From: Planctomycetota bacterium
GTDB lineage: Bacteria; Planctomycetota; UBA1135; GCA-002686595
Direction of reading: 5' to 3'
DNA: 64,000 bases
Assembly: GCA_014238415.1 (NCBI GenBank)
Contig: JABABA010000018.1
Location: 23,679 to 87,678, forward strand
The notes under the pieces: model-generated
What the model saw: only the letters and a program-made list of their open reading frames with translations
Databases searched by the model: none
Told to the model about the DNA's origin: nothing
Shown here: one piece after another, positions 1 to 64,000 of the stretch
How the letters are laid out: each line of letters begins with the position of its first letter
Position numbering within the stretch: position 1 is the stretch's first letter
Translations under genes and position numbers: made by a program

Positions 1-3000
1 TAGGGAGAACTCGGATTATTATGGAACAAGACCAAGCCGAGGCAAGTGTTGTTCCGCAATACAGGCAGCAGTTCGCGATCACTCTCCGGAAGCAAGGGCG
101 AACCCGCATGGAAACAGGCCGACCAGCCAGCGTCCTCCGTGGGAGTGAGACCAACGAACTCCCAAGGAGCTGGCGTATAGAACGCCGGATCGCTCTCATC
201 GAGAGAGTAGATCTCAAAATCATCGTGGTAAAGCAGGCTTGGATCGGGGTACGGCGTTGCCTCTACGGAGTCAAATGATGTAGTCGCATGGTGGGAAAGT
301 AGCAGAGCCCCACCACTGCGGGGAGCAGCGTCTCCCGGTGGCCGGTCGAATCCGTACTCGGGCACTGCGATCACGGCTGTCACATCATCAGGACGAAGAG
401 TACCTTCGGGCCAGGCATACAAGAGGTACACGCTCTGACCATCTACACGGGTACGGGTGGACCCAACGATATTCATCGGAACCGGATCAGGCTCAATTGT
501 CACAGGAGGTTCGGAGGAAGTGTCGGTCGCCTGGTTCGAGACACCATGTTCAACACCACTTGAGTCGAGGTAGGCTGGATCGTTGTGCCAGAGACGCCAG
601 CCTTCCGTCGGATTGCTGCCATTGATCCCCCAGCGGTACTGGATGAAGGCGCCGGTGTTGTGCCACACATCGCGCGGGCGCTTCGAATTCCAAGGATGCA
701 GTTCATGGCCATTCCAGCGCAGACCGATCCCCACTGCGGCCACATTACTCCCGGGAGAATAGGCCTTAGGTACATTGATGCCGTGTACCGTCACTTTGAA
801 TGCGATGTCGTAATCAACCCAGCTGGCGTCTCCCACCATGAACAGGCGGTCAAAGCCATCAGTCACGTTTTCTAGAGCGAGTTGGCCGGTGACTGGGTTG
901 GTGCCAACGGTCCATTGGCCGTCGACTAGCTGCACGATGGAGTCAGGAGGTCCACCTATCGGCACGCTCGACCAGTCAGGGCTGTACACGCTCGGCCAAG
1001 TGGTACTGGCATTCCACTCAAAGTGGATGTTGACGAAGGATTCCAAGCCTTCATCATCGACCGCATGCACCTCGACCAAATTCGCCCCTGGGATTGCACC
1101 GAAGTCATCCGAATTGAAGTCGTTTGCATCAGGGGCCGAATCAATCTCAATGCAATAGTCGCCCGCATGAATTAGGCGCGAGCTCGGGTTGTATGGTGCC
1201 CAAGCGTCACTTGCCACACCGAGCTTCAGGTCAATCCAATCACCGCCATTGAGGCGGTACTCAGATGTCAGCACATCTCCGGCGAGGTCCTCGATCCGAC
1301 CCTGCAGATTCAGCCACTTTTGGGTCGTCCCAAGATCACCGAAGCGACGTTCATAGCCGCCTGGGACCTGAACCGCGTTCCAGACGCTGATCACTGGCGG
1401 CTGTCCCTGGCCAATCGGCAAGGTGGTCACAGAGTAGATGTCAGAGAAGGACTCATTAGGCACAAGCTCTTGATCACGAGCACCCACCTTCAAGTAGTAA
1501 TTCGTTCCAGGGTCAAGTCCATTCAGTGTGTAGCTCTGCGTCCAGGAACTAGATAGGACAGTCGTGGTCGTCCCCAAAGCCGTGGTGATTCCGTATTCAA
1601 TCCAGCCAGCAGAGGCCTCTTCTGTGCCCCAATCAACACTGATCGTGGTTTCTCCGGACGCCACAGCATCCACCGCATAGATCCAAGGGGCGCTCAAATC
1701 CACCGGGACGCCTCCATCTTCGGGGTCGATGGGATTGAGAACATCGAAGATGTAGTCCACCTGGAGGCTGACCAAAGCCGCCGGATCCAAACCTGTGGCT
1801 GCCACAAAGGGACCAGCCTGGTCGATGATCAAGTCCGCCGGGGCCGATACAGGCAGGCTAAAATTAGTCCCGTCTGTGGAGTGGCTGAACTGCCAGGTGT
1901 CGGAAAGGACATTTCGGCTTACGCGCAGCTTGAGCCCAACGAGGTCTGCCCCACCGGAGCTCCAAATCGACGTGGGCGCCCCGATTTCAGTAGTAAACCC
2001 CGCGATGTGAGTCACGACCCGGACTTCGATGTCTCCGTTCACTAGCGAGTGCTCGGCAAAGAAGCGCACCCAATCACCGACGCTATTCGAGGCCTCGAAG
2101 CCCCGAGCAACGCCTGGCTGATTGAACACATCGGTGATGGAGAGCTCCAGATCCATATCCGCATCACTCATGAATTGCACCAACGGAGCAAGCATCGGAA
2201 CGGCGAGCGGGCTAAGGGACTCACCGCCGCTCTGCTCCCAATTGAAAAGAGCTTCGCCGGTCCCGGCCCCCACCACAGACATCTGTCCTGGCCGGGCCAC
2301 CGCAGCTAGATTCCAAAGCTCTTGGTCTAGGTTGGGATGATTGAAATCCGCCGAGGTCCACTTCACGATTGCACCCGTGTCGAATGACCCGATTACCGGC
2401 ACCATCGCGTGTCCACAGCCATCGGTTCCGGTGAGCCGGTAGTGATAGGTGGTCAGAGGATCTAAATTGGTCAACACATATTCATGTTCCAACTGCGGGC
2501 CTGGGCCCACCTGGGATCCCAAGTCAACATTTGCGTCCAGGCCATAGGCCAGCGTCACGCTTGCGGGTAAGTCCGTGGAGAAAGTAACCCGCGCAGTAGT
2601 GCCAAAGGTCTCGATGCTCACGGGACCAATTACAGCGATCTGGGGATCCAGATCAAAAATCGCAGTCAAGGTGAGATCACTGAGCAGTTCCACTGACACA
2701 GGGTTAGCGTTCAGCAGGCTGGGGTCCGTCCAGCCAACAAAGATGCTGCAAGGATCGGGCACGGCCAAGACTTGAACCGTGGGCTCGCACCAGTACTCAT
2801 AGACGCTCGGGTTGCTGCCCACGAGATTGCCCTCAGGGGTCGCGCTAATCACACCGGTTCCGGTGCCTTGAGTGGCCAGGGTCAAGGTGCGCAGGGTTGA
2901 GCCGGCAATTTCCCCATCCTCGCCAATGATCGGTGCATCGGCGCTATTTGCAATCCAATCCACATGTGCATCGAACGTGGGCGGAGAGGCCCCAGCGTTG

Positions 3001-6000
3001 CCCACATAGAGGCCCAGTGTGTTCACCGCCAGTGGTCCCTCGATACCCGGCGTTGGTAGCCAAGTGATGCCATTGTCGGTGGAATAGTACACGGTCCAAG
3101 TGTCAGCCGTTCGGGATACGCGCAAGCCCAAGCGGCTGGGAGAGCCAACTACTTGTATGTTGAAACCTCCCCCAACGGGGCTGCCCGCAATCTGCTTGCC
3201 GTAGACGAACAAGCCGCTAGCGTTTGAATAGAAGTCGACCCGAACGAAGTTCGCGTCATCTTGCTCATAGAGAACCCCTTGATCTTGACTATTCGCAACG
3301 GGAACAGAGTCCCACCAGAATTCATGTGCAAAGTCTGTGTCCCGCAGCGAGTGCCGCATGCGCGCGGGCATCTGGGCCGAGTTGCTCCAAGCGTTGTGAA
3401 CTGACCCCCCTGGCACACTCAGCACAAGGTGCGCGTCCGAGGTACCGGCTCCCTGCAGCACAAAACTGGAGGCCGCCCCTGCAGCCTGGGGATCATAGAA
3501 AGTCCACTCCGCCCCCAGGTCTCCGCACAAATTGAAATCCTCTGTGATTCGAGTCGCCGTCTCAAATTGACCAGGCTCGGGAAGCGACGACCCGGTCAGG
3601 CCGGTCGCAATGATCTCAAAGAAATAATCCGAGTCATCCGCGAGGCCCACCAGATCAGCCGTGTGGAACTGCCCATTGGGAGTGCTCACAAAGTCACCAA
3701 AGGTCAAATCGAGGCCATAGTTCACTACGCAGCCCGCGGGCAAGCTGGTCTCCCAAGTCAGGGTTGCTCCATCGAGCCCCGCCACAACCTGCACATTGCT
3801 GATACTAGGAGGGGTCGTGTCCGCATCAAAGACCGCCTCAATCGTGTGATCCACAGTCATGTCAATCAACAGGGGGTTTGCATTGCCAAGAGACACCCCA
3901 TCCACGATCCACTCGCTGAGAACCTGCAGGGGCTCGGGAGTCGCTGTCAGAACAATCGCTTCTCCACAGAAGTACTGCCAGGCACTTCCACCCAAGGCCA
4001 CCCCTTGGGGCTGCACATCCACCTGCCCCAAACCGGTAGTGGAAAGGAACAGGGTCTTGGCCACGGCCCCGCTGATGGAGCCATCTTCGGGCACCAAGGG
4101 CACGTCCAGAACATTGGCCACATAGTCCACTGCCGCCGTGTAGGACGGAGCGGATGCACCGCCAGCAGTTCCCGCATAGAGCCCCAACTGGCTCGGCTGC
4201 AGACCCAAACTGAAAGGAGTGGTCGCTGTCCAGAGCAGCCCGTCCAGGGACCAGGAAACGGTCCAGAGATCTCCATCGCGAGCGATCCGCAATCCAACAC
4301 GCTCCAAGAGGGCCGTGTCAGGAGCGATCACCGCATTCAGAGTGTGGCTGCCACCGAACGCATCGCTGCCGGAAACATGCAGGTGCAAACCGCTCAAGCT
4401 CAAGGAGAGATCCGCACGCACCCAGTTCTGGGTCCCATCAGAATAGAGCACGCCCTGGATCTGCTGAACCAGAGCTGGAACCGAATCCCAGACGATTTCA
4501 TGATCGAAACTCACCGGGTTGATCGCACGCACCACCTGGGGCGGCATCGGAATCGAACCCTGATCGGGATAGACGTCAGCTCCACCCACCACATCGATCA
4601 GCAACCAGGCATCATCGCTCCCCTGTCCGCTGATGGACATGGAGCCGAGCAGGTTGGGGTCGAGCAGGGACCAGGCCTGTTGCGGGGCATCGCACTGGTT
4701 GAAGTCGTCGCTTACGGTGGAGCCCGTGGAGAAGCCTCCATCGAAGGGAATGCCATCACCGGCACCGCCGACTGCATCGGTGGCGGTGATCTGGAACAGG
4801 TAGGAGCTCTCCCTGGTGAGACCGGAGAGTTCCACCGAGTGCACAACCGTGCCGAGACTGGCCACGCTTGCTCCCGTGGGCGCACCGATGCCATAGTTCA
4901 CATCGCAGACCGCTGGCTTGCTGGTGGTCCAGGCAACCGTCGCACGATCCAGGTATGACTCAACCACGACGTTCTCGATCACCGGGGGTGAGGTGTCGAG
5001 CACAAAGGTTGCGTCCACCAGATGATCCTGGTCCATTACAAGGTCGAGGGGAAGCGCCACGCTCGGCACGTTGTTCACCAGCCAGCCATCGAAGAGCCAA
5101 CCCGGATCAGGTATCGGAGTCAATGAAACCGGATCCTGGCACCAATACTGATAGACCGCCGGAGTGCCTCCCAAGTCAGTTCCCTGGGGCGAAACAACCA
5201 CCTGGCCTGCGCCGTTGATCAGCCGGGTCAGAGTGGTGGGAGTGACGTCCACCAAGGGCCCATCATCTCCGGTGAACGGCGCTCCGCCTGGGGAGTTGAC
5301 CAGGAAATCTGCCGTCGCGCTAAATTCCTCGGCCCCGCTGTAGTTACCGGCCCAAAGGGAAACAGCGGTCGGGTCGAATGTCGGCAGGCTAAGGCTGGGC
5401 GCAAGTTGCCAGACAAGCCCATCCCACCACTCAAAGCTCCACTGGGATCCGGAACGAGTAACACGGAGTTGAATCGGCAGAGCAGCCGTCGAAATGTCCA
5501 CACTCGATCCTCCGATGAGGAGCAGCAAGGGTCCGGCGGCCGCTCGGTAGACGTCACATCTCAAGAAGGTGAGAGCATCGACCTCAAGCAGCATGCCCTG
5601 AATGTGGATCCCTGCCAGAGGGCTTGGATCTGAGTCCCAGCGCAATTCCCACTGGAAGTCTCCCGGGCCCAATGACCGGCTCATGCGACCAGGCAGATCA
5701 TTCGGGTCCGGAACATGGGCACCCGCCGCAACAGACAGGACCAGACCCGCATCCTGCGAACCGGCTCCAACGAATTCGTAGGAATAGTCGGCAGCCTGAT
5801 TCGTGGCATCCACCCATGCCCAGGGGGCTGGCGGAAGAGGGCCGCAAACGTTGAAGTGCTCATCATCCAAGACCGGGGAACTGTCATCATCAATAATCAG
5901 GATCTCGTGGCTGGACGCCAGGGGATCGAGGCTGGCTCCCAGGGCGGGGTCCAAGTCGAGGATCAGGGTCTCTGACGGCTCCGCGAGTTGGTCCTCATGC

Positions 6001-9000
6001 AATTGCAGGAGAATGGTTCCAGCAATCTGGCCCGCAGGAATGGTGATCAAGCCGCCAGAAAGCGAATCGCTGAAGTCCAGACCAGCATCCGCAGAGGAAG
6101 CCGCCGACACGGAATAACTGACGATGGTCTCACGACCTGACACAACAGAGAGCTTGACATCCGCTCTCAGCACCAGATCTCCTTCGACGACCTCCTGTGA
6201 AGCCAACACAAAGCCCAGCACCGGCGGCGGATCGAGATCGTTGATCGTGAGCACATGAGCCGCAAGAAGGCCCGGCAATGCAGTGTCGGTCGCGACCAAA
6301 GTCACAACAAGATCCTCGGGGAGTTCGTGCAGTCCGTCCGCTAGCAACCCGATACTGACCACCGCACTTGTACTGAATGCAGGGAAAGTCGCAGATAGAG
6401 GCTCCGTAGCATCGCCGCCACTGGCGGGACCAGCATAGGCAAGATCAATAGTCACCGGAACGGAAGCCGGAGCAGAGAGCGACAAATCCAGCAGGGAAGT
6501 CGTTCCCTCATCTCCCGCCGAAGTGGCGAGCGCAAACTCGACGCTCGGAGGAGTTTCATCGTCCAACAGAGACACATCATGGCTCGCGCCCAACCCAAGC
6601 CCACAATTCAAGAGATTTTGGAGGGTGACGACTGCGTGCTCGGTTCCCTCAAAGTCCCCGTCATCGATTCCGCTTAGGTCCACCGAAGATGTCAGACCTC
6701 CCGCGGGGATCACGAGGCCCGTTTGCTGGGAGAGAGCGTAGTCAAGGCCGAGCTCGGCACTCCCCGAGACACCAAGATCGAACTGGGAGTCAAACGAGGA
6801 AAGTCCACTCAGCTGAATATCCAGAGTGTGGCTCAGTACGCCTTCAGGCGCCTCGCTTGCTGACAGAAGGAACGATACCTCTGGAAGGACTTCGTCATTC
6901 TGAATGGTGACAATGTGCTCGACCGTCAACCCCAAGGTCGCGTTGGTTGGTACACCCAGGAGGAGGCGCACATCCTCGTCATTCTCATAGATCAGGTCGG
7001 GGATAGTCGAAAGGACCAGATCAAAGGTGCTCGCGCCAACAGGAATCTCAAGGGGCGAATTCTGGCTCAGGGTGTAGTCTTCTCCCTGAAGGGCTGCCCC
7101 CAGGCTGCCAAAGGTGACCCGCACGGACTTGCCTGAAACCGCTGGCGCTCCGAGAGCATCAAACAGCCCCAGGGTCACCAGCACACTGGCTTCACCATCT
7201 TCCAAAACGCTTGATGAGGCACTCAGGAACTCGACCACTGGTGGATCGTCGTTGTCCCCAATGTCCAGCAGAAAAGCTGTGGCCAGGCCAAGACTCGCAT
7301 TGATTGGTGGGCCCAGATCCAGCTGAAGAGTCTCAACCAACTCATCAATAAGATCGTCGATCAAGTTGATCTGGACGCTTGCCTGAACCAGCCCTGGAGG
7401 AACAACGAATTCTGTCTGGGGCAGAACGAAGTCCAGACCGTCGGTCGCTGTGCCGGAGAGCACAAAGGGCACACGCACCTCCAAACCGGAAGGTGCATTC
7501 AAATCCAAGAGGACGTTGTAGATGCCATCTCCTTCGTTGACAGCAGAGACCCCGATGGCGAATTCCGCGACAGGAGGCATATCATCGTCCGTAATTGTGA
7601 CCGTATGCTCGACCGGAACGCCCAGGCTGGCGAAGTCCGCACTCTGGATGGTCAGGACTATGGTCTCATCGAGTTCATGGAGCAGGTCACCGATCAGATC
7701 CAGGTCCAGGGTCGCGGCGACCTGCCCCTCGGGAATCACCAAGGTCGCGGCCACGCCGCTGTAGTCCACCAGAGGGGTCGCGGTCCCCCCCACTCCGATG
7801 TCCAAGACGATCTCGCGTCCTGAAGGAGCATCCAGAGCAAGACCTATACTGGTCGAACCGGCAGCCTCATCGACCGCTGAAGCAGGAGAGATAAATGCAA
7901 CCACCGGGGGCTCGTCATCATCGCTGATCGTAGTGGCGCTGGTCCCCTGTGCCCCCGGTAGCGCATTGATGAGAGCGCCCATGGACAGTTCGATGGTCTC
8001 ATCCGCTTCATCCAACACATCGTTCACAATGAAGAGATCGAAGCTGGCGCTCAGGTTCCCGGCCAGAATGTCCACGCTCGCAGGAACGCCTGAGTAGTCC
8101 GCAGGCGTGGTGGCTGTTCCGCCAACAATCAGCGGCACGGTCACATCAAGGCCTGAAACAGCAGACAATGTCAAGGTAATCGATGTGCTGCCAATCCCTT
8201 CGGCAACCGCGCTCCCCGGGAGATCGAACCCTACGGATGGCGTCACATCATCATCGATGAGGGTAAGTGTGTGCGCATCCACAAGACCCAAGGAAGTATT
8301 CACAGGAGCAGAAAGCGTCAAGACCAGGGTCTCGTCCAACTCATCAAGGGCGTCATCGAGCAAGACCAACGGGATCTCGAAACTGGCAGTGCCCGCAGGA
8401 ATCAAGACTGTCACCGGAACGCCCGAGTAGTCAGCTCCATCAGTTGCGGTTCCGCTGATCAGAAGTGCTGCGCCAGCATCCAGACCTGATACAGCGTCAA
8501 GCAGCACGCGAATCACATGACTACCAGCAGCCTCAGAAGCTGCGGATGCAGCCAGCTCAAAACTCATGGTGGGCGCCGGGTCATTATCCGCCAGAGTCAC
8601 CATGTGCGTGAGAGACCCTCCAAGAGTTGCATCCACGGCATTGGACAAAGTCAGGACAACCGTCTCGTCCCCCTCGTGCAGGACGTCATCCACCAGATTC
8701 AAGACAACTTGAGCTCCGAGCTGGCCCGCAGGGATGGTGACCTCTGGCGAAGCAAGGGAATAATCATCCCCGTCCAGGGCTGTCCCCCCCAGGACCGGGG
8801 AAACCACCGCATCCACACCCGATACCACATTCAAGCTGACCTGCAAGAAATGCTGCCCATTCCCCTCGCCAGCGAGACTCTGGGCAAGGTCAAACTCAAT
8901 TACCGGCAGGGGATCATTGTCTGCAATCGTCAGCGTGTGTTGGGACAGGACACCGAGGATTCCATTCTGCGGGTTGACCAGATCAATGATCAGGGTCTCC

Positions 9001-12000
9001 GTGTGTTCGTATCGCAAGTCCTCAATCAGGGCCACGTCGAGACTTCCCGCAGCCACCCCTGCAGGGATCGAGAGCGTTCCTGCCACTGGTGCATAGTCCT
9101 GGCCCTCCAGAGCAGATCCGCTCAAGACCAAGTCCGCGCTGACCACCTGCCCCGAGGGAGCCGACAGAACGAACCCGATCTGCTGCACCCCGTCTGCCTC
9201 ACCCGCAGAACTGCCGCCCAGGACAAAGGCCAAGGTGGGGGCCACATCGTCGTCAGTCAAGGTCACGGTGTGCGCCTGGGTAACGCCCAAGCCAGCATTC
9301 ACTGCCGCACCCAACAAGACGGCAATCGTCTCGTCCGGCTCGTCGAGCAGATCATCGACCAGGCTCAGATTCACCAGCACCGACTGGGCGCCAGCCGGGA
9401 TCACCACGGGTGAAGCGTCGATGCCGTAGTCAGCCGGATCGATCGCAGTGCCGCTCACCGTGAACGGAATCGTCACATCAAGCCCCGAAACCGCATCCAG
9501 ACTGATGCTCACGACATGGGAACCGGCGCCCTCAAGCACGGTCGAGCCCGCCAGATCGAACTGCACCACCGGCGGCAAGTCATCATCCAGAATCGTCGAA
9601 ATGTGCGAGACCTGGGCCCCAAGCGTCGCGTTGCCGGGTACACCCAGCGTCACCACCACGGTCTCGTCAAGCTCATCAAACAGGTCCTCGGCCACATGCA
9701 GGCCAACTGATACCGACAAGGAACCGGCCGGGATCACCACCGGCGAGGCATCAATACCATAGTCAAGAGGGTCCACAGCCGTGCCACCCACCGTGAACGG
9801 CACCGTCACATCCAGCCCAGAAGCAGTGTCCAAGCTGATGCTCAGGGGATGGGTCACCGGGTCCTCGATCACCGATGAACTCGCAAGGTCGAACTGCACC
9901 ACCGGCGGCAGGTCATCATCCACCAGGGTGAGCGTATGCACACCGGGTACCCCCAAGCTGGCGTTGGAAATCCCACTCAGAGCGAGCACCACGGTCTCGT
10001 CCAGTTCGTCGAGACTGTCACCCTGAGGAGTCAAGGTCAGGTTCGCCGTGAGAGCCCCCGCAGGGATCGTAAAGCTGGTACTGGCCAGGGTGTAGTCGCT
10101 GCCATCGGTAGCCGTGCCCCCCACCGCAACCGAACCAGTCACCGACAAACCCGAGGGAACATCAAGAGCCACCTCGATCAGCTGATCCCCGGCACTTTCG
10201 GATACGGAACCAGTAGCATTGACAAAGCTGATCACCGGAGGCGCATCATCATCGACGGCCACCAGGAGAAAGTCCTGCAGTTCCCCCAGATCCGCATCGT
10301 CACCTGGCAGCAAGCTGAGAACAAGCTCCTCATCGAGCTCATCTAGCGCATCGTCCAGCAGTTCCAATTGAAGAACCGCACTGACCTGACCTGCGGGGAT
10401 GCGAATTGACCCATGACTGCGATTGAAGAAGTCCAGGCCTTCAGAGAGCGAGCCTTCCAAACCATAGGAGACATGGATGTCGAAGGACGCAGGACCCAGG
10501 AGGACAAGGTCGAGATCAACGATGCCCGCCCCCTCCGGGTAGCTTCCGCCAGCGGCCACGAATGCAACCAATGGCTTGGGGTCATCATCATTCAAGGTCA
10601 GCACGTGCTGAGCCAAGGGGCCAAGGGTGCCTGGGCTGACATCGGTCAGGCTCAGTGCAAGGTCCTCTGGATGCTCAAAAAGGCCGTCCTGCAAGATCTT
10701 CAGGTGTATTGCGGCGCTGGTCTGCAGCGCTGGAATCGTCAGGGAACCTTGCCCGGGATCAAGATAGTCGCCGCCCAGGCCCTGCTGGGCGTTGCCACCA
10801 AGGGCATAGGACAGGTTCAGTTCAAAGGCGCTTGGCCCCGAGAGCAGCACCTGCACATAAACCGAACCAAGGTCCTCACGTGTCCGTGAGGAGGCCGCGA
10901 CAAACTGCACCACAGGAGGGGCATCCTGATCATGGATCAAGACTGCGTGTCCCTCAGATCCCGGAGTCGCCCCCACAGGAATGCTCAGGTCGAGGGACTC
11001 GTCTCCCTCATAAAGGCCATCGGAAAGAACCTGTACCGGAATGCCCAGCACCAGGCTGCCCGCCGGAATCACATGGCTTGTCGCAAGCGGCACGTAGTCG
11101 CTGCCGGACAACGCAGATCCCCGAGCACCAATTGTAAAGGGCACATCAAGGCCAGAAACAGCCGTCAAGGCGACCTCAACCACCGCCGTCTGCCCCTCAT
11201 TCATGTCCGAAGAGGACAACACGAACCCCGGGGTCGGGGTCGCGTCATCATCAAGAATGGTATGAACATGCACCATCGGAGGTGCGAGGATCGCGTTGAC
11301 AGGTGCAACAAGACTAAGCTCGATGGTCTCGTCCAATTCGTCGAGTTCGTCATCCAGGATCGGCACGAATGCCTGGGCCGTCAGGGTGCCAGCGGGAAAG
11401 TGCACAGTGCCAGCAGGTGCAAGGTAGTCGTCCCCTACACCAGCAGTTCCTCCCATCAGCAGATCGACGCTCACAGCCAGCCCCGAGAGTTCTGTGAGTT
11501 CCAATTCAATCACCCGATCACCCGGGGCCCCTTCCAATTCCGAGCTGGAGGCCTGCACGAACTGCACATTCGGAGGGAGATCGTCGTCCACAATCGTAAG
11601 CACGTGAACCGTGGAACCGCTCAAGATCGCGTTCGTGGCCGCGCCGAGGGTCAATATGACAGTCTCATCCAGTTCGTCGAGCAGATCGTCTTCAATGCTG
11701 ACTTGAATCACCGCGCTGGTTGTTCCCGCAGGCAGAAGAACAGGAGACGAACTGACGCCAAAGTCTGGCCCTTGAGCAGCGCTACCCGAAACAATAAAGG
11801 GCACACTGACATCAAATCCCGAGGGCGCGGAAAGTTGAATCTGGACCGAAACCGTGGCGACGTCTTCCTGGTGTGAAGAGGTCCCAAGTACAAAGCCGAT
11901 GGTCGGCTGCGGGTCCGAGTCTTCCAGGGACAGGGTGTGGGTGACCTGTGAACCCAAAACCCCATCAACTGGCGCGCCGAGGGTCAGGACAACGGTTTCT

Positions 12001-13070
12001 GTGGGCTCGTCAAGCCCATCCGCGATCCAGATAAGGGGCAGCAGGCCCAAGGCGCTGCCCGCCGGGATCGTCAACAGACCTCCACCCGGATCGGTGTAGT
12101 CCGTGCCCAGAATCGCCGTACCAGCTGCGCTGTAGGGCAAATTGAGGACAACGCCTGAAGGAGCGCTCATGATCACGCGGACGGAGGCATCCCCTTCGCT
12201 CTCAGTAGAGCTGGAAGCTGCATTTTGAAACTCTACAGTCGGAATAGGGTCGTCATTGATCAGTGTCAGGGTGTGCTGAAGAAGAGACCCCAGCTGAGCG
12301 TTGCTGACTGCCAGCAGATCGATCACCACATGCTCGTCATATTCATATAGAGCGTCCGACAAAATCGTCAGATCAAGATCCACCAGACTCTGCCCGGGAA
12401 GCAGAGTCAGACTGTCTGGACCATCGAAGTCCACACCACGAATCGCGCTTCCGGAGTACTGCACATCGACAGTGACCGGCAGTCCCGAGGCACTGGAAAG
12501 CTGCAGTCCAATCAATGCCGAAGAACTGGACTCCAGCACCGAAGAGCTACCGGCCTGGAATTCCAGACTGGGAGAGGTCTCCTGCTGAAAAGTGATTTGC
12601 AGGCCGTCACTGAAATTATTGAAGGGAGCCGGGCTGGAGTCGGTATAGGTTGCCTGAAAATACAATGTGGTCCCAATACCGACCGCAGCAAAGTGATTGG
12701 CAGTGAAGTCGGCCGCATGGACCAATTGATTGTTGGTGATGGGCTGAATCCCCGTACTCGCCGCGCTGGAAAAATTAACGCAGAGAGTCGTTCCATTGGG
12801 AAAGGTCGTACCCTGACCTCCGTTGGACCAGGCCGTGGCCACATAGAACTGGCCCGAAGTATTGGGAACCGGACCCGCCCGAAGCTCCAACTGATTCCCA
12901 AGAATGCCGCAGGCACCGTTGGAACTCATCAATGCAGGCTGGCCCAAGGAGGACGGAGCAGAACTACAAAAATTCGCCTCAGGACACTGGGCTGAAGCCA
13001 AATGACTGAAGATGACAGAACAGCCCGCTAGAAGCGCGAAGACGAGCTTGTCTTGAATTGAGCGGTACAT
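1..13070 (-). CDS. Giant secreted Calx-beta / concanavalin / FnIII multidomain protein (C-terminus beyond window)
   Basis: One reading frame stays open on the minus strand from an ATG at 13070 to the left edge, at least 4,356 codons. It is absent from the ORF track because its stop is outside the window; no minus-strand track ORF lies in this frame. The first ~27 residues are a signal peptide (hydrophobic FALLAGCSVIFSHLASA, then mature QCPEA). From about 12575 down to 5890 there are about 20 Calx-beta repeats of ~111 residues, each starting like PPVVQFDLASS and ending like HTLTLVDDD, a pattern that binds Ca2+ in this family. Then come modules of concanavalin-like sandwich, InlB-type B-repeat (YQYWCQDPV...GWLV) and FnIII (DTSPPVIENVVVES, DTTPPSISNVQV), repeated three to four times, then further sandwich domains. 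I infer a calcium-stiffened surface adhesin or matrix protein. No Shine-Dalgarno is obvious. The secretion signal or anchor should lie in the missing C-terminus. Confidence 0.93.
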   Translation of the reverse strand, partial: MYRSIQDKLVFALLAGCSVIFSHLASAQCPEANFCSSAPSSLGQPALMSSNGACGILGNQLELRAGPVPNTSGQFYVATAWSNGGQGTTFPNGTTLCVNFSSAASTGIQPITNNQLVHAADFTANHFAAVGIGTTLYFQATYTDSSPAPFNNFSDGLQITFQQETSPSLEFQAGSSSVLESSSSALIGLQLSSASGLPVTVDVQYSGSAIRGVDFDGPDSLTLLPGQSLVDLDLTILSDALYEYDEHVVIDLLAVSNAQLGSLLQHTLTLINDDPIPTVEFQNAASSSTESEGDASVRVIMSAPSGVVLNLPYSAAGTAILGTDYTDPGGGLLTIPAGSALGLLPLIWIADGLDEPTETVVLTLGAPVDGVLGSQVTHTLSLEDSDPQPTIGFVLGTSSHQEDVATVSVQIQLSAPSGFDVSVPFIVSGSAAQGPDFGVSSSPVLLPAGTTSAVIQVSIEDDLLDELDETVILTLGAATNAILSGSTVHVLTIVDDDLPPNVQFVQASSSELEGAPGDRVIELELTELSGLAVSVDLLMGGTAGVGDDYLAPAGTVHFPAGTLTAQAFVPILDDELDELDETIELSLVAPVNAILAPPMVHVHTILDDDATPTPGFVLSSSDMNEGQTAVVEVALTAVSGLDVPFTIGARGSALSGSDYVPLATSHVIPAGSLVLGIPVQVLSDGLYEGDESLDLSIPVGATPGSEGHAVLIHDQDAPPVVQFVAASSRTREDLGSVYVQVLLSGPSAFELNLSYALGGNAQQGLGGDYLDPGQGSLTIPALQTSAAIHLKILQDGLFEHPEDLALSLTDVSPGTLGPLAQHVLTLNDDDPKPLVAFVAAGGSYPEGAGIVDLDLVLLGPASFDIHVSYGLEGSLSEGLDFFNRSHGSIRIPAGQVSAVLQLELLDDALDELDEELVLSLLPGDDADLGELQDFLLVAVDDDAPPVISFVNATGSVSESAGDQLIEVALDVPSGLSVTGSVAVGGTATDGSDYTLASTSFTIPAGALTANLTLTPQGDSLDELDETVVLALSGISNASLGVPGVHTLTLVDDDLPPVVQFDLASSSVIEDPVTHPLSISLDTASGLDVTVPFTVGGTAVDPLDYGIDASPVVIPAGSLSVSVGLHVAEDLFDELDETVVVTLGVPGNATLGAQVSHISTILDDDLPPVVQFDLAGSTVLEGAGSHVVSISLDAVSGLDVTIPFTVSGTAIDPADYGIDASPVVIPAGAQSVLVNLSLVDDLLDEPDETIAVLLGAAVNAGLGVTQAHTVTLTDDDVAPTLAFVLGGSSAGEADGVQQIGFVLSAPSGQVVSADLVLSGSALEGQDYAPVAGTLSIPAGVAAGSLDVALIEDLRYEHTETLIIDLVNPQNGILGVLSQHTLTIADNDPLPVIEFDLAQSLAGEGNGQHFLQVSLNVVSGVDAVVSPVLGGTALDGDDYSLASPEVTIPAGQLGAQVVLNLVDDVLHEGDETVVLTLSNAVDATLGGSLTHMVTLADNDPAPTMSFELAASAASEAAGSHVIRVLLDAVSGLDAGAALLISGTATDGADYSGVPVTVLIPAGTASFEIPLVLLDDALDELDETLVLTLSAPVNTSLGLVDAHTLTLIDDDVTPSVGFDLPGSAVAEGIGSTSITLTLSAVSGLDVTVPLIVGGTATTPADYSGVPASVDILAGNLSASFDLFIVNDVLDEADETIELSMGALINALPGAQGTSATTISDDDEPPVVAFISPASAVDEAAGSTSIGLALDAPSGREIVLDIGVGGTATPLVDYSGVAATLVIPEGQVAATLDLDLIGDLLHELDETIVLTIQSADFASLGVPVEHTVTITDDDMPPVAEFAIGVSAVNEGDGIYNVLLDLNAPSGLEVRVPFVLSGTATDGLDFVLPQTEFVVPPGLVQASVQINLIDDLIDELVETLQLDLGPPINASLGLATAFLLDIGDNDDPPVVEFLSASSSVLEDGEASVLVTLGLFDALGAPAVSGKSVRVTFGSLGAALQGEDYTLSQNSPLEIPVGASTFDLVLSTIPDLIYENDEDVRLLLGVPTNATLGLTVEHIVTIQNDEVLPEVSFLLSASEAPEGVLSHTLDIQLSGLSSFDSQFDLGVSGSAELGLDYALSQQTGLVIPAGGLTSSVDLSGIDDGDFEGTEHAVVTLQNLLNCGLGLGASHDVSLLDDETPPSVEFALATSAGDEGTTSLLDLSLSAPASVPVTIDLAYAGPASGGDATEPLSATFPAFSTSAVVSIGLLADGLHELPEDLVVTLVATDTALPGLLAAHVLTINDLDPPPVLGFVLASQEVVEGDLVLRADVKLSVVSGRETIVSYSVSAASSADAGLDFSDSLSGGLITIPAGQIAGTILLQLHEDQLAEPSETLILDLDPALGASLDPLASSHEILIIDDDSSPVLDDEHFNVCGPLPPAPWAWVDATNQAADYSYEFVGAGSQDAGLVLSVAAGAHVPDPNDLPGRMSRSLGPGDFQWELRWDSDPSPLAGIHIQGMLLEVDALTFLRCDVYRAAAGPLLLLIGGSSVDISTAALPIQLRVTRSGSQWSFEWWDGLVWQLAPSLSLPTFDPTAVSLWAGNYSGAEEFSATADFLVNSPGGAPFTGDDGPLVDVTPTTLTRLINGAGQVVVSPQGTDLGGTPAVYQYWCQDPVSLTPIPDPGWLFDGWLVNNVPSVALPLDLVMDQDHLVDATFVLDTSPPVIENVVVESYLDRATVAWTTSKPAVCDVNYGIGAPTGASVASLGTVVHSVELSGLTRESSYLFQITATDAVGGAGDGIPFDGGFSTGSTVSDDFNQCDAPQQAWSLLDPNLLGSMSISGQGSDDAWLLIDVVGGADVYPDQGSIPMPPQVVRAINPVSFDHEIVWDSVPALVQQIQGVLYSDGTQNWVRADLSLSLSGLHLHVSGSDAFGGSHTLNAVIAPDTALLERVGLRIARDGDLWTVSWSLDGLLWTATTPFSLGLQPSQLGLYAGTAGGASAPSYTAAVDYVANVLDVPLVPEDGSISGAVAKTLFLSTTGLGQVDVQPQGVALGGSAWQYFCGEAIVLTATPEPLQVLSEWIVDGVSLGNANPLLIDMTVDHTIEAVFDADTTPPSISNVQVVAGLDGATLTWETSLPAGCVVNYGLDLTFGDFVSTPNGQFHTADLVGLADDSDYFFEIIATGLTGSSLPEPGQFETATRITEDFNLCGDLGAEWTFYDPQAAGAASSFVLQGAGTSDAHLVLSVPGGSVHNAWSNSAQMPARMRHSLRDTDFAHEFWWDSVPVANSQDQGVLYEQDDANFVRVDFYSNASGLFVYGKQIAGSPVGGGFNIQVVGSPSRLGLRVSRTADTWTVYYSTDNGITWLPTPGIEGPLAVNTLGLYVGNAGASPPTFDAHVDWIANSADAPIIGEDGEIAGSTLRTLTLATQGTGTGVISATPEGNLVGSNPSVYEYWCEPTVQVLAVPDPCSIFVGWTDPSLLNANPVSVELLSDLTLTAIFDLDPQIAVIGPVSIETFGTTARVTFSTDLPASVTLAYGLDANVDLGSQVGPGPQLEHEYVLTNLDPLTTYHYRLTGTDGCGHAMVPVIGSFDTGAIVKWTSADFNHPNLDQELWNLAAVARPGQMSVVGAGTGEALFNWEQSGGESLSPLAVPMLAPLVQFMSDADMDLELSITDVFNQPGVARGFEASNSVGDWVRFFAEHSLVNGDIEVRVVTHIAGFTTEIGAPTSIWSSGGADLVGLKLRVSRNVLSDTWQFSHSTDGTNFSLPVSAPADLIIDQAGPFVAATGLDPAALVSLQVDYIFDVLNPIDPEDGGVPVDLSAPWIYAVDAVASGETTISVDWGTEEASAGWIEYGITTALGTTTTVLSSSWTQSYTLNGLDPGTNYYLKVGARDQELVPNESFSDIYSVTTLPIGQGQPPVISVWNAVQVPGGYERRFGDLGTTQKWLNLQGRIEDLAGDVLTSEYRLNGGDWIDLKLGVASDAWAPYNPSSRLIHAGDYCIEIDSAPDANDFNSDDFGAIPGANLVEVHAVDDEGLESFVNIHFEWNASTTWPSVYSPDWSSVPIGGPPDSIVQLVDGQWTVGTNPVTGQLALENVTDGFDRLFMVGDASWVDYDIAFKVTVHGINVPKAYSPGSNVAAVGIGLRWNGHELHPWNSKRPRDVWHNTGAFIQYRWGINGSNPTEGWRLWHNDPAYLDSSGVEHGVSNQATDTSSEPPVTIEPDPVPMNIVGSTRTRVDGQSVYLLYAWPEGTLRPDDVTAVIAVPEYGFDRPPGDAAPRSGGALLLSHHATTSFDSVEATPYPDPSLLYHDDFEIYSLDESDPAFYTPAPWEFVGLTPTEDAGWSACFHAGSPLLPESDRELLPVLRNNTCLGLVLFHNNPSSP

Positions 13071-13338
13071 CGGGTAAGGACACTGGCGAGGTGTGTGGAG
13101 AGTGCCCCAAGGGGCACGAGGCAGCCTGAGGAGCACCCCCTACAATAGGGTGCAGACAGGCCCCCATGGGCAACAGGGGATCCCGCCTGAACAGCCGTAA
13201 TTGTAGATAAATTCAGGAAATTGCATATAGCTCCTGAGGACGAAATCCAACTTTTTGACCCCCATGCAACCAAAAAGGTTCCCACAAGCCCAACAAGGCC
13301 GCTGTCAAAGCCGTCTGTCTGGTTCTCCGAGAAAGGTT
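13071..13338. other. Intergenic region upstream of the giant gene
   Basis: This 268-base gap separates the start of the giant minus-strand gene from the stop of the flippase gene, also minus strand. It has an AT-richer patch around 13200-13245 that could hold the giant gene's promoter, but I could not fix a convincing -35/-10 pair. No ORF with coding character and no clear terminator were seen. Confidence 0.5.
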
Positions 13339-14877
13339 TTAGTGGGGCAAATTCCTGGAAGGCCCTTTTCGAAGCCCCAGAAAAGCCAGCAGATCCGATA
13401 GGGCTGGCGGCTGCAGCCACCAGATCAGGACGCCATAGGACAGGACCCCAATCGCAATCTCAACCAGCAGGGAGGGAACTGGAGCCAGACTCGTGCCGAG
13501 CAGAGCATGCCCCCCCATCACCGCGACCACCATGCCAAGAGTGGCCAACATGATTGAAAGCAGCGGGCGCAATGCATCCGCAAGACTCATGTCCATCAGA
13601 TTCAAGGCCGTGCGCCACGCCCAGGGGGAGAGCAGCAACATGGTCACGGACGCTCCGCCGGCCATGATCGCTCCGAGTTCCACACCCTCGCGACCTCTGA
13701 AAGCAAGAACCAAAGCCCCTTGCACCAACAGGCAAGCCGCACTGGTTCCGAGGTTCACTCGCAACATCAGATCGGTTCTCTTGAGGGAAATGAAAACCGA
13801 ACCAACGCTTGAGAGAATCGTGAAGAGCAGAGCGTAGGGCAGCAAAGCCGCTATGACCCACCCTGCAGCAGCCCAATTGGGATTGTCCAGGACCAATACG
13901 AGCGCCGGCACAATCAAAGCAACGCCCACGAGCGCCGGGAATACTGCCAGCGCGGTCCCTCCTAGCCCACGGGAATAGAGACGTCTCATGGTTCCGATGT
14001 CATCCTGGACGCGTGCCAGGGCCGGCAGAAGGACCCCGCTGGCAATCGGCGCCAGCATGCGTGCTGGCCTCAGAATCATCCTGTGGGCGAATCCGTAGAT
14101 GCCGAGGGCCGCTTCCCCACCGAAGTGTGAAATCAGGACCCGATCCAAACGCTGAAGCGCATAGGTTCCAACCGAAGATCCGACCAGATTGAGCGAGAAG
14201 CTCGATACCTCACGAATGTACTTCATTCGAAAGGTGAACGACGGAGTCCACGCCCGTTGAGCCACCCACAAGGTCAGACTGCGCGCACCATAGGAGCCGA
14301 CCAATGCCCAGACAAGAAGTTCGGGTCCGGGGTAACGATGCAAGAACACGAGAACCACCAATCCATAGGTCAGTGAGTTGACGATCTCCCCGAGAGCCAC
14401 GCCACCAAAGTGCAAATCGCGCATCAGCAGCCGCGCATGGATACTTCCCAACGCAAACAGGGGAAAACTCCAGGCCAGAATTCGCAACAGCGGAGCTGCA
14501 TCCTCAGCACCAAGCATGACCGACAGTGGGACCGCAAAGAGGTAGGCCGCCCCACCCAGAAGCACGCTGATACCAAACTGCAGCCAAAACACCGTTGAAA
14601 CAAAACCAGCGGAAATCTCCTTGCGCTGAATCACCGCCTGACCGACTCCGGCATCCACCAGCACGTCCAAGAGCCCTCCCAATATCAGAGCCGCCTCGAA
14701 CACCCCCATGGCCGTCGGATCAAGGATCTTGACGATGTAGAGCAGAACCAACTGGCGTATCGCCATGGAAACCACCCTGCTGATGGACGTGAATCGGGCC
14801 GCAGAACGCAGTGAACCTGGACGAGCCGACATGGTCGGGCTCATCCTACGGTGCACCTTTCCAGCTGATGACAACAT
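13339..14877 (-). CDS. Wzx-type oligosaccharide flippase (MOP superfamily)
   Basis: A ~500-residue polytopic membrane protein with the usual length and about 12-14 hydrophobic segments of the polysaccharide-transporter (Wzx/WzxC) branch of the MOP superfamily. The early segment (RQLVLLYIVKILDPTAMGVFE) and the GLLDVLVDAGVGQAVIQR stretch are typical of this family. It should flip undecaprenyl-linked repeat units across the inner membrane for the neighbouring polysaccharide genes. The start is uncertain: ATG codons at 14877, 14844 and 14832 are all in frame before the first membrane segment, and a GAAAGG lies 13 or more bases upstream of 14844. It is transcribed away from the methyltransferase genes that begin at 15019. 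Confidence 0.88.
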   Translation of the reverse strand: MLSSAGKVHRRMSPTMSARPGSLRSAARFTSISRVVSMAIRQLVLLYIVKILDPTAMGVFEAALILGGLLDVLVDAGVGQAVIQRKEISAGFVSTVFWLQFGISVLLGGAAYLFAVPLSVMLGAEDAAPLLRILAWSFPLFALGSIHARLLMRDLHFGGVALGEIVNSLTYGLVVLVFLHRYPGPELLVWALVGSYGARSLTLWVAQRAWTPSFTFRMKYIREVSSFSLNLVGSSVGTYALQRLDRVLISHFGGEAALGIYGFAHRMILRPARMLAPIASGVLLPALARVQDDIGTMRRLYSRGLGGTALAVFPALVGVALIVPALVLVLDNPNWAAAGWVIAALLPYALLFTILSSVGSVFISLKRTDLMLRVNLGTSAACLLVQGALVLAFRGREGVELGAIMAGGASVTMLLLSPWAWRTALNLMDMSLADALRPLLSIMLATLGMVVAVMGGHALLGTSLAPVPSLLVEIAIGVLSYGVLIWWLQPPALSDLLAFLGLRKGPSRNLPH

Positions 14878-14911
14878 TCTCTAATTGAGGCACGAAGGGC
14901 ACACAAATTCG

Positions 14912-14953
14912 AACGGTCAGGACTTTGCTAGAAACGGTCAGGACTTTGCTAGA
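14912..14953. repeat. Perfect 21-bp tandem duplication upstream of methyltransferase gene
   Basis: Two identical 21-base units beginning AACGGTCAGGACTTTGC lie head to tail at 14912-14932 and 14933-14953, in the divergent gap between the flippase and methyltransferase genes. The second copy ends in TAGAAT (14950-14955), similar to a -10 box, but no well-spaced -35 accompanies it. It could be a duplicated regulator site or simple slippage. Confidence 0.85.
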
Positions 14954-15018
14954 ATGAACTCTGCGACCCAGGAGGCCATGACTCCTCCCGAAGGGCCGTG
15001 CCGCTACCATCTCGCCCC

Positions 15019-16173
15019 ATGAGTTCCGAACCCAACACATCCCGCACGAGCACCGTCATGAGCCTCGCTGGGCTGCCCTCCCTGGCCTGCCTCCTATGGG
15101 ACAGCCCAGAGAGTGCCCGCGACTGCCCCCGAGGGAGCATTCGCCTGACCGAAGAGCCTGGCACCGGATTGCTCTACAACGCTGACTTTGATCCGCACCT
15201 GGTTGAATACCAGGAGGGGTACGAAAACTCTCTCAGCTTCAGTCACACCTTCAGTGGGTATCTGAAAGGCTACGCCAAGCAAGTGGTGAGCACTGCACCC
15301 TGCGATAGCCCGCGCATTGCTGAAATAGGCTGCGGCGATGCAGAGTTTCTTGTACATACGATCGAAGAAGGCGCGGCTGCAGGCCTGGGAATCGAACCCT
15401 CATGGAAACTGGATCGCGTCCCCGCCCTGGCTGATGGACGCGTCCAAATCCTTCCTGAGGCACTCGACTCCAACACAGCCTCCAAGCTACGCGCCTTCGA
15501 GCCAGACCTGGTGATTTCTCGACAAGTCCTGGAACACGCCACGGATCCGGTCGCCTTCCTGAACCTCATACGCGAGTCCCTCCTACCCAAGCCTGTGCCC
15601 TGCGTGATCGAAGTGCCCAGCGCAACCTTTATGTACAAGGGCGGGACTCCTTGGGAGGTTATCTACGAGCACCGCTCCTACTTCACCGAAGAATCCCTTG
15701 GCTTGATCATGGAGAAGGCGGGCTACGAAGTTACTGGAATGGAGACAACCTTCAACGGTCTTTTCATCTCGGCCACGGGTCTTCCAAATCCAAGCGTCAA
15801 GGTACGCCCCCAGTCAACTGATCCGGATGTCGCCCACTGGCGCGATGCCTGGAAGGAACGCCTGGAGACTTGGAAGAGAGACCTCAACCACCGCCGGCAA
15901 GAAGGGCAACGGGTGGCCCTCTGGGGCGCTGGAGCCCGGGGAATCATGTTCCTCAATCTCGTCGATCCTGATAATTTCATCGGGAAGACAATCGACCTGA
16001 ATCCACGCAAGTACGGCTATCACACAGCTGGGTCCGGACACGAGATCTCGCCCCCGAGCGACCTGGTGGCCTATCAGCCCCAGATGGTCATCATCATGAA
16101 TCCGGTCTACGAGGAAGAAATTCGCGCAGACCTGGCCAAACTCGGCTTGAAGCCGGAGATTTGCATCGCCTGA
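15019..16173 (+). CDS. SAM-dependent C-methyltransferase-like protein, N-terminal zinc domain reduced
   Basis: The centre is a class I SAM methyltransferase (IAEIGCGDAEFL motif I; SRQVLEH as the post-II region), and the C-terminus matches the C-methyltransferase C-terminal domain, with GAGARGIMFLNL and DLNPRKYGYHTAGSGH. This two-part body is typical of sugar C-methyltransferases acting on 4-keto nucleotide sugars. The CxxC zinc motif expected at the N-terminus of the full family is missing; only scattered cysteines remain. The ATG at 15019 (MSSEPNTS) is preferred over the track start at 14998 because nothing before it looks conserved. The next gene follows 9 bases later, suggesting an operon with 16183 and rfbF. 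Substrate unknown. Confidence 0.85.
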   Translation: MSSEPNTSRTSTVMSLAGLPSLACLLWDSPESARDCPRGSIRLTEEPGTGLLYNADFDPHLVEYQEGYENSLSFSHTFSGYLKGYAKQVVSTAPCDSPRIAEIGCGDAEFLVHTIEEGAAAGLGIEPSWKLDRVPALADGRVQILPEALDSNTASKLRAFEPDLVISRQVLEHATDPVAFLNLIRESLLPKPVPCVIEVPSATFMYKGGTPWEVIYEHRSYFTEESLGLIMEKAGYEVTGMETTFNGLFISATGLPNPSVKVRPQSTDPDVAHWRDAWKERLETWKRDLNHRRQEGQRVALWGAGARGIMFLNLVDPDNFIGKTIDLNPRKYGYHTAGSGHEISPPSDLVAYQPQMVIIMNPVYEEEIRADLAKLGLKPEICIA

Positions 16174-16182
16174 GTCAATCCT

Positions 16183-17418
16183 ATGCTGCACTGCCGCTTT
16201 TGCAACGCTCCCCTTGAGCACACCTTCGTGGACCTGGGATCAAGCCCACCCTGCGAGTCCTTCCTCACCGAAGAGGAACTCCATCAGGGAGAGACCTTCT
16301 ATCCTCTCCATGTGCGCGTTTGCTCCAAATGCCTTTTGGTTCAAATTCCAGAGTGCCTGCCCGCCACAGAGATCTTTGACGACTACGCCTACTTCAGTTC
16401 GTTTTCGGATAGCTGGCTGACCCATGCTTCAAATTATTGCGAGGCCATGATCAAGCGCTTTGACTTGAACCAGAACAACTTCGTTGTGGAACTCGCATCA
16501 AACGATGGCTACCTGTTACGCAACTTCGTGAAGGCAGGCGTCCCCTGCCTTGGGATAGAGCCTTCGGGCAATGTGGCCGAAGCAGCCAAGAAAGTCGGAG
16601 TCGAATCCCTGGTCAGGTTCTTCGGCATCGAAACGGCGAGTCAAGTTCACAAGGACCGAGGCCCTGCGGACCTGATCACCGCCAACAACGTGCTTGCCCA
16701 TGTGCCCGACATCAACGACTTTGTGGCTGGTGCCGCCCACTTGCTGTCCCCCAACGGAGTGATCACCTACGAGTTTCCCCACCTCTCGCGCCTGATCGAA
16801 GAATGTCAGTACGACACGATCTACCACGAACACTTTTCCTATCTCTCCCTGCTTACGGTCCAGACCATCGCGGCGGCTCACAATCTGACTGTCTTTGACG
16901 TGGAGGAATTGCCGTCCCACGGGGGCTCCCTGCGAGTCTTCCTGAAACACAAGCAGGCTAACCACGAACGACTGCCCAGCGTGGATGAAGTGCTTGCGGC
17001 AGAAGAGTCCATGGGACTGCACCACATCGATGGCTACCTCGGCTTTCAGCCCAGAGTCGAAGCGTCCAAGCGCTCAACTCTCAAATTTCTGATCGAAGCC
17101 AGGGAAAAGGGCGAGAGAATCGTGGCCTACGGAGCCCCTGGCAAGGGCAACACCCTGCTCAACTACTGTGGCATCAGAAGCGACCTGATCGAGTTTGCCG
17201 TGGACCGCAACCCCTACAAGCACGGGCGCTACACCCCTGGAACCCACATTCCAATCCACCCTGTGGAGGCCCTGGAAGACTTCAAGCCCGACTGGATAAT
17301 GATTCTTCCCTGGAATCTGCAACGGGAGATCACCGCCCAGCTAGCCCCTATGATGGCTCAGGGCACGCGCTTCGTCGTGCCCATCCCCACTATGACCGAG
17401 GTCAAACCCACAACATGA
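16183..17418 (+). CDS. Nucleotide-sugar C-methyltransferase (NovU/TylC3-like)
   Basis: Full-length three-domain sugar C-methyltransferase of 411 residues. The N-terminal zinc-binding domain shows CRFC (residues 4-7) and CSKC (near 48-51); the SAM domain follows (VVELASNDGYLLRNF, LGIEPSGNVA); and the C-terminal domain contains GAPGKGNTLLNYCGI and VDRNPYKHGRYTPGTH. The HEHFSYLS segment is characteristic of the family. Known members add a methyl group to C3 or C5 of keto-deoxy sugars attached to a nucleotide. Its stop overlaps the rfbF start by 4 bases (ATGA), so the two are probably translationally coupled, which suggests a CDP-linked branched deoxysugar as the substrate. Confidence 0.92.
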   Translation: MLHCRFCNAPLEHTFVDLGSSPPCESFLTEEELHQGETFYPLHVRVCSKCLLVQIPECLPATEIFDDYAYFSSFSDSWLTHASNYCEAMIKRFDLNQNNFVVELASNDGYLLRNFVKAGVPCLGIEPSGNVAEAAKKVGVESLVRFFGIETASQVHKDRGPADLITANNVLAHVPDINDFVAGAAHLLSPNGVITYEFPHLSRLIEECQYDTIYHEHFSYLSLLTVQTIAAAHNLTVFDVEELPSHGGSLRVFLKHKQANHERLPSVDEVLAAEESMGLHHIDGYLGFQPRVEASKRSTLKFLIEAREKGERIVAYGAPGKGNTLLNYCGIRSDLIEFAVDRNPYKHGRYTPGTHIPIHPVEALEDFKPDWIMILPWNLQREITAQLAPMMAQGTRFVVPIPTMTEVKPTT

Positions 17419-18191
17419 AAGTTGTCCTCTTCTGCGGCGGACTGGGTATGCGCCTGCGCGACTACTCTGACTCCATTCCCAAACCCATGGTCGAGATCGG
17501 CTACCGCCCGATCCTGTGGCACGTCATGAAGTACTACGCCTCCTTCGGGCACACCGACTTCATCCTCTGCCTTGGTTACAAAGCGGATGTGATCAAGCGC
17601 TACTTCGTCAACTACCAAGAGTTCATCTCCAATGACTTCGTACTAAAGGGCGACGACCAGCCCAAGATGCTGGCCTCAGATCTTGAAGACTGGAAGATCA
17701 CTTTTGTGGACACGGGCTATGACTCCTGCATCGGAGAACGCTTGCGCCGGGTGCGCAAGCACCTGGACGGAGAAGAGATGTTCCTGGCGAACTACAGCGA
17801 CAACCTGACAGACTTCCAGTTGCCAAAACTGGTCTCTGCAGTAGAGGACTCAGATGCAGTTGCCGGCTTCATCACCGTGCCGCCACCCATGAGTTTCCAC
17901 ATCACAGAAACAACTGAAGACGGCAAGGTCGCCAGAATTCTCGAAAGCAAGAAATCGGGCCTTTGGATCAACGGAGGTTGCTTCGCCCTTCGCAACGAGA
18001 TCTTCGATTCGATGCGGGAGGGGGAAGAGCTGGTGATCGAACCCTTCGCCCGACTGATCGAGGAGCAACGATTGATTTCCGTACAGCACACTGGCTTCTG
18101 GCAGAACATGGACACCTTCAAGGACCGTGTGATGCTCAACGAGATGCACGAACGTGGCAACGCCCCCTGGCAGGTCTGGGACAGGGCCTAG
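17415..18191 (+). CDS. rfbF: Glucose-1-phosphate cytidylyltransferase
   Basis: A 258-residue nucleotidyltransferase with the N-terminal signature GGLGMRLRDYSDSIPKPM, the RfbF form of the GGxGxRLxxxT...KPM loop, and internal motifs (WINGGCFALRNE, GFWQNMDTFKD) expected of RfbF. It would make CDP-glucose from CTP and glucose-1-phosphate, the entry point for CDP-3,6-dideoxyhexoses and related branched sugars. It is coupled by a 4-base overlap to the upstream C-methyltransferase and converges with the SDR gene, overlapping its stop by 4 bases. The usual next enzyme, CDP-glucose 4,6-dehydratase (RfbG), is not recognisable in this window. Confidence 0.95.
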   Translation: MKVVLFCGGLGMRLRDYSDSIPKPMVEIGYRPILWHVMKYYASFGHTDFILCLGYKADVIKRYFVNYQEFISNDFVLKGDDQPKMLASDLEDWKITFVDTGYDSCIGERLRRVRKHLDGEEMFLANYSDNLTDFQLPKLVSAVEDSDAVAGFITVPPPMSFHITETTEDGKVARILESKKSGLWINGGCFALRNEIFDSMREGEELVIEPFARLIEEQRLISVQHTGFWQNMDTFKDRVMLNEMHERGNAPWQVWDRA

Positions 18192-19213
18192 CGCTCAGTC
18201 CAGCGCAATCCTTCGTCCAGGCGCTCTTCGGCTCTGTGCCTCAAGATCGTCTTGATTCGCAAGTAGCGCTCCGAGAGAAGATCCTCTTTGGTCAATCCCT
18301 CTGCCAGATAGGTATCCCGCAGTTGCTCAATGCCCTTCGCCACGGTCCACTGGGGCTTGAACCCGGGTAGCTCACGCTTGATCTTCTCAAAATTGACCCG
18401 GTAGTCGCGCTTGTCCGGACCGGCACCCTCCGCAAAACCCAGTTGACTGCCCTCGACAGCCTTGGCCACCATCTCGGCAACCTCACGGATGCGATAGTTC
18501 TCCTCGGTGATACCCACATTGAAGGCCTGATTGTGAATCGAATCGATGGGTGCTGCTAGAGCCGCCACCATGGCACGTCCAATGTCCTCCACATGCACCA
18601 GGGGTCGCCAGGGAGTGCCATCGGACTGCAATCGAACTTCGCCGGTGGTCAAGGCATATCCGGTCAGGTTGTTGACCACCAGGTCAATGCGCAGACTTGG
18701 AGATACCCCATAGGCAGTGGCGTTGCGCATATAGGTGGGCGAAAAGCCATCCCCTGCAAGCTCCATCAAGGCGCGCTCCACCTTGATCTTGGACTCCCCA
18801 TAGGGTGTCTGGGGATTCATGGCAGCATCTTCGGTCAGGATCGAGTCGCCACTCTTGCCGTAGAGGCTGCAGGAAGAACTGAACACAAAACGCTGCACGC
18901 CAGCCTTCTTTGCAGCCTGCGCGCAACGGACAGTTGCATCGCTGTTGATCTGATGGGTCAAGGCAGGATCCAGGTCCCCCAAGGCATCATTGGAGAGAGC
19001 CGCAAGGAACACAATCGCATCTATACCCTCCAGGTTCTCAGGTTTGAGATCGCGGATGTCCAGGGCGTGTTGCTCAATCGAAGGTGCCTCCAGAAACTGG
19101 CAACCATCAAAGAAGCCCGTATCCAAGCCCTTGACCTGGTGGCCGGCATCGAGCAAAAGGGGAATCAATACCTGGCCCACATAGCCAGAGTGTCCGGTGA
19201 CGAGTACGCGCAT
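18188..19213 (-). CDS. Extended SDR: NAD-dependent nucleotide-sugar epimerase/dehydratase
   Basis: Extended short-chain dehydrogenase of 341 residues. The N-terminal Rossmann motif is TGHSGYVG, the catalytic serine lies in SSSCSLYG, and the YxxxK pair is YGESKIK. The C-terminal half has the substrate-side pattern WRPLVHVEDIGRA and AFNVGITEENYRI seen in sugar-nucleotide epimerases and reductases. Its position beside rfbF and C-methyltransferases suggests epimerisation, dehydration or reduction of the same CDP-sugar, but the sequence alone does not decide which. Confidence 0.88.
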   Translation of the reverse strand: MRVLVTGHSGYVGQVLIPLLLDAGHQVKGLDTGFFDGCQFLEAPSIEQHALDIRDLKPENLEGIDAIVFLAALSNDALGDLDPALTHQINSDATVRCAQAAKKAGVQRFVFSSSCSLYGKSGDSILTEDAAMNPQTPYGESKIKVERALMELAGDGFSPTYMRNATAYGVSPSLRIDLVVNNLTGYALTTGEVRLQSDGTPWRPLVHVEDIGRAMVAALAAPIDSIHNQAFNVGITEENYRIREVAEMVAKAVEGSQLGFAEGAGPDKRDYRVNFEKIKRELPGFKPQWTVAKGIEQLRDTYLAEGLTKEDLLSERYLRIKTILRHRAEERLDEGLRWTER

Positions 19214-19243
19214 GGAGCTAGCGAGGAGGTAGTGAAAAGGTGT

Positions 19244-19909
19244 CTATGAGAAATCGAGTGTCAATTTGCGGGCCGTAAAGGCCTCCGCGTATCCACTCGC
19301 CGCGTTGCATTCCACCCCGCGCAGACGCGCCAGGGCTCGAAATGCCTCGGGGTCAAACCATGGCCGACCCGCCTGACTGGGAAAGTGTGCCTCCAGGTGC
19401 TGCAGCTTGCGATCCATCTGAGCCACATCGAGAGGCACGAACAGGTTGGGCTGCCCAAGGTCTCCTTCGAACTTGGCGATCTCAAATTCCAGAACCGCTT
19501 GATCGCGAAATGTCTGCCAGATCACCTCAGCGCAGGTGCGATGGTCCTGGTGGCGATCCTCAAGCCTGTGGCTGAATACAAGGTCGGGCGCAAAGGTCTG
19601 CTGCAACTCCCAGAGTCTTGACTTGAGGTCCCCCAGTTGGGACGGAAAGAGGTTCTCGGTCAGATCCCAGACATGAACCTCACAACTGGCAGCTCCGCGA
19701 GCCAGACCGGCAACGCTGGCGCGCGCCTCTTCCGCCCTTGAACCCGCAGCAGAAGCCACCACCCAACAAAGGTCCACCGCACGATCTTCGAAGAGGCGCA
19801 ACAGAGTCCCTCCCGCTCCGATCTCCAGGTCATCCGCATGGGCTCCGAGGCAAAGCACCTTGAGCGGCGCAATTTGGGATGAAGGCAGAAAGGAAAGCAC
19901 TGGAATCAA
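19244..19909 (-). CDS. PIG-L/LmbE family deacetylase
   Basis: A 221-residue Zn-dependent N-acetyl-sugar deacetylase. The metal and catalytic motif is GAHADDLEIGAGG near residue 22, and the second metal ligand motif is HQDHRTCAE near residue 120. Known family members remove acetyl groups from GlcNAc-like moieties, including on glycolipids and nucleotide sugars. It lies 30 bases downstream-side of the SDR gene start on the same strand, with which it probably forms a unit. The setting points to a sugar in the surface polysaccharide rather than to bacillithiol synthesis. Confidence 0.87.
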   Translation of the reverse strand: MIPVLSFLPSSQIAPLKVLCLGAHADDLEIGAGGTLLRLFEDRAVDLCWVVASAAGSRAEEARASVAGLARGAASCEVHVWDLTENLFPSQLGDLKSRLWELQQTFAPDLVFSHRLEDRHQDHRTCAEVIWQTFRDQAVLEFEIAKFEGDLGQPNLFVPLDVAQMDRKLQHLEAHFPSQAGRPWFDPEAFRALARLRGVECNAASGYAEAFTARKLTLDFS

Positions 19910-20122
19910 GGGCTGAAGGGCGAAGCGCTCAACGGGTCAAGCTGAGAGGCTATCATACTCCCAGCGCCTGCGCCGCGAAACTTGATTCACTTGAGAGCAT
20001 CTCCGAACCCCTGCTCGGGGGCGATGAGGGCAGCACCCTTGTGGATTGAAACCTATGCAATTGCCAAAAGCACCCTTGTACGGACTCGCTTAGGTCCCTC
20101 CCCCCGCTACCCTGGAAGCGCC

Positions 20123-21334
20123 ATGGAAACCAGCCCCAGCTTGCCCCCGGGCGTCGCCTTCATGAATGGTCCCCATGGCACCTGCCCCACCTGCTCGGTG
20201 CCTGGGCGCGCGCTCTATTCGGTGGCCCGGGTGCCAAGCACCTCGAACGTGCTGTTCCATACCCAAGCAGAAGCCCGGGCGGTTTCCATGGGAGCCCTCG
20301 AACTCGCCACTTGCGACTCTTGCGGCTTGCTCTGGAACGCAGCGTTCGACGAGAGCCTGGTAGACTATCGCCAGGGCTATGAGGAGACCCAGAGCTTCTC
20401 CCCCACTTTCCGCAGTTGGCTCGATGCAACCGCCGGTGAAATCGCCCAGGAGCACCAACTCGAGGGCAAGCTCGTTGTGGAGATTGGTTGCGGCAAGGGC
20501 GAGTTCCTCGCCAGCCTGTGCGCTGCAAGCGGCGCCCGTGGATTGGGCATCGATCCATCCGCCAGTGCTGGCCGCGTGGACTTGAGTTCTGGCGCAGGGC
20601 TTGAGTTCCTCCTCGAACCCGTTGGGAACATCAACCCCATCAATGATGTTGAGCTGATCGTCTGCAGGCACACCCTGGAGCACGTCATACAAATAGGTCC
20701 CTTTCTGCGGGAGATTGAGCGAGCCTGCTCTCCACACACACCCCTGCTGATCGAAGTCCCCGATCTTACGCGGGTGCTCACCGAAGGCGCCTTCTGGGAT
20801 CTCTACCACGAACACGCCACCTACTTCACACCTGGTTCCCTGGCGCGTTGGATCCGGAGCATGGGCAGACCGGTGCAGACCCTTGGACGGGTCTATTCCG
20901 ATCAGAACCTGATGCTGTTTTCGGATCCCGAACGCCCGGATGACTTGCAATTACAAGGCGAGTCCCCGATCGAACAGCGCCGGGCCATTGAGCAGTTCAA
21001 TCAACAGGCCAAGGAATCCATGGCGCGCACCAACAGCCTGTTGAACGAGATCCATGCAGGAGGGGGAACCAGTGTCCTGTGGGGAGCAGGCTCCAAAGCC
21101 ACGGGTCTCCTTGTGACCCTGGCAGTCGAGGACCAGGTGGCCGCAGTCGTGGACATCAACCCGGACAAGACTGGCAGCCACATCGCGGGCACGGGTCACC
21201 GGGTCATTGCCCCCGGGGAACTGCAGGAGATCAAGCCAGATCTGGTGCTGGTGATGAACGCCCTCTATTGCGACGAAATCAGCGCAAGCTTGAAGGCCAT
21301 GGGCTTGGCCACGCGGATAGAAGCTCTTTCCTGA
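20123..21334 (+). CDS. C-methyltransferase-like protein (third copy)
   Basis: SAM methyltransferase with a C-methyltransferase C-terminal domain. The zinc-binding N-terminus has CPTC (HGTCPTCSVPG) and CDSC (LATCDSCGLLW); the SAM site is VVEIGCGKGEFL with CRHTLEHV; and the C-terminal domain has LWGAGSKATGLLV and DINPDKTGSHIAGTGH. It resembles the 15019 product closely (VEYQEGYENSLSFSHTF versus VDYRQGYEETQSFSPTF), so the two look like paralogues, this one having kept the zinc motif. I start it at the ATG at 20123; the 47 upstream track residues lack coding character. Confidence 0.87.
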   Translation: METSPSLPPGVAFMNGPHGTCPTCSVPGRALYSVARVPSTSNVLFHTQAEARAVSMGALELATCDSCGLLWNAAFDESLVDYRQGYEETQSFSPTFRSWLDATAGEIAQEHQLEGKLVVEIGCGKGEFLASLCAASGARGLGIDPSASAGRVDLSSGAGLEFLLEPVGNINPINDVELIVCRHTLEHVIQIGPFLREIERACSPHTPLLIEVPDLTRVLTEGAFWDLYHEHATYFTPGSLARWIRSMGRPVQTLGRVYSDQNLMLFSDPERPDDLQLQGESPIEQRRAIEQFNQQAKESMARTNSLLNEIHAGGGTSVLWGAGSKATGLLVTLAVEDQVAAVVDINPDKTGSHIAGTGHRVIAPGELQEIKPDLVLVMNALYCDEISASLKAMGLATRIEALS

Positions 21335-21337
21335 GTT

Positions 21338-22003
21338 CTAGCCGATTGAACGACTGAACTCCGGCCTGAAGCGATTGAGAACCGCCCCCAGAAAGTGAAC
21401 TCCAGCGCCCTCTATGCGTATGCGCGCTTCCGCAGCATCCGCCTTCAAGCTGACTCGCGCACGAGCCACCAGGATGACCGCATCCACACTGTCCAAGAGA
21501 GCGGTTGTGGAAGCCTCAGTCAGGATAGGTGGACTATCAATCAGAATCACCCCTGCAGAGTTCGACAACTCAGCAAGCGCACTCTTGAAAGCATCGCCGG
21601 CGAACTCTCCAGCCAAGGGTGAGCGCTTGCTGCCTGGGGGCAGCACGCTGAGTTCTGGCAATCCAGGAGCAGTGTGGAGGGCTTCGGTGAGCTTCACGCT
21701 GTTACCCAATACATCCGACAACCCTGGTTCCGCAGGAACACCGCAATAGGTAGAGAGAGATGGACGCAGGAAGTCTGTTCCCAAGAGCACCGTTGGATAT
21801 CGCAAGTGACGCGCCAGGTTGACCGCGATAGACGCGGCCAACACACTGGTACCGCAGCCGCGCTCAGTACCCGTAACCAGGATACGACTCGTCGGCCGCT
21901 CGCGCACATAGTCTGCGCAACCCTTCCAGAGACTCTGCTCCAGTCCGGCAAGGCCAGATTGGGCTTGTTCGATGGGTAGCGGTTGGACTTCGTTCTGCGC
22001 CAT
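21338..22003 (-). CDS. CpsD/CapB-like tyrosine-kinase-fold ATPase with degenerate P-loop
   Basis: A 221-residue ParA/BY-kinase-fold protein downstream of the Wzz gene in the same transcription unit (3-base gap). Walker B is present (VILIDSPP, Asp near 156) and a Walker A'-like stretch is at TVLLGTDFLRP. The P-loop reads TGTERGCGTS where active BY-kinases have GxxxGxGKS/T, so the phosphate-binding lysine is replaced by threonine at about residue 52. There is no tyrosine-rich C-terminal tail. It may be a non-catalytic partner of the Wzz protein, or bind nucleotide in another way. The fold and neighbourhood are clear; kinase activity is doubtful. Confidence 0.83.
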   Translation of the reverse strand: MAQNEVQPLPIEQAQSGLAGLEQSLWKGCADYVRERPTSRILVTGTERGCGTSVLAASIAVNLARHLRYPTVLLGTDFLRPSLSTYCGVPAEPGLSDVLGNSVKLTEALHTAPGLPELSVLPPGSKRSPLAGEFAGDAFKSALAELSNSAGVILIDSPPILTEASTTALLDSVDAVILVARARVSLKADAAEARIRIEGAGVHFLGAVLNRFRPEFSRSIG

Positions 22004-22006
22004 GGC

Positions 22007-23638
22007 TCAGGTCACCTTATTTGGGCGCAACTTGCGCAAGGACTTGTATTCGTCGATCACCGCCAGCACAGGAATGTCCAGGGCTTTCTCCAGGTTCTCT
22101 CGATACCGCAGACGACGATCGCGCAATTGGCGCAGAACAGCAATAGCCATTCCCAGAGCGAATCCGCCAAAGAGACCACCTACCAGTAATTTCATCCGCT
22201 CGGGCCCAGTCTTGTCGGGCTGCAGATCCGCCGTGGTGAGGGTGCGCAGATTGCTCTCGCCCTCATCGCGGGAATCCTGAATACCCTGGTCCTTGACGAT
22301 CGCCGAGCGCAGGCGTGAAACCTCCCCCTGTTGCGCTTCGATGTCTGAACGCCAGCGAGCATGCTCGCCAACGCAACCATCCATTCGGCGGAGTCTTTCC
22401 ACCTGCTTTTCCCGAGCCTGCTGAGCTGTGGGCAACTGGGCCTCCACCCCCTCAAGATCCGCCTTGTAGACTGCGATGCTGACCTGTAATTCTAGAAGTT
22501 CCGAGTTGGGCACTATCTGGTCCACGGCAATGCCGTCATCCACCACTGGCTCCTCTTGCATCAGACGCTCCATCTCGCGGGTCAGGTCATCGATATCCTG
22601 GTTGAGCTTCCCAAGCATCTCAGCCCGGCGCACTGGATCGTTCTCGCGGTCGAAGTACTCAATGTCCTCACGCCGTTCCTTCATACGATCGATTTTCCCA
22701 AGCAGCCGAGGAATCTCGGGATTGGCCACCTGCCGCGGCAACTCGGTGACCGTGATGGTTTCGCCCATTCCCGCTGTACGTGCCTCGAGCGATCGAATGC
22801 TGACCAGTAAAGCACTCCGCCGGGTGGTCGCATTCAAGACACTATTGTCCAAAGCGCTCACAGCCTGCAACAAGCCGTCACGTTCAGCTTCCAGGTCGTA
22901 AAATCCACAGGTGCCCTTGTGCTCCCGAAAGTCCTCACCAGCCCTGCGTAGCTTCTCTTCCTGCTCATCCAAGAGAGCGGTCAGACGATTCAACTCCGGA
23001 CTGTAGTGTTCGTTGTGTTGATCGATGAATGCCTTGACCAGGGCCGTGGCTGTGAGTTGAGCATCTTCCGGAGTCCAGGCATCAGCCTGCACCACGATCA
23101 CCTGGGAGCGTCGACCGGTGAGCACGCGCGTACGGTCCATCAGGATCTCAGCAGCAGCACGGATGGCCTTGGGCTCGTTGTCCCGAATCGCTCCGCCCGC
23201 GCTTCCCACATTGCCCTGCAGGAACGCCTGCAGCCCATGCATCAGACGCGCGTGCAACAGAGTCGATGGTCCATCTTCGGCGGTGGGATCCGGGATCCGC
23301 AAGACCCAGGATGGTGTCAGGTCCTGAGCCACGCGCTCGAACACTCGAGGATCAGTCAACAGCATGATTTCGTCCTCAATCCCTGGCACCGTCCGGATGC
23401 CATCGTCAATCCCGATGGCATCGTCCGCACTGCGTGTTTCAGCAATGCCAGGGGTGTATTGCAGACGAGCCTCTGAGGTGTAGACATTGGGCTGAGAAGC
23501 CGCCAGGAAGAGACCGGTCGATGCGCCCAGGATCGTGGTCAAGAGCAGCCAGCCGCGGGACCGCAGGGCCCCGTAGAGGATTAGGACCTTAAGGTCCAGG
23601 CCACCTCCTTCACTCTCGTCTTCGAACTCGTCTCTCAT
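22007..23638 (-). CDS. Wzz-type polysaccharide chain-length determinant / co-polymerase
   Basis: A 543-residue polysaccharide co-polymerase. The short cytoplasmic N-terminus is followed by a membrane segment (GWLLLTTILGASTGLFLAAS, ~30-50), a Wzz-like start to the periplasmic domain (PNVYTSEARLQYTP), a long charged coiled-coil region (~215-450), and a second membrane segment (KLLVGGLFGGFALGMAIAVL, ~488-507) with a basic cytoplasmic tail. This is the layout of PCP proteins that set chain length and gate export together with a Wza channel and a CpsD-type ATPase, which are its immediate neighbours on the same strand. Confidence 0.9.
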   Translation of the reverse strand: MRDEFEDESEGGGLDLKVLILYGALRSRGWLLLTTILGASTGLFLAASQPNVYTSEARLQYTPGIAETRSADDAIGIDDGIRTVPGIEDEIMLLTDPRVFERVAQDLTPSWVLRIPDPTAEDGPSTLLHARLMHGLQAFLQGNVGSAGGAIRDNEPKAIRAAAEILMDRTRVLTGRRSQVIVVQADAWTPEDAQLTATALVKAFIDQHNEHYSPELNRLTALLDEQEEKLRRAGEDFREHKGTCGFYDLEAERDGLLQAVSALDNSVLNATTRRSALLVSIRSLEARTAGMGETITVTELPRQVANPEIPRLLGKIDRMKERREDIEYFDRENDPVRRAEMLGKLNQDIDDLTREMERLMQEEPVVDDGIAVDQIVPNSELLELQVSIAVYKADLEGVEAQLPTAQQAREKQVERLRRMDGCVGEHARWRSDIEAQQGEVSRLRSAIVKDQGIQDSRDEGESNLRTLTTADLQPDKTGPERMKLLVGGLFGGFALGMAIAVLRQLRDRRLRYRENLEKALDIPVLAVIDEYKSLRKLRPNKVT

Positions 23639-23653
23639 GGGGGGCCCTACGCA

Positions 23654-24364
23654 CTAATTACCGCGCGGAATGAACAAATCGGTGAAATACGGGAAAGGAA
23701 TCATGCGCCGGATCCAGGAATCCAGGAACAAGCCGGCATCATCGACGCGCGTGTTTGGTACATAGAGTACATCGTGAGCCTGCAACAGGACTGTATTGCC
23801 CCGGCCCCAGTGCTCCTCGCGGATGTCCAGCACCCAGGAACTTTGAAGCTTTGACACTGGATCAAAGCGCACCAACAGGGTGTTCCCCAGCCAGGAGGTC
23901 CTGTTGTTGGGACCACCGGCCATGGCCAAGGCCTGCAGCAAGGTCAGATCGGCCGCGACTGGAAGGATGACTTCCCCCGGTTCTGCCACCTCGCCCATCA
24001 CAAAGACCCTATTGGGTGCTTGCTGAACGACAATCACCGAGAGGGTCGAGTCCCTGCCTTCCAACATGGGTCCATAGAGTTCCTGCAACTTGTCCTGCAG
24101 TTCCTCTGGCAACAAGCCCCCGACCAGTAGCGGCCCCAAGCCAACAAAGGAGCAACGTCCATCAGACTGCACCTTTATGCTCTGGTTGAATTCACTGGCG
24201 TAACTGAACTTGATTTCAAGGGAGTCTCCAGGGGAAAGCCGGTCGAGACCCTCGTAAAGAGTTGCGTTGATCTCCTGCGCAAGGACATGCATCGCAGGGC
24301 CTTGGGGAGTGGAACAGCCCACCAGGACATGCAGAGCAGAGAAGACAAGTAAGCGAGTGAACAT
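23654..24364 (-). CDS. Wza-type polysaccharide export lipoprotein
   Basis: Outer-membrane export lipoprotein with a signal peptide ending in a lipobox (SALHVLVGC-STPQG). The Poly_export domain begins at LSPGDSLEIKFSY and is followed by a SLBB-like segment (NRVFVMGEVAEPGEVILP, LTLLQALAMAGGPNNRTS). I place the start at the ATG at 24364 because it begins a proper lipoprotein signal; the track's extension uses a TTG overlapping the end of the preceding gene. At ~236 residues it is short, without the long C-terminal helix of E. coli Wza. It leads the minus-strand unit Wza-Wzz-CpsD. Confidence 0.88.
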   Translation of the reverse strand: MFTRLLVFSALHVLVGCSTPQGPAMHVLAQEINATLYEGLDRLSPGDSLEIKFSYASEFNQSIKVQSDGRCSFVGLGPLLVGGLLPEELQDKLQELYGPMLEGRDSTLSVIVVQQAPNRVFVMGEVAEPGEVILPVAADLTLLQALAMAGGPNNRTSWLGNTLLVRFDPVSKLQSSWVLDIREEHWGRGNTVLLQAHDVLYVPNTRVDDAGLFLDSWIRRMIPFPYFTDLFIPRGN

Positions 24365-24444
24365 GAGAATCCGTATTGATGAGGCGGCTGTATCAGCCAA
24401 GAAGTGATGGTAACCGATAGCCCTTGCCCAAGAGGGTCGTTGTC

Positions 24445-27303
24445 TCAATCCAAGACACGCTCAACCCCCTGTAGAATGCCTGCCGCATCGATATGAAGGG
24501 TGCTGGGTACAGGCAGATCACCAACATCCATCAAGGCACCTAGACTCCCTTCCCGCAGCTCTGGTGAGAAAGGCGCAAAGAGCGCCTCGCCTGCGATGCC
24601 CCACTGGTCAAGCAGACGCACCGCTTCGGAACGGCGCACGCCCGGATCCACGCAAACCAGCTGCAGACGCGCCCTCGCGTCAGGATCCATGGTGGCCAGG
24701 CCGCGTACACAGGGGCTGCAGGCGCAAGACCAGAAGTGCAGGTCAACAGCGACTCCCGATGCCAGATGGCGCGCCTCACCCGCGGCGTTCTCCAAGACTA
24801 TAGGTGGAACCTTGGCTCCAATTGGCATACGCAGACCCCGGGGCCAAGGATCGCTGAGCTGGCCAGCCTCAACCTCTACAGCCCTGGGACTGCTCTCGCC
24901 CTGCACGATCAGATAGACGCCACCAGCCTTGACAATTCCCTGAGAGCTCCAGACTGCATCACCGGGCCAATGAACCTGCACCTCGGCACTAGGTCTTGAT
25001 CCCAGGCCGAAGATCAAGTTGGGCGATCCTGAGGTGGCAAATCCACTGCCACGAGCAATCACCTGAGCAACCGGCCCCGCTGGCCCCTCCAAGACCACCG
25101 TTGCGCCGATCGCCTCGGGGTGCCCCTGAGTTGCCCGCAATTGGATGGTCACCGCCCGAGATTGCGAACCGAAGTCATTGCGCCACAGTTGGTGACGCTC
25201 AGCTTGCAGGTTGTGACAAAAGAGATCCGAATCCCCGTCGCCGTCAAAATCCGCCGCCACTATTGAACGCCCATCCAGGGGAGAGTCGCTGCCCAACAGA
25301 ACCGATAGGTCACTGAAGCCTCCCCCTTCACGAGCCATGAACAAGCGATTGCGCTGACGCCCGTTGAATGAAGTCCCACTTGGGTCCATGTGCAAGGCCC
25401 AGGGGTGAAAGGCCTCCTCATCGACCTCCAGACTCTGACTGGCATCAATTGCGAAACCATGGACACCTGACTCGTGAGAGCTGGAAGACGCCACCACGTG
25501 GCGCCAATAAGCAGTTCATGTGTCCGCGGGCAACTCGCCGGTGACAAACCCGTTGGCGCAGGCGAGATCGAGGCGTCCGTCCAGGTCAAAGTCAGCTGCA
25601 ACTGTGCCCCAGGCCCAACCGGCGGCACCGGCTCCAGCGGCATCCGGCATGATTTCGAAGCCCGACCGAGTTCCCCGTAGCAAGTGATTGCCCTGGGCAA
25701 GACCGCGCAGGGAACGGGAGAGATCCCCCTCCCCAGTGAACTCCAAGGCTGCAAACATCCGGCGCCCGGTCCCGGAACTTGCACCTGCAAGGTAGAGGTC
25801 CAGCCAGCCATCCCGGTCAAAATCCCCCAGGGTGCCGCCAAAGGTCAGGCGTGCCTGAGATCCTCCGAGGCCCTGCTCATCGCGTTCGAAGCGACCGCCG
25901 CCCTTGTTACGCCAATAGCGATTGACGCCAAAGTGGTTGAGGGTCAATAGGTCCATGTCACCGTCCTGATCCAAATCTGCCGCCAAAGCCGAGGCGGTCC
26001 AATCCCGATCCTGCAAACCGGCTTGTATGGTTCCGTCTCGAAAGACAAACCCCTCTTGCCCCAGCAGCAGCCTGTCCGGCGCCCCATTGGTGGCTTGAAT
26101 CCAATTGTCGTTGCGCATGGCTTCCATGCGGCCGTAGCCCGCAACAAACAGATCCAGAAATCCGTCCCCATTGAAGTCCGCTGCGACCATGCCAAGCGCC
26201 GGCATATTTGCACCCAAGCTCGCCTGCTTGGTGACCTCGGTAAAGTGGCCCTTGCCATTGTTCTCAAAAGCCCGCAGTGGATTGCCGCCACTTTCACCCG
26301 GATTGCTCCAGCCGATTCCCCCCAAGACCAGGTCCTGGTCCCCATCAACATCAAAATCGGCGAAGACCATGCCTGTACCCCCACCCGTATCCAGCAGGCC
26401 ACACTCTTTCGCCGCCTCACGGAAGGTGCCATCGACCTGGTTCAAGTAGAGATAGCCTCGCACGGCATTGGGCAGGAACACATCGAGACGCCCATCGCCA
26501 TCCACATCCGCCACGGCCGCACCATTCCAGCCCTCACTGTCATTGCCAGGCTGCCCGAATGCGGGCCCCCTCAGATTCACAGCCGTACTGTTGGTGACGT
26601 CAACGAATCCGGCCCCTGTACGTTCCAAGTCGAAGCCCGCTTCAAGTACCGCGCGGTCCAATGTCCAGACTCCGTCCACTCGTAGAAAGGCCCCACGCAC
26701 ACGCCGTGCCAGTACCTCATGTTTTCCCCCAAGCGTGGTCCCAGCAAGCTGCACCCGGAAGGTCACAACCCCGAAGGGCGAGGGATTCCCACGCTCGAAC
26801 TCAGCCTCAAGTACATGCAATTCCGCCTGGGTCACCCGATTCCAGTTCGAAACAAGGGTGCTCAAATCCGCCAGCCAGGCCTGGCGATCCAAACCCGGAC
26901 CCTGCACTGGCTGCAGTTCTCGCTGCAGAGCCCCAAGGGGCAAAGGCTGCTCCTTGCCGGCGGCCTTCCTGCCCAGAGCGTGCCCTAGAAATTCCGGCGT
27001 CAAGTGTTGCTCAAGACCCTCTATATCGCGCACCTGCAAGCGGTCGGCAAGCTCAGTCAAGAGGTCTCCGACCTCACCCGCCAATGCTTCTGCGGTGTAA
27101 GGACCACGGATCACGCTCGTTGGCTCCGCGATATTCAAAGGTGCCTGCTCTTCCGCTGTAATCCCAGAAACGGGGCCCTGCCCAGCCCCAGAAGGCTCAG
27201 CGAGCGGGCCGGATTGATGCCCGGATAAATTCTCGTCAGTACAAGCTGCAAGAATCAGGATCGCGAGACACCACCCAGGTCGATTGACACCCTGGTAGAG
27301 CAT
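24445..27303 (-). CDS. FG-GAP / UnbV / thioredoxin-fold lipoprotein, candidate selenoprotein (in-frame TGA at 25516-25518)
   Basis: The track splits this into 25516-27303 and 24445-25497, but both halves share one frame and are separated only by a TGA and six sense codons. Read through, it is 952 residues: lipobox signal (AILILAAC), an N-terminal domain of ~180 residues, FG-GAP/VCBS repeats with calcium loops (ADVDGDGRLD, ADFNGDGFLD, ADLDQDGDMD), an ASPIC/UnbV-like domain (GSGFATSGSPNLIFGLG), and a thioredoxin/AhpC-like end (VDLHFWSCACSPCVRGL, PVPSTLHID). The TGA is codon 596, in ELPADT-TGA-TAYWRHVV. From memory of CRTAC1/UnbV-type homologues this spot resembles a [DC]SxFWRxVV segment. The second half has no ATG or Shine-Dalgarno; its GTG start lies inside the predicted hairpin. 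Selenocysteine is favoured; a nonsense pseudogene or sequencing error is the alternative. Confidence 0.72.
25487..25505 (-). promoter_or_regulatory. Candidate bacterial SECIS hairpin after TGA codon 596
   Basis: Ten bases after the in-frame TGA the mRNA can form GGCGCCAC-GUG-GUGGCGUC, eight pairs including one G-U. The apical loop GUG starts 18 nt after the TGA. As I recall the published bSECIS model, the loop should lie about 16-37 nt from UGA with a G among its first two bases; this fits. GC-rich DNA forms hairpins by chance, so this alone is suggestive. Confidence 0.6.
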
Positions 27304-27463
27304 TGCACGATCCTACCCAATCACTCAATTGGTGGGGGTGATTCACCCGAATATCAGCCCCGATCCCCACCAGAGCCTCCCTGGAGACGACAGAACCCCC
27401 CTCTGAGACGAATGAAGAGGAATCTAGGGCTCTCGCGTAGGACGGGCTACAATCAAAGCAGTC

Positions 27464-28261
27464 ATGGGCACGCAGGGTCAGCACACAGTACCCGTCAGCT
27501 TCGTTCTAGGAGCAAGCGGGACCACCGGCCAAGCCCTCGTCGAGGAACTTCGAATAGGCGCTGAGGCTCAAGGGGGTAGGGTGATCGCACACCTGCGGGA
27601 AGGCAGCCCACGTACCCCGGATCTGGTACAGCAGTTTGAAGACTGGGGCGCCGAGGTGTTGATCTCGCCCTTTGAAACCGACGCCCTCAAGACAGCCTTG
27701 CAGGATCTGGGCCCCAGCCACCTGTTCATCATGCATGGCACGACCCGTCGGCGAGCCAGGGCCGAGGGGATTCAAGGAGACCCTTACAAACTGGTCGATC
27801 TCGCTCTGACCCGCGTAGCTCTGGCAGCCTGCGATGGGCTGACCAATCTACCGCGAGTACTTTACCTCTCGGCTCAGGGCACGAGACCGCGAGCCAGGAG
27901 CCCCTACTTCCGAGCCCGTTTCGAGGCAGAGGAATCCGTACGTGCAAGCGGCCTGCCCTACACCATTGCCCGGGCACCGTTGATCCACAGCACCAACCGC
28001 AGCGACCCTCGACCTGCAGAGAGCCTGGGCGGCAGTGCCCTTGGACTGCTGGCGGGTACCCTGCGCACAGTGGGCTGCAAGCAACGCGCCGCGCACATTG
28101 CCCCGATTCAACCAGCCGAGTTGGCCCGTGGCCTGATCCACGCGGCCTTCAATTACACCACCCTGTCACGAGTGCTTGAAGCGGGAGAACTCCGCGACGA
28201 ACGCCCGATTCACAGGGCTGACCCGATCCCGGCGACCCGTCGGGACGATGCCCGCCACTAA
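27464..28261 (+). CDS. NAD(P)-binding NmrA/atypical-SDR-like protein
   Basis: A 265-residue Rossmann-fold protein. The nucleotide-binding loop near the N-terminus is LGASGTTGQALVEEL, and the middle contains VLYLSAQGTRP followed by a YFRARFEAEESVRASGLPYTIAR segment, which matches the YxxxK-like region and the GLxYTIxRP pattern of atypical SDRs that test or modify NAD(P) status. Substrate is not indicated. It is divergent from the FG-GAP lipoprotein gene across a 160-base gap and 23 bases upstream of the S1-domain gene, with which it may be co-transcribed. Confidence 0.75.
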   Translation: MGTQGQHTVPVSFVLGASGTTGQALVEELRIGAEAQGGRVIAHLREGSPRTPDLVQQFEDWGAEVLISPFETDALKTALQDLGPSHLFIMHGTTRRRARAEGIQGDPYKLVDLALTRVALAACDGLTNLPRVLYLSAQGTRPRARSPYFRARFEAEESVRASGLPYTIARAPLIHSTNRSDPRPAESLGGSALGLLAGTLRTVGCKQRAAHIAPIQPAELARGLIHAAFNYTTLSRVLEAGELRDERPIHRADPIPATRRDDARH

Positions 28262-28284
28262 CCCATGTACAGAGAGGACTCCCA

Positions 28285-29406
28285 ATGCGCCATGCACAAT
28301 CGCACGAGCAAGAAAAGGATCACGGCCAGCACACTCTTGAGGTGTTGCCCGGAGTGGTGGTTGGAGTCAACGGGCATGATGTGTTTGTGGACCTGGGACC
28401 GAGACGCCAGGGAGTGATCCAAGCGGATGCCTTCGACGGTCCCGCCACAATCGGCAGCCGCTACGACTTCGTTCTGCATGGCAGGGAAGAGAGCCTCTGG
28501 GTTCTGTCCCTGGCTGGCTCGAGGTCCATGAGTTCCTGGGTGGATGCGGAACCGGGTAACCTTGTTTCGGCACGAGTCCTACGCATGCACGAGGACGGGC
28601 TGCAACTCAAGATCGGCCGCCTGCACGCCTGGATGCCCAAGGGGCAAGCAGGGGTTCCAAAGGGTCACAACCCCTCAGAACTCATTGGCCGCACGGTACG
28701 CGTGGAGGTACTGGAAGTAGATCCGCGCCACCAGCGCGTGATCGTCTCGCGCAAGGCAGCCTTGCGCCGAGAGCGCGCAGGATTCAGCCTGCCCTCCCCT
28801 GGCGATCGGGTACAGGGACGCGTTGTGCGCCTGGAAGAATACGGTGCCTTTATCCAACTGGGTACTGGCCGCCAAGGACTGTTACACATATCCAATGTCT
28901 CCCATGAACCGGTCGAGGACATCGAAGACGTCCTACGCCTCGGAGAGTCGATCCAGGCAGTGGTGCTGCATGTGCGTGAAGGTGGCCGACGAATCGCTCT
29001 GGGCCTCAAACAGTTGAGGGAGAATCCCTTTACGCGTCTGGCCAAGACCGCATTTGAGGGCCAGATCATCGAAGGCATGGTCACCCGCATATTGCCCCAC
29101 GGTGCGCTAGTGCGCGTGGAACCAGGTGTAATCGGTCTTCTGCCCAAGAGCCAAACCGCATCGCAGAAACCACTTCGCACTCTACTGCGCCGAGACCAGC
29201 GCCTGTGCGTGCGCATTCTGCGACTAGATACGGAACAGGAACAACTGACCCTCTCCTTGCAACATGTGAACGGTGCCGCGATCGCTCCTGACGAAGCGTC
29301 CCTGCGCCAGGATCTCAGCAAGCTTGCCAAGGAACTCGGCGCCACACATGCGAGCACAAATCTCGGTCGCCTCCTGAAGAACGCTTTGCACCGGGACGCG
29401 AGCTGA
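28285..29406 (+). CDS. Four-S1-domain RNA-binding protein (ribosomal protein S1-like)
   Basis: A 373-residue protein made of four S1/OB folds at about 18-85, 95-160, 170-243 and 257-330. The third is the most canonical: GDRVQGRVVRLEEYGAFIQLGTGRQGLLHISNVS. The others are diverged but keep the pattern (GVVVGVNGHDVFVDLG; GMVTRILPHGALVRVEPGVIGLLP). It is shorter than classical S1 (usually 4-6 domains plus ribosome-docking N-terminus). It may be an accessory translation or RNA-binding factor. The start ATG follows a GAGAGGACTCCC stretch with a usable AGAGG. Confidence 0.88.
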   Translation: MRHAQSHEQEKDHGQHTLEVLPGVVVGVNGHDVFVDLGPRRQGVIQADAFDGPATIGSRYDFVLHGREESLWVLSLAGSRSMSSWVDAEPGNLVSARVLRMHEDGLQLKIGRLHAWMPKGQAGVPKGHNPSELIGRTVRVEVLEVDPRHQRVIVSRKAALRRERAGFSLPSPGDRVQGRVVRLEEYGAFIQLGTGRQGLLHISNVSHEPVEDIEDVLRLGESIQAVVLHVREGGRRIALGLKQLRENPFTRLAKTAFEGQIIEGMVTRILPHGALVRVEPGVIGLLPKSQTASQKPLRTLLRRDQRLCVRILRLDTEQEQLTLSLQHVNGAAIAPDEASLRQDLSKLAKELGATHASTNLGRLLKNALHRDAS

Positions 29407-29410
29407 GGGC

Positions 29411-31222
29411 TCAGTCCCCCAGCAGCAACTCCACCTCGCCCAGTCCCCCGCCCATTTTGGGGTCAGCTCCAGGTACGACGCTGGTCAGAGTGATACGAAT
29501 ACTGCTGACCTTGCAGGGCTCAGGCAAGGAGAGCCTGCCCTTGCGTCGTTCGTCCGAGTGCATGCGAACGACCCCGACCGCTTTTCCGTTGACCTTGACT
29601 TCCGCCTCAAAGACCCGGGGCAGGGCACCGGATTGAATCGGCCAACTGAGGGGTTGGGTCAGGAGAATCGTATCCGCGAGGATCGGGCGCTTGAGTTTGA
29701 TCCTCAAGCTTGGCTTGCGATCGGTCTGGGTCGCACGCCAGTGAGTGTGATAATCCCCATCGATAGCAAGACTCGCCGAGTGAGCAGCGTCCTTTGTGCT
29801 TGCACTCGCAGAGGCGCGCTGGCCATCCCAACGAGCCAAATCGATCAGATTCCGGGCATGCTCCTGTGCTACCTGCACCATTGGATCGAAAGCCTTGGGT
29901 TTGAATTCGACCAACATGGCCTGAGAATTGATGACCCGGGGGACCGACTCACCACTCCCCGGTCCAGTCTGATCCCCGCGGAGTGGCGCAAGCAGATGCA
30001 CCTGCGCCTGGACCTGATACTTGCCAGGCCGGGTGAGAGACTGCTCGAACTCAAAGCGCTGGGTTTCGTTGGCCTTGGTGGATTCGCTCATGATCTCTTT
30101 GACCGCACGTCCATTCACAAACCAAACAACCTTGGTGATGCGCAGGCCACGATGGACCTCCCCCGGCCAGGCGTGTAGTTCACGAAGCGGCTTGGACCAG
30201 GCGGAAATCCACATCTGGCAGGGATCTCGCCCAATTCCCTGTAGATGGATACCCCCTTCCCGCAGAGAGTGGACCTCGCGCTTGGCTGATTGACCGCTAC
30301 GGACGCCCTTGCCTGTGCTCGGACCTGTGGCCCGGTTCAGGAACAGAAGCGAGTAGGCCGTCCCAGGGAGATTCCCGGCAAAGGACCCGTCTTCCCGCTG
30401 GAGCCTGAGGATTGCAGCTGCACCCGCGCCATACCAATCCTCGCCGCCGATGCGCTCGCGACCGGTCAATGCACCAACCCTCTCGACGCCATACCAGGTG
30501 TAGAGCTGGTTCTGCGGCTCAAAGTGCCGATCGAGCCAGCGCAGCCCGCCATTGATCAAGCGGTCCCATGGAGTTGGGTCGTTGGGTGCCCCCTGCTGCA
30601 GGTGCAGTCGACAAATCGCCAGACTGCCGATCCCGGCGGCGGTCATCGACTGGCTGCCCTCGTTCCCACCCATGTGGTAGGAAAAGCCTCGGCCCTTGGT
30701 GCGATACCTACCCACGGCTCTAGCCACCGAACTCCACAGATCCGCGGGTATTGTTCCACCGGCTTTGACTCCCGCATGCAACCCAAGCAGAGCAAACTGG
30801 GTGTTTGAAAGGTCTTCCGAACCACCCGGGTAAGCCCAGGTTCCGCTCTTGCCGCGAATTTCAACCAGCGTGTCCAGCACCTGTTGCAAGCGCGGCTGAT
30901 CCTCAGGCCGACCAGCAGCTGCCAAAGCCATGGCAAGACAAGCCTGATCGTAGGTCCCGGAATGACGGGCAACTTCCAAGCGAGCCAATGCGCGAGCAAC
31001 CGTGCTGTCCTCGGGCGTAAGACCACTCTTGATCAGCGCATAAGTCAAGAGAGCTGTCTGCCCCATGCGCTCTTGCCCGCCAAATGACCCATCGAGACGC
31101 TGGATCTCCTGCAAGTACCTGACCCCAGAATCGATAGCTCGATTGACTTCCACCACAGAGGGAGTCTCGGCCTGGCCTGCAGAGGAGAGCAAGCAGCCGG
31201 TCAAAATGAGAGAAGACCACAC
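29411..31222 (-). CDS. Secreted prenyltransferase/squalene-oxidase-like repeat protein with F5/8-type C-terminal domain
   Basis: A 603-residue exported protein. The N-terminus (SLILTGCLLSSAGQAE) is a signal peptide; the LTGC could be a lipobox. Residues ~25-310 are alpha/alpha-toroid repeats of the terpene-cyclase/prenyltransferase type (GVRYLQEIQRLDGSFGG, RLQREDGSFAGNLPGTAYSLLFL), which in many secreted planctomycete proteins have no demonstrated cyclase activity, and I see no DxDD motif. Residues ~480-600 look like a discoidin/F5-8 C carbohydrate-binding fold (SASASTKDAAHSASLAIDGDYHTHWRA). It likely recognises or processes a polymer outside the cytoplasm, which is inference. It is divergent from the serine hydrolase at 31323. 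Confidence 0.8.
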   Translation of the reverse strand: MWSSLILTGCLLSSAGQAETPSVVEVNRAIDSGVRYLQEIQRLDGSFGGQERMGQTALLTYALIKSGLTPEDSTVARALARLEVARHSGTYDQACLAMALAAAGRPEDQPRLQQVLDTLVEIRGKSGTWAYPGGSEDLSNTQFALLGLHAGVKAGGTIPADLWSSVARAVGRYRTKGRGFSYHMGGNEGSQSMTAAGIGSLAICRLHLQQGAPNDPTPWDRLINGGLRWLDRHFEPQNQLYTWYGVERVGALTGRERIGGEDWYGAGAAAILRLQREDGSFAGNLPGTAYSLLFLNRATGPSTGKGVRSGQSAKREVHSLREGGIHLQGIGRDPCQMWISAWSKPLRELHAWPGEVHRGLRITKVVWFVNGRAVKEIMSESTKANETQRFEFEQSLTRPGKYQVQAQVHLLAPLRGDQTGPGSGESVPRVINSQAMLVEFKPKAFDPMVQVAQEHARNLIDLARWDGQRASASASTKDAAHSASLAIDGDYHTHWRATQTDRKPSLRIKLKRPILADTILLTQPLSWPIQSGALPRVFEAEVKVNGKAVGVVRMHSDERRKGRLSLPEPCKVSSIRITLTSVVPGADPKMGGGLGEVELLLGD

Positions 31223-31322
31223 GCAGGGCCAAGATAGGACAGGATTCGCGCGGGGTTACCCCTTGTCCAGGCTTTTTGATTCTGTGCCCGGGAACAAGGT
31301 CGAGAGCTTATCCTGCGGCCCC

Positions 31323-33431
31323 ATGCAGCGCCTCCGCAAGCCCCTGATCCTGCTGCTCGCCCTGGCCTGCGCATTCACCTGGCTGCCCCTGCATGGAATC
31401 GATGACGAACCCCTTGTGCTGACCATGCAAGGCCGGAGCTGGTCCAGCGCGGGGGTCGAAAGCAGCGGAATCACATACTCCGCGGCCGCCCGTGCCTACG
31501 GTGATCAAACCGACGGGGGGGTACTTTATACCCGTTACCAAGCAACTCCCCTGGCAGTGGAGCGAATCTGGATCGTGGGCCTTGATGACAGTCGCCTGCT
31601 GCGCGAAGTAGGGCTAGCCCTGGCCCATGAATTGACCGAGGTTCCGGGGGTGCACGAAGTGGCATGGTTTCCAAGGTCCTCCCAACCCCTGACGGTGCGG
31701 CGCACCCCAGACCTGTGGGTGATTCTGGAATTGGACTCTGTGGAGACCCTGCACCTTCCAGGATATTGCCAGGTCAAGGCAAGTGTGCGCGCGAGCATGG
31801 GCCGCGACCCCCTGACGGAACCACCGCAAGGCCCCTGGCGGGAGGCAATCAAAGGACAAAGCCTGGTCGAAACAAGTGCACGAGCCACCGGATTGGTAAG
31901 CGCCGGTGCACGCTACAAACTCATTGCCAAGAACCTGACTTATTACCTCAACCTGCCGGGCACTCTCAAAGAAGCAGTCCGCGAGCATGGTTTCATCGCC
32001 TCCCCGCCCCTGGACCCGAGCCTTACGACCTTTGATGTGCCCGACAGCTGGGGCGCAGCGGTAGGCGAGAACGCACGCGTAATCCAGGCGGGCCGTCCTG
32101 CGGGCATGGAAGGAGAAGTCCTGTGGGAATTCTCAGGCGACCCTCTGGCCCTGCTGCAACGGCTGGAGGACCTGGGTTTTATTGAAGCGCCCGCCCAATT
32201 CCCAGACACGCAGCAGACCCTTCAGCGAGAGCACGAGACCATCACCCTGACCGCACGCCAAGGGTCCGCAAATCCCAAGTCCCTGCTCCTTTGGCGACGC
32301 GCGCTCACTCAAGAGGACCTGAACCGCTGGCTGACAACTTCTCCAGCACACGAACGGGTGGGCGATGGTCTTCTGCGCAACCACTCCTGGCCCGGTTCCG
32401 AAACCAGGGCCGTGCTCAAAAAAGCGATCGCCGAGGGAGTCTTCCCAGGGACCGTTGCGATCATGGGTGGCCGCAACCAACCAGCCAGGGTCATCCTCCT
32501 GGGACAGTTGGGCCTCGACAAACTGACGGGCCCCAGGGCTACAACGCTCTGGGATCTGGCTTCCCTCACCAAAGTGGTCAGCACCACAACCCTGGCGCTC
32601 TTGCTGGAAGAAGAAGGCCTGCTCTCCCTCTCAGATCCCCTCGGCACCCACCTGCCCGAATTCCTCGCAGGTGCCCGGCAGGATTCCCCCCGCCGTCAAG
32701 TGCGGCTCGACCACCTCTTGACGCACACTTCAGGCCTGCCCCCCTGGAAACCCTTCTACACAGAAGCATCCAGCTACCAGGAACTGCTCGGGCTGGTACA
32801 ACAAGAACCTCTCGAAAACGCTCCGGGCAAGATGCGCGCCTACAGCGATCTGGGTCTGATCCTCCTAGGTGCGGCAATGGAAGCCTGCACCGAAACTCCC
32901 CTGGCAGTACTGGAACACGACCGCATCTTCCAACCACTGGGTCTCAACAGCGCCACTCGAAACCCGCTCAACCAGAATCAGTTCCTGATCGCTCCAACCG
33001 AAGAACGCGAAGAAGGGGGCTATCACCATGGGGTCGTGCACGATGAAAACTCCCGTGCAGCTGGAGGCCAAACTGCCCATGCGGGACTCTTTGCCTCGGG
33101 TCTCGACCTGGCAGCCTTCTGTCGCGAATGGTTGCGGGTGGAAAAGGACGAAGCTCGCATGTTGCCGAAGTCAGCACTGGACCGGGTCTTGAGCGGAGCC
33201 CACGGACAACGCCTCGGCTGGCAACGAGCAGGAGAGCGCTACCCGGGACTCGGGCCCCGCACCCTGTACCACACCGGATTCACTGGCACGGCCATTTGGA
33301 TTGACCCTGACCAAGACCTCTTCCTGATCCTGTTGACCAACCGGGTCCATCCCTCGCGAGAAGGCAAAGGGATCGGAGAAGCAAGGCGTGAGTTCGTGGC
33401 TGCGGCCTTGCTGGACGCCCAGCTCAGATGA
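31323..33431 (+). CDS. Exported serine hydrolase of the beta-lactamase/PBP-C family
   Basis: About 702 residues with a signal peptide (LILLLALACAFTWLPLHG). The first ~350 residues are a domain I do not recognise. The C-terminal ~350 residues are a class C beta-lactamase-like hydrolase: nucleophile motif SLTK within LWDLASLTKVVSTT, tyrosine motif YSD in MRAYSDLGLILLGA, and the third motif HTGFTG. It probably acts as an esterase, D-aminopeptidase or cell-wall amidase. I start at the ATG at 31323, since the track's longer ORF would run into the divergent gene and has no coding character there. LRLDHLLTHTSGLPP is a family hallmark. Confidence 0.87.
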   Translation: MQRLRKPLILLLALACAFTWLPLHGIDDEPLVLTMQGRSWSSAGVESSGITYSAAARAYGDQTDGGVLYTRYQATPLAVERIWIVGLDDSRLLREVGLALAHELTEVPGVHEVAWFPRSSQPLTVRRTPDLWVILELDSVETLHLPGYCQVKASVRASMGRDPLTEPPQGPWREAIKGQSLVETSARATGLVSAGARYKLIAKNLTYYLNLPGTLKEAVREHGFIASPPLDPSLTTFDVPDSWGAAVGENARVIQAGRPAGMEGEVLWEFSGDPLALLQRLEDLGFIEAPAQFPDTQQTLQREHETITLTARQGSANPKSLLLWRRALTQEDLNRWLTTSPAHERVGDGLLRNHSWPGSETRAVLKKAIAEGVFPGTVAIMGGRNQPARVILLGQLGLDKLTGPRATTLWDLASLTKVVSTTTLALLLEEEGLLSLSDPLGTHLPEFLAGARQDSPRRQVRLDHLLTHTSGLPPWKPFYTEASSYQELLGLVQQEPLENAPGKMRAYSDLGLILLGAAMEACTETPLAVLEHDRIFQPLGLNSATRNPLNQNQFLIAPTEEREEGGYHHGVVHDENSRAAGGQTAHAGLFASGLDLAAFCREWLRVEKDEARMLPKSALDRVLSGAHGQRLGWQRAGERYPGLGPRTLYHTGFTGTAIWIDPDQDLFLILLTNRVHPSREGKGIGEARREFVAAALLDAQLR

Positions 33432-33562
33432 TCCTGGAGAGACCGAATACAACTGCTCCCCATGGTTGATGCCTGCCAGGAACCCCGCAGGAAGCCGGAC
33501 AACAGAATCCAAAACCAGAATGTCCCTGGGGAAATTCGGCGGCCCCGTTAGAGTCCGGCACA

Positions 33563-34201
33563 ATGACTGATCCGACCAAGAACCCGGGGGATAATCCCGC
33601 AGAGCCCCAAGACGCACCCCCCAAGGCCAGCTCACTGATCCGCATGGCCATCGAGTTCGGGCCTCTGGTGGTCTTTTTCGCCACCCAACGCCTCACCCGG
33701 GACAGCGACCCCAAGGGCCTGGACGGGCTTTGGTACGCGACCATCGCCTTCATGCTGGCCATCACCCTCAGCGTGATCGCTGGTCGCATGATCGAGCGTC
33801 GCTGGCCCGTGGTTCCCCTGGTGACAGCGGTCTTCGTCCTGCTGCTCGGGGGCCTGACCCTGTGGCTACAGGACGAGACCTTCATCAAGATCAAACCCAC
33901 CCTGGTGAACTCCCTCTTCGCCGCCATTCTGGGCTTCGGCCTCTGGCGCGGCAGGATCTACCTGAAGGCGATCTTTGGGGAAGCCCTGCACCTCTCGGAC
34001 GAGCGCTGGAGCCGCCTGACCAAGCGCTTCATTTTTTGGTTCATCAGTCTGGCAATCTTGAACGAGATCGCCCGTCAGGTCCTGAACACCGACGACTGGA
34101 CCACCTTCAAGACCGTCGGTCTACCAGTCTTGACCGTACTGTTTATGTTGACCCTGGGGCCGCTGATCTCCCAGGAGAACGAACAACCCGAAGACAACTA
34201 G
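33563..34201 (+). CDS. yciB: YciB/IspZ-type inner-membrane septation protein
   Basis: A 212-residue membrane protein with about five hydrophobic segments and the family hallmarks FGPLVVFFATQR near the start, WLQDETFIKIKPTLVNSLFAAILGFGL in the middle and NEIARQVLNTDDWTTFK toward the end. YciB family proteins affect cell-envelope synthesis and septation; the biochemical role is unsettled. The N-terminal ~25 residues are an additional Pro-rich cytoplasmic extension. The gene converges with 34205, only 3 bases apart. Confidence 0.93.
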   Translation: MTDPTKNPGDNPAEPQDAPPKASSLIRMAIEFGPLVVFFATQRLTRDSDPKGLDGLWYATIAFMLAITLSVIAGRMIERRWPVVPLVTAVFVLLLGGLTLWLQDETFIKIKPTLVNSLFAAILGFGLWRGRIYLKAIFGEALHLSDERWSRLTKRFIFWFISLAILNEIARQVLNTDDWTTFKTVGLPVLTVLFMLTLGPLISQENEQPEDN

Positions 34202-34204
34202 GTC

Positions 34205-36550
34205 TCAAGGGAAGCTGACCCAGAAGCTCGCACCGAACATCAAGCTCGGATCCCCCGTGGAATGCATGCGTCGAGCCATGACCTCAGGATCGTCTTCCAG
34301 ATAGACCTCCTCTTCCGCATCCCCCACCACCAAGGTGATCGCCGCGTCGGGATCCACCAAACGCTCGTCCAGATAGACCCAGACCCCCTCGACTCCTTCG
34401 CCGGATACCTCAACCCGGTTGTCCCGACAGGTGGCATGCACTACGGCTCCCTCGCTGGGAGTCTCCACCGAGATCCACGCAAAGTCCTTCAGCACATTGT
34501 CACTCATGCGCCAATGCAGTTCCCGGGGCACGGTCTGGCGCACCCGCGAGACCATCTGGGTCAGATAGTCCCGATCCGGCAGACCCCCGTGCCCGTAACC
34601 TGCCTGCTCCAGATAGTCCACCCCATAGAGACCACTGTGGACGGCCTTGAGTTGTTTCATGGACTCGGCGAAGCTGCGGCACAAGTCGATGCGCCCATAG
34701 GCCGTGTCCTTCTCTCCCACCATGAAGGTGAAGCGCGTATTGGTCAGGTTCTCGCCCATGGTTTCCCCAGCAGTAGGTGCCGCCGCAGAAGAGTGCACCG
34801 CGGCAAAGCGCCAGGGAATCTTGGTGCCTATCACGAAGGCTCCGTACCCCCCGTGGCTGTAACCGATCAAGTGCACGCGATCTGCATCCACTCCTTCAGC
34901 CACCAAGAGTTGTGCAATCAGACGATTGATCAAGAGTGAGATGCGATCGTCGTAGAAACCATTCCAGGTATCGTTGGGAGCTCGCAATGCCAGATACAAG
35001 TAGCCAGAGACCTCGGGATGGTCCTTGTAATAGGTCTGCATCACCTTCCATTGACTGTCGTTGACTTCCTTTGGAACGCCACCTCCCCCGTGCATTGCAA
35101 TGACCACAGGCCAGCCCCCGACTGGCCGCTGGCCCACCGCCCTCAATGTATAAGGCGCCTCTTGCCCATTGACCTTGACCACACGCGCGAGGGCATCTGC
35201 CCGCATCCTCTGGGTACCGGCACTCCTCAGCCAGGCCTGCTCGATGCAGCCTCGAAAACCCTCCGAACCGCGACTGCGGAAGGTGGTCTCCGGAAACGCT
35301 GCGTTGGGATCGTTCTCCAGGTCCGCGAACCACTGGGCCACGACAGCCGTGGGATCCCCGCTGGCGACAAAACCCTCAGCGGACCAGAGGTTGTTGCGAT
35401 AGTGAACGACCCCCTGGTCCCGAGGAGTCTCAATGAACCATGGAAAGCTCCAGGAACCGGGCGAATCCTCCACTTGAATGAAGTACTTCTTACCTCGCAG
35501 GACCACGCACTCGAACACATCGTTGGTGTCTGCGCCTTCGCCACGGGTAATCCCCTCCACCCGGGCACGGTTATCGTGCACCAGCGTCACCGCCACGGGC
35601 ACCTCAACTCGCTTGCCACCGGGAACGTCCCTCAAGGTGATCAAGAGGCGCGCGTGGCGATCGTCGATTTCGGGCTTCTCGTCGTCTTGCACATACCGTT
35701 GGGTCACATCAACGCCGCCGACTCGACCATTCGGTTCCCAGGCCATGGGGAAAGCCGTGACCGCGCCCCAACTCACCGCAAAAATCGCCTTGAGGGGGTC
35801 CCCTTTGATGGCCCGCGCAGCGTCTCCTTCAAACCAGCCGTGATTCAATCCGCGGGCGTCGGGTTCACAGGCCCCGGTGAAATGCCAGCCCTGATCCCAA
35901 ACCTCGACCCAGGTGTGATTGCCTGGTTTCTCAGCCCAGCTTGCTGTACCAGCCAAACGAGCGGGAACACAGACTGCCCGGCAGGCATCAGCCAGGAGAA
36001 TCGAGAGCCCGGTACAAGAAGCCAGGCCTTGTTCCATGGACTCCGCAGGGCTCTGATCCGGCCGCTTCCGTTTGGTGGAGTAGCGCACACCAAGCTTGTC
36101 GAACAAGCGTTCGTTCAATCGTTGGGCCGCCTCGGCGGGTGTCTTGCAATCCGCAACCATGGGCAAGCAGAGATCTGTGAGTTCCTGACGCCAGGGATCC
36201 CGCGCCTCGGACACATGGGCGTAGGGCAGCACATGCTCGCGAAAGAGCGCGTTGGGCAGAGCCGCACCCCAGGGGACCTCTGCACGCACCTTGACCGCCA
36301 ACTCTACCTCGGCCAGTATTCGCGCTGGGGAGAGGCTGATCAGATCTGCCGTGGGCATGACGGCGATCAGGTGCCCGAGGTCCGCACGCAAGTCCTCAGG
36401 GACCTGGCTCAAACTGTCGCGCCAGAGCGCCTGGGCTGAACCCGCACGCTCAAGGGCAGCATCCAATTCCGGAGGCCAACCCTGTTCCTGTGGACTGGGA
36501 GTCAGAGCGAGCAGAATCGAAAATGAGAATTGAGCAATCATGGATTTCAA
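34205..36550 (-). CDS. Exported transglutaminase-like / alpha-beta hydrolase fusion protein
   Basis: A 781-residue protein with a probable signal peptide (MKSMIAQFSFSILLALTPSPQ). Residues ~150-260 are a transglutaminase-core domain: Cys in GLASCTGLSILLADACR and His in GNHTWVEVWDQGWHF. Residues ~470-690 are an esterase/prolyl-oligopeptidase-type hydrolase: GGWPVVIAMHGGGG, nucleophile GYSHGGYGA, probable acid in GEKDTAYGR and His in GYGHGGLPD. A small tail follows. Fusion of a cysteine-protease-like fold with a serine hydrolase suggests processing of an extracytoplasmic peptide or ester, but the substrate cannot be read from the sequence. Confidence 0.82.
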   Translation of the reverse strand: MKSMIAQFSFSILLALTPSPQEQGWPPELDAALERAGSAQALWRDSLSQVPEDLRADLGHLIAVMPTADLISLSPARILAEVELAVKVRAEVPWGAALPNALFREHVLPYAHVSEARDPWRQELTDLCLPMVADCKTPAEAAQRLNERLFDKLGVRYSTKRKRPDQSPAESMEQGLASCTGLSILLADACRAVCVPARLAGTASWAEKPGNHTWVEVWDQGWHFTGACEPDARGLNHGWFEGDAARAIKGDPLKAIFAVSWGAVTAFPMAWEPNGRVGGVDVTQRYVQDDEKPEIDDRHARLLITLRDVPGGKRVEVPVAVTLVHDNRARVEGITRGEGADTNDVFECVVLRGKKYFIQVEDSPGSWSFPWFIETPRDQGVVHYRNNLWSAEGFVASGDPTAVVAQWFADLENDPNAAFPETTFRSRGSEGFRGCIEQAWLRSAGTQRMRADALARVVKVNGQEAPYTLRAVGQRPVGGWPVVIAMHGGGGVPKEVNDSQWKVMQTYYKDHPEVSGYLYLALRAPNDTWNGFYDDRISLLINRLIAQLLVAEGVDADRVHLIGYSHGGYGAFVIGTKIPWRFAAVHSSAAAPTAGETMGENLTNTRFTFMVGEKDTAYGRIDLCRSFAESMKQLKAVHSGLYGVDYLEQAGYGHGGLPDRDYLTQMVSRVRQTVPRELHWRMSDNVLKDFAWISVETPSEGAVVHATCRDNRVEVSGEGVEGVWVYLDERLVDPDAAITLVVGDAEEEVYLEDDPEVMARRMHSTGDPSLMFGASFWVSFP

Positions 36551-36657
36551 AGGTCTTTGCCTGGGGGTGAACCATACTGTAGCGAGGTGAAACCCTGTTG
36601 GGATACTGGGGCCTTGACCCTCTCCCCCAGCGCCAGAGGAAGGTAGGCTTGAACCCC

Positions 36658-36999
36658 ATGGATCAGTCAGTCGTCATTGCCGAGGGCCTTCTGCCCAGTC
36701 TCAAGCGATCCAGAGCCCTGCTGGAGAGCGATGGACTCAGATCCAAGCTTGTGCAGCCACCGGGCTGTGACCCAAGAAGCTGAAGCCCCAGATTCTGGCT
36801 CGCGGTCGCGGGCCCCGACGCAGAGCGCGCCCGAGCGCTCCTGGATGACCACGAGCGCCAGCACATGGACCCGGCCCAACTGGCAGCCCAGGACGCGGTG
36901 GTGGACTTGGATGCAGACCTGGCCACCTGCCCCGCTTGCCTCGGAGAAATAGAAAAAGGCAACGGACGCTGCCCTGGATGCGGACTGCGATTGTTCTAG
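36658..36999 (+). CDS. Small zinc-ribbon protein, candidate selenoprotein (in-frame TGA at 36781-36783)
   Basis: The track shows only a truncated ORF ending at 36783. Reading through the TGA keeps a coding frame to TAG at 36997-36999, giving 113 residues with the TGA as codon 42. Before it: VVIAEGLLPSLKRSRALLESDGL, a beta-alpha start like DUF2007-type proteins. After it: SPRFWLAVAGPDAERARALL, the matching second beta-alpha unit, then a C-terminal zinc ribbon, CPAC (91-94) and CPGC (105-108). The TGA thus falls between two halves of one fold, in PPGCDPRS-TGA-SPR, with a cysteine five residues earlier (CxxxxU). A Shine-Dalgarno-like GGAAGGTAGG precedes the ATG at 36658. The next gene, a rhomboid, carries a DUF2007-like N-terminus. 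Selenocysteine is strongly favoured; a nonsense mutation is the alternative. Confidence 0.75.
36797..36814 (+). promoter_or_regulatory. Candidate bacterial SECIS hairpin with GGUC loop after TGA codon 42
   Basis: Thirteen bases after the TGA the mRNA can form GGCUCGC-GGUC-GCGGGCC, seven pairs including one U-G, with apical loop GGUC starting 20 nt from the TGA. The GGUC core is the SelB-contacting sequence of the E. coli fdhF SECIS loop, where it lies at a very similar distance. This is the stronger of the two hairpins. Confidence 0.7.
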
Positions 37000-37018
37000 G
37001 CTGGGCAAACCGCCGACC

Positions 37019-37924
37019 ATGACCTCTTACTCGCCCGAATCCCTGGCCGTTGTCTGGGCCAGCCCCAACAAAAAAGCCGCCCAAGAAGCCGCTCTGGTCC
37101 TACGCGCTATCGGCCTTGATCACCAACTTGTGGGAGGGCCTGACGGCTGGAGTCTCTTGGTATCGAGAGAACACGCCAACCAGGCGGCTTCTGAGCTGCG
37201 GGGCTATCAAGACGAAAAGGCGGTCTGGCCACCAAAGCAGGTGCCCTTTGAGAAGGTCAGCAACGGTCGCCTTGGAGCCCTGACCTATGGACTCATGATG
37301 ATTGTTCTGTTCCCCGTAGGCCAGCAGGGCCTGGCGGGGAAGAACTGGTTTGAGGCGGGGCTCGTGGATGGAGTTCGTTTGCGCGCGGGAGAATGGGAAC
37401 GACTGGTGACCGCCCTGACATTGCACGCGGACCTGCCCCATCTCGCGGGCAACCTGCTCTTCGGCATCGGCTTTGGTGTTCTCGCCAGCCACACTCTGGG
37501 CACCGGGCTGGCCTGGTTCCTTGCCCTTAGCGCAGGCTGCCTGGGCAACTGGATCAACGTGCTGATCACCGATCCGGGCCATCGTTCCCTGGGTGCTTCC
37601 ACCGCGGTCTTCGGACTCTTGGGGGTGATGAGCAGCTACGAGTGGATTCGTCGCAAGCACCTGCCCCTGGTCGCCCTGCGTCGCATCGCGCCCCTGATGG
37701 GAGCAGGCGTGCTCTTGGGTTTCCTTGGAATGGGCAACAGCGATGGCGCCGATCAGGTGGACATCGGCGCCCATGTGTTCGGCTTCCTTGCTGGCATCGC
37801 CCTGGGAGCAACAGTCGGCTACGCACACATACCGCAGCGATTGAGCAGAAGGGGTCAAGCCTGGGCGGGTTTCGCTGCCTGTCTGCTTGTGGTGTTCGCC
37901 TGGATGGTCGCCCTCTCTCGCTAA
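37019..37924 (+). CDS. Rhomboid-family intramembrane serine protease with DUF2007-like N-terminal domain
   Basis: A 301-residue protein. Residues ~8-62 (VVWASPNKKAAQEAALVLRAIGLDHQLVG...) form a soluble beta-alpha domain like DUF2007. Residues ~85-300 are a six-helix rhomboid core: HLAGNLLFGIGFG on TM2, catalytic serine in GASTAVFG (Ser194) and catalytic histidine in IGAHVFGFLAG (His252). It should cleave membrane proteins within the bilayer. It starts 19 bases after the candidate selenoprotein gene, which is built on a similar N-terminal fold, so the two are probably co-transcribed and functionally linked. Confidence 0.9.
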   Translation: MTSYSPESLAVVWASPNKKAAQEAALVLRAIGLDHQLVGGPDGWSLLVSREHANQAASELRGYQDEKAVWPPKQVPFEKVSNGRLGALTYGLMMIVLFPVGQQGLAGKNWFEAGLVDGVRLRAGEWERLVTALTLHADLPHLAGNLLFGIGFGVLASHTLGTGLAWFLALSAGCLGNWINVLITDPGHRSLGASTAVFGLLGVMSSYEWIRRKHLPLVALRRIAPLMGAGVLLGFLGMGNSDGADQVDIGAHVFGFLAGIALGATVGYAHIPQRLSRRGQAWAGFAACLLVVFAWMVALSR

Positions 37925-37937
37925 TGGCAAGAAGGCC

Positions 37938-39542
37938 TCACAGGGCCTTGGGAGAGACAATGCGCCCGCCGGAAATTTCAGCCAGTAGCTGTAGAGTTCC
38001 GTCCCCCTGCCCTCCCAGAAGGACGCAGTAGAAACGCACTTGCAACACAGGCAGCAGACGGTCGAGGTATTCCCGCACCCAACCCGGCCCGCTGCCGGTA
38101 ACGCCGTCACAGAGCACAACCACAGTATCCGGCAGGCAGGCCTTGGGATCAATCTTGCCAGCTGGTCCGTGGGCCAGAGCCTTTTCAATGGCAGGTCGCA
38201 GGTTCGTGCCTCCGCCGGGATGGCGAGCGCCAAGAGACTGACGCAGGCGTGCGATGTTCTTGGGGGTGGGTTTGAGCATGTCACCGGAGTAGACAGGAGG
38301 CCCGGAACTGAAAAGGATTACATTGAAAACAGCATCCTCACCCAAGCCCTCCAGAGCGCTGAACAATTGTTCGAGGGCCAGTTCGTGGCGCGTCATACCG
38401 GAGGACATCACCCCATCCATTGAGCCCGAGTTGTCCAACACAAAGGTCACCCGGTCCCCATCGATATCCAAGCCAAAGAAGGAGGCCCGTGTGCGCGGGG
38501 CCTCTTTTTCGCGCTCGGTCTTGTACATTGGGATCTTCCCCTGACGCACGGACACCCACCACTGAATCCAGTTGCGCGGATTGGTTCCAATTGATCGGCC
38601 AGAGATGACCGAGAGGGCCCGGGCAAAGTCGTTGGTTACCCGTCTCGAGCCCGTCCTGGCGCGCTTGCGCTGATCCCAGACCAGCATGCCATCGATCAGG
38701 ATAGAAATACGGTCCTCCGGGGCAAAACCTCGGGCCATCTGAATGGCGCGCACAGCGTCCCTCCAATCCGGACCCGCCATCAAGGCGGAAAGCAATGGTT
38801 GCAGATCCTTACGGGCTCCCTTCCCCAAGGGGCGACGATCCGCCTGAGTCCGTTGCAACAGGGGTACGCTGGGATGCACCAGACCCTCCACTTCAGACTC
38901 ACCCAGTAGCCCCACCAGCATTCTGTCAAGGGCCGGATCATTCCAGTTCGCGGAGTACATCAGGGCCACGGGGCGCAGGGGATCCTCCAGGGAGCGGCCT
39001 ACTGTCAGCAGGCACTGGCGGGCCGCTGACAGGTGCCGACTCTGGAGGATGTTCAGGGCAGTTTTTCGACGGGCGAGTTCCTCCTTCTTGTTCAAGGCCA
39101 CTCCGAAAGAAAGCCCAGTGATCAACGGTGTAGCTGCGTCGCCGGTACTCAGCATGCGCTCAACCAGCGCTTCCAAAGCCTGCGCGCTGGTACCTTTGGC
39201 TCCAACCTTGAACGGACCACCAGGGGCCTTCCTGCCGGAGGTGCCCAGGACATCCAACAGAGGCGGTAGCAGCTTGGGTACAAAAAGCGGGTCCTTCAGC
39301 AGTTGAGCCAGGGCCGCCAAAGTCGACTGATCCAAAGGAGCGGGTGCCTTGCCCTGCCGGAGAAGCCGGGCGTAACGGTCAAGGACTCGCACCACCTGCT
39401 GACTATTGGGGTCTTGGACCCTGCTGTCAGCCCCTTTGCTCCCAGATCCGACAAATCCAGCCCCGTGGGAAACACCTCCCTGCAAGAGCAACAGGCCCAA
39501 ACAACACGTCGGCCCAATCCATCGGATCCCAAAAGTAGCCAT
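37938..39542 (-). CDS. Exported vWA-domain protein with alpha-helical repeat N-terminus
   Basis: A 534-residue protein with a signal peptide (CCLGLLLLQGGVSHGA). Residues ~45-330 are helical and repeat-like, resembling HEAT-type scaffolds. Residues ~355-530 are a von Willebrand factor A domain with the metal-ion site intact: DNSGSM (DxSxS), the threonine in GGGTNLRPAIEKAL, and the aspartate in VVLCDGVTG. It probably mediates metal-dependent protein contacts at the periplasmic or outer surface. It is divergent from the sulfatase-like lipoprotein gene and converges with the rhomboid gene. Confidence 0.83.
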   Translation of the reverse strand: MATFGIRWIGPTCCLGLLLLQGGVSHGAGFVGSGSKGADSRVQDPNSQQVVRVLDRYARLLRQGKAPAPLDQSTLAALAQLLKDPLFVPKLLPPLLDVLGTSGRKAPGGPFKVGAKGTSAQALEALVERMLSTGDAATPLITGLSFGVALNKKEELARRKTALNILQSRHLSAARQCLLTVGRSLEDPLRPVALMYSANWNDPALDRMLVGLLGESEVEGLVHPSVPLLQRTQADRRPLGKGARKDLQPLLSALMAGPDWRDAVRAIQMARGFAPEDRISILIDGMLVWDQRKRARTGSRRVTNDFARALSVISGRSIGTNPRNWIQWWVSVRQGKIPMYKTEREKEAPRTRASFFGLDIDGDRVTFVLDNSGSMDGVMSSGMTRHELALEQLFSALEGLGEDAVFNVILFSSGPPVYSGDMLKPTPKNIARLRQSLGARHPGGGTNLRPAIEKALAHGPAGKIDPKACLPDTVVVLCDGVTGSGPGWVREYLDRLLPVLQVRFYCVLLGGQGDGTLQLLAEISGGRIVSPKAL

Positions 39543-39629
39543 CAGACGAAGAGAGTACCCATCCCAACCCCATCGGTTGCGGTTGGAAGGGAGCTAACTC
39601 TATGGACCTGGGTTCGTAGACTGGCCCCC

Positions 39630-40982
39630 ATGCGGAATCTCAGCTCGATTCTGGCTGGCTGCCTGCTGGGCTGCGCGCCGACCCTCGAACCTCCGCAACA
39701 GGTTGTGCTGGTGGTCTGCGATACCCTGCGAGCAGACCACCTGTCGCTCTACGGCTACTCAAGACCCACCAGCCCCAACCTGGAGGAACTGGCACAACGC
39801 TCGACGATCTACCACCGGGCTCAAGCCGCAGCACCCTGGACCCTGCCCTCACACGCCTCCATGTTCACGGGGCTCTATCCAACCGAGCACGGCGCGCACA
39901 CCTGGTCAGAAGATGAGTTGGCAAGCCTGCGCAAGCAGGGCTGGTCCGAAGACAACAATGTGGGACCCCTGGCGGACCACTACATCACTCTGGCTGAGTA
40001 CTTTGCCGAGAGGGGCTGGGCCACGGGCGCAGTGGTAGCCAATGTCGCCTACATGGACGAACGCTTCGGCATCGCCCAGGGATTCGACACCTATTACCGC
40101 CAGAGGGGCCCGGTGGAAGAGATCACCCGGCGTGCACTGCAGTTCATCAAAGCTCACCAAGAGGAATCCTTCTTCCTGTTCGTCAACCTGATGGACACTC
40201 ACCGACCCTACAACCTGCGCCCCCACCCCCCCATTCCTGATCACTCCTCGGATGGCAACCTGCTCAAGCGCCTGGTACCTCTGATCCTAGATCCCGGAGC
40301 CGCCGCTCCCCCGGAACTGCTTGATGCCCTTGTAGACCAGTACGACACAGCGATTGCCAATTTGGACCAGGGCCTGGGAGATTTCTTGCAGACTCTGGAA
40401 TCCGATGGACTACTCGACCGCATGTGCCTCGTTGTGACCAGCGACCATGGCGAATTTCTCGGGGAACACGAATTGATCGAGCACAGCAAGGATGTGTACC
40501 AAGGCACCCTGCATGTGCCCCTGATCCTCAAGGCACCCCAACAGGCCGAACGCCGCGATGACCTTGGCTGGATCGGTCATGTACATCTGCCGGGGCTGAT
40601 CTTTGATGCCCTTGGAGATCCTACTGCCGCTCCTCTCATGCGCCTGCATTGGCCACGGTCCGAGGGTGTCCTCTCGGAGAACTACGACAGCCGCCTGCAC
40701 GACCTGCGCGCCCCCTGGGGGGACCGCTTCCGGCGCAGCCGCCGAGTCCTTGTCCACGGCGATCTCAAGACGATCCTCTCCAGTGACGGAGGTCACGAAA
40801 CCTATGACCTGGCCCGGGATCCCGAAGAAACCCAAGCGCTGGACCCGGGCGAAACCCGGGCCGCCCACCGAAAAAGGGCCCGTGAGAGGTTTGAGGGCCT
40901 GAAAGCAGCCCCTCCAGGAGAAGCAGTTCCCCTGGATGATGCGGCCCTGGAGGCCCTGAAACAGCTTGGGTATGGAGGTTGA
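39630..40982 (+). CDS. Sulfatase-fold lipoprotein with Thr in place of the formylglycine cysteine
   Basis: A 450-residue exported lipoprotein (SSILAGCLLGC lipobox) of the alkaline-phosphatase/sulfatase superfamily. The metal-binding start is CDTLRADHLSLYGY and the second metal site is TSDHGEFLGEH. The catalytic stretch is PWTLPSHASMFTG; true sulfatases have C/S-x-P-S/T-R there, so the position that becomes formylglycine is threonine and the following Arg is His. It is more likely a phospho- or phosphonate-ester hydrolase, or a transferase, than a sulfatase. The start at 39630 is chosen for its lipoprotein signal; the track ORF begins 109 codons earlier without coding character. Confidence 0.85.
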   Translation: MRNLSSILAGCLLGCAPTLEPPQQVVLVVCDTLRADHLSLYGYSRPTSPNLEELAQRSTIYHRAQAAAPWTLPSHASMFTGLYPTEHGAHTWSEDELASLRKQGWSEDNNVGPLADHYITLAEYFAERGWATGAVVANVAYMDERFGIAQGFDTYYRQRGPVEEITRRALQFIKAHQEESFFLFVNLMDTHRPYNLRPHPPIPDHSSDGNLLKRLVPLILDPGAAAPPELLDALVDQYDTAIANLDQGLGDFLQTLESDGLLDRMCLVVTSDHGEFLGEHELIEHSKDVYQGTLHVPLILKAPQQAERRDDLGWIGHVHLPGLIFDALGDPTAAPLMRLHWPRSEGVLSENYDSRLHDLRAPWGDRFRRSRRVLVHGDLKTILSSDGGHETYDLARDPEETQALDPGETRAAHRKRARERFEGLKAAPPGEAVPLDDAALEALKQLGYGG

Positions 40983-41028
40983 CCTAAAATAACTAGGTAG
41001 AAATATCTGTATTTTAGGTATTTTCCCC

Positions 41029-41057
41029 TGGACAGCCCCTGGCAACCCCTCTATAGT
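41029..41057 (+). promoter_or_regulatory. Sigma-70-like promoter upstream of structured RNA element A
   Basis: TGGACA (41029-41034), a 17-base spacer and TATAGT (41052-41057) make a near-consensus promoter. An AT-rich tract (40982-41026) lies directly upstream, unusual for this GC-rich region, and may act as an UP element; it also contains CCTAAAAT...ATTTTAGG, which could terminate the sulfatase-fold gene. Transcription would start near 41064, about 10 bases before RNA element A. Confidence 0.65.
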
Positions 41058-41073
41058 GCCCCACATAAGCCAA

Positions 41074-41163
41074 GCGGTTCAGCCCTCGACCTTCGGGAAT
41101 GAGGGGCAGCCCCGGGAGGGAAGGAGAGACTCTCCCGGCGGTTGCAACCGGATCCTGAAACGC
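41074..41163 (+). ncRNA. Structured RNA element, copy A (riboswitch-like leader, class unknown)
   Basis: A closing helix pairs GCGGUUCAG (41074-41082) with CUGAAACGC (41155-41163), with one internal mismatch. Inside lie a CCUC...GAGG helix capped by CC-UUCG-GG, and a helix CCGGGAG...CUCCCGG whose loop carries GGAAGGAGAG. The second copy at 41995-42099 keeps the UUCG arm and the GAAGGAGAG loop but changes the helices with compensation (CGCG/CGCG for CCUC/GAGG; AUGUGAGC/GCUCACAU for the closing helix). The element sits between a promoter and an ORF starting 12 bases later, like a regulatory leader. I compared it from memory with glycine, cobalamin, SAM, TPP, ZTP and c-di-GMP classes and none fits. 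Confidence 0.6.
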
Positions 41164-41175
41164 GGCACCGTCAAA

Positions 41176-41628
41176 ATGTCCTACACCTGCCAAGCCATGA
41201 TTACCCCCACCTTCCCCAACCCGACGCGCACTATCGCCCTGGACGCAGCTCGGGTCGATGCCGTACGAAACATGCAAGCCCCTGCCCTGGCCGCCGCAGA
41301 TGCCGCACGAGCAGCCGCTACCCTGGCATACGATCACGCCGCCCGTGCTACTCGACAGGGCCTTTCTGCGGAGTGCTACCGCGCAGGCGCCCACCAGGCC
41401 ACCGCCGCCGCCAACAACGCCTACACCGCCGCTCGCGCAGCCGCTGTCTTTGGAGAGGTGGATGTAGCCTATCAGGCGGCTGTGGCCGCTTACGACGCGA
41501 CAGCAGCAGCCAACGCCGCTGCCCGCACCGCGCGCCGCAGACGGAGTTCGGTGCACAGGAAGGTCGCGCGCTACAGTAGTTCATCGAGGCTTGACACGAT
41601 GAACGCTTGCTCCAACTCGTCAATCTGA
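41176..41628 (+). CDS. Alanine-rich hypothetical protein downstream of RNA element A
   Basis: A 150-residue ORF of which over a third is alanine (AAADAARAAATLAYDHAARA, ATAAANNAYTAARAAAVFG), giving a heptad-like helical region from ~30 to 120, followed by a basic RTARRRRSS patch and a Ser-rich end. I recognise no family. I chose the ATG at 41176 because it directly follows the structured leader; the track's ORF start at 41056 lies upstream of the likely transcription start. No clear Shine-Dalgarno is visible. It could be a small coiled-coil or DNA-associated protein, or a chance ORF. Confidence 0.4.
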   Translation: MSYTCQAMITPTFPNPTRTIALDAARVDAVRNMQAPALAAADAARAAATLAYDHAARATRQGLSAECYRAGAHQATAAANNAYTAARAAAVFGEVDVAYQAAVAAYDATAAANAAARTARRRRSSVHRKVARYSSSSRLDTMNACSNSSI

Positions 41629-41940
41629 TTGGCACCCAGCAGGCTCGCAACCTGCGCCCCCCATCCCTGGGCGCTCCTCGGATGACCCGATGCACAAGTG
41701 AGTGGGCCGCGACACTCCTCGCTCTCTCAGCCTGAGTTGCTCAGAATCTGCTCTGGGCCCTTGAACGGCGAATCGACAAGCAGCTCGTATGCTTGAATGG
41801 GAAACCCACCAGAGCGGGTCCGCGAAAACCCTGACAGGTCGCAGATGAAACCTGCGAGAGCCGCGGAAGCCCCTGGAGCCCGCAGGCCTGGAGCCCAAAG
41901 CTGCTGAGCCCCGCCAGGAACCAACAAATATAAGGGCGAT
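41629..41940. other. Unassigned intergenic stretch between the two RNA elements
   Basis: About 310 bases with no ORF of convincing coding character on either strand, no tRNA-like fold and no repeat beyond short GC-rich inverted runs. Small minus-strand track ORFs here (41620-41898, 41727-41927) show random-looking composition. Confidence 0.5.
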
Positions 41941-41994
41941 TTCTTTCTAATTTAGGGATTTCCCCATGTTGTATAAGATATTACCCGATGTATG

Positions 41995-42099
41995 ATGTGA
42001 GCACTGAGCCGTGAGGCGCAGCCCGCGACCTTCGGGACCGCGAGCACCGCCGGGAGAGAAGGAGAGGCTTTCCCACGGTTGTCATCACAGAGCTCACAT
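41995..42099 (+). ncRNA. Structured RNA element, copy B (likely stand-alone small RNA)
   Basis: The closing helix is a perfect eight pairs, AUGUGAGC (41995-42002) with GCUCACAU (42092-42099). Internally it has CGCG-ACCUUCGGGAC-CGCG and a CCGGGAG...UUCCC.CGG arm with loop AGAAGGAGAG, equivalent to copy A. Upstream is an AT-rich stretch (41935-41990) containing an AATTTAGGGATTTCCCC block similar to one upstream of copy A. Only a 22-codon ORF starts within its end (ATG at 42098), and two terminator-like hairpins follow, so it may be a free small RNA of roughly 120-200 nt. RNA class unknown. Confidence 0.6.
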
Positions 42100-42112
42100 G
42101 AAGAGGAGACCC

Positions 42113-42138
42113 GGGAAGGCGCCTGTAGGCGCCTTCCC
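42113..42138 (+). terminator. Terminator-like hairpin, copy 1
   Basis: GGGAAGGCGCC, loop TGTA, GGCGCCTTCCC: an 11-pair perfect stem just after RNA element B, followed by CCTTCTACC, a weak pyrimidine tract. Confidence 0.6.
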
Positions 42139-42180
42139 CCTTCTACCTCTTAATTCAAACAACTAAGGAGAAAGAGGAGC

Positions 42181-42206
42181 GGGAAGGCGCCTGTAGGCGC
42201 CTTCCC
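42181..42206 (+). terminator. Terminator-like hairpin, copy 2, with T-tract
   Basis: The same 26 bases as copy 1, repeated 68 bases downstream and preceded again by AGAGGAG. This copy is followed by GCTTTTATT, so it is the better intrinsic terminator on the plus strand. It also lies beyond the stop of the minus-strand gene at 42274 and may serve both directions. Confidence 0.7.
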
Positions 42207-42273
42207 GCTTTTATTGGCAGATCCCGTGGCTGCAACGCCCTCACAACCTGAGGGCAGGATCCTTGAAGGAGAC

Positions 42274-43056
42274 TCAAATCCCTTCATTCCAAACCAGGGC
42301 CAGGCAGGTGACCCCCGCCTCCGCTGCCAGAAATTCTGAAATCGCGGTGGTCTCAACCTGCAGGCCCGCTGCGCGCACGCGTTCCACGCTACGAGGATGT
42401 TCCTCAGGCATCACCAGCACCTCACCGACCATGAGAGCATTGGCGCCAAAAGGCTCGCGGCCGTCGACCACAATGCGTCGAACACCTTCGGCGCGATCCA
42501 AGTCCACCCACTCAGGTTGCAACAACACCGTGTCAGGGGCCACCATGCAGGCGCCAGTCTTGAGGTGCAACGCCCCGCGTACTGGAGCGGCCTTGACCCG
42601 CAGACCGTGGGGCAGAACCCCGTGGGCCAGTTCCTTCAAACCTGCATGATTGGTGCGCGAGCCCTGGCCGCAGAACAAGACGTCCCCCAGCCGCAGGAGA
42701 TCGCCCCCATCCAGAGTGGCCTGCTCTCCCACCACTTGCACCCTGGGACGATCCTGAGGCAGAAATGGCAAGAGGGACTCCAATTCAAAGCGCCGGTCCG
42801 CTACGCCGGGACGGGCACAAACCACCACGTCCTCGAATACACGCGCCGGGTCCTCAACAAAACAAGCGTCTGGCGCGTCCTCCAAGGCCGGCAAGACCTT
42901 GACCGCTACACCGAGCCCGCGCAACAACTCCGCCAGCCCCGCATGTTGTTCCCGCGCCCGTTGCAGGTCAATTCCCCGGCGCTCAAGGTAGGTCAACTGG
43001 CAAGCCCCCAGGTCTTCCCCGGGCGAACGCATCAATGCGGTCAATGGCCTAGTCAT
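42274..43056 (-). CDS. Dimethylargininase (DDAH)-like amidinotransferase-superfamily hydrolase
   Basis: A 260-residue guanidino-modifying enzyme. Motifs match DDAH: CFVEDPARVF near residue 65, LDGGDLLRLGDVLFCGQGSRTN in the middle, HLKTGACM with the catalytic histidine, and the C-terminal nucleophile cysteine in GVTCLALVW. It would hydrolyse methylarginines, or a related guanidino compound, to citrulline and amine. Its start overlaps the end of the aminopeptidase gene by 8 bases, so the two are one transcription unit; both may serve peptide and amino-acid scavenging. Confidence 0.88.
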   Translation of the reverse strand: MTRPLTALMRSPGEDLGACQLTYLERRGIDLQRAREQHAGLAELLRGLGVAVKVLPALEDAPDACFVEDPARVFEDVVVCARPGVADRRFELESLLPFLPQDRPRVQVVGEQATLDGGDLLRLGDVLFCGQGSRTNHAGLKELAHGVLPHGLRVKAAPVRGALHLKTGACMVAPDTVLLQPEWVDLDRAEGVRRIVVDGREPFGANALMVGEVLVMPEEHPRSVERVRAAGLQVETTAISEFLAAEAGVTCLALVWNEGI

Positions 43057-44932
43057 AGATCAGAGTGTCAAGCGTTGCTGTACTGACAGCATGGTAGAGC
43101 GGACGCGCCTGTGCATATATGTGTCTGGCCCGGGTCCGGCCCTCGGGACTTGCGCACAAGGCCGAGTACAGGGGCACAAGATATTTACGCCGGCCAACGG
43201 TCAGCAGGAACTCCTCCAGGCGCTGCTGAACACCTTCGTACCCCCCCTTGATGCCAAGCTCAAGCCAGGCGCAAAGCACCTCTGCGTTCCCCGTGGAGGT
43301 CAGATCAAATCTCAGATCCAAGGACTCAAGCAATTCAGGACCAGCATCCTGGCGAAGGCCATGGATCATGCGCAGCCATTGAAAAGTATTCCAATCAGCG
43401 GTCTCGATCTCGCCTGGATCTGTCCCGGCGATCAATCGCGAGACCGCCGCGTCCACCATCAGCAGCGGCTCGCTTACCGCCTGAGGGGCATCATCGGGCA
43501 GACCCGGTCCGCGTAACCAGAGGTCAAGATCCAGATTTGCCATGGCCCCCGGCCGCAACTCTGACAACCCATGCAATAGGTACTCCTCAAAGTCTGCTGT
43601 GCTCGCACTCCGAAAGGCACGTCCTTCGAACCAGCCGCGCAAGAATTCATCCACATCCTCACGCCCCACCAACTCTTCAATGCGGCGCAGGAGAAGCGCT
43701 CCTTTCTCGTAGGGCACCCAGGAAAATCCCATGTCAGGGTGATGACCCTCGAGATCAATGGCCAATACAGTCTGCCAAGGCTCCAGTGTCTCCATCTCGG
43801 CCAGCAACTCCGTGCGCGCCAAGGCCTTCTCCATGTTGGAACGTGGGACCCCATAGAGCGCCTCGATGATTCGCTGCTCGCAATAGACCGTAAAACCCTC
43901 GTTGAGCCAGAAATCCTCCCAGGTCTCGTTGGTCACCAGATTGCCAGACCAGGAGTGAGCCAACTCGTGGGCAATCAAGGAAATCAACGAGCGGTCCCCC
44001 GCAAGAATCGTCGGGTTCACAAAGGTCAGTAGAGGATTCTCCATTCCCCCGTAGGGAAAAGCCGGGGGCAGGACCAACACATCGTACCGGCCCCAGCGAT
44101 AGGGCCCGAAAAGTTGCTCAGCGGTGACAAGCATGGCATCCAGATCTGCCAGTTCATCCGCCGCCAGATCGATGGTGGCAGGCTCTGCAAAGATGGCAAC
44201 CCGAGGAGAAATCGCACGGCGCTCCAAGCGACCACAAGCCAGGGCAATCAGATAGGGGGGAACTGGCAGACTGAGCTCGTGTTGCCACAACAAGCGCCCT
44301 GGATTTCCTGGTATTTCCTGAGCACCCGTGCCTTCGCCACTCATGACCACGCGAAGTTCCCGGGGCGCGCTCACCTCTGCACTCCAACTGACCCGATTCC
44401 CCGGCGTGTCCTGAATCGGCAACCAGGAACGGGTCAAGATCGCCTGGCCCTGGCTGTACATGAAAGGCTGCAGGGTGCTGGCGGTCTGCTCAGGACCCAG
44501 CCACTGCAGAGCCTCCCCCCCGGGTCGGGTACTCCAGCGGACCGTGACCGCTTGATCAGCTGCATGCAACTCGATCACAAGGGCCTGCCCAATTCGCTCC
44601 TGGGGAGCGCTCAAGCTGAACTCACGCGGCTGGCCTTCAGGGCCCCACACCGAAATGCCATCCAAATCCGCCACATCCAAGATCAAGGGGGCTCCAGGAT
44701 CTGTTCGTTGAAGGGAATAGACCGCCGTCCCGTGCAAGCGGCGGGCCTCGAAATCCAGCTCAAGGTCCATGTCCACATGGCTCACAGCCACCAGCCAAGG
44801 TCGGCTGGCCGAATGCTGATCCCAGTTGGCCGGCGCCTCCGGACAATTCGGGGGTTGCGCAACTTTCCCGCCTTGGCAACCAGCAATCACCAGCAACCCG
44901 GCTCCAAGAATCACCCTCAGTGGTTTTTCCAT
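43049..44932 (-). CDS. M1-family metallo-aminopeptidase lipoprotein
   Basis: About 627 residues beginning with a lipoprotein signal (VILGAGLLVIAGC). The M1 domain shows the substrate-binding GGMEN loop (YGGMENPLLTFVN), the zinc site HELAHSW and the third zinc ligand in WLNEGFTVYCE, with a C-terminal helical domain. Its size is like leukotriene A4 hydrolase/ColAA. It probably trims peptides at the cell envelope. I use the ATG at 44932; the ORF track extends 49 codons further without signal-peptide logic. Confidence 0.9.
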   Translation of the reverse strand: MEKPLRVILGAGLLVIAGCQGGKVAQPPNCPEAPANWDQHSASRPWLVAVSHVDMDLELDFEARRLHGTAVYSLQRTDPGAPLILDVADLDGISVWGPEGQPREFSLSAPQERIGQALVIELHAADQAVTVRWSTRPGGEALQWLGPEQTASTLQPFMYSQGQAILTRSWLPIQDTPGNRVSWSAEVSAPRELRVVMSGEGTGAQEIPGNPGRLLWQHELSLPVPPYLIALACGRLERRAISPRVAIFAEPATIDLAADELADLDAMLVTAEQLFGPYRWGRYDVLVLPPAFPYGGMENPLLTFVNPTILAGDRSLISLIAHELAHSWSGNLVTNETWEDFWLNEGFTVYCEQRIIEALYGVPRSNMEKALARTELLAEMETLEPWQTVLAIDLEGHHPDMGFSWVPYEKGALLLRRIEELVGREDVDEFLRGWFEGRAFRSASTADFEEYLLHGLSELRPGAMANLDLDLWLRGPGLPDDAPQAVSEPLLMVDAAVSRLIAGTDPGEIETADWNTFQWLRMIHGLRQDAGPELLESLDLRFDLTSTGNAEVLCAWLELGIKGGYEGVQQRLEEFLLTVGRRKYLVPLYSALCASPEGRTRARHIYAQARPLYHAVSTATLDTLIYD

Positions 44933-45077
44933 GGGGACATGCTGCGACCCGGGACGCGAAGCGCAAGCCCCAAGGCATAGCAACTTTTTGAGATCGGGCA
45001 ACTGGATGCCCGAGACGGCTTCACCGTGAGCTAGGCTCGGGGACCAATCTGCCCCAAGCCCAATTCCAAGCCCACCC

Positions 45078-46397
45078 ATGTTCTCACTCTTTCTTGCTGC
45101 AACCTGCGCGCTTTCCCCCCTGCCACAAGCGGAATTGCAGGGGGTTCACTGCGGCCAGTTCTGGAGCGATCCAACGGAAGATGCGCAGGCCAACGTGCTG
45201 CTGCTGATTCGAGAGGGGAAAATCGAGCAGGTCCTGACCGAAGGCGAAGACTGGCCCGAGAACATCTTGATCCATGACCTCACAGACACCTTCGTCATGC
45301 CTGGGTGGATTGACTGTCATGTGCACTTGACAGGGGAACTCAGCCGGGAATCGCGTATGGAATATGTGACCCAGTCCGAAGCGACTGTCACCCTGCGCAC
45401 GGTGCTGCACGCACGCCGTACAGTGGAAGCAGGCTTCACAACGGTGCGCGACCTGGGTGCAGACACGGGCGCGATCTTCGCAGTGCGCGATTCGATCACC
45501 CGCGAGGAGATTCCCGGCCCCCTGATCCTGGCTGCAGGCAGCGCGGTGACTCCTAGCGGCGGCCATGGAGATCCAACTCACGGATTCCGCGAGACTCTGT
45601 TTGACCTTCCGGGGATTTCTGAGGGCGTTGCAGACGGAGTCGCGCAATGCCGCGCAGCCGTACGCCATCAGGTGCGGCGGGGCGCAGATGTAATCAAGCT
45701 GACCGCCACAGGAGGCGTACTCTCTGACACGGCGGCAGGCACAGACCAGCAGTTCTTCGAAGACGAGTTGAGTGCGATCATCGACACGGCTCACATGCTC
45801 GGGCGCCGAGTGGCAGCCCACGCACACGGCCCCACGGGAATGGCAGCCGCCTTGAGAGCAGGAGTGGATTCAATCGAGCATGGGTCCTTTCTCAACGAAG
45901 AGTGCCTGACCCTCTTCCTTGAGCACGAAACCTGGCTCGTGCCCACACTTCACGCAGGCCAGACCGTGGTGACCTATGCCGGGGACCCAAACTGGTTTCC
46001 GCCAGCGATCGCACGCAAGGCGCGCGAGGTGGGGCCAGTGATGATGAGTTCACTGGGAAAAGCCCACAAAGCAGGCGTGCGCATTGCATTTGGCACGGAC
46101 TGTGGAGTTGGTGCCCATGGCAAGAATGCTGAAGAATTCAGCCTGATGATCCGGGCGGGAATGAGCCCCACCGCTGTCCTGACCGCTGCCACCCGCGGTG
46201 CGGCGCAACTCTGTGGGCTGGAAGCGACCCACGGCCGCCTGGCACCGGGCTTTGCGGCCGATCTGGTGGCTCTAGGAGGAGATCCACGGGTGTCTATCGA
46301 ACTCACGGAACGTCCCGTAGCGGTCATGCGGGGCGGTCGCAAGGTTCTCTGGCAGGGCCAACGAGTGGCCTGGAAGGAAGTGACCCAGCAGAAATAA
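45078..46397 (+). CDS. Exported metal-dependent amidohydrolase (imidazolonepropionase/Xaa-Pro dipeptidase-like)
   Basis: A 439-residue amidohydrolase with a short signal peptide (MFSLFLAATCALSPLPQA). The metal motifs are in order: HVH in DCHVHLTGE, a carboxylated-lysine candidate in DVIKLTATGGVLSD, His in VAAHAHGP and IEHGSFL, and Asp in IAFGTDCGVG. This arrangement is typical of secreted Xaa-Pro or prolidase-like amidohydrolases. It is divergent from the aminopeptidase gene; both suggest extracytoplasmic dipeptide processing. Confidence 0.9.
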   Translation: MFSLFLAATCALSPLPQAELQGVHCGQFWSDPTEDAQANVLLLIREGKIEQVLTEGEDWPENILIHDLTDTFVMPGWIDCHVHLTGELSRESRMEYVTQSEATVTLRTVLHARRTVEAGFTTVRDLGADTGAIFAVRDSITREEIPGPLILAAGSAVTPSGGHGDPTHGFRETLFDLPGISEGVADGVAQCRAAVRHQVRRGADVIKLTATGGVLSDTAAGTDQQFFEDELSAIIDTAHMLGRRVAAHAHGPTGMAAALRAGVDSIEHGSFLNEECLTLFLEHETWLVPTLHAGQTVVTYAGDPNWFPPAIARKAREVGPVMMSSLGKAHKAGVRIAFGTDCGVGAHGKNAEEFSLMIRAGMSPTAVLTAATRGAAQLCGLEATHGRLAPGFAADLVALGGDPRVSIELTERPVAVMRGGRKVLWQGQRVAWKEVTQQK

Positions 46398-46398
46398 A

Positions 46399-46425
46399 CT
46401 CACTGCCTGCCATTCGGCAAGTGAG
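46399..46425 (+). terminator. Possible terminator hairpin after the amidohydrolase gene
   Basis: CTCACT pairs with AGTGAG, with an inner TGCC-ATTC-GGCA stem and a small bulge, immediately after the stop codon. No T-tract follows, so termination is uncertain. Confidence 0.4.
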
Positions 46426-46510
46426 GGATTCAAGTCGCGGCCCAAAGTGGCTACCTTCTCTATCTCAGAACCTATCTCCGAGGTCTTGATCCCGGAACCC
46501 CCAGCGGCCC

Positions 46511-47149
46511 ATGCCCACCACAGAAATCGAAGTCAAGAGCTGCCCCGGCTGCGGAGCCAAGCTACCCGAAGTCGCCCTTTCTATTTGTCCTTACTGCGTG
46601 ACCCCCCTGGGTTTGGCGCAGGAAGACGATACGGAAGAGAGTCCCTACGCAGCCCGCATCGCCCGGGTTTTGGCCCATGATACGCTCCCCGAGGTAATGG
46701 CCTGGACTCCCGCAGAAGGTCCTGATTTCGTGCGCGGGGGACAACTCGTGTTCCGCGGCAAGCTCACGGCAACCATTGGCGCCTTGCTGGGGTTCTCGTC
46801 CCTCTTGCTGGGATCAGCGCCGCTCAGCGCCCTGCCCCTGATCGGACTGGCGGCCATCCTGGGGGGAATTGCCCTAATAGTCCAAGGCAAACGCGTGCGC
46901 GCTGAAGCGTTGTCGAAGGGTATGTTGCGACGGCCCGCTGTGATAGTGGACCGCCGTTCCGAAATCACCCTGAAGAGTCTGGGCGGCAATACCACCTACT
47001 TCTTCGAAATCGAATTCGAGGGAGGTCTACGCGGGGAATTCTGTTGGCCTGGCCGCGGAATCAACACCGAGCCGTTCACATCAAACTTGCCTGGAGTTGC
47101 ATTCACCCGCGGAGTAGAGCTGGTGCACTTCAAACACATCCGGGTCTAG
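46511..47149 (+). CDS. Zinc-ribbon membrane protein of unknown function
   Basis: A 212-residue protein: an N-terminal zinc ribbon with CPGC (12-15) and CPYC (27-30), then a linker, a membrane hairpin at ~88-130 (IGALLGFSSLLLGS, LPLIGLAAILGGIALIV), and a C-terminal soluble beta domain (RPAVIVDRRSEITL...YFFEIEFEGG) resembling the DUF3592/DUF2500 type of envelope proteins. Function unknown. It lies 18 bases before the YtxJ-like gene on the same strand. Confidence 0.72.
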   Translation: MPTTEIEVKSCPGCGAKLPEVALSICPYCVTPLGLAQEDDTEESPYAARIARVLAHDTLPEVMAWTPAEGPDFVRGGQLVFRGKLTATIGALLGFSSLLLGSAPLSALPLIGLAAILGGIALIVQGKRVRAEALSKGMLRRPAVIVDRRSEITLKSLGGNTTYFFEIEFEGGLRGEFCWPGRGINTEPFTSNLPGVAFTRGVELVHFKHIRV

Positions 47150-47167
47150 TCAGGACTTTGGAGACCC

Positions 47168-47518
47168 ATGACGCACTCCCTGGAGCTCCCGGAAGATCCC
47201 GCGAAGGCCCTAGCCCTCCTTCGCGCTGCCAGCGCTGACGCCTCGGTTGTGGTCTTCAAGCGCAGCCCTACTTGTCCCGTTTCCCACAAGGCAGAGTGGG
47301 AATTCAAGAAGTTCCTCCAAAGCCTGCCTGAAACCGACAACTTGATTGCAGTCACGATCGACGTGCTCGCGCGCCGCTCCCTGGCGCGAGGCCTGACGGC
47401 AGCCCTCGAAATTGAGCACCAGTCACCTCAGGCCCTGTGGTTTGAAGCAGGCGAACTCAGCTGGCACGATAGTCACGGAGCCTTGACAGCTGCCTGCTTC
47501 GGTACTAAGAGACCCTGA
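47168..47518 (+). CDS. ytxJ: YtxJ-like monothiol bacilliredoxin
   Basis: A 116-residue thioredoxin-fold protein of the YtxJ/DUF2847 family. The active site is SPTCPVSHKAEWEF, a single cysteine in TCPxS, and the rest follows the family (IDVLARRSLARGL, IEHQSPQALWFEAGELSWHDSH). Known YtxJ proteins remove bacillithiol from oxidised protein thiols, so this suggests the host makes bacillithiol or a similar thiol. It follows the zinc-ribbon gene by 18 bases and precedes a lipoprotein gene by 19, in a likely three-gene unit. Confidence 0.88.
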   Translation: MTHSLELPEDPAKALALLRAASADASVVVFKRSPTCPVSHKAEWEFKKFLQSLPETDNLIAVTIDVLARRSLARGLTAALEIEHQSPQALWFEAGELSWHDSHGALTAACFGTKRP

Positions 47519-47537
47519 AAATACGCCCCTCAACGAA

Positions 47538-48464
47538 ATGGAATCCAAGCCCGACCTCCGAATCATTTGGCTTTGCGTGACAGCCCTGGCCGCCTGCAAT
47601 TCGGGTGGCTCCAAGCAAGGGAATCGCTCTGTAACCCCAGAAGAGCAGACCCAGGTGCAAGGCGTGGGGCAGCAGGCGGTCTTGAACACGCCCACCACGG
47701 GAAGTAGCTCCGGACTGCCCACGATCATTTCCAACGCACCCACACCCTTGGACCAGGGCAGCCAGGACAAGCTCACACCCAAACCCACAACTCAGCAGGA
47801 ACGGTCTCAAGGGCGCCTGACCAAGCCCCTCACCAGCCGGGTTCAGCCCCATCTGAAGGATCCCGCGAGCAGGTTATATAGAGTGCACCTGCTAGCCAGC
47901 GCCCCTCCGGGAACGACACCCCTCGATGCTATCCTGATTCAGACCATGACCACAGTGGGCAAACTCGACTCCTGTGTGCTACTGCTCGATGAAAACGATG
48001 TACTGGTCGCAAGGCTTCCGCGAGCGGTCTCCGACGGCCGCCACAAATTGAGGATTGGAACCTTGAGCATTCCCCTCAATGCACCCCTCACCTGGCAGGG
48101 AATTGCATCGGGAGAAGTTGATCCCACAGTGGCAGGAGCGGTCTTGCGCCTGGGATCCATAGTGGCCCGCGACCGTCTGCTTGAGGCCGCTGAGAGTGGC
48201 TGGGACGCAAACCAACAGAGCAACGGCCTCTCTTTTCAGGTGCTGGGTGTACAGCCTGAGAGCATCTCCCTCCCTGGCGAAGTCCCCAGCGATGGTCCGA
48301 AGGGCGTTCCCCAGAAGTTCCGTGTGAAACAGTCCATGCCTTTAACCCTGGAAGGCTGGTCCAGTGAAGCGGGCACCTGGAGGGGCATCGCCCGGTTCAG
48401 GGTGATCGCTGACCAAGGAACGATCGTGGTCCTTCGCGTCGGCTTGCAGGGGCGCCTGCCTTAA
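47538..48464 (+). CDS. Hypothetical lipoprotein
   Basis: A 308-residue protein of no family I recognise. A lipoprotein-like signal ends at TALAAC (residue ~20), a Ser/Thr/Gln/Pro-rich spacer follows to about residue 105, and then come two beta-rich stretches, ~110-180 (LYRVHLLASAPPGTTPLD, VLLLDENDVLVARLP) and ~225-308. The second half resembles flagellar-P-ring-assembly (FlgA/SAF)-type folds in length and pattern, but this is weak. Its end overlaps the convergent GH5 gene by 68 bases. Confidence 0.65.
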   Translation: MESKPDLRIIWLCVTALAACNSGGSKQGNRSVTPEEQTQVQGVGQQAVLNTPTTGSSSGLPTIISNAPTPLDQGSQDKLTPKPTTQQERSQGRLTKPLTSRVQPHLKDPASRLYRVHLLASAPPGTTPLDAILIQTMTTVGKLDSCVLLLDENDVLVARLPRAVSDGRHKLRIGTLSIPLNAPLTWQGIASGEVDPTVAGAVLRLGSIVARDRLLEAAESGWDANQQSNGLSFQVLGVQPESISLPGEVPSDGPKGVPQKFRVKQSMPLTLEGWSSEAGTWRGIARFRVIADQGTIVVLRVGLQGRLP

Positions 48465-49554
48465 GGCTGCCAGGCAGAGCAGTCTGCCTCGCCACCCGCA
48501 GGATGGCACTCAGAGGACCCACTTCCTCATCATTGCGGGGCTGTAAAGAAAGGGCGTACTCACCCCACCAGTCTCCCCCTGCCCATGCGATTGCGGTCAT
48601 CTGTTCCTGCTGGGTCCGCACGAGGAAGCGATCAAGCACCGGAAGCCAGGCCTCGTCATACCAGGGTACGCCGAATTCACCGATGACTCCAGGCACTGCT
48701 CCGCGCCTGCACCAGTCCACAAAGACCTCCAATCGCTCAACGCCACGGAGCAGAAGATTCGGATCCGCTCGTAGTTCCTGCTCGAAGGTCTTCTGGTAGC
48801 GTCCGCTGCCATCCATATCAAAGTAGAGGTGCGCCTCGTAGGCTGTGCGCTTGAGGGAATCGTAAATCCAGGGGGCACTTGGATTGTGATCGGACCACTC
48901 GTGCGCTTTTGACCACCCGTCCCCAGCTACCCAGATCCAGGTTTGGTCCCCGACTCCCCTCAGGGCGCGCACGACCTGATTGGAAATGCTGTGCCAATCG
49001 GCACGGCCCATATCATGGGGCTCATTCATCAGGCCGTAGGCCAAGAGGGCTGGATGCTCACGCACCTGGTCACCCAATCGCAACCAGAGATCAGCCAGGT
49101 GCTCAGCACGTAGGCCCTGTCCATCCAGGGCGGGCTCACCTAGAACGAACTCCAATACCTGTCCACTTCTCGCCATGCGATAGCGGGCATAGTTGTGTAG
49201 ATCGAGAACAACGCGACAACCATGGAAATTGGCAGCGTCCAACTGTTCAAGAACACGCCCGGTGTAAGCCGCATCCAGACCAGCACCCAGATTCGGTTGC
49301 AGACGCTCCCAGGAAAGGGGCAGGCGCACAATGCGCAGGCCGCGCCCTGCGAAGTAGCCAAGGGTCTCCACCCTCGGAAACACATAGTCCTGCCCATGTT
49401 CTCCGGGGGACAGATTCGAGAATTCCGCAGCGCGGGCGCCAAACTCAGCCCCGGCGAGATTGACACCGAACCCCGCCAAAGGTGGCACTTCAGGCCGCCC
49501 GCAGGCAGCGAAAACCACCAACAAAAACCCAGATGCTAGAGCGGGAATTCTCAC
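48397..49554 (-). CDS. GH5-like glycoside hydrolase lipoprotein
   Basis: A 385-residue exported protein (SGFLLVVFAAC lipobox) with a GH5 (cellulase-type) TIM barrel. The conserved start is LRIVRLPLSWERLQPNLG, the barrel strand VVLDLHNYARY follows, the acid/base is in GLMNEPHD, and the nucleophile glutamate is in GEFGVPWYDE. It should cut beta-glucan-type chains. It lies next to the exporter and synthase of the polysaccharide system and is a close paralogue of the 56862 product. Processing of the secreted polymer, as BcsZ does for cellulose, is a plausible role. Confidence 0.88.
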   Translation of the reverse strand: MRIPALASGFLLVVFAACGRPEVPPLAGFGVNLAGAEFGARAAEFSNLSPGEHGQDYVFPRVETLGYFAGRGLRIVRLPLSWERLQPNLGAGLDAAYTGRVLEQLDAANFHGCRVVLDLHNYARYRMARSGQVLEFVLGEPALDGQGLRAEHLADLWLRLGDQVREHPALLAYGLMNEPHDMGRADWHSISNQVVRALRGVGDQTWIWVAGDGWSKAHEWSDHNPSAPWIYDSLKRTAYEAHLYFDMDGSGRYQKTFEQELRADPNLLLRGVERLEVFVDWCRRGAVPGVIGEFGVPWYDEAWLPVLDRFLVRTQQEQMTAIAWAGGDWWGEYALSLQPRNDEEVGPLSAILRVARQTALPGSLKAGAPASRREGPRSFLGQRSP

Positions 49555-49592
49555 GGAAAGGATCCTCTCGGCATTCCTGGGGCAGCTTGACT

Positions 49593-52500
49593 CTAAGGCC
49601 AGCGGATGACCACCAATGCATTGGAAGTGGTCACATCAATTGCACCGGAACGCAGGAGCCGTACACCAGCCCGCACGCCAAACCAGTCGGTGAAGTCATA
49701 GGCAGCTCCCATATCGAACTCGTAATAACCCACAGAGTTCGAATCGAGCGCGGCACGGCCAGAGGCCTGATAGTACATCTGTTTCGAACCGGTGAACCAA
49801 TCCTCGCCGAACTGATGCTTCCAGTCCATTTGAAGGGAATAGACCGAGTAGCCTTTGGGGGCGAAGTATGGAGTATCTCCCGGGCCCAGGCTCCCTAGAT
49901 CACCCGGAGTACTCAAGGCCGTGTTCTCCTCGGAGAAGTTCTCAAAGTCTGCCTTGAAGAGCATGCGGAACTCCATGGGAGCAGGCTTGAACTCGTAGGC
50001 CGCATAGAGGTTGGCTTCCACCTGAGAGTTATTGTCCGAGTAGTTCGCGAACATCATGCTGCCCCCGTAGTCAACCCGGCGGGAGGAGTTCTTGGACAGT
50101 CCAAGTCGCGCGCCTGAACGGTGAATGTCAAACTCCATGGTCTTGAAGTTCTCGATCAACGGTTCATTGAAGAGTCGCATATCAATCGACATTTCAGAGT
50201 CAGAGGTATATCGAACGCCAGTATCGTAGTAGACCCGTTCAACCAGAAAACCCTCCATATCGTAGCTGGGGACTTCAACGCGACCATCGATTACGGTGCG
50301 ATCACCGATCTTACTAGAACCAAAGACTCGCAAAACATTGGCGTTCAAGGTGACATCATTGCCTGCGGCGTAGGTGCGCCGGCCAAGCCCAATGCCCGCG
50401 TAGTCAGCACGGTCCCCTAGGGGGAACGACATGTCCGACAGAGTCCAGGACTCTTTGACCACCGCAAGACCATCACGGCCGCTGCGATCTTCACTACCAG
50501 TAATCACATCTACGCGAGAGGCGACCTCCCGCTCGGCACCCGCCATGGCCTGCACCGCTTCACGGTGCCCGCCAGAGAGCTTGATCAGCTCTTCGTACTG
50601 ATGAATTGCCCGTGTAGTGTGTCCGCGACGGTGATCCAATTGCGCCAGATCAAAGAGCGCCTCCTGGTTGGCGGGCTCCAGCACCACCAGCTGTTCAAGC
50701 GCCTTGGTAGCCAGCGCAGGGCGCCAGTCCCGATTGACCTTGGCTTTCAGTTCCAGACGAACAGCCTCTGAAAGCTCCAACTCAGCCTCGAAGTCGTATT
50801 CGGCACGCAAGCCGAAGCCTGGTGAACCGCTGCCAAACACATCGACTGCAACGGCTTCTGTTGGCAAGCCCGCGATCAGCTCGTCATAGGCTTGAAAGGC
50901 TTCCTCATAGCGATGGTCCCAGTAGAGCGCCCGAGCGTATTCCCTTTGAGCAAATGCATAGCCGGCATCCTGTGCCACTAGAGCGTCGTACTCGGCAATG
51001 GCAAGATCAAACTCACGCCGAATCACATAGGCCCGGGCCAACCCCAAACGTGCTCGAGTGTTTCCCGGATTACGCGCCAAAGCTGCAGAAAAGGTGCGCA
51101 CTGGGTCTTCCTCGACGCCAGCTTTCAGGGCCATGCTCTGGGCTTCACCCAACAGCACCATGGCGGTGATATTGTTCGGCTGCCAGCGCAGTACATTGGA
51201 CAGGTAACCCATGGCGCGGTGGTAATCTTGGTCTCCTAAGGCCAACTTGCCAAGCTCTATGCGCAAGCGCACATCTTCGCCGCTTGAGACCACAGTTGAA
51301 GACATCAACGCCATCTCACCAGCAGCAGAGTTGACGCCTCGGGTCCGCGCCAGAGAGAGACCATAGAAGACCTCCGGTGCATGAACCGTGGGCTCAGAAA
51401 GAGCCATTTGATAAATACGCGCAGCCTGCACAGCGTTGCCTTCCATCAAATGAGCCTTGGCCAGCATCACGCGCACCTGGCCGATGGCCATGTTGTCCGA
51501 TGGATGCCCATCCACAAATCGCTGACAGGCTGCCTTGGCCTGGGTGAAGGCCCCCATCTCAAGCTGTGCACGCACCAACCCAATGATCACGTCCACATCG
51601 TTGGGCCGTTGCGCTGCCAGGGCTGAACAGATCCCCACCGCATCAGTTGCACGTCCCTGTGAAATCAGAGTCAGTGCCAATTCGAGACGGGCCCTTGGAC
51701 CCTGCGGCGTAGCAAGCGGGACCTTTCGCAGTTCGGCCTTGGCCTGTTGGAAGTCACCCTTCTCCCGGCGCAGCATCGCAAGACGAATGCGTACCTCGTA
51801 ATCTGTTTCGTTGGCCAAGAGCATCATCTCGAAGACGCTCTGGGAAGCAACCCACTCACCGGTCAGGTGGTAGAGTTGAGCGAGGGCCAGTTGATAGGTG
51901 CGCACGGTGCCCAATTCGGGCTGCAAAGCCTCAAGAGCTTCCCTGGCACGACTTGTGTCATAGGCCTCCAACAGAATCCGAGCCGCCATCAAGCGCGCCA
52001 TGGGATCGGTGGGGGAAGCTTGTGTGACCTGTTGATTGATCTGCATGGCCAGCTTGTAGTTCTGCAAGGACAGCAGCTGATCCACCAGACGGATTCTCTG
52101 ATCGATCACCTGGGGCTCAAGAGCAGCCATGGAGTCAACGGTCTTGGCAGCACGCTCTCCCTGGCCGGTGAGCTGGTAGCAAAGCACCATGTGAGCGGCC
52201 CAACGCAATTCCCGGGGGTAGCGCCGGTGAAGCCGCTCCAGATAGGGGAGTGCTTCCCGGGGACGCTGCATGTCAAGTAGAACGGGAGCCAGCAACAACT
52301 GGTCGGCCTCACTTGATGGATCGAGCTTGCGCAGATGGCGCTCAAAGACCGCCTGGGCCCTCTCAAAGTCCTTCAACCACGTATAGGATCGGCAAAGCAT
52401 GGCCGCTGCATCCAGATCATCCGGCTGCAGCACGACGATTTCCTCCAACTGCTTGACCGCCTCTCCATACTCGCCTGCCATGATGAAGACATCCGCCAGA

Positions 52501-53000
52501 CTGCGGCGCAGACTCGTATCAGTGGGGCGTACGGAAATTGCTTCCTGATACATCTCCCGTGCCCGTGGCAGACGCCCTTCGCGCACCAGCAGGCCGGCAT
52601 ACTCAATGCGAACCGTTTGGTCGCCTGGCAGTTGCAGCAAGTAGGAATCAAAGAGGTCCAGTGCTTCCCCCCGGTGTTCCAAAGCGAGAGCGTTGCGAGC
52701 CGAGCGCAGCAATAGCTCCTGTTCGGGCGTACGCACCAGAGCCTCCTGGGGTAGCTCCCCAGGACCCTGAAGCGTAGGGAATCGTGTGTCGCCAACGTTC
52801 AGCAGCGTGCGCGGGTGCTCTGAGCGAGCACTCGGGACCTCTCCAAAGACGCTAGTAGGTGCCTGAGAGGAACCCAATGAGGGATTCACCCGGCCTTGAG
52901 AGGCATCGGGATCCGTTTCTACAGGCCTACAAGCACTTAGGACACCCAGGAGGATGGTCAGGCTGACGCTGGTGGCTATTTGAGGGAAGGGAAGATTCAT
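49593..53000 (-). CDS. TPR / outer-membrane beta-barrel exopolysaccharide exporter (BcsC/PgaA-like)
   Basis: A 1,135-residue protein. The N-terminus is a lipoprotein-like signal (ILLGVLSAC). Residues ~90-830 are about 18-20 TPR-like helical repeats (ALDLFDSYLLQLPGDQTVRIEYAGLLVREGRL and similar). Residues ~850-1135 are beta-rich with the alternating pattern and terminal aromatic strand of an outer-membrane barrel, ending VVIRWP. This is the architecture of BcsC and PgaA, periplasmic TPR scaffolds fused to an export pore. It is divergent from the GT2 synthase across ~100 bases, so both probably share a control region, and forms the outer-membrane half of the same secretion system. Confidence 0.87.
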   Translation of the reverse strand: MNLPFPQIATSVSLTILLGVLSACRPVETDPDASQGRVNPSLGSSQAPTSVFGEVPSARSEHPRTLLNVGDTRFPTLQGPGELPQEALVRTPEQELLLRSARNALALEHRGEALDLFDSYLLQLPGDQTVRIEYAGLLVREGRLPRAREMYQEAISVRPTDTSLRRSLADVFIMAGEYGEAVKQLEEIVVLQPDDLDAAAMLCRSYTWLKDFERAQAVFERHLRKLDPSSEADQLLLAPVLLDMQRPREALPYLERLHRRYPRELRWAAHMVLCYQLTGQGERAAKTVDSMAALEPQVIDQRIRLVDQLLSLQNYKLAMQINQQVTQASPTDPMARLMAARILLEAYDTSRAREALEALQPELGTVRTYQLALAQLYHLTGEWVASQSVFEMMLLANETDYEVRIRLAMLRREKGDFQQAKAELRKVPLATPQGPRARLELALTLISQGRATDAVGICSALAAQRPNDVDVIIGLVRAQLEMGAFTQAKAACQRFVDGHPSDNMAIGQVRVMLAKAHLMEGNAVQAARIYQMALSEPTVHAPEVFYGLSLARTRGVNSAAGEMALMSSTVVSSGEDVRLRIELGKLALGDQDYHRAMGYLSNVLRWQPNNITAMVLLGEAQSMALKAGVEEDPVRTFSAALARNPGNTRARLGLARAYVIRREFDLAIAEYDALVAQDAGYAFAQREYARALYWDHRYEEAFQAYDELIAGLPTEAVAVDVFGSGSPGFGLRAEYDFEAELELSEAVRLELKAKVNRDWRPALATKALEQLVVLEPANQEALFDLAQLDHRRGHTTRAIHQYEELIKLSGGHREAVQAMAGAEREVASRVDVITGSEDRSGRDGLAVVKESWTLSDMSFPLGDRADYAGIGLGRRTYAAGNDVTLNANVLRVFGSSKIGDRTVIDGRVEVPSYDMEGFLVERVYYDTGVRYTSDSEMSIDMRLFNEPLIENFKTMEFDIHRSGARLGLSKNSSRRVDYGGSMMFANYSDNNSQVEANLYAAYEFKPAPMEFRMLFKADFENFSEENTALSTPGDLGSLGPGDTPYFAPKGYSVYSLQMDWKHQFGEDWFTGSKQMYYQASGRAALDSNSVGYYEFDMGAAYDFTDWFGVRAGVRLLRSGAIDVTTSNALVVIRWP

Positions 53001-53101
53001 AGGGGCATAGGGCCAGAGCCCAGGAATTAGAGAGTCGGGTCCCGGCGTCGCCGACCTGAAGCCCTTTCAGTGAATCGCTTCGGGACAACTTGCGAAAGAA
53101 C

Positions 53102-56100
53102 ATGCAAATATTGCGATTTCCTAGCGTCAGAGTGCGCACGACTGTTTCCAGCAGGGGAGACTCGGGTGTGCACTCCCCAAGTGCAGACCTTCTACACCCC
53201 TCCTCAGACTCACCCATCTCAATCGTGTCCCAAAAACCGAGACAAGCCCTGATGACGATCTGTGCCCTTGTGACACTGATCTACCTGTCATACAGGGGCC
53301 TCTACACGCTCAACCACGAGAGCCTGTATGCCAGCATCGCCTCCTGGATGCTCTACTCAGCCGAACTGTGGGGGGGCATGTCCCTCTTCCTGTTCTTCCT
53401 CCAGGTATGGGACACCCAGGACCCCCAGGAACAGCCGCCCCTCGAAGACGTCACCGTGGATGTCTTTGTACCCACCTACAACGAAGACGTAGCCATTCTG
53501 CGTGGCACCCTGCAAGCCTGCTTGGCCATGGACTACCCCCATCGCACCTTCCTGCTGGACGATGGCCGGCGAGAGGAGATGCGCCAGCTATGCGAAGAAC
53601 TGGGCGTACACTACATCGCTCGCGACAACAACCTGCACGCCAAGGCAGGCAACCTGAACAACGCCCTCGACCAGACCGATGGCGAGTTTCTTGCGATTCT
53701 CGACGCAGACCACGTGCCGGAACCCCATTTCCTGTCGCGCATGATCGGCTACTTCCGGGATCCAGAATTGGGAATCGTGCAGTCCCCTCACGCCTTCTCC
53801 AATTTCGACACATTCCAAGGTCGCGTAAACTATGAAAAGGGACGCTTCTGGGACGAAGGGGAACTCTTCTACAAGGTCATTCAGCCCGGTCGCACAGCCA
53901 CCAACTCGGTGATCTTCGCCGGCTCGGCGGCACTCTTCCGGCGTGAAGCTCTCAAGGATGTGGGCTACATCGCGACCGAGACGATCACCGAGGACATGCA
54001 TACCGGAATCCGAATGGCTTCCCGAGGCTGGAAGTCCATCTTCGTCCCTGAGCGTCTGATTGCGGGTCAAGGGGCCACGGATGTAACTACGTTCCACGGT
54101 CAGCGCCTGCGCTGGGCCGAGGGCAATCTGAGCATCATGGCCTACGACAACCCCTTGACCATGAAGGGGCTGACCCTCGTCCAACGCCTGACCTATTTCG
54201 GGTCCATCATCCACTGGGCTGGTGGGCTGCCCCGCCTGGCCCTGTACTTGACGCCGATTCTGATGCTGCTTACAGGCATCTCTCCGGTCAAGGAGTTCAC
54301 TCCGACCTTGGCTGTAGTCTTCGTCACCTATATCGGGGTCATGATGTTGGCCCTCAAGTCGATCTACCGCGGCTACATGAACTATGACCTGGTCGAGTTC
54401 TTCAACATGGCCAACTTCTGGACCCAGATCCGGGCCACCATGCGTGCCCTGGTCTATCGCAAGAAGTCCAAGTTTGTCGTGACCAACAAGCGCGGTGGTC
54501 GGCAGGGATCGATCCTGCCCCACGTACTTCCTCAGATCGTGCTGCTGGCACTCTGCCAGTTCTCCCTGCTCTATGGCTGGGCAAGGCACCTCTTGTTCGA
54601 CCCGCAGCTTGAGCTCCTGGGACTTGGCATTGCGACATTCTTGATCCTCCACCACGCCCGGTACGCCATCGCCTACCTGCGGACGGCCATGACCCCCTCT
54701 TCAAAGCGCGAGACCTACCGTCACCGCTTGAACATGCCGGTCAAGTACAGCTTTACCGATCGAGAGGGACAAACCATCGACGGCATGGGTGTCTCCACTG
54801 ACATGAACGAGGAAGGCTTGGGCTTCGTAGCCTACAACAGCCTCCCTATCAACGAGTACGGCACGGTCAAGATGATCGTCAGCGGTGACTCCCTGGAGAC
54901 CAAAGGAATCATCCGATTCGCCGCCCACCGACAAGGCGAGGGCTTGGACGGAACATCACTCTACCGCTACGGAGTCGAATTCATTGATACTCCTCCGGAG
55001 GCCATCGATGCGGCTAGCCGCCTTGTACAACGCTTCGTGGTAGCACCCTGGTACACGGTCTTCGACCGCCATCGCACACACCCAAGGGTCAACAGCTTGT
55101 TCTCCAAGCGTGAAATCGGACGCGCTCCATTCAAGCTGCCGGTTCGCCTGGAAACCGAGGGCGAAGACATCTACTGCAGCACCCGCGACATCTCGACCCG
55201 TGCAATGCGCTGTCTGCTGGCCTCTGAAGTGACCGAGGGCGACACCTTGCGCGCAGAGATTTTCACTCCTCTGGGTTCGGTTTTTTCTCTGATCTCGGTG
55301 ACCGAAGCACGCGAAGTGACAGGTCCCCCCCATCGCATCAGAGAGTATGTATTGACCTTTGAGAACTTCGAACGCCAAGGGCGCAGTACCCTGCAGTCTC
55401 TGTTGGAGCTGAGCGAAGAACCCCAGATACACCGAGACCTGGCGGTCGAGCACGGCGAACAACGCAAGCCCATGATACGCCCTGTGGCTGCGGCGACCAT
55501 CGCCGTCCTGGCACTGGCACCGGTGGCTGTGGGCGTCTTCCAACGTGTTCACAACGACGATCTGCTTCTTGTGCGGTCCATGGACAACGGCGAAATGGAC
55601 CTCTCCCTCTTGGAGGGCAAGAACCTTGATCGAATCCTGGTCGAGACCCTGTCCAATGAGCGTCCGGACCCACAACGACTGATCTTGCTCAAGGAGGCTC
55701 TGGAACTGCGCGGCCGCAACGATGAATTGGTGCGCGTCTGCCGGATCCTGTCCACCTACGAGCCCGATGACCCTGATATGGGCAAGGCCCTGGTGGCTTC
55801 ACTCACAGGAGCAAGCCGCTATGAAGAGGCTGCAGACCTTGCCCTGCGCTGGATTGCAGTGCTGGATGCCAAAGGGCAAACTGAGCACTACAGAGATTTC
55901 GAGAGTCTTGCTGCTCGGAACATCCTGCGCTCCGGCGACGAGTACGGAGCCATGGACGCCTTCAGGCGCATCGTAGCTGCACGACCCGAGGACCAAAATG
56001 TCCGTCGCGAATACGCTGGCATCCTGTTGCAGGCTGGTCTGGCCGAAGAGGCCCTCAGACAGTTCTCGGTACTGCCTCAAAACGAAGAGACACTGCGCCA

Positions 56101-56716
56101 GCTGGTGGCCATCTACAGCGCGCTGGGTGAATTCTCGCGCTCAGAGGCAACTCTGCGCAGCCTTCTGCGGGACAACCCTGCGGACATTGGCCTGCAAATT
56201 GACCTGGCTAACGTGATGACCTGGCAAGGCAATTTCGATGGCGCCGTACGAATCTTCCGGGAACTGCACACGACCGACCCGAGCAACTCCAAAGTGGCTC
56301 TCGCCATGGGCGAAGCCCTGACCTGGTCTGGCAATGGTGATGAAGCTCTGGTGCTCTTCGCCCGACTGCTCGACCGCGGCCTGGACGGAGAACGGCTGAC
56401 TGCTGGTTTCTTGGATGCCTACCTGGGATCGACCTCGCCCTCGGGCAGCGACTCTCATCGCCTGCACTGGATGCTGCAGCGGCACCATGGAGGAACTCCT
56501 CTCAACAGTGACCTTGCCGGTCGTCTGGCCATGTGCCTGGTACGGGCGGAAGCCCCTCAAAAGGCCATCGAGCTGCTGGAGGACATCGTGCGCGCCAGCC
56601 CAGAAGACCGGGACACGCGCCTGCGTCTGGCGGATGCTCTGGTGGCGGCGGGTGAAAACGAACGGGCCCACCACCACTACCGAGCCCTGCTGGCGGGTGC
56701 CCAAGGACGGCGCTAA
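53102..56716 (+). CDS. GT2 polysaccharide synthase fused to two PilZ domains and TPRs (BcsA-like)
   Basis: About 1,204 residues from the ATG at 53102 (the track uses a TTG at 53090; a late ATG at 53252 is also possible). Two membrane segments are followed by a GT2 domain with FVPTYNEDVAILRGTL, LLDDGRREE, LDADH, TITED and GQRLRW (the Q-x-x-R-W motif), then about four membrane segments. A first PilZ domain has RETYRHRLNMP and DMNEEGLG; a second has REIGR and DISTRAM. One more membrane segment (~822-840) precedes ~360 residues of TPRs. PilZ domains in BcsA bind c-di-GMP to open the active site, so this synthase is probably c-di-GMP-controlled. The product is probably a beta-linked glucan; the exact sugar is not shown by sequence. 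Confidence 0.9.
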   Translation: MQILRFPSVRVRTTVSSRGDSGVHSPSADLLHPSSDSPISIVSQKPRQALMTICALVTLIYLSYRGLYTLNHESLYASIASWMLYSAELWGGMSLFLFFLQVWDTQDPQEQPPLEDVTVDVFVPTYNEDVAILRGTLQACLAMDYPHRTFLLDDGRREEMRQLCEELGVHYIARDNNLHAKAGNLNNALDQTDGEFLAILDADHVPEPHFLSRMIGYFRDPELGIVQSPHAFSNFDTFQGRVNYEKGRFWDEGELFYKVIQPGRTATNSVIFAGSAALFRREALKDVGYIATETITEDMHTGIRMASRGWKSIFVPERLIAGQGATDVTTFHGQRLRWAEGNLSIMAYDNPLTMKGLTLVQRLTYFGSIIHWAGGLPRLALYLTPILMLLTGISPVKEFTPTLAVVFVTYIGVMMLALKSIYRGYMNYDLVEFFNMANFWTQIRATMRALVYRKKSKFVVTNKRGGRQGSILPHVLPQIVLLALCQFSLLYGWARHLLFDPQLELLGLGIATFLILHHARYAIAYLRTAMTPSSKRETYRHRLNMPVKYSFTDREGQTIDGMGVSTDMNEEGLGFVAYNSLPINEYGTVKMIVSGDSLETKGIIRFAAHRQGEGLDGTSLYRYGVEFIDTPPEAIDAASRLVQRFVVAPWYTVFDRHRTHPRVNSLFSKREIGRAPFKLPVRLETEGEDIYCSTRDISTRAMRCLLASEVTEGDTLRAEIFTPLGSVFSLISVTEAREVTGPPHRIREYVLTFENFERQGRSTLQSLLELSEEPQIHRDLAVEHGEQRKPMIRPVAAATIAVLALAPVAVGVFQRVHNDDLLLVRSMDNGEMDLSLLEGKNLDRILVETLSNERPDPQRLILLKEALELRGRNDELVRVCRILSTYEPDDPDMGKALVASLTGASRYEEAADLALRWIAVLDAKGQTEHYRDFESLAARNILRSGDEYGAMDAFRRIVAARPEDQNVRREYAGILLQAGLAEEALRQFSVLPQNEETLRQLVAIYSALGEFSRSEATLRSLLRDNPADIGLQIDLANVMTWQGNFDGAVRIFRELHTTDPSNSKVALAMGEALTWSGNGDEALVLFARLLDRGLDGERLTAGFLDAYLGSTSPSGSDSHRLHWMLQRHHGGTPLNSDLAGRLAMCLVRAEAPQKAIELLEDIVRASPEDRDTRLRLADALVAAGENERAHHHYRALLAGAQGRR

Positions 56717-56758
56717 TAGGATCAACCACCCCAAAAAGGCCATTCTCTGGCCATGAAC

Positions 56759-56791
56759 GGCACCCCCGGGCCCTATGGCTTCGGGGGTGCC
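56759..56791 (+). terminator. Hairpin after the synthase gene
   Basis: GGCACCCCCG pairs with CGGGGGTGCC, ten pairs around a 13-base loop, 43 bases past the synthase stop. There is no T-tract, so it could attenuate rather than fully terminate before the GH5 gene. Confidence 0.5.
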
Positions 56792-56861
56792 GACGATTAG
56801 GGGTTTCCCCTGGGAGGGAATCCTCAAGCCAAGGAGTCCGTTCAGTCGATCATCCCAGTCT

Positions 56862-57974
56862 ATGGACCCGGTCCAACACAGGCACGTAAAGGGGCTGCAC
56901 GCCCGCCCAACCCCCAACCACTCGCTGGCTCGCCCGCGAGCTCTAAGCCCCGTACCCGACAGCGACCCCCTGCCCCGCTGGATCAGCGTGGCTGGCCTGG
57001 AATTCGGCGTCCAATCCCCTGGCTTCTGCAACGACTTTCCCGGCAAGTTAGGACGCAACTTCTTCCTGAATTCCCGCAACACCTTCGAACGCTTGAGCGA
57101 AGCGGGCTTCACCACCTTCCGCATCCCCTTCCGCTGGGAACGCTTACAACCCACCCTCGGCGGTCCCCTGGATCCCGACGGAGTGCAACACCTGCGCCTG
57201 CAGATGAACCTCGCCCAACGGGTGGGTGGCAGCGTGCTCTTTGACCTGCATAACTATGGCCGCTACACGCGCCACGTAGATGGAGAGCCCATCGCCTGCG
57301 GCCTGGACGAGGAGTTCGATGGTCAGGTCCTGGTTGGTCCCGATCACCTGGCAGACTTTTGGTCGCGCATGGCCCACGCCTTCAGTGGCCAGCCGGGAGT
57401 CATCGGCTATGGCCTGATGAACGAGCCCCATGATCTTCCCGACAAAGCCTGGGTGCGGGCTTCACGCGCAGCGGCCGCCGCCATTCGCAGCGAAGGCGAC
57501 AAGACGCGCCTATACGTGGCCGGAGAACGCTGGTCCAGTTCCCCACACTGGGATCTGGTCAACCCTTCGAGTCCCTGGATTGAAGACCCGGAAAATCTGG
57601 TCACCTACGAAGCCCACTGCTATCTCGATCAGAACGGATCAGGCGAATACCACAAAGCCTTCGAAGAGGAGTTGGAGTACGACCCCAGCCTCTGCACTCG
57701 CGCGGTGGAGCGCCTTGAGCCCTTCCTGAAATGGCTCGAGGACAACAACGCGGATGGCCTGTTGGGTGAATTCGCCGTGCCCGTGGACGACCACCGCTGG
57801 ACCGCCCTGCTTCCCCCCATGTTGCAGGCCCTCGATCGAGCAGGTGTGCAGACCGCCTGGTGGGCAGCCGGCGAGCACTGGGGTAAATACACCCTGTCCC
57901 TGCAGCCGGGAAAGGACCCGAACCGAGTTCCACCGGCAGAAGTCGAACTCTTTGGGGCCTTTGGCAGAGACTAG
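56862..57974 (+). CDS. GH5-like glycoside hydrolase (paralogue of 48397-49554)
   Basis: About 370 residues from the ATG at 56862. The GH5 barrel motifs match its paralogue nearly block for block: FRIPFRWERLQPTLGG, VLFDLHNYGRYTRH, acid/base GLMNEPHD, and nucleophile GEFAVPVDDH. It has no obvious signal peptide (the N-terminus is MDPVQHRHVKGLHARPTP), unlike the lipoprotein paralogue, so it may act in the cytoplasm, be exported another way, or start at an as yet unseen upstream codon. It follows the synthase on the same strand and very likely serves the same polysaccharide. Confidence 0.85.
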   Translation: MDPVQHRHVKGLHARPTPNHSLARPRALSPVPDSDPLPRWISVAGLEFGVQSPGFCNDFPGKLGRNFFLNSRNTFERLSEAGFTTFRIPFRWERLQPTLGGPLDPDGVQHLRLQMNLAQRVGGSVLFDLHNYGRYTRHVDGEPIACGLDEEFDGQVLVGPDHLADFWSRMAHAFSGQPGVIGYGLMNEPHDLPDKAWVRASRAAAAAIRSEGDKTRLYVAGERWSSSPHWDLVNPSSPWIEDPENLVTYEAHCYLDQNGSGEYHKAFEEELEYDPSLCTRAVERLEPFLKWLEDNNADGLLGEFAVPVDDHRWTALLPPMLQALDRAGVQTAWWAAGEHWGKYTLSLQPGKDPNRVPPAEVELFGAFGRD

Positions 57975-57977
57975 GGA

Positions 57978-59096
57978 CTAGCCCAACACGCTGCGCAAGC
58001 CCGAGAGGCACAGCTCTGCATGGGTCTTGGTTGCCCCCGCCCCCATCAAGCCGATGCGCCAGGTGTTGTCTTTCATCGGTCCCAGCCCACCGCCGATTTC
58101 CAGGTCGTGGTCCTTGAGCAGAGCCGCTCGTACACGCGCATCAGCTACCCCATCGGGCACAGCAACCGCGGTCAATGGAGCCAGTCGCTCCTCCGTGGGT
58201 ACGCGCAAAGCAAGACCCTGAGCTCCGAGCCCCTCGTAGAGATGCTGGCTAGACGCTGCATGCCGGGCCCAGCGTTGCTCCAATCCCTCTTCCAATACAA
58301 CCCGTAGGGCTTCGTGCAACCCATAGATCGCATTGATTGGCGCCGTATGGTGATAAGCTCGCTCCTCTCCCCAGTAGGACCCGATCAGGGTCAGGTCCAA
58401 ATACCAGGAAGCCACCTTGGCATTGCGCTTGGAAAGCACATGTTGGGCCCTCGAACTCAAAGTGATCGGTGCCAGACCAGGTGGACAGGACAGGCACTTT
58501 TGCGTACCGGAGTAAGCCGCATCTACGCCCCAGGAGTCGATCTCGACGCGCACCCCTGCCAGTGAAGTCACACAATCCATGATCAGCAGAGCCCCAAGCT
58601 CATCGGCGATCCCGCGCATCTCTTCCATGGGCTGCAGGACGCCTGTGCTGGTCTCGCCGTGCACCAGGCAGAGGGCCTTGAACGAGCCCCCGCCCCCGGC
58701 CTTGCGCAAAGCATCCGGATCAAGGGCCCTGCCCCACTCACCTTCGACCTTGACCACGTCTGCTCCCGCCCGGGAAGCGACCTCGGCCATCCGTTGACCA
58801 AAGACACCACAGATTCCGACCAATACCCGATCCCCCGGCTCGATCAGATTGACCAACACAGTCTCCATCCCCGCTGATCCGGTGCCACTCATGGGCATGG
58901 TCAAATCGTTTTCCGTGCGAAACACTGCGCGCAACATGACGCGCACCTCATCCATGATCTCAAGGAAAGCGGGATCAAGGTGCCCCAGAGTCGGGCGCCC
59001 CATTGCGTCCAGGACGCTAGGCTCCATGACTGATGGGCCGGGGCCCATCAGGACACGGGTGGGCGGGTGAACCGTGGGGTAGGTGGTGCTAGGCAT
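57978..59096 (-). CDS. Class V aminotransferase (alanine/serine-glyoxylate or serine-pyruvate type)
   Basis: A 372-residue PLP enzyme of the class V family. The start motif is [29 protein letters not shown], the cofactor region has [14 protein letters not shown], Asp of the pyridine contact is in [13 protein letters not shown], and the Schiff-base lysine is in [13 protein letters not shown]. The C-terminus keeps [17 protein letters not shown]. Typical roles are glyoxylate or hydroxypyruvate detoxification and photorespiratory-like serine metabolism. It converges with the GH5 gene, 3 bases apart, and is otherwise an independent gene. Confidence 0.93.
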
Positions 59097-59147
59097 GGCA
59101 ACAGCCTAGCCAGATAGCTCCTTGAAACAAGCCCCCTGACTCTTGAG

Positions 59148-60377
59148 TCAGTCCTTGTCAGCGGGCTTGGGCAGATGCTGCTCCATGGCCCACTCTGCCT
59201 GATTTGCCTTCCACCACTTCTGCCATCCCACGGGTGTGCGCTTGACGCCATCGGTCAGCTGTGCGAGAGAACTGCGTACTGCGGCCACTTCGGTCACAGT
59301 GATTGTGCTGGACGAGAGCACGCGCACATCAAGCACGACCCCCTCGGTAAGGGGCACGATCTGGGGATCGGCAATTGACGCACCGGCGGCCACTTCCACA
59401 TCAAAGTCAAACAGGACTGCCCTCTGAGTCAGAACAGAGATGTTCGAGCGCGAACCCGCTCCCCCGCTCAAAGCAGCAAGCCGCGTGATCAAAGGCTCCA
59501 CCGCCGCAGGGTAGCCCATGGCCCCCATGGCAGCCGCCGCGTTACGCCGCACTGCGGGATACTTGGAATTCATGGCAGAGATTGCCGGGCCCAGGACCCG
59601 AGCGTCTCCAAGAATCTTCATACCCAAAGCAGCTTCATGGCGCACCCTTTCTGATGGATCGAGCAGTGCAACCCGGGAGAACACGCGCCAGGCCTCACCA
59701 CCGGAATGCCGCCGCTCCAGGAACAAGCCGAACCTGCGCACAGCAGAACTTGAATCACGCTGCAGAGACTTGAGAAGCGCATCAAAGCCAGGGCGATCGC
59801 GCAAGGCAATCAACGCGCGCGCAGCGAGCTCTCGCTCCAACGCGTCCCCTCGCGCGCCGTGGCTGACCGCTGCCCTTTGCCACTCTGGGCTGCCGGTGGC
59901 CAAAGAATCCTTCAGCACCAACGAAAGGTTCATCTGCGAGACCAGCTTGAGCAGGCGCAGTTCATCCGGATATTCTTCAAGTGCGCGAGCCAGAGCTCGG
60001 CAGGCCTCGGACACAAGGCCCTGTCGAAAGAGCCATGCCAGATACTCAACCCGCCGTGGGTCTGCCGCCGATGCATTCTTGAGTGAACGCGCCAGAGCGC
60101 GAGCTTCAAGCAAGGCGTCAGACTCCAGACGCTGGCGCAAGACCGGAGAGGTGACTGGCGACCATCCCTGCTTTGTGTGAACTTCCCAGACCCCCGCCTG
60201 GCAGCGGGCACGACCACGCAGGGCAGTGCCATCCTCAAGGATCAGAATTCTCTCCCGGGAGGGATGTTCCTGCCCCGGGCTGACCTGTTGACTGGCTTCC
60301 TGCTGGGCAAGGGGCACGTCAACCGAGACAGGCAGCAGGAGGCCGAGCAACAGCAGGCTGGGAGAGGGGTTGCACAT
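59148..60377 (-). CDS. Exported HEAT-repeat protein
   Basis: About 409 residues from the ATG at 60377, which begins a signal peptide (SPSLLLLGLLLPVSVDVPLA); an ATG at 60407 is an alternative. A short beta segment (ILILEDGTALRGRARC) is followed by helical repeats with HEAT character at ~190-330 (RELAARALIALRDRPGFDALLKSLQ, VRHEAALGMKILGDARVLGPAIS, VRRNAAAAMGAMGYPAAVEPLI) and a C-terminal beta-rich region. Probably a periplasmic scaffold of unknown partner. It lies just downstream of the DPP-IV gene on the same strand. Confidence 0.78.
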   Translation of the reverse strand: MCNPSPSLLLLGLLLPVSVDVPLAQQEASQQVSPGQEHPSRERILILEDGTALRGRARCQAGVWEVHTKQGWSPVTSPVLRQRLESDALLEARALARSLKNASAADPRRVEYLAWLFRQGLVSEACRALARALEEYPDELRLLKLVSQMNLSLVLKDSLATGSPEWQRAAVSHGARGDALERELAARALIALRDRPGFDALLKSLQRDSSSAVRRFGLFLERRHSGGEAWRVFSRVALLDPSERVRHEAALGMKILGDARVLGPAISAMNSKYPAVRRNAAAAMGAMGYPAAVEPLITRLAALSGGAGSRSNISVLTQRAVLFDFDVEVAAGASIADPQIVPLTEGVVLDVRVLSSSTITVTEVAAVRSSLAQLTDGVKRTPVGWQKWWKANQAEWAMEQHLPKPADKD

Positions 60378-60524
60378 AGCCCCTGAATCCCGCAAAAACC
60401 GGACCATGCGAGCACCCCCTCTCCAGCCTCCCAAGGGCCCTCTCACCCAGCCCTTGAGTTCCTGTTGTCCTCTCAGAAGGGCTCCCATAAGAAGGACAGG
60501 GCGCTCTCGGATCGATCCCAATCC

Positions 60525-62831
60525 CTAGCCTCCCCCGGGCAGTCCTTTTTCAAGTTGAGCATCGAAGGCCTGCTCTGCCTGCTTTGCCGCGTCCCCGCCA
60601 ATCGGAGGCGCAAGGTGCAGTTGGATCAAATCCCAAGTGGTCTGCTTGGCATGTCGAGCCCTCGCCGACCCTCTGATGCCGTGGCGTGAATTCGCATAGA
60701 CCATCATGCTCCAGTTGGTGCGCCCCGCCTGCTGCAGAGCATCGGTCAGGTGAAACAAGTGCTGCACATGCACATTGTCATCCATCAAACCATGGGTCAG
60801 ATGCAGGAATCCTTTGAGGTTCTTGGCCACGGGCAAGCACGAGGTCTCTTGATACCCGTCCGGATTCAATTGGGGTGTGCTCATGTAGCGTTCAGTGTAA
60901 ATCGTGTCGTACATGCGCCAGTCGTAAACGCCACTACCTGCAACTCCTAACCGAAAACGATCACTGGTCAACAAGCAACGGGCAACCATGAAGCCCCCAT
61001 AGCTGTGCCCAGTGATCCCCACACGCCCCTTGTCAGCCCATGGATTCGCGCAGAGCCAATCCACCGCGTCCTCCATGTCGCGAACCTCAAGCACACCAAG
61101 TCGCTTGTAGGCCTGCCCCACGATGGCGCGCCCTGTGTGACTGGCACTGCGCACGTTGACTCGCATCACAATCACACCATGCTGAGCCAGAAACTGGTTC
61201 CAGGCGGAACTGTCCCAACGAGAGCGCACACTCGGAGCCCGGGGACCGGAATAGGTCGGAATCCAAACCGGATAGCGTTGATCGGGATCAAAAGGCACGG
61301 GCTTCAAGAGGGCACCATCGAGCTCAAGCCCATCCCGGGTGGGAATCGTAATGCGCTCCCAGCGGCTCATGGCATAGTCTTTGGCGGCAGGAACATGGCC
61401 GCGGCCCAAGACCCGCAGAATCGCCCCATCAGCCGAACGGCAAAGGCGCACCTCAGTTGGCTCTGACAGACTCCCCATGTGATCGAGGAACAAACTGCGG
61501 TCCCCGTTGAAGGACAAGCGATGGCTGCCTGGGTCCTGGGTGATGCGTCGAGTGCCGCCTCCGTTCAGATCAGCAAGGAGGTACTGATTCCCCGCCGCAT
61601 ACCCCATATTGGTCACCAGCAAGACCTCGCCCTTCTGCTCGTCGACATGCTCAATCGAGCGCACCTCCCATTCACCCTTGGACAACTGCACTGGTTCCCC
61701 TTCTGGATGCCAGCGGTAGAGGTGCCACCACCCGTCCCGCTCACTGAGAAACAAGAACCCTCCGTCAGAAAGCCAGCTGGGTTCCCGAGGCCGCGCGACC
61801 CAACTGCTGCTCTCCTCGTGCAGCCAAATCTCACCATCTACTCTAGGACGGAACGATCTCTGCTTCAAACTCTCAGGATCAAGAGCCACCAAGTGCAACT
61901 CATTTTGGATACGGTTCTGCACCGTTACCAGACACTTGGAACCATCCGGGGTCCAGTCAACACGAACAATCAAAGGCTCGTCGGACTGATACTTCTCCAG
62001 ATCCATCCAAGCGAAAACACCGGTACCTACATCACACAGACCCAAGGATACTTTCGGGTTGGGATCTCCCGCCTTGGGATAATTGGTTTCCTCAGTCGCG
62101 ACCCGATAATGTCCCTCAACCAGATGATCCACAACGGTGAAACTGTGCACCGGGGACTCGTCCAGGGACAAGAACGCAAGATGGAGTGAATCCGGACTCC
62201 ACCAGAACCCCCGAAAACGTCCGCGGCCATAGAGTTCTTCCTGATAAACCCAATCGAGCTTGCCGTTTAGACGTTCCGGCCCCCCGTTGGTTGTAATGCG
62301 TCTGGTTTCGCCGTTGGTCAGGTTCAGCACATGGAGGTCATTTCCCAGCACATAGGCCAAATGCCGCCCATCCGGAGCAAGTTGCCCCAACTCGGCACCT
62401 TCGACAATTCCCGTACCGCCAGCGCCATCAGTCCGCAGCCAAGCCAGGCCTTCGCTGCGCTGAAACAAGTGCCCCTTTTCTTCTACCTGGTGCCGACCAC
62501 TGGCCCAACTCTTGGCCGCAGCAGCATCCATGCCAGCCGCTTCCAGAGCAGCTGCGCCATCGAAAATCAAGGCGGGCAACTCCAGGCGCTCCACCGGCTG
62601 GACCTCTGACAAGTCCATAGGATCGATCCAGACTCTCTCCCCGTCCCGCCTCTTGGTGGCCAGATGTTTCGAGTCATGCGCCCAGGTCCAACTTGGCACC
62701 TCCTCCCGAAACGAAACCCGCTCTCGCCGAGCAAAGAGATCCTCAAATGCCAAGGTCTTTGTCCCCTGAGCTGGAACAGAAGAAACCAACAGCAAGGAAC
62801 CGACAAGCAACAGAGAAATCAGACGCACCAT
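60525..62831 (-). CDS. Dipeptidyl peptidase IV family serine peptidase (S9B)
   Basis: A 768-residue exported peptidase with a signal peptide (LISLLLVGSLLLVSSVPAQG). The beta-propeller (~25-480) carries the DPP-IV double-glutamate motif in DWVYQEELYGRG, which binds the substrate N-terminus. The alpha/beta-hydrolase domain has the nucleophile GHSYGGFM, the aspartate in HGLMDDNVHV and the histidine in YANSRHGI. It should release X-Pro or X-Ala dipeptides from peptides outside the cytoplasm, complementing the M1 peptidase and Xaa-Pro-like amidohydrolase in this window. Confidence 0.93.
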   Translation of the reverse strand: MVRLISLLLVGSLLLVSSVPAQGTKTLAFEDLFARRERVSFREEVPSWTWAHDSKHLATKRRDGERVWIDPMDLSEVQPVERLELPALIFDGAAALEAAGMDAAAAKSWASGRHQVEEKGHLFQRSEGLAWLRTDGAGGTGIVEGAELGQLAPDGRHLAYVLGNDLHVLNLTNGETRRITTNGGPERLNGKLDWVYQEELYGRGRFRGFWWSPDSLHLAFLSLDESPVHSFTVVDHLVEGHYRVATEETNYPKAGDPNPKVSLGLCDVGTGVFAWMDLEKYQSDEPLIVRVDWTPDGSKCLVTVQNRIQNELHLVALDPESLKQRSFRPRVDGEIWLHEESSSWVARPREPSWLSDGGFLFLSERDGWWHLYRWHPEGEPVQLSKGEWEVRSIEHVDEQKGEVLLVTNMGYAAGNQYLLADLNGGGTRRITQDPGSHRLSFNGDRSLFLDHMGSLSEPTEVRLCRSADGAILRVLGRGHVPAAKDYAMSRWERITIPTRDGLELDGALLKPVPFDPDQRYPVWIPTYSGPRAPSVRSRWDSSAWNQFLAQHGVIVMRVNVRSASHTGRAIVGQAYKRLGVLEVRDMEDAVDWLCANPWADKGRVGITGHSYGGFMVARCLLTSDRFRLGVAGSGVYDWRMYDTIYTERYMSTPQLNPDGYQETSCLPVAKNLKGFLHLTHGLMDDNVHVQHLFHLTDALQQAGRTNWSMMVYANSRHGIRGSARARHAKQTTWDLIQLHLAPPIGGDAAKQAEQAFDAQLEKGLPGGG

Positions 62832-62911
62832 GATTCAACCAGGATAAGAACACCCCAGTCTAATGATGCGCCCCCTCCTGTGGTGCAGCTGGCTGGAGAG
62901 ATCTGCGGTGG

Positions 62912-62930
62912 AACGGTGCCAGGCACCGTT
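62912..62930. repeat. REP-like palindrome
   Basis: AACGGTGCCAGGCACCGTT is a perfect inverted repeat of nine pairs around one base. GGTGCC...GGCACC palindromes of this kind are dispersed REP-type sequences in several bacterial groups, sometimes linked to Y1/RAYT transposases; no transposase is present here. It marks the border between the DPP-IV gene and the small-ORF cluster. Confidence 0.65.
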
Positions 62931-62940
62931 TGTCCGTTTG

Positions 62941-63168
62941 TTAAACGATTATCTGCTCATTGCCGAACCAGATATGATACGACTCATATGCTGCTGAAAC
63001 GTCGTAGCATGTGAGGATCCGGCCATCACCAAACCGCAGGATCAAAGTTCCGTAGGTGGATGCGCTGGCCGAATCGACTAAGCCGCCTACCAGCAGCATC
63101 AGACAGGAATCTGAAACGGGTGGGGTCACCCTGCTAGAGCCTCCATCATAGGTTTCGACCCTGATCAT
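62941..63168 (-). CDS. Small hypothetical protein (possible immunity protein)
   Basis: A 75-residue ORF with coding character: a hydrophobic start (SCLMLLVGGLVDSAS), a central strand pair (GTLILRFGDGRILTCYDVS) and the C-terminal signature YESYHIWFGNEQIIV, which resembles a widespread small family often seen near polymorphic-toxin loci, as far as I recall. Its ATG overlaps the upstream ORF's TGA (ATGA), so the cluster was once an operon. Function not established. Confidence 0.55.
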   Translation of the reverse strand: MIRVETYDGGSSRVTPPVSDSCLMLLVGGLVDSASASTYGTLILRFGDGRILTCYDVSAAYESYHIWFGNEQIIV

Positions 63169-63470
63169 GTACCCGGTGCCGAGGTGGCGATCGGAGATCC
63201 GCGACGTACAGACCAGGATCGCCTACTCCAAGCCGAGGTAGATCTCAGAGACGCGTCTTCGCAGATCCGACACGAGGGTCTCCGCACTTCGGGCGACGTC
63301 CGGGTAGCCGGTTCCTGCGTCCACGAAGCCATCCTCCACTTCGTGGAGGATGGCTTCGACCTCGATGCGAAAGTTGTCCGCAGACACCGCCAGATCTTTC
63401 GGAACCACGGCGCCGACAACGCCCCAAGGTCGGGTACTAAGCTAAGCTCCTTGAACTCGAGGGCTCTCAC
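63165..63470 (-). pseudogene. Decayed small gene, possibly an Imm8-like immunity gene
   Basis: Translation from the GTG at 63470, coupled to the previous stop (TGGTGA), gives VRALEFKELSLVPDLGALSA, which looks like the N-terminus of an Imm8-type immunity protein. Beyond about 63412 that frame turns into random-looking residues, while the coding-like continuation, VVPKDLAVSADNFRIEVEAILHEVE, sits in another frame and ends at 63223. A 35-base perfect inverted repeat (63324-63358) interrupts this continuation. A frameshift plus a palindromic insertion best explains this. The junk frame nevertheless ends in an ATGA with the next gene, so the frame assignment is not certain, nor is the family. Confidence 0.5.
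63324..63358. repeat. 35-base perfect inverted repeat inside the decayed gene
   Basis: CGAAGCCATCCTCCAC, loop TTC, GTGGAGGATGGCTTCG: sixteen perfect pairs with a three-base loop. Such a palindrome is incompatible with ordinary coding sequence and probably arose by template switching or inverted duplication. Confidence 0.85.
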
Positions 63471-63778
63471 CAGCTGACTTCGCTGGCCGTAAGCAAGCCC
63501 ATGAGCCGTCTAGTCGCCCCTCGAACCATATCCGCGTAGTCTTCACACATGGGGTCTTGGCCGCGGTCCAAGGCAACTGCATTGATCTGTTCAAGCGTCC
63601 ACCACTCGCGCTGGAATTCCCTAGCCCACTTCTGAGGCGCAGCCTGCAACAGAGCTGAAAGGGCGTCTAAGGTCGATACGAGGTCCGAGAGGCTGGTCGC
63701 TTCTCTTTCAAAGGAAGCCAATATGTTCTTCATGAGCTCGAGTTGTCTCCGGTCGTATTCCTGAGGTGATTCACTCAT
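63467..63778 (-). CDS. Small helical hypothetical protein (immunity-protein-like)
   Basis: A 103-residue, mostly helical, acidic protein: LELMKNILASFEREATSLSDLVSTLDALSALL, then WAREFQREWWTLEQINAVALDRGQDPM and a C-terminal helix. The FQxEWWTLEQxxAVALDRG pattern resembles a family of small proteins commonly found downstream of polymorphic toxins. It overlaps both neighbours (ATGA with the upstream ORF, TGGTGA with the downstream one). Confidence 0.6.
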   Translation of the reverse strand: MSESPQEYDRRQLELMKNILASFEREATSLSDLVSTLDALSALLQAAPQKWAREFQREWWTLEQINAVALDRGQDPMCEDYADMVRGATRRLMGLLTASEVSW

Positions 63779-63966
63779 CCCCCAAACCTCCCACTTCCCA
63801 CAGTTATCACCCGGCCCGAGGCAGTGTCCGTAATGACGTGGTCATGTTCTGACCCCTCCCGGTAAGCACGATACGACTGCGCAAGCAAACGCACTCTGCT
63901 CAAGTATCGCTCTTGCCCCTGTTTACGCCAATCATCGCACTGCTGTCTGTCCGAGTCTCTCATCAT
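63775..63966 (-). CDS. Small hypothetical ORF, possibly the remnant end of a larger toxin gene
   Basis: A 63-residue basic ORF (DWRKQGQERYLSRVRLLAQSYRAYREG) ending VITVGSGRFGG. An in-frame TAG occurs about 10 codons before its ATG, so it is not simply the tail of a longer intact ORF within the window. Its position ahead of immunity-like genes makes a degraded toxin C-terminus possible, but the sequence alone does not show it. Confidence 0.4.
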   Translation of the reverse strand: MMRDSDRQQCDDWRKQGQERYLSRVRLLAQSYRAYREGSEHDHVITDTASGRVITVGSGRFGG

Positions 63967-63969
63967 TTT

Positions 63970-63982
63970 GGCACCTGACTCC
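63970..63982. repeat. REP-like half-site at the right border
   Basis: GGCACCTGACTCC matches one arm of the GGTGCC/GGCACC palindrome at 62912-62930 over its core six bases. It sits just upstream of the first ORF of the small cluster, so the cluster is flanked by related motifs. The rest may lie outside the window. Confidence 0.4.
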
Positions 63983-64000
63983 CCCCGGGAAAGATCCTAG

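Follow-up and report, generated by a model that had tools for sequence, protein, structure and literature searches.

Two genes in a window of 64,000 nucleotides from a Planctomycetota bacterium (assembly GCA_014238415.1, contig JABABA010000018.1, 23,679-87,678 of the forward strand; coordinates below are positions in this window) each carry a UGA codon that is, judging from sequence, very probably decoded as selenocysteine (Sec) by the host, and the first of them, gene 1, belongs to a selenoprotein family that spans several phyla and is absent from the current catalogues that we examined. The sequence-based support consists of conserved recoding, covariation in the gene 1 hairpin, the presence of the decoding machinery and the co-occurrence of Sec with a CxxC motif. 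A preliminary description of this DNA had singled out both genes for their single in-frame UGA followed by a hairpin, with the loop 18-20 nt past the UGA: the TGA codons turned out to be conserved in relatives and the spacing proved exact (18 nt in gene 1 and 20 nt in gene 2).

Gene 1 (24445..27303, minus strand) encodes a putative lipoprotein of the FG-GAP/UnbV_ASPIC (CRTAC1-like) type, whose residue 596 is Sec and whose C-terminus holds a thioredoxin domain resembling ResA/TlpA. It starts with a lipoprotein-type signal sequence (27238..27303, minus strand; lipobox MLYQGVNRPGWCLAILILAAC) and contains a single internal in-frame TGA (25516..25518, minus strand), with an open frame of 595 aa before it and 356 aa after it, inside a conserved NG[FY][VI]TGxxxxD[TL]-U-S-x-[YF]-WR motif. 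Scores were above the Pfam gathering thresholds for both FG-GAP (PF13517, 149.5 bits against 26.9) and UnbV_ASPIC (PF07593, 33.8 bits against 23.4; residues 731-782, 24958..25113, minus strand). The best structural match of the predicted model was mouse CRTAC1 (PDB 9etn; E 8e-22, TM 0.73 by target length), and the Sec residue is predicted to sit at the start of a helix that follows a propeller strand, in a region of low local confidence (block mean ~55). When searched alone, the C-terminus of the window protein fell short of the Pfam E-value of 1e-3; 14 of 21 relatives matched AhpC-TSA in this domain, and the profile of the family alignment matched ResA/TlpA structures. Together with the C862-S-P-C865 motif (24709..24720, minus strand), which is invariant in the 21 aligned relatives, this profile match identifies a ResA/TlpA thioredoxin-like domain. 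Neither this fusion nor the uncatalogued family to which gene 1 belongs had been spotted in the preliminary description.

The UGA of gene 1 occupies one conserved column across Planctomycetota, Verrucomicrobiota, Acidobacteriota, Latescibacterota and Myxococcota, and the TGA is present in dozens of relatives. A search of genome records with the motif returned at least 115 stretches, and 79 of the 80 first-listed ones were in-frame FG-GAP proteins from five phyla. Several copies of the family occur per genome. We found it neither in NCBIfam nor among the 119 families of a 2026 catalogue of prokaryotic selenoproteins (PMC13188914), and the open-access journal literature yielded no description of UnbV, CRTAC1, ASPIC, VCBS or FG-GAP proteins as selenoproteins. 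The family was apparently overlooked because standard annotation ends at the UGA and because selenoprotein finders lean on Cys homologues; such homologues are nearly absent from this family.

The gene 1 product would be exported and anchored by a lipid, as a CRTAC1-like beta-propeller that bears Sec and is fused to a CxxC domain. In the mechanism that we propose, the selenolate of the propeller would reduce an extracytoplasmic substrate, the CxxC domain of the same chain would then reduce the oxidised selenium (a selenenyl-sulfide or a selenenic acid), and this domain would draw its electrons from a periplasmic thiol relay of the DsbD/CcdA type. We favour, with moderate confidence, the reading in which gene 1 encodes a Sec oxidoreductase of this kind, active in the periplasm and recharged by the thioredoxin domain fused to it. 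Among Sec-containing members whose sequence extends for 300 aa or more downstream, 120 of 125 have a CxxC, versus none of the 27 non-Sec homologues that were scored. On the family tree, the Sec state switched only four times and the CxxC changed concordantly in three of these, numbers at which a sign test could not be significant (p 0.25).

The residues that replace Sec leave room for another role of the selenium, which might act in the propeller as a ligand, for a metal or for structure, and not in redox catalysis. In non-Sec homologues, the Sec column mostly holds Glu, Ala, Asn or His, with Gln and Asp also found: these residues are metal-binding or space-filling, their use in place of Cys is unusual if Sec is the redox residue, and calcium-type DxDxDG loops abound in the FG-GAP/CRTAC1 fold. 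We nevertheless judge a ligand role unlikely, since the Sec form is coupled to the CxxC of the same chain, since Ala forms could not bind a metal and since Cys forms do occur. There are three of these, in two genomes (DYCT[HQ]FW), so that gene 1 does have the Cys homologues used as a test for bacterial selenoproteins, though rarely. Coming back to the redox reading, we consider it somewhat more probable than otherwise that the CRTAC1/UnbV-thioredoxin proteins are an unreported, phylum-spanning group of self-recharging periplasmic selenoenzymes, in which lineages that lose Sec also lose the CxxC and seldom revert to Cys.

How the two UGA codons would be recoded is suggested by what follows them. 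The bSECIS model describes a hairpin located just past the UGA, with a G at the start of its loop and a spacing of 16-37 nt (PMC13188914). The hairpin of gene 1 (25487..25505, minus strand) fits this model, with a GUG loop on an 8-bp stem, 18 nt past the UGA, and its energy (-15.1 kcal/mol) indicates more stability than in shuffled sequences (z -2.1). Since RNAalifold returned no structure for all 141 sequences of the family, base pairs were counted directly. Position 3 of the Arg codon and position 1 of the codon located four codons further on could pair in 97.8% of 137 sequences, compared to 49.7% after shuffling, and this was achieved with different pairs (C-G in 42 sequences, G-U in 40, A-U in 32, G-C in 13 and U-A in 7). 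In a set of 59 sequences, 46 cells had changed on both sides of the helix versus 10.1 in shuffles, and slid controls showed far less pairing. In homologues lacking the TGA, the same positions were mostly unpaired. The hairpin of gene 1 thus satisfies the bSECIS model, with covariation seen in 59 to 137 sequences. The overall folding energy was only slightly lower than after synonymous resampling (mean z -0.5), and we gave it no weight. An Rfam scan of the region gave no useful match, a mir-383 hit being below its gathering score and attributed to chance.

Gene 2 (36658..36999, plus strand) encodes a small Sec protein made of an alpha/beta domain and a zinc ribbon (CPAC...CPGC), which is probably cytoplasmic. 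Its single in-frame TGA (36781..36783, plus strand; U42) is preceded by 41 aa and followed by 71 aa, was kept in 38 of the 40 matches listed from related genomes, and falls in a loop joining strands 2 and 3 in the predicted model. The hairpin (36797..36814, plus strand) also fits the bSECIS model, with a GGUC loop on a 7-bp stem, 20 nt past the UGA, and a conserved helix in which each pair is retained in 83-100% of 30 relatives. Since it is no more stable than shuffled sequences (z +0.6), its support comes from conservation and not from stability. Gene 2 is related to the DG family NF049953 (ribbon_DG_selen), but its score of 61.2 bits (E 1e-16) is below the membership cut-off of 130. A structural search with its predicted fold gave no significant match, and a comparison with the N-terminus of the neighbouring rhomboid protein detected no sequence similarity.

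The machinery needed to insert Sec is encoded in the host's own genome, where we found a tRNA-Sec (73.7 bits, cut-off 47; also called tRNA-SeC with anticodon tca by ARAGORN), SelA (449.6 bits, cut-off 268), SelB (344.5 bits, cut-off 242) and SelD (331.9 bits, cut-off 125), the last of which has a TGA in frame within its usual GUxxK motif. The preliminary description had made Sec decoding by this host depend on a tRNA-Sec and SelB, and the presence of both therefore supports its inference. It had also predicted a larger selenoproteome, and the genome holds at least five UGA genes: gene 1, gene 2, two more UnbV paralogues and selD. SelA, SelB, SelC and SelD would then insert Sec at both UGAs, steered by the bSECIS hairpin located shortly downstream of each. 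Ribosomes can misread UGA, and in a rival reading the UGA would undergo programmed readthrough, with a standard residue (near-cognate Trp or Cys) in place of Sec. Among 344 Planctomycetota genomes, 48 carry the TGA motif of gene 1; SelB was detected in 47 of these, compared to 141 of the 296 others (Fisher p 1e-12; a control with the reversed pattern gave no match), and the single exception, G325, a genome that is ~90% complete, is what readthrough has in its favour. Against this stand the SelB of the 47 other genomes, the covariation of the gene 1 hairpin and its match to the bSECIS model, the four sel genes of the host and the UGA within selD itself, and we regard readthrough as very improbable.

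If UGA were generally reassigned in this genome, to Trp or to Gly, the frames would also stay open beyond the TGA. Such a reassignment had already been thought unlikely in the preliminary description, and it is refuted by the use of TGA as both Sec and stop codon in gene 1, whose terminal stop is a TGA; besides, the conserved Trp found four codons past the Sec is encoded by TGG in 141 of 141 members, each gene has just a single TGA within its frame, and translating the whole window with TGA as a sense codon mostly yields fused or antisense junk frames. That these are pseudogenes, assembly errors or pairs of separate adjacent genes, which had been left standing for this metagenome-assembled genome, is likewise hardly credible and is refuted by conservation, with the TGA of gene 1 recurring in independent genomes of five phyla, a conserved motif spanning it, and low and similar dN/dS values on its two sides (0.12-0.19).

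If the proposed reading of gene 1 is true, known selenium biology would gain a Sec site that does not lie in a thioredoxin fold, a selenium-dependent periplasmic activity would be hinted at in Planctomycetota and Verrucomicrobiota, and many truncated ASPIC/UnbV annotations would be corrected.

Both genes resemble bacterial selenoproteins of the SelB/bSECIS type in having an in-frame UGA, a hairpin shortly downstream with a loop-initial G and SelABCD in the genome, but most non-Sec homologues of the gene 1 family lack a Cys at the Sec column. The closest known system for gene 2 is hypothetical protein DG (NF049953), a catalogued predicted selenoprotein family (PMC12013277, PMC13188914): gene 2 covers positions 57-171 of the 172 in the profile and shares the Sec and the C-terminal zinc ribbon, whereas it lacks the first 56 positions and has SUSP, with xUG[TS] in most relatives, where the catalogue gives GUxG. 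Gene 1 shares the propeller and ASPIC fold of CRTAC1/UnbV_ASPIC proteins; unlike the CRTAC1 of PDB 9etn, it is bacterial, places a Sec past a propeller strand and has a fused thioredoxin domain. This domain resembles ResA, TlpA and CcmG in its invariant CxxC and in its profile and fold matches (PDB 1st9, 1jfu and 2h19), and differs from them in being fused in cis with a Sec-bearing propeller.

Two genes of the window are interrupted by an in-frame UGA, from which the preliminary description had inferred that the host decodes selenocysteine (Sec). Gene 1 (27303-24445, minus strand) has only one internal UGA (25518-25516, predicted Sec residue U596), its stop codon being a second UGA, and gives a protein of 952 residues when the internal UGA is read as Sec, while gene 2 (36658-36999, plus strand) has its single internal UGA at 36781-36783 (predicted U42). 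On re-reading the sequence, the coordinates described for both genes were correct, as was the hairpin 3' of each UGA, with a loop starting 18 nt (gene 1) or 20 nt (gene 2) downstream. Sec decoding was also supported by the host genome, 3.7 Mb in 84 contigs with the window at 23679-87678 of contig C9, which encodes tRNA-Sec, SelB, SelA and SelD, so that the absence of tRNA-Sec and SelB, named beforehand as the contrary outcome, is not what we found. The tRNA-Sec, selD and selA genes are clustered within less than 6 kb (contig C17, 15018-20456), selB lies on a separate contig (C20), and SelD has its own in-frame UGA at the usual GUxxK position.

Pfam and structure comparisons showed that gene 1 combines FG-GAP repeats and UnbV_ASPIC; its C-terminus is a thioredoxin domain of ResA/TlpA-like type in which CxxC is invariant, and its N-terminus resembles a lipoprotein signal with a lipobox, lipobox-like starts being seen in 39 of the 98 Sec members having a complete upstream frame. 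Searching 61 related genomes, we found the same UGA in gene-1 homologues of most genera in the family, in the protein motif NG[FY][VI]TGxxxxDTUSxYWRxVVAS, and U596 was invariant among 21 aligned proteins. Between close relatives, dN/dS was 0.12-0.19 on both sides of the UGA. A DNA motif derived from its surroundings matched at least 115 stretches of public genomes; 79 of the 80 checked lay in frame within FG-GAP proteins of Planctomycetota, Verrucomicrobiota, Acidobacteriota, Latescibacterota and Myxococcota. Two further paralogues with the motif are in the host genome itself (contig C13, 46957-47006; contig C11, 234142-234191). Around the Sec, a host paralogue (L212) is identical to a named Planctomycetota record (L080), which suggests that the host is a planctomycete. 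Among 344 Planctomycetota genomes with completeness at, near or above 90%, the motif occurred at 89 places in 48 genomes and the reversed pattern nowhere; SelB was present in 47 of these 48 genomes versus 141 of the 296 others (Fisher p 1e-12).

The gene-1 hairpin is conserved as a structure. In its stem, position 3 of an Arg codon pairs with position 1 of the codon four places downstream, and synonymous sites thereby covary with amino-acid-changing ones: this position was paired in 97.8% of cases versus 49.7% in shuffles (C-G 42, G-U 40, A-U 32, G-C 13, U-A 7). In 59 diverse sequences, two-sided changes were seen in 46 cells versus 10.1 when shuffled (0 of 500 shuffles as high), and moving the partner one, two or three columns along lowered pairing from 97.5% to 18-72%. 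The stem Ser codon is TCG in 70 of 74 sequences, a choice in keeping with the pairing, and non-UGA homologues could form 0-5 of the six stem pairs, most commonly 2-3.

We infer that gene 1 encodes a Sec oxidoreductase, the Sec being the redox site that would be recharged in cis by the protein's own CxxC domain. Where 300 or more residues follow the Sec, 120 of 125 Sec members have a CxxC 220-310 residues past it, versus none of the 27 scored non-Sec homologues. Forms with Glu, Ala or Gln at the Sec column retain the thioredoxin-like segment without its cysteines, as in a host paralogue (contig C11, 112047-112099) with Ala at this column and both cysteines lost (WAGWDDPS); Asn, His and Cys forms have no thioredoxin-like domain, the Cys forms being rare. 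The leading alternative to a redox role is that the selenium serves as a metal ligand, as hinted at by the Glu, Asp, Asn or His that homologues carry at this column. In the tree, non-Sec clades are mostly nested among Sec members and the Sec state changes four times; CxxC changes in the same direction in three of these (p 0.25, four changes being too few for significance). In the AlphaFold2 model (pLDDT 81, pTM 0.84), a helix is predicted to begin at the Sec, where local confidence is low. In one clade of UnbV homologues (L070, L071, L072, L192 and L193, relative family f5), the Sec column is occupied by Asn or His and there is no thioredoxin domain at all, even though SelB is encoded in these genomes.

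Directly downstream of gene 1 are polysaccharide-export genes (21338-24448) for SLBB/Poly_export, Wzz-like and tyrosine-kinase-like proteins; export and Wzz-like genes adjoin gene 1 in 9 of 30 related loci, this one included. Elsewhere in the window, a weak Rfam match to mir-383 (31703-31783, 28.6 bits against a gathering threshold of 70), within a coding region, was judged to be due to chance.

In an alignment of 30 gene-2 relatives, the UGA is common to all and the CTCGCGGTCGCG core of the hairpin is almost invariant; one non-UGA homologue, in another genome (G045, contig C75, 31399-31704), has Trp rather than Cys at the Sec column. In NCBIfam, gene 2 falls near NF049953 (predicted selenoprotein DG), scoring 61 bits where the cut-off is 130, and is therefore a relative of DG rather than a filed member. 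Its model predicts an alpha/beta domain followed by a zinc ribbon, with the Sec in the loop that joins strands 2 and 3, and gave no significant match in structure comparison. A rhomboid protease gene (37019-37924) starts 19 bp past gene 2, an arrangement conserved in 9 of 30 related loci.

DG is among the 119 prokaryotic selenoprotein families of a 2026 catalogue, none of which is an FG-GAP, ASPIC/UnbV or CRTAC1 family. NCBIfam 20.0 holds no selenoprotein model of these kinds, and a literature search found no paper on an FG-GAP, UnbV or CRTAC1 selenoprotein; the sources covered did not extend to preprints, paywalled journals or individual RefSeq entries. According to the authors of deep-Sep, selenoproteins that lack Cys homologues may escape their method (PMC12013277), and this would account for the gap. 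Gene 1 thus probably represents a new selenoprotein family of unusual domain design, although absence from the sources searched is not proof. Its hairpin agrees with the bacterial SECIS model summarised in PMC13188914, and its nearest solved structure is mouse CRTAC1 (9etn).
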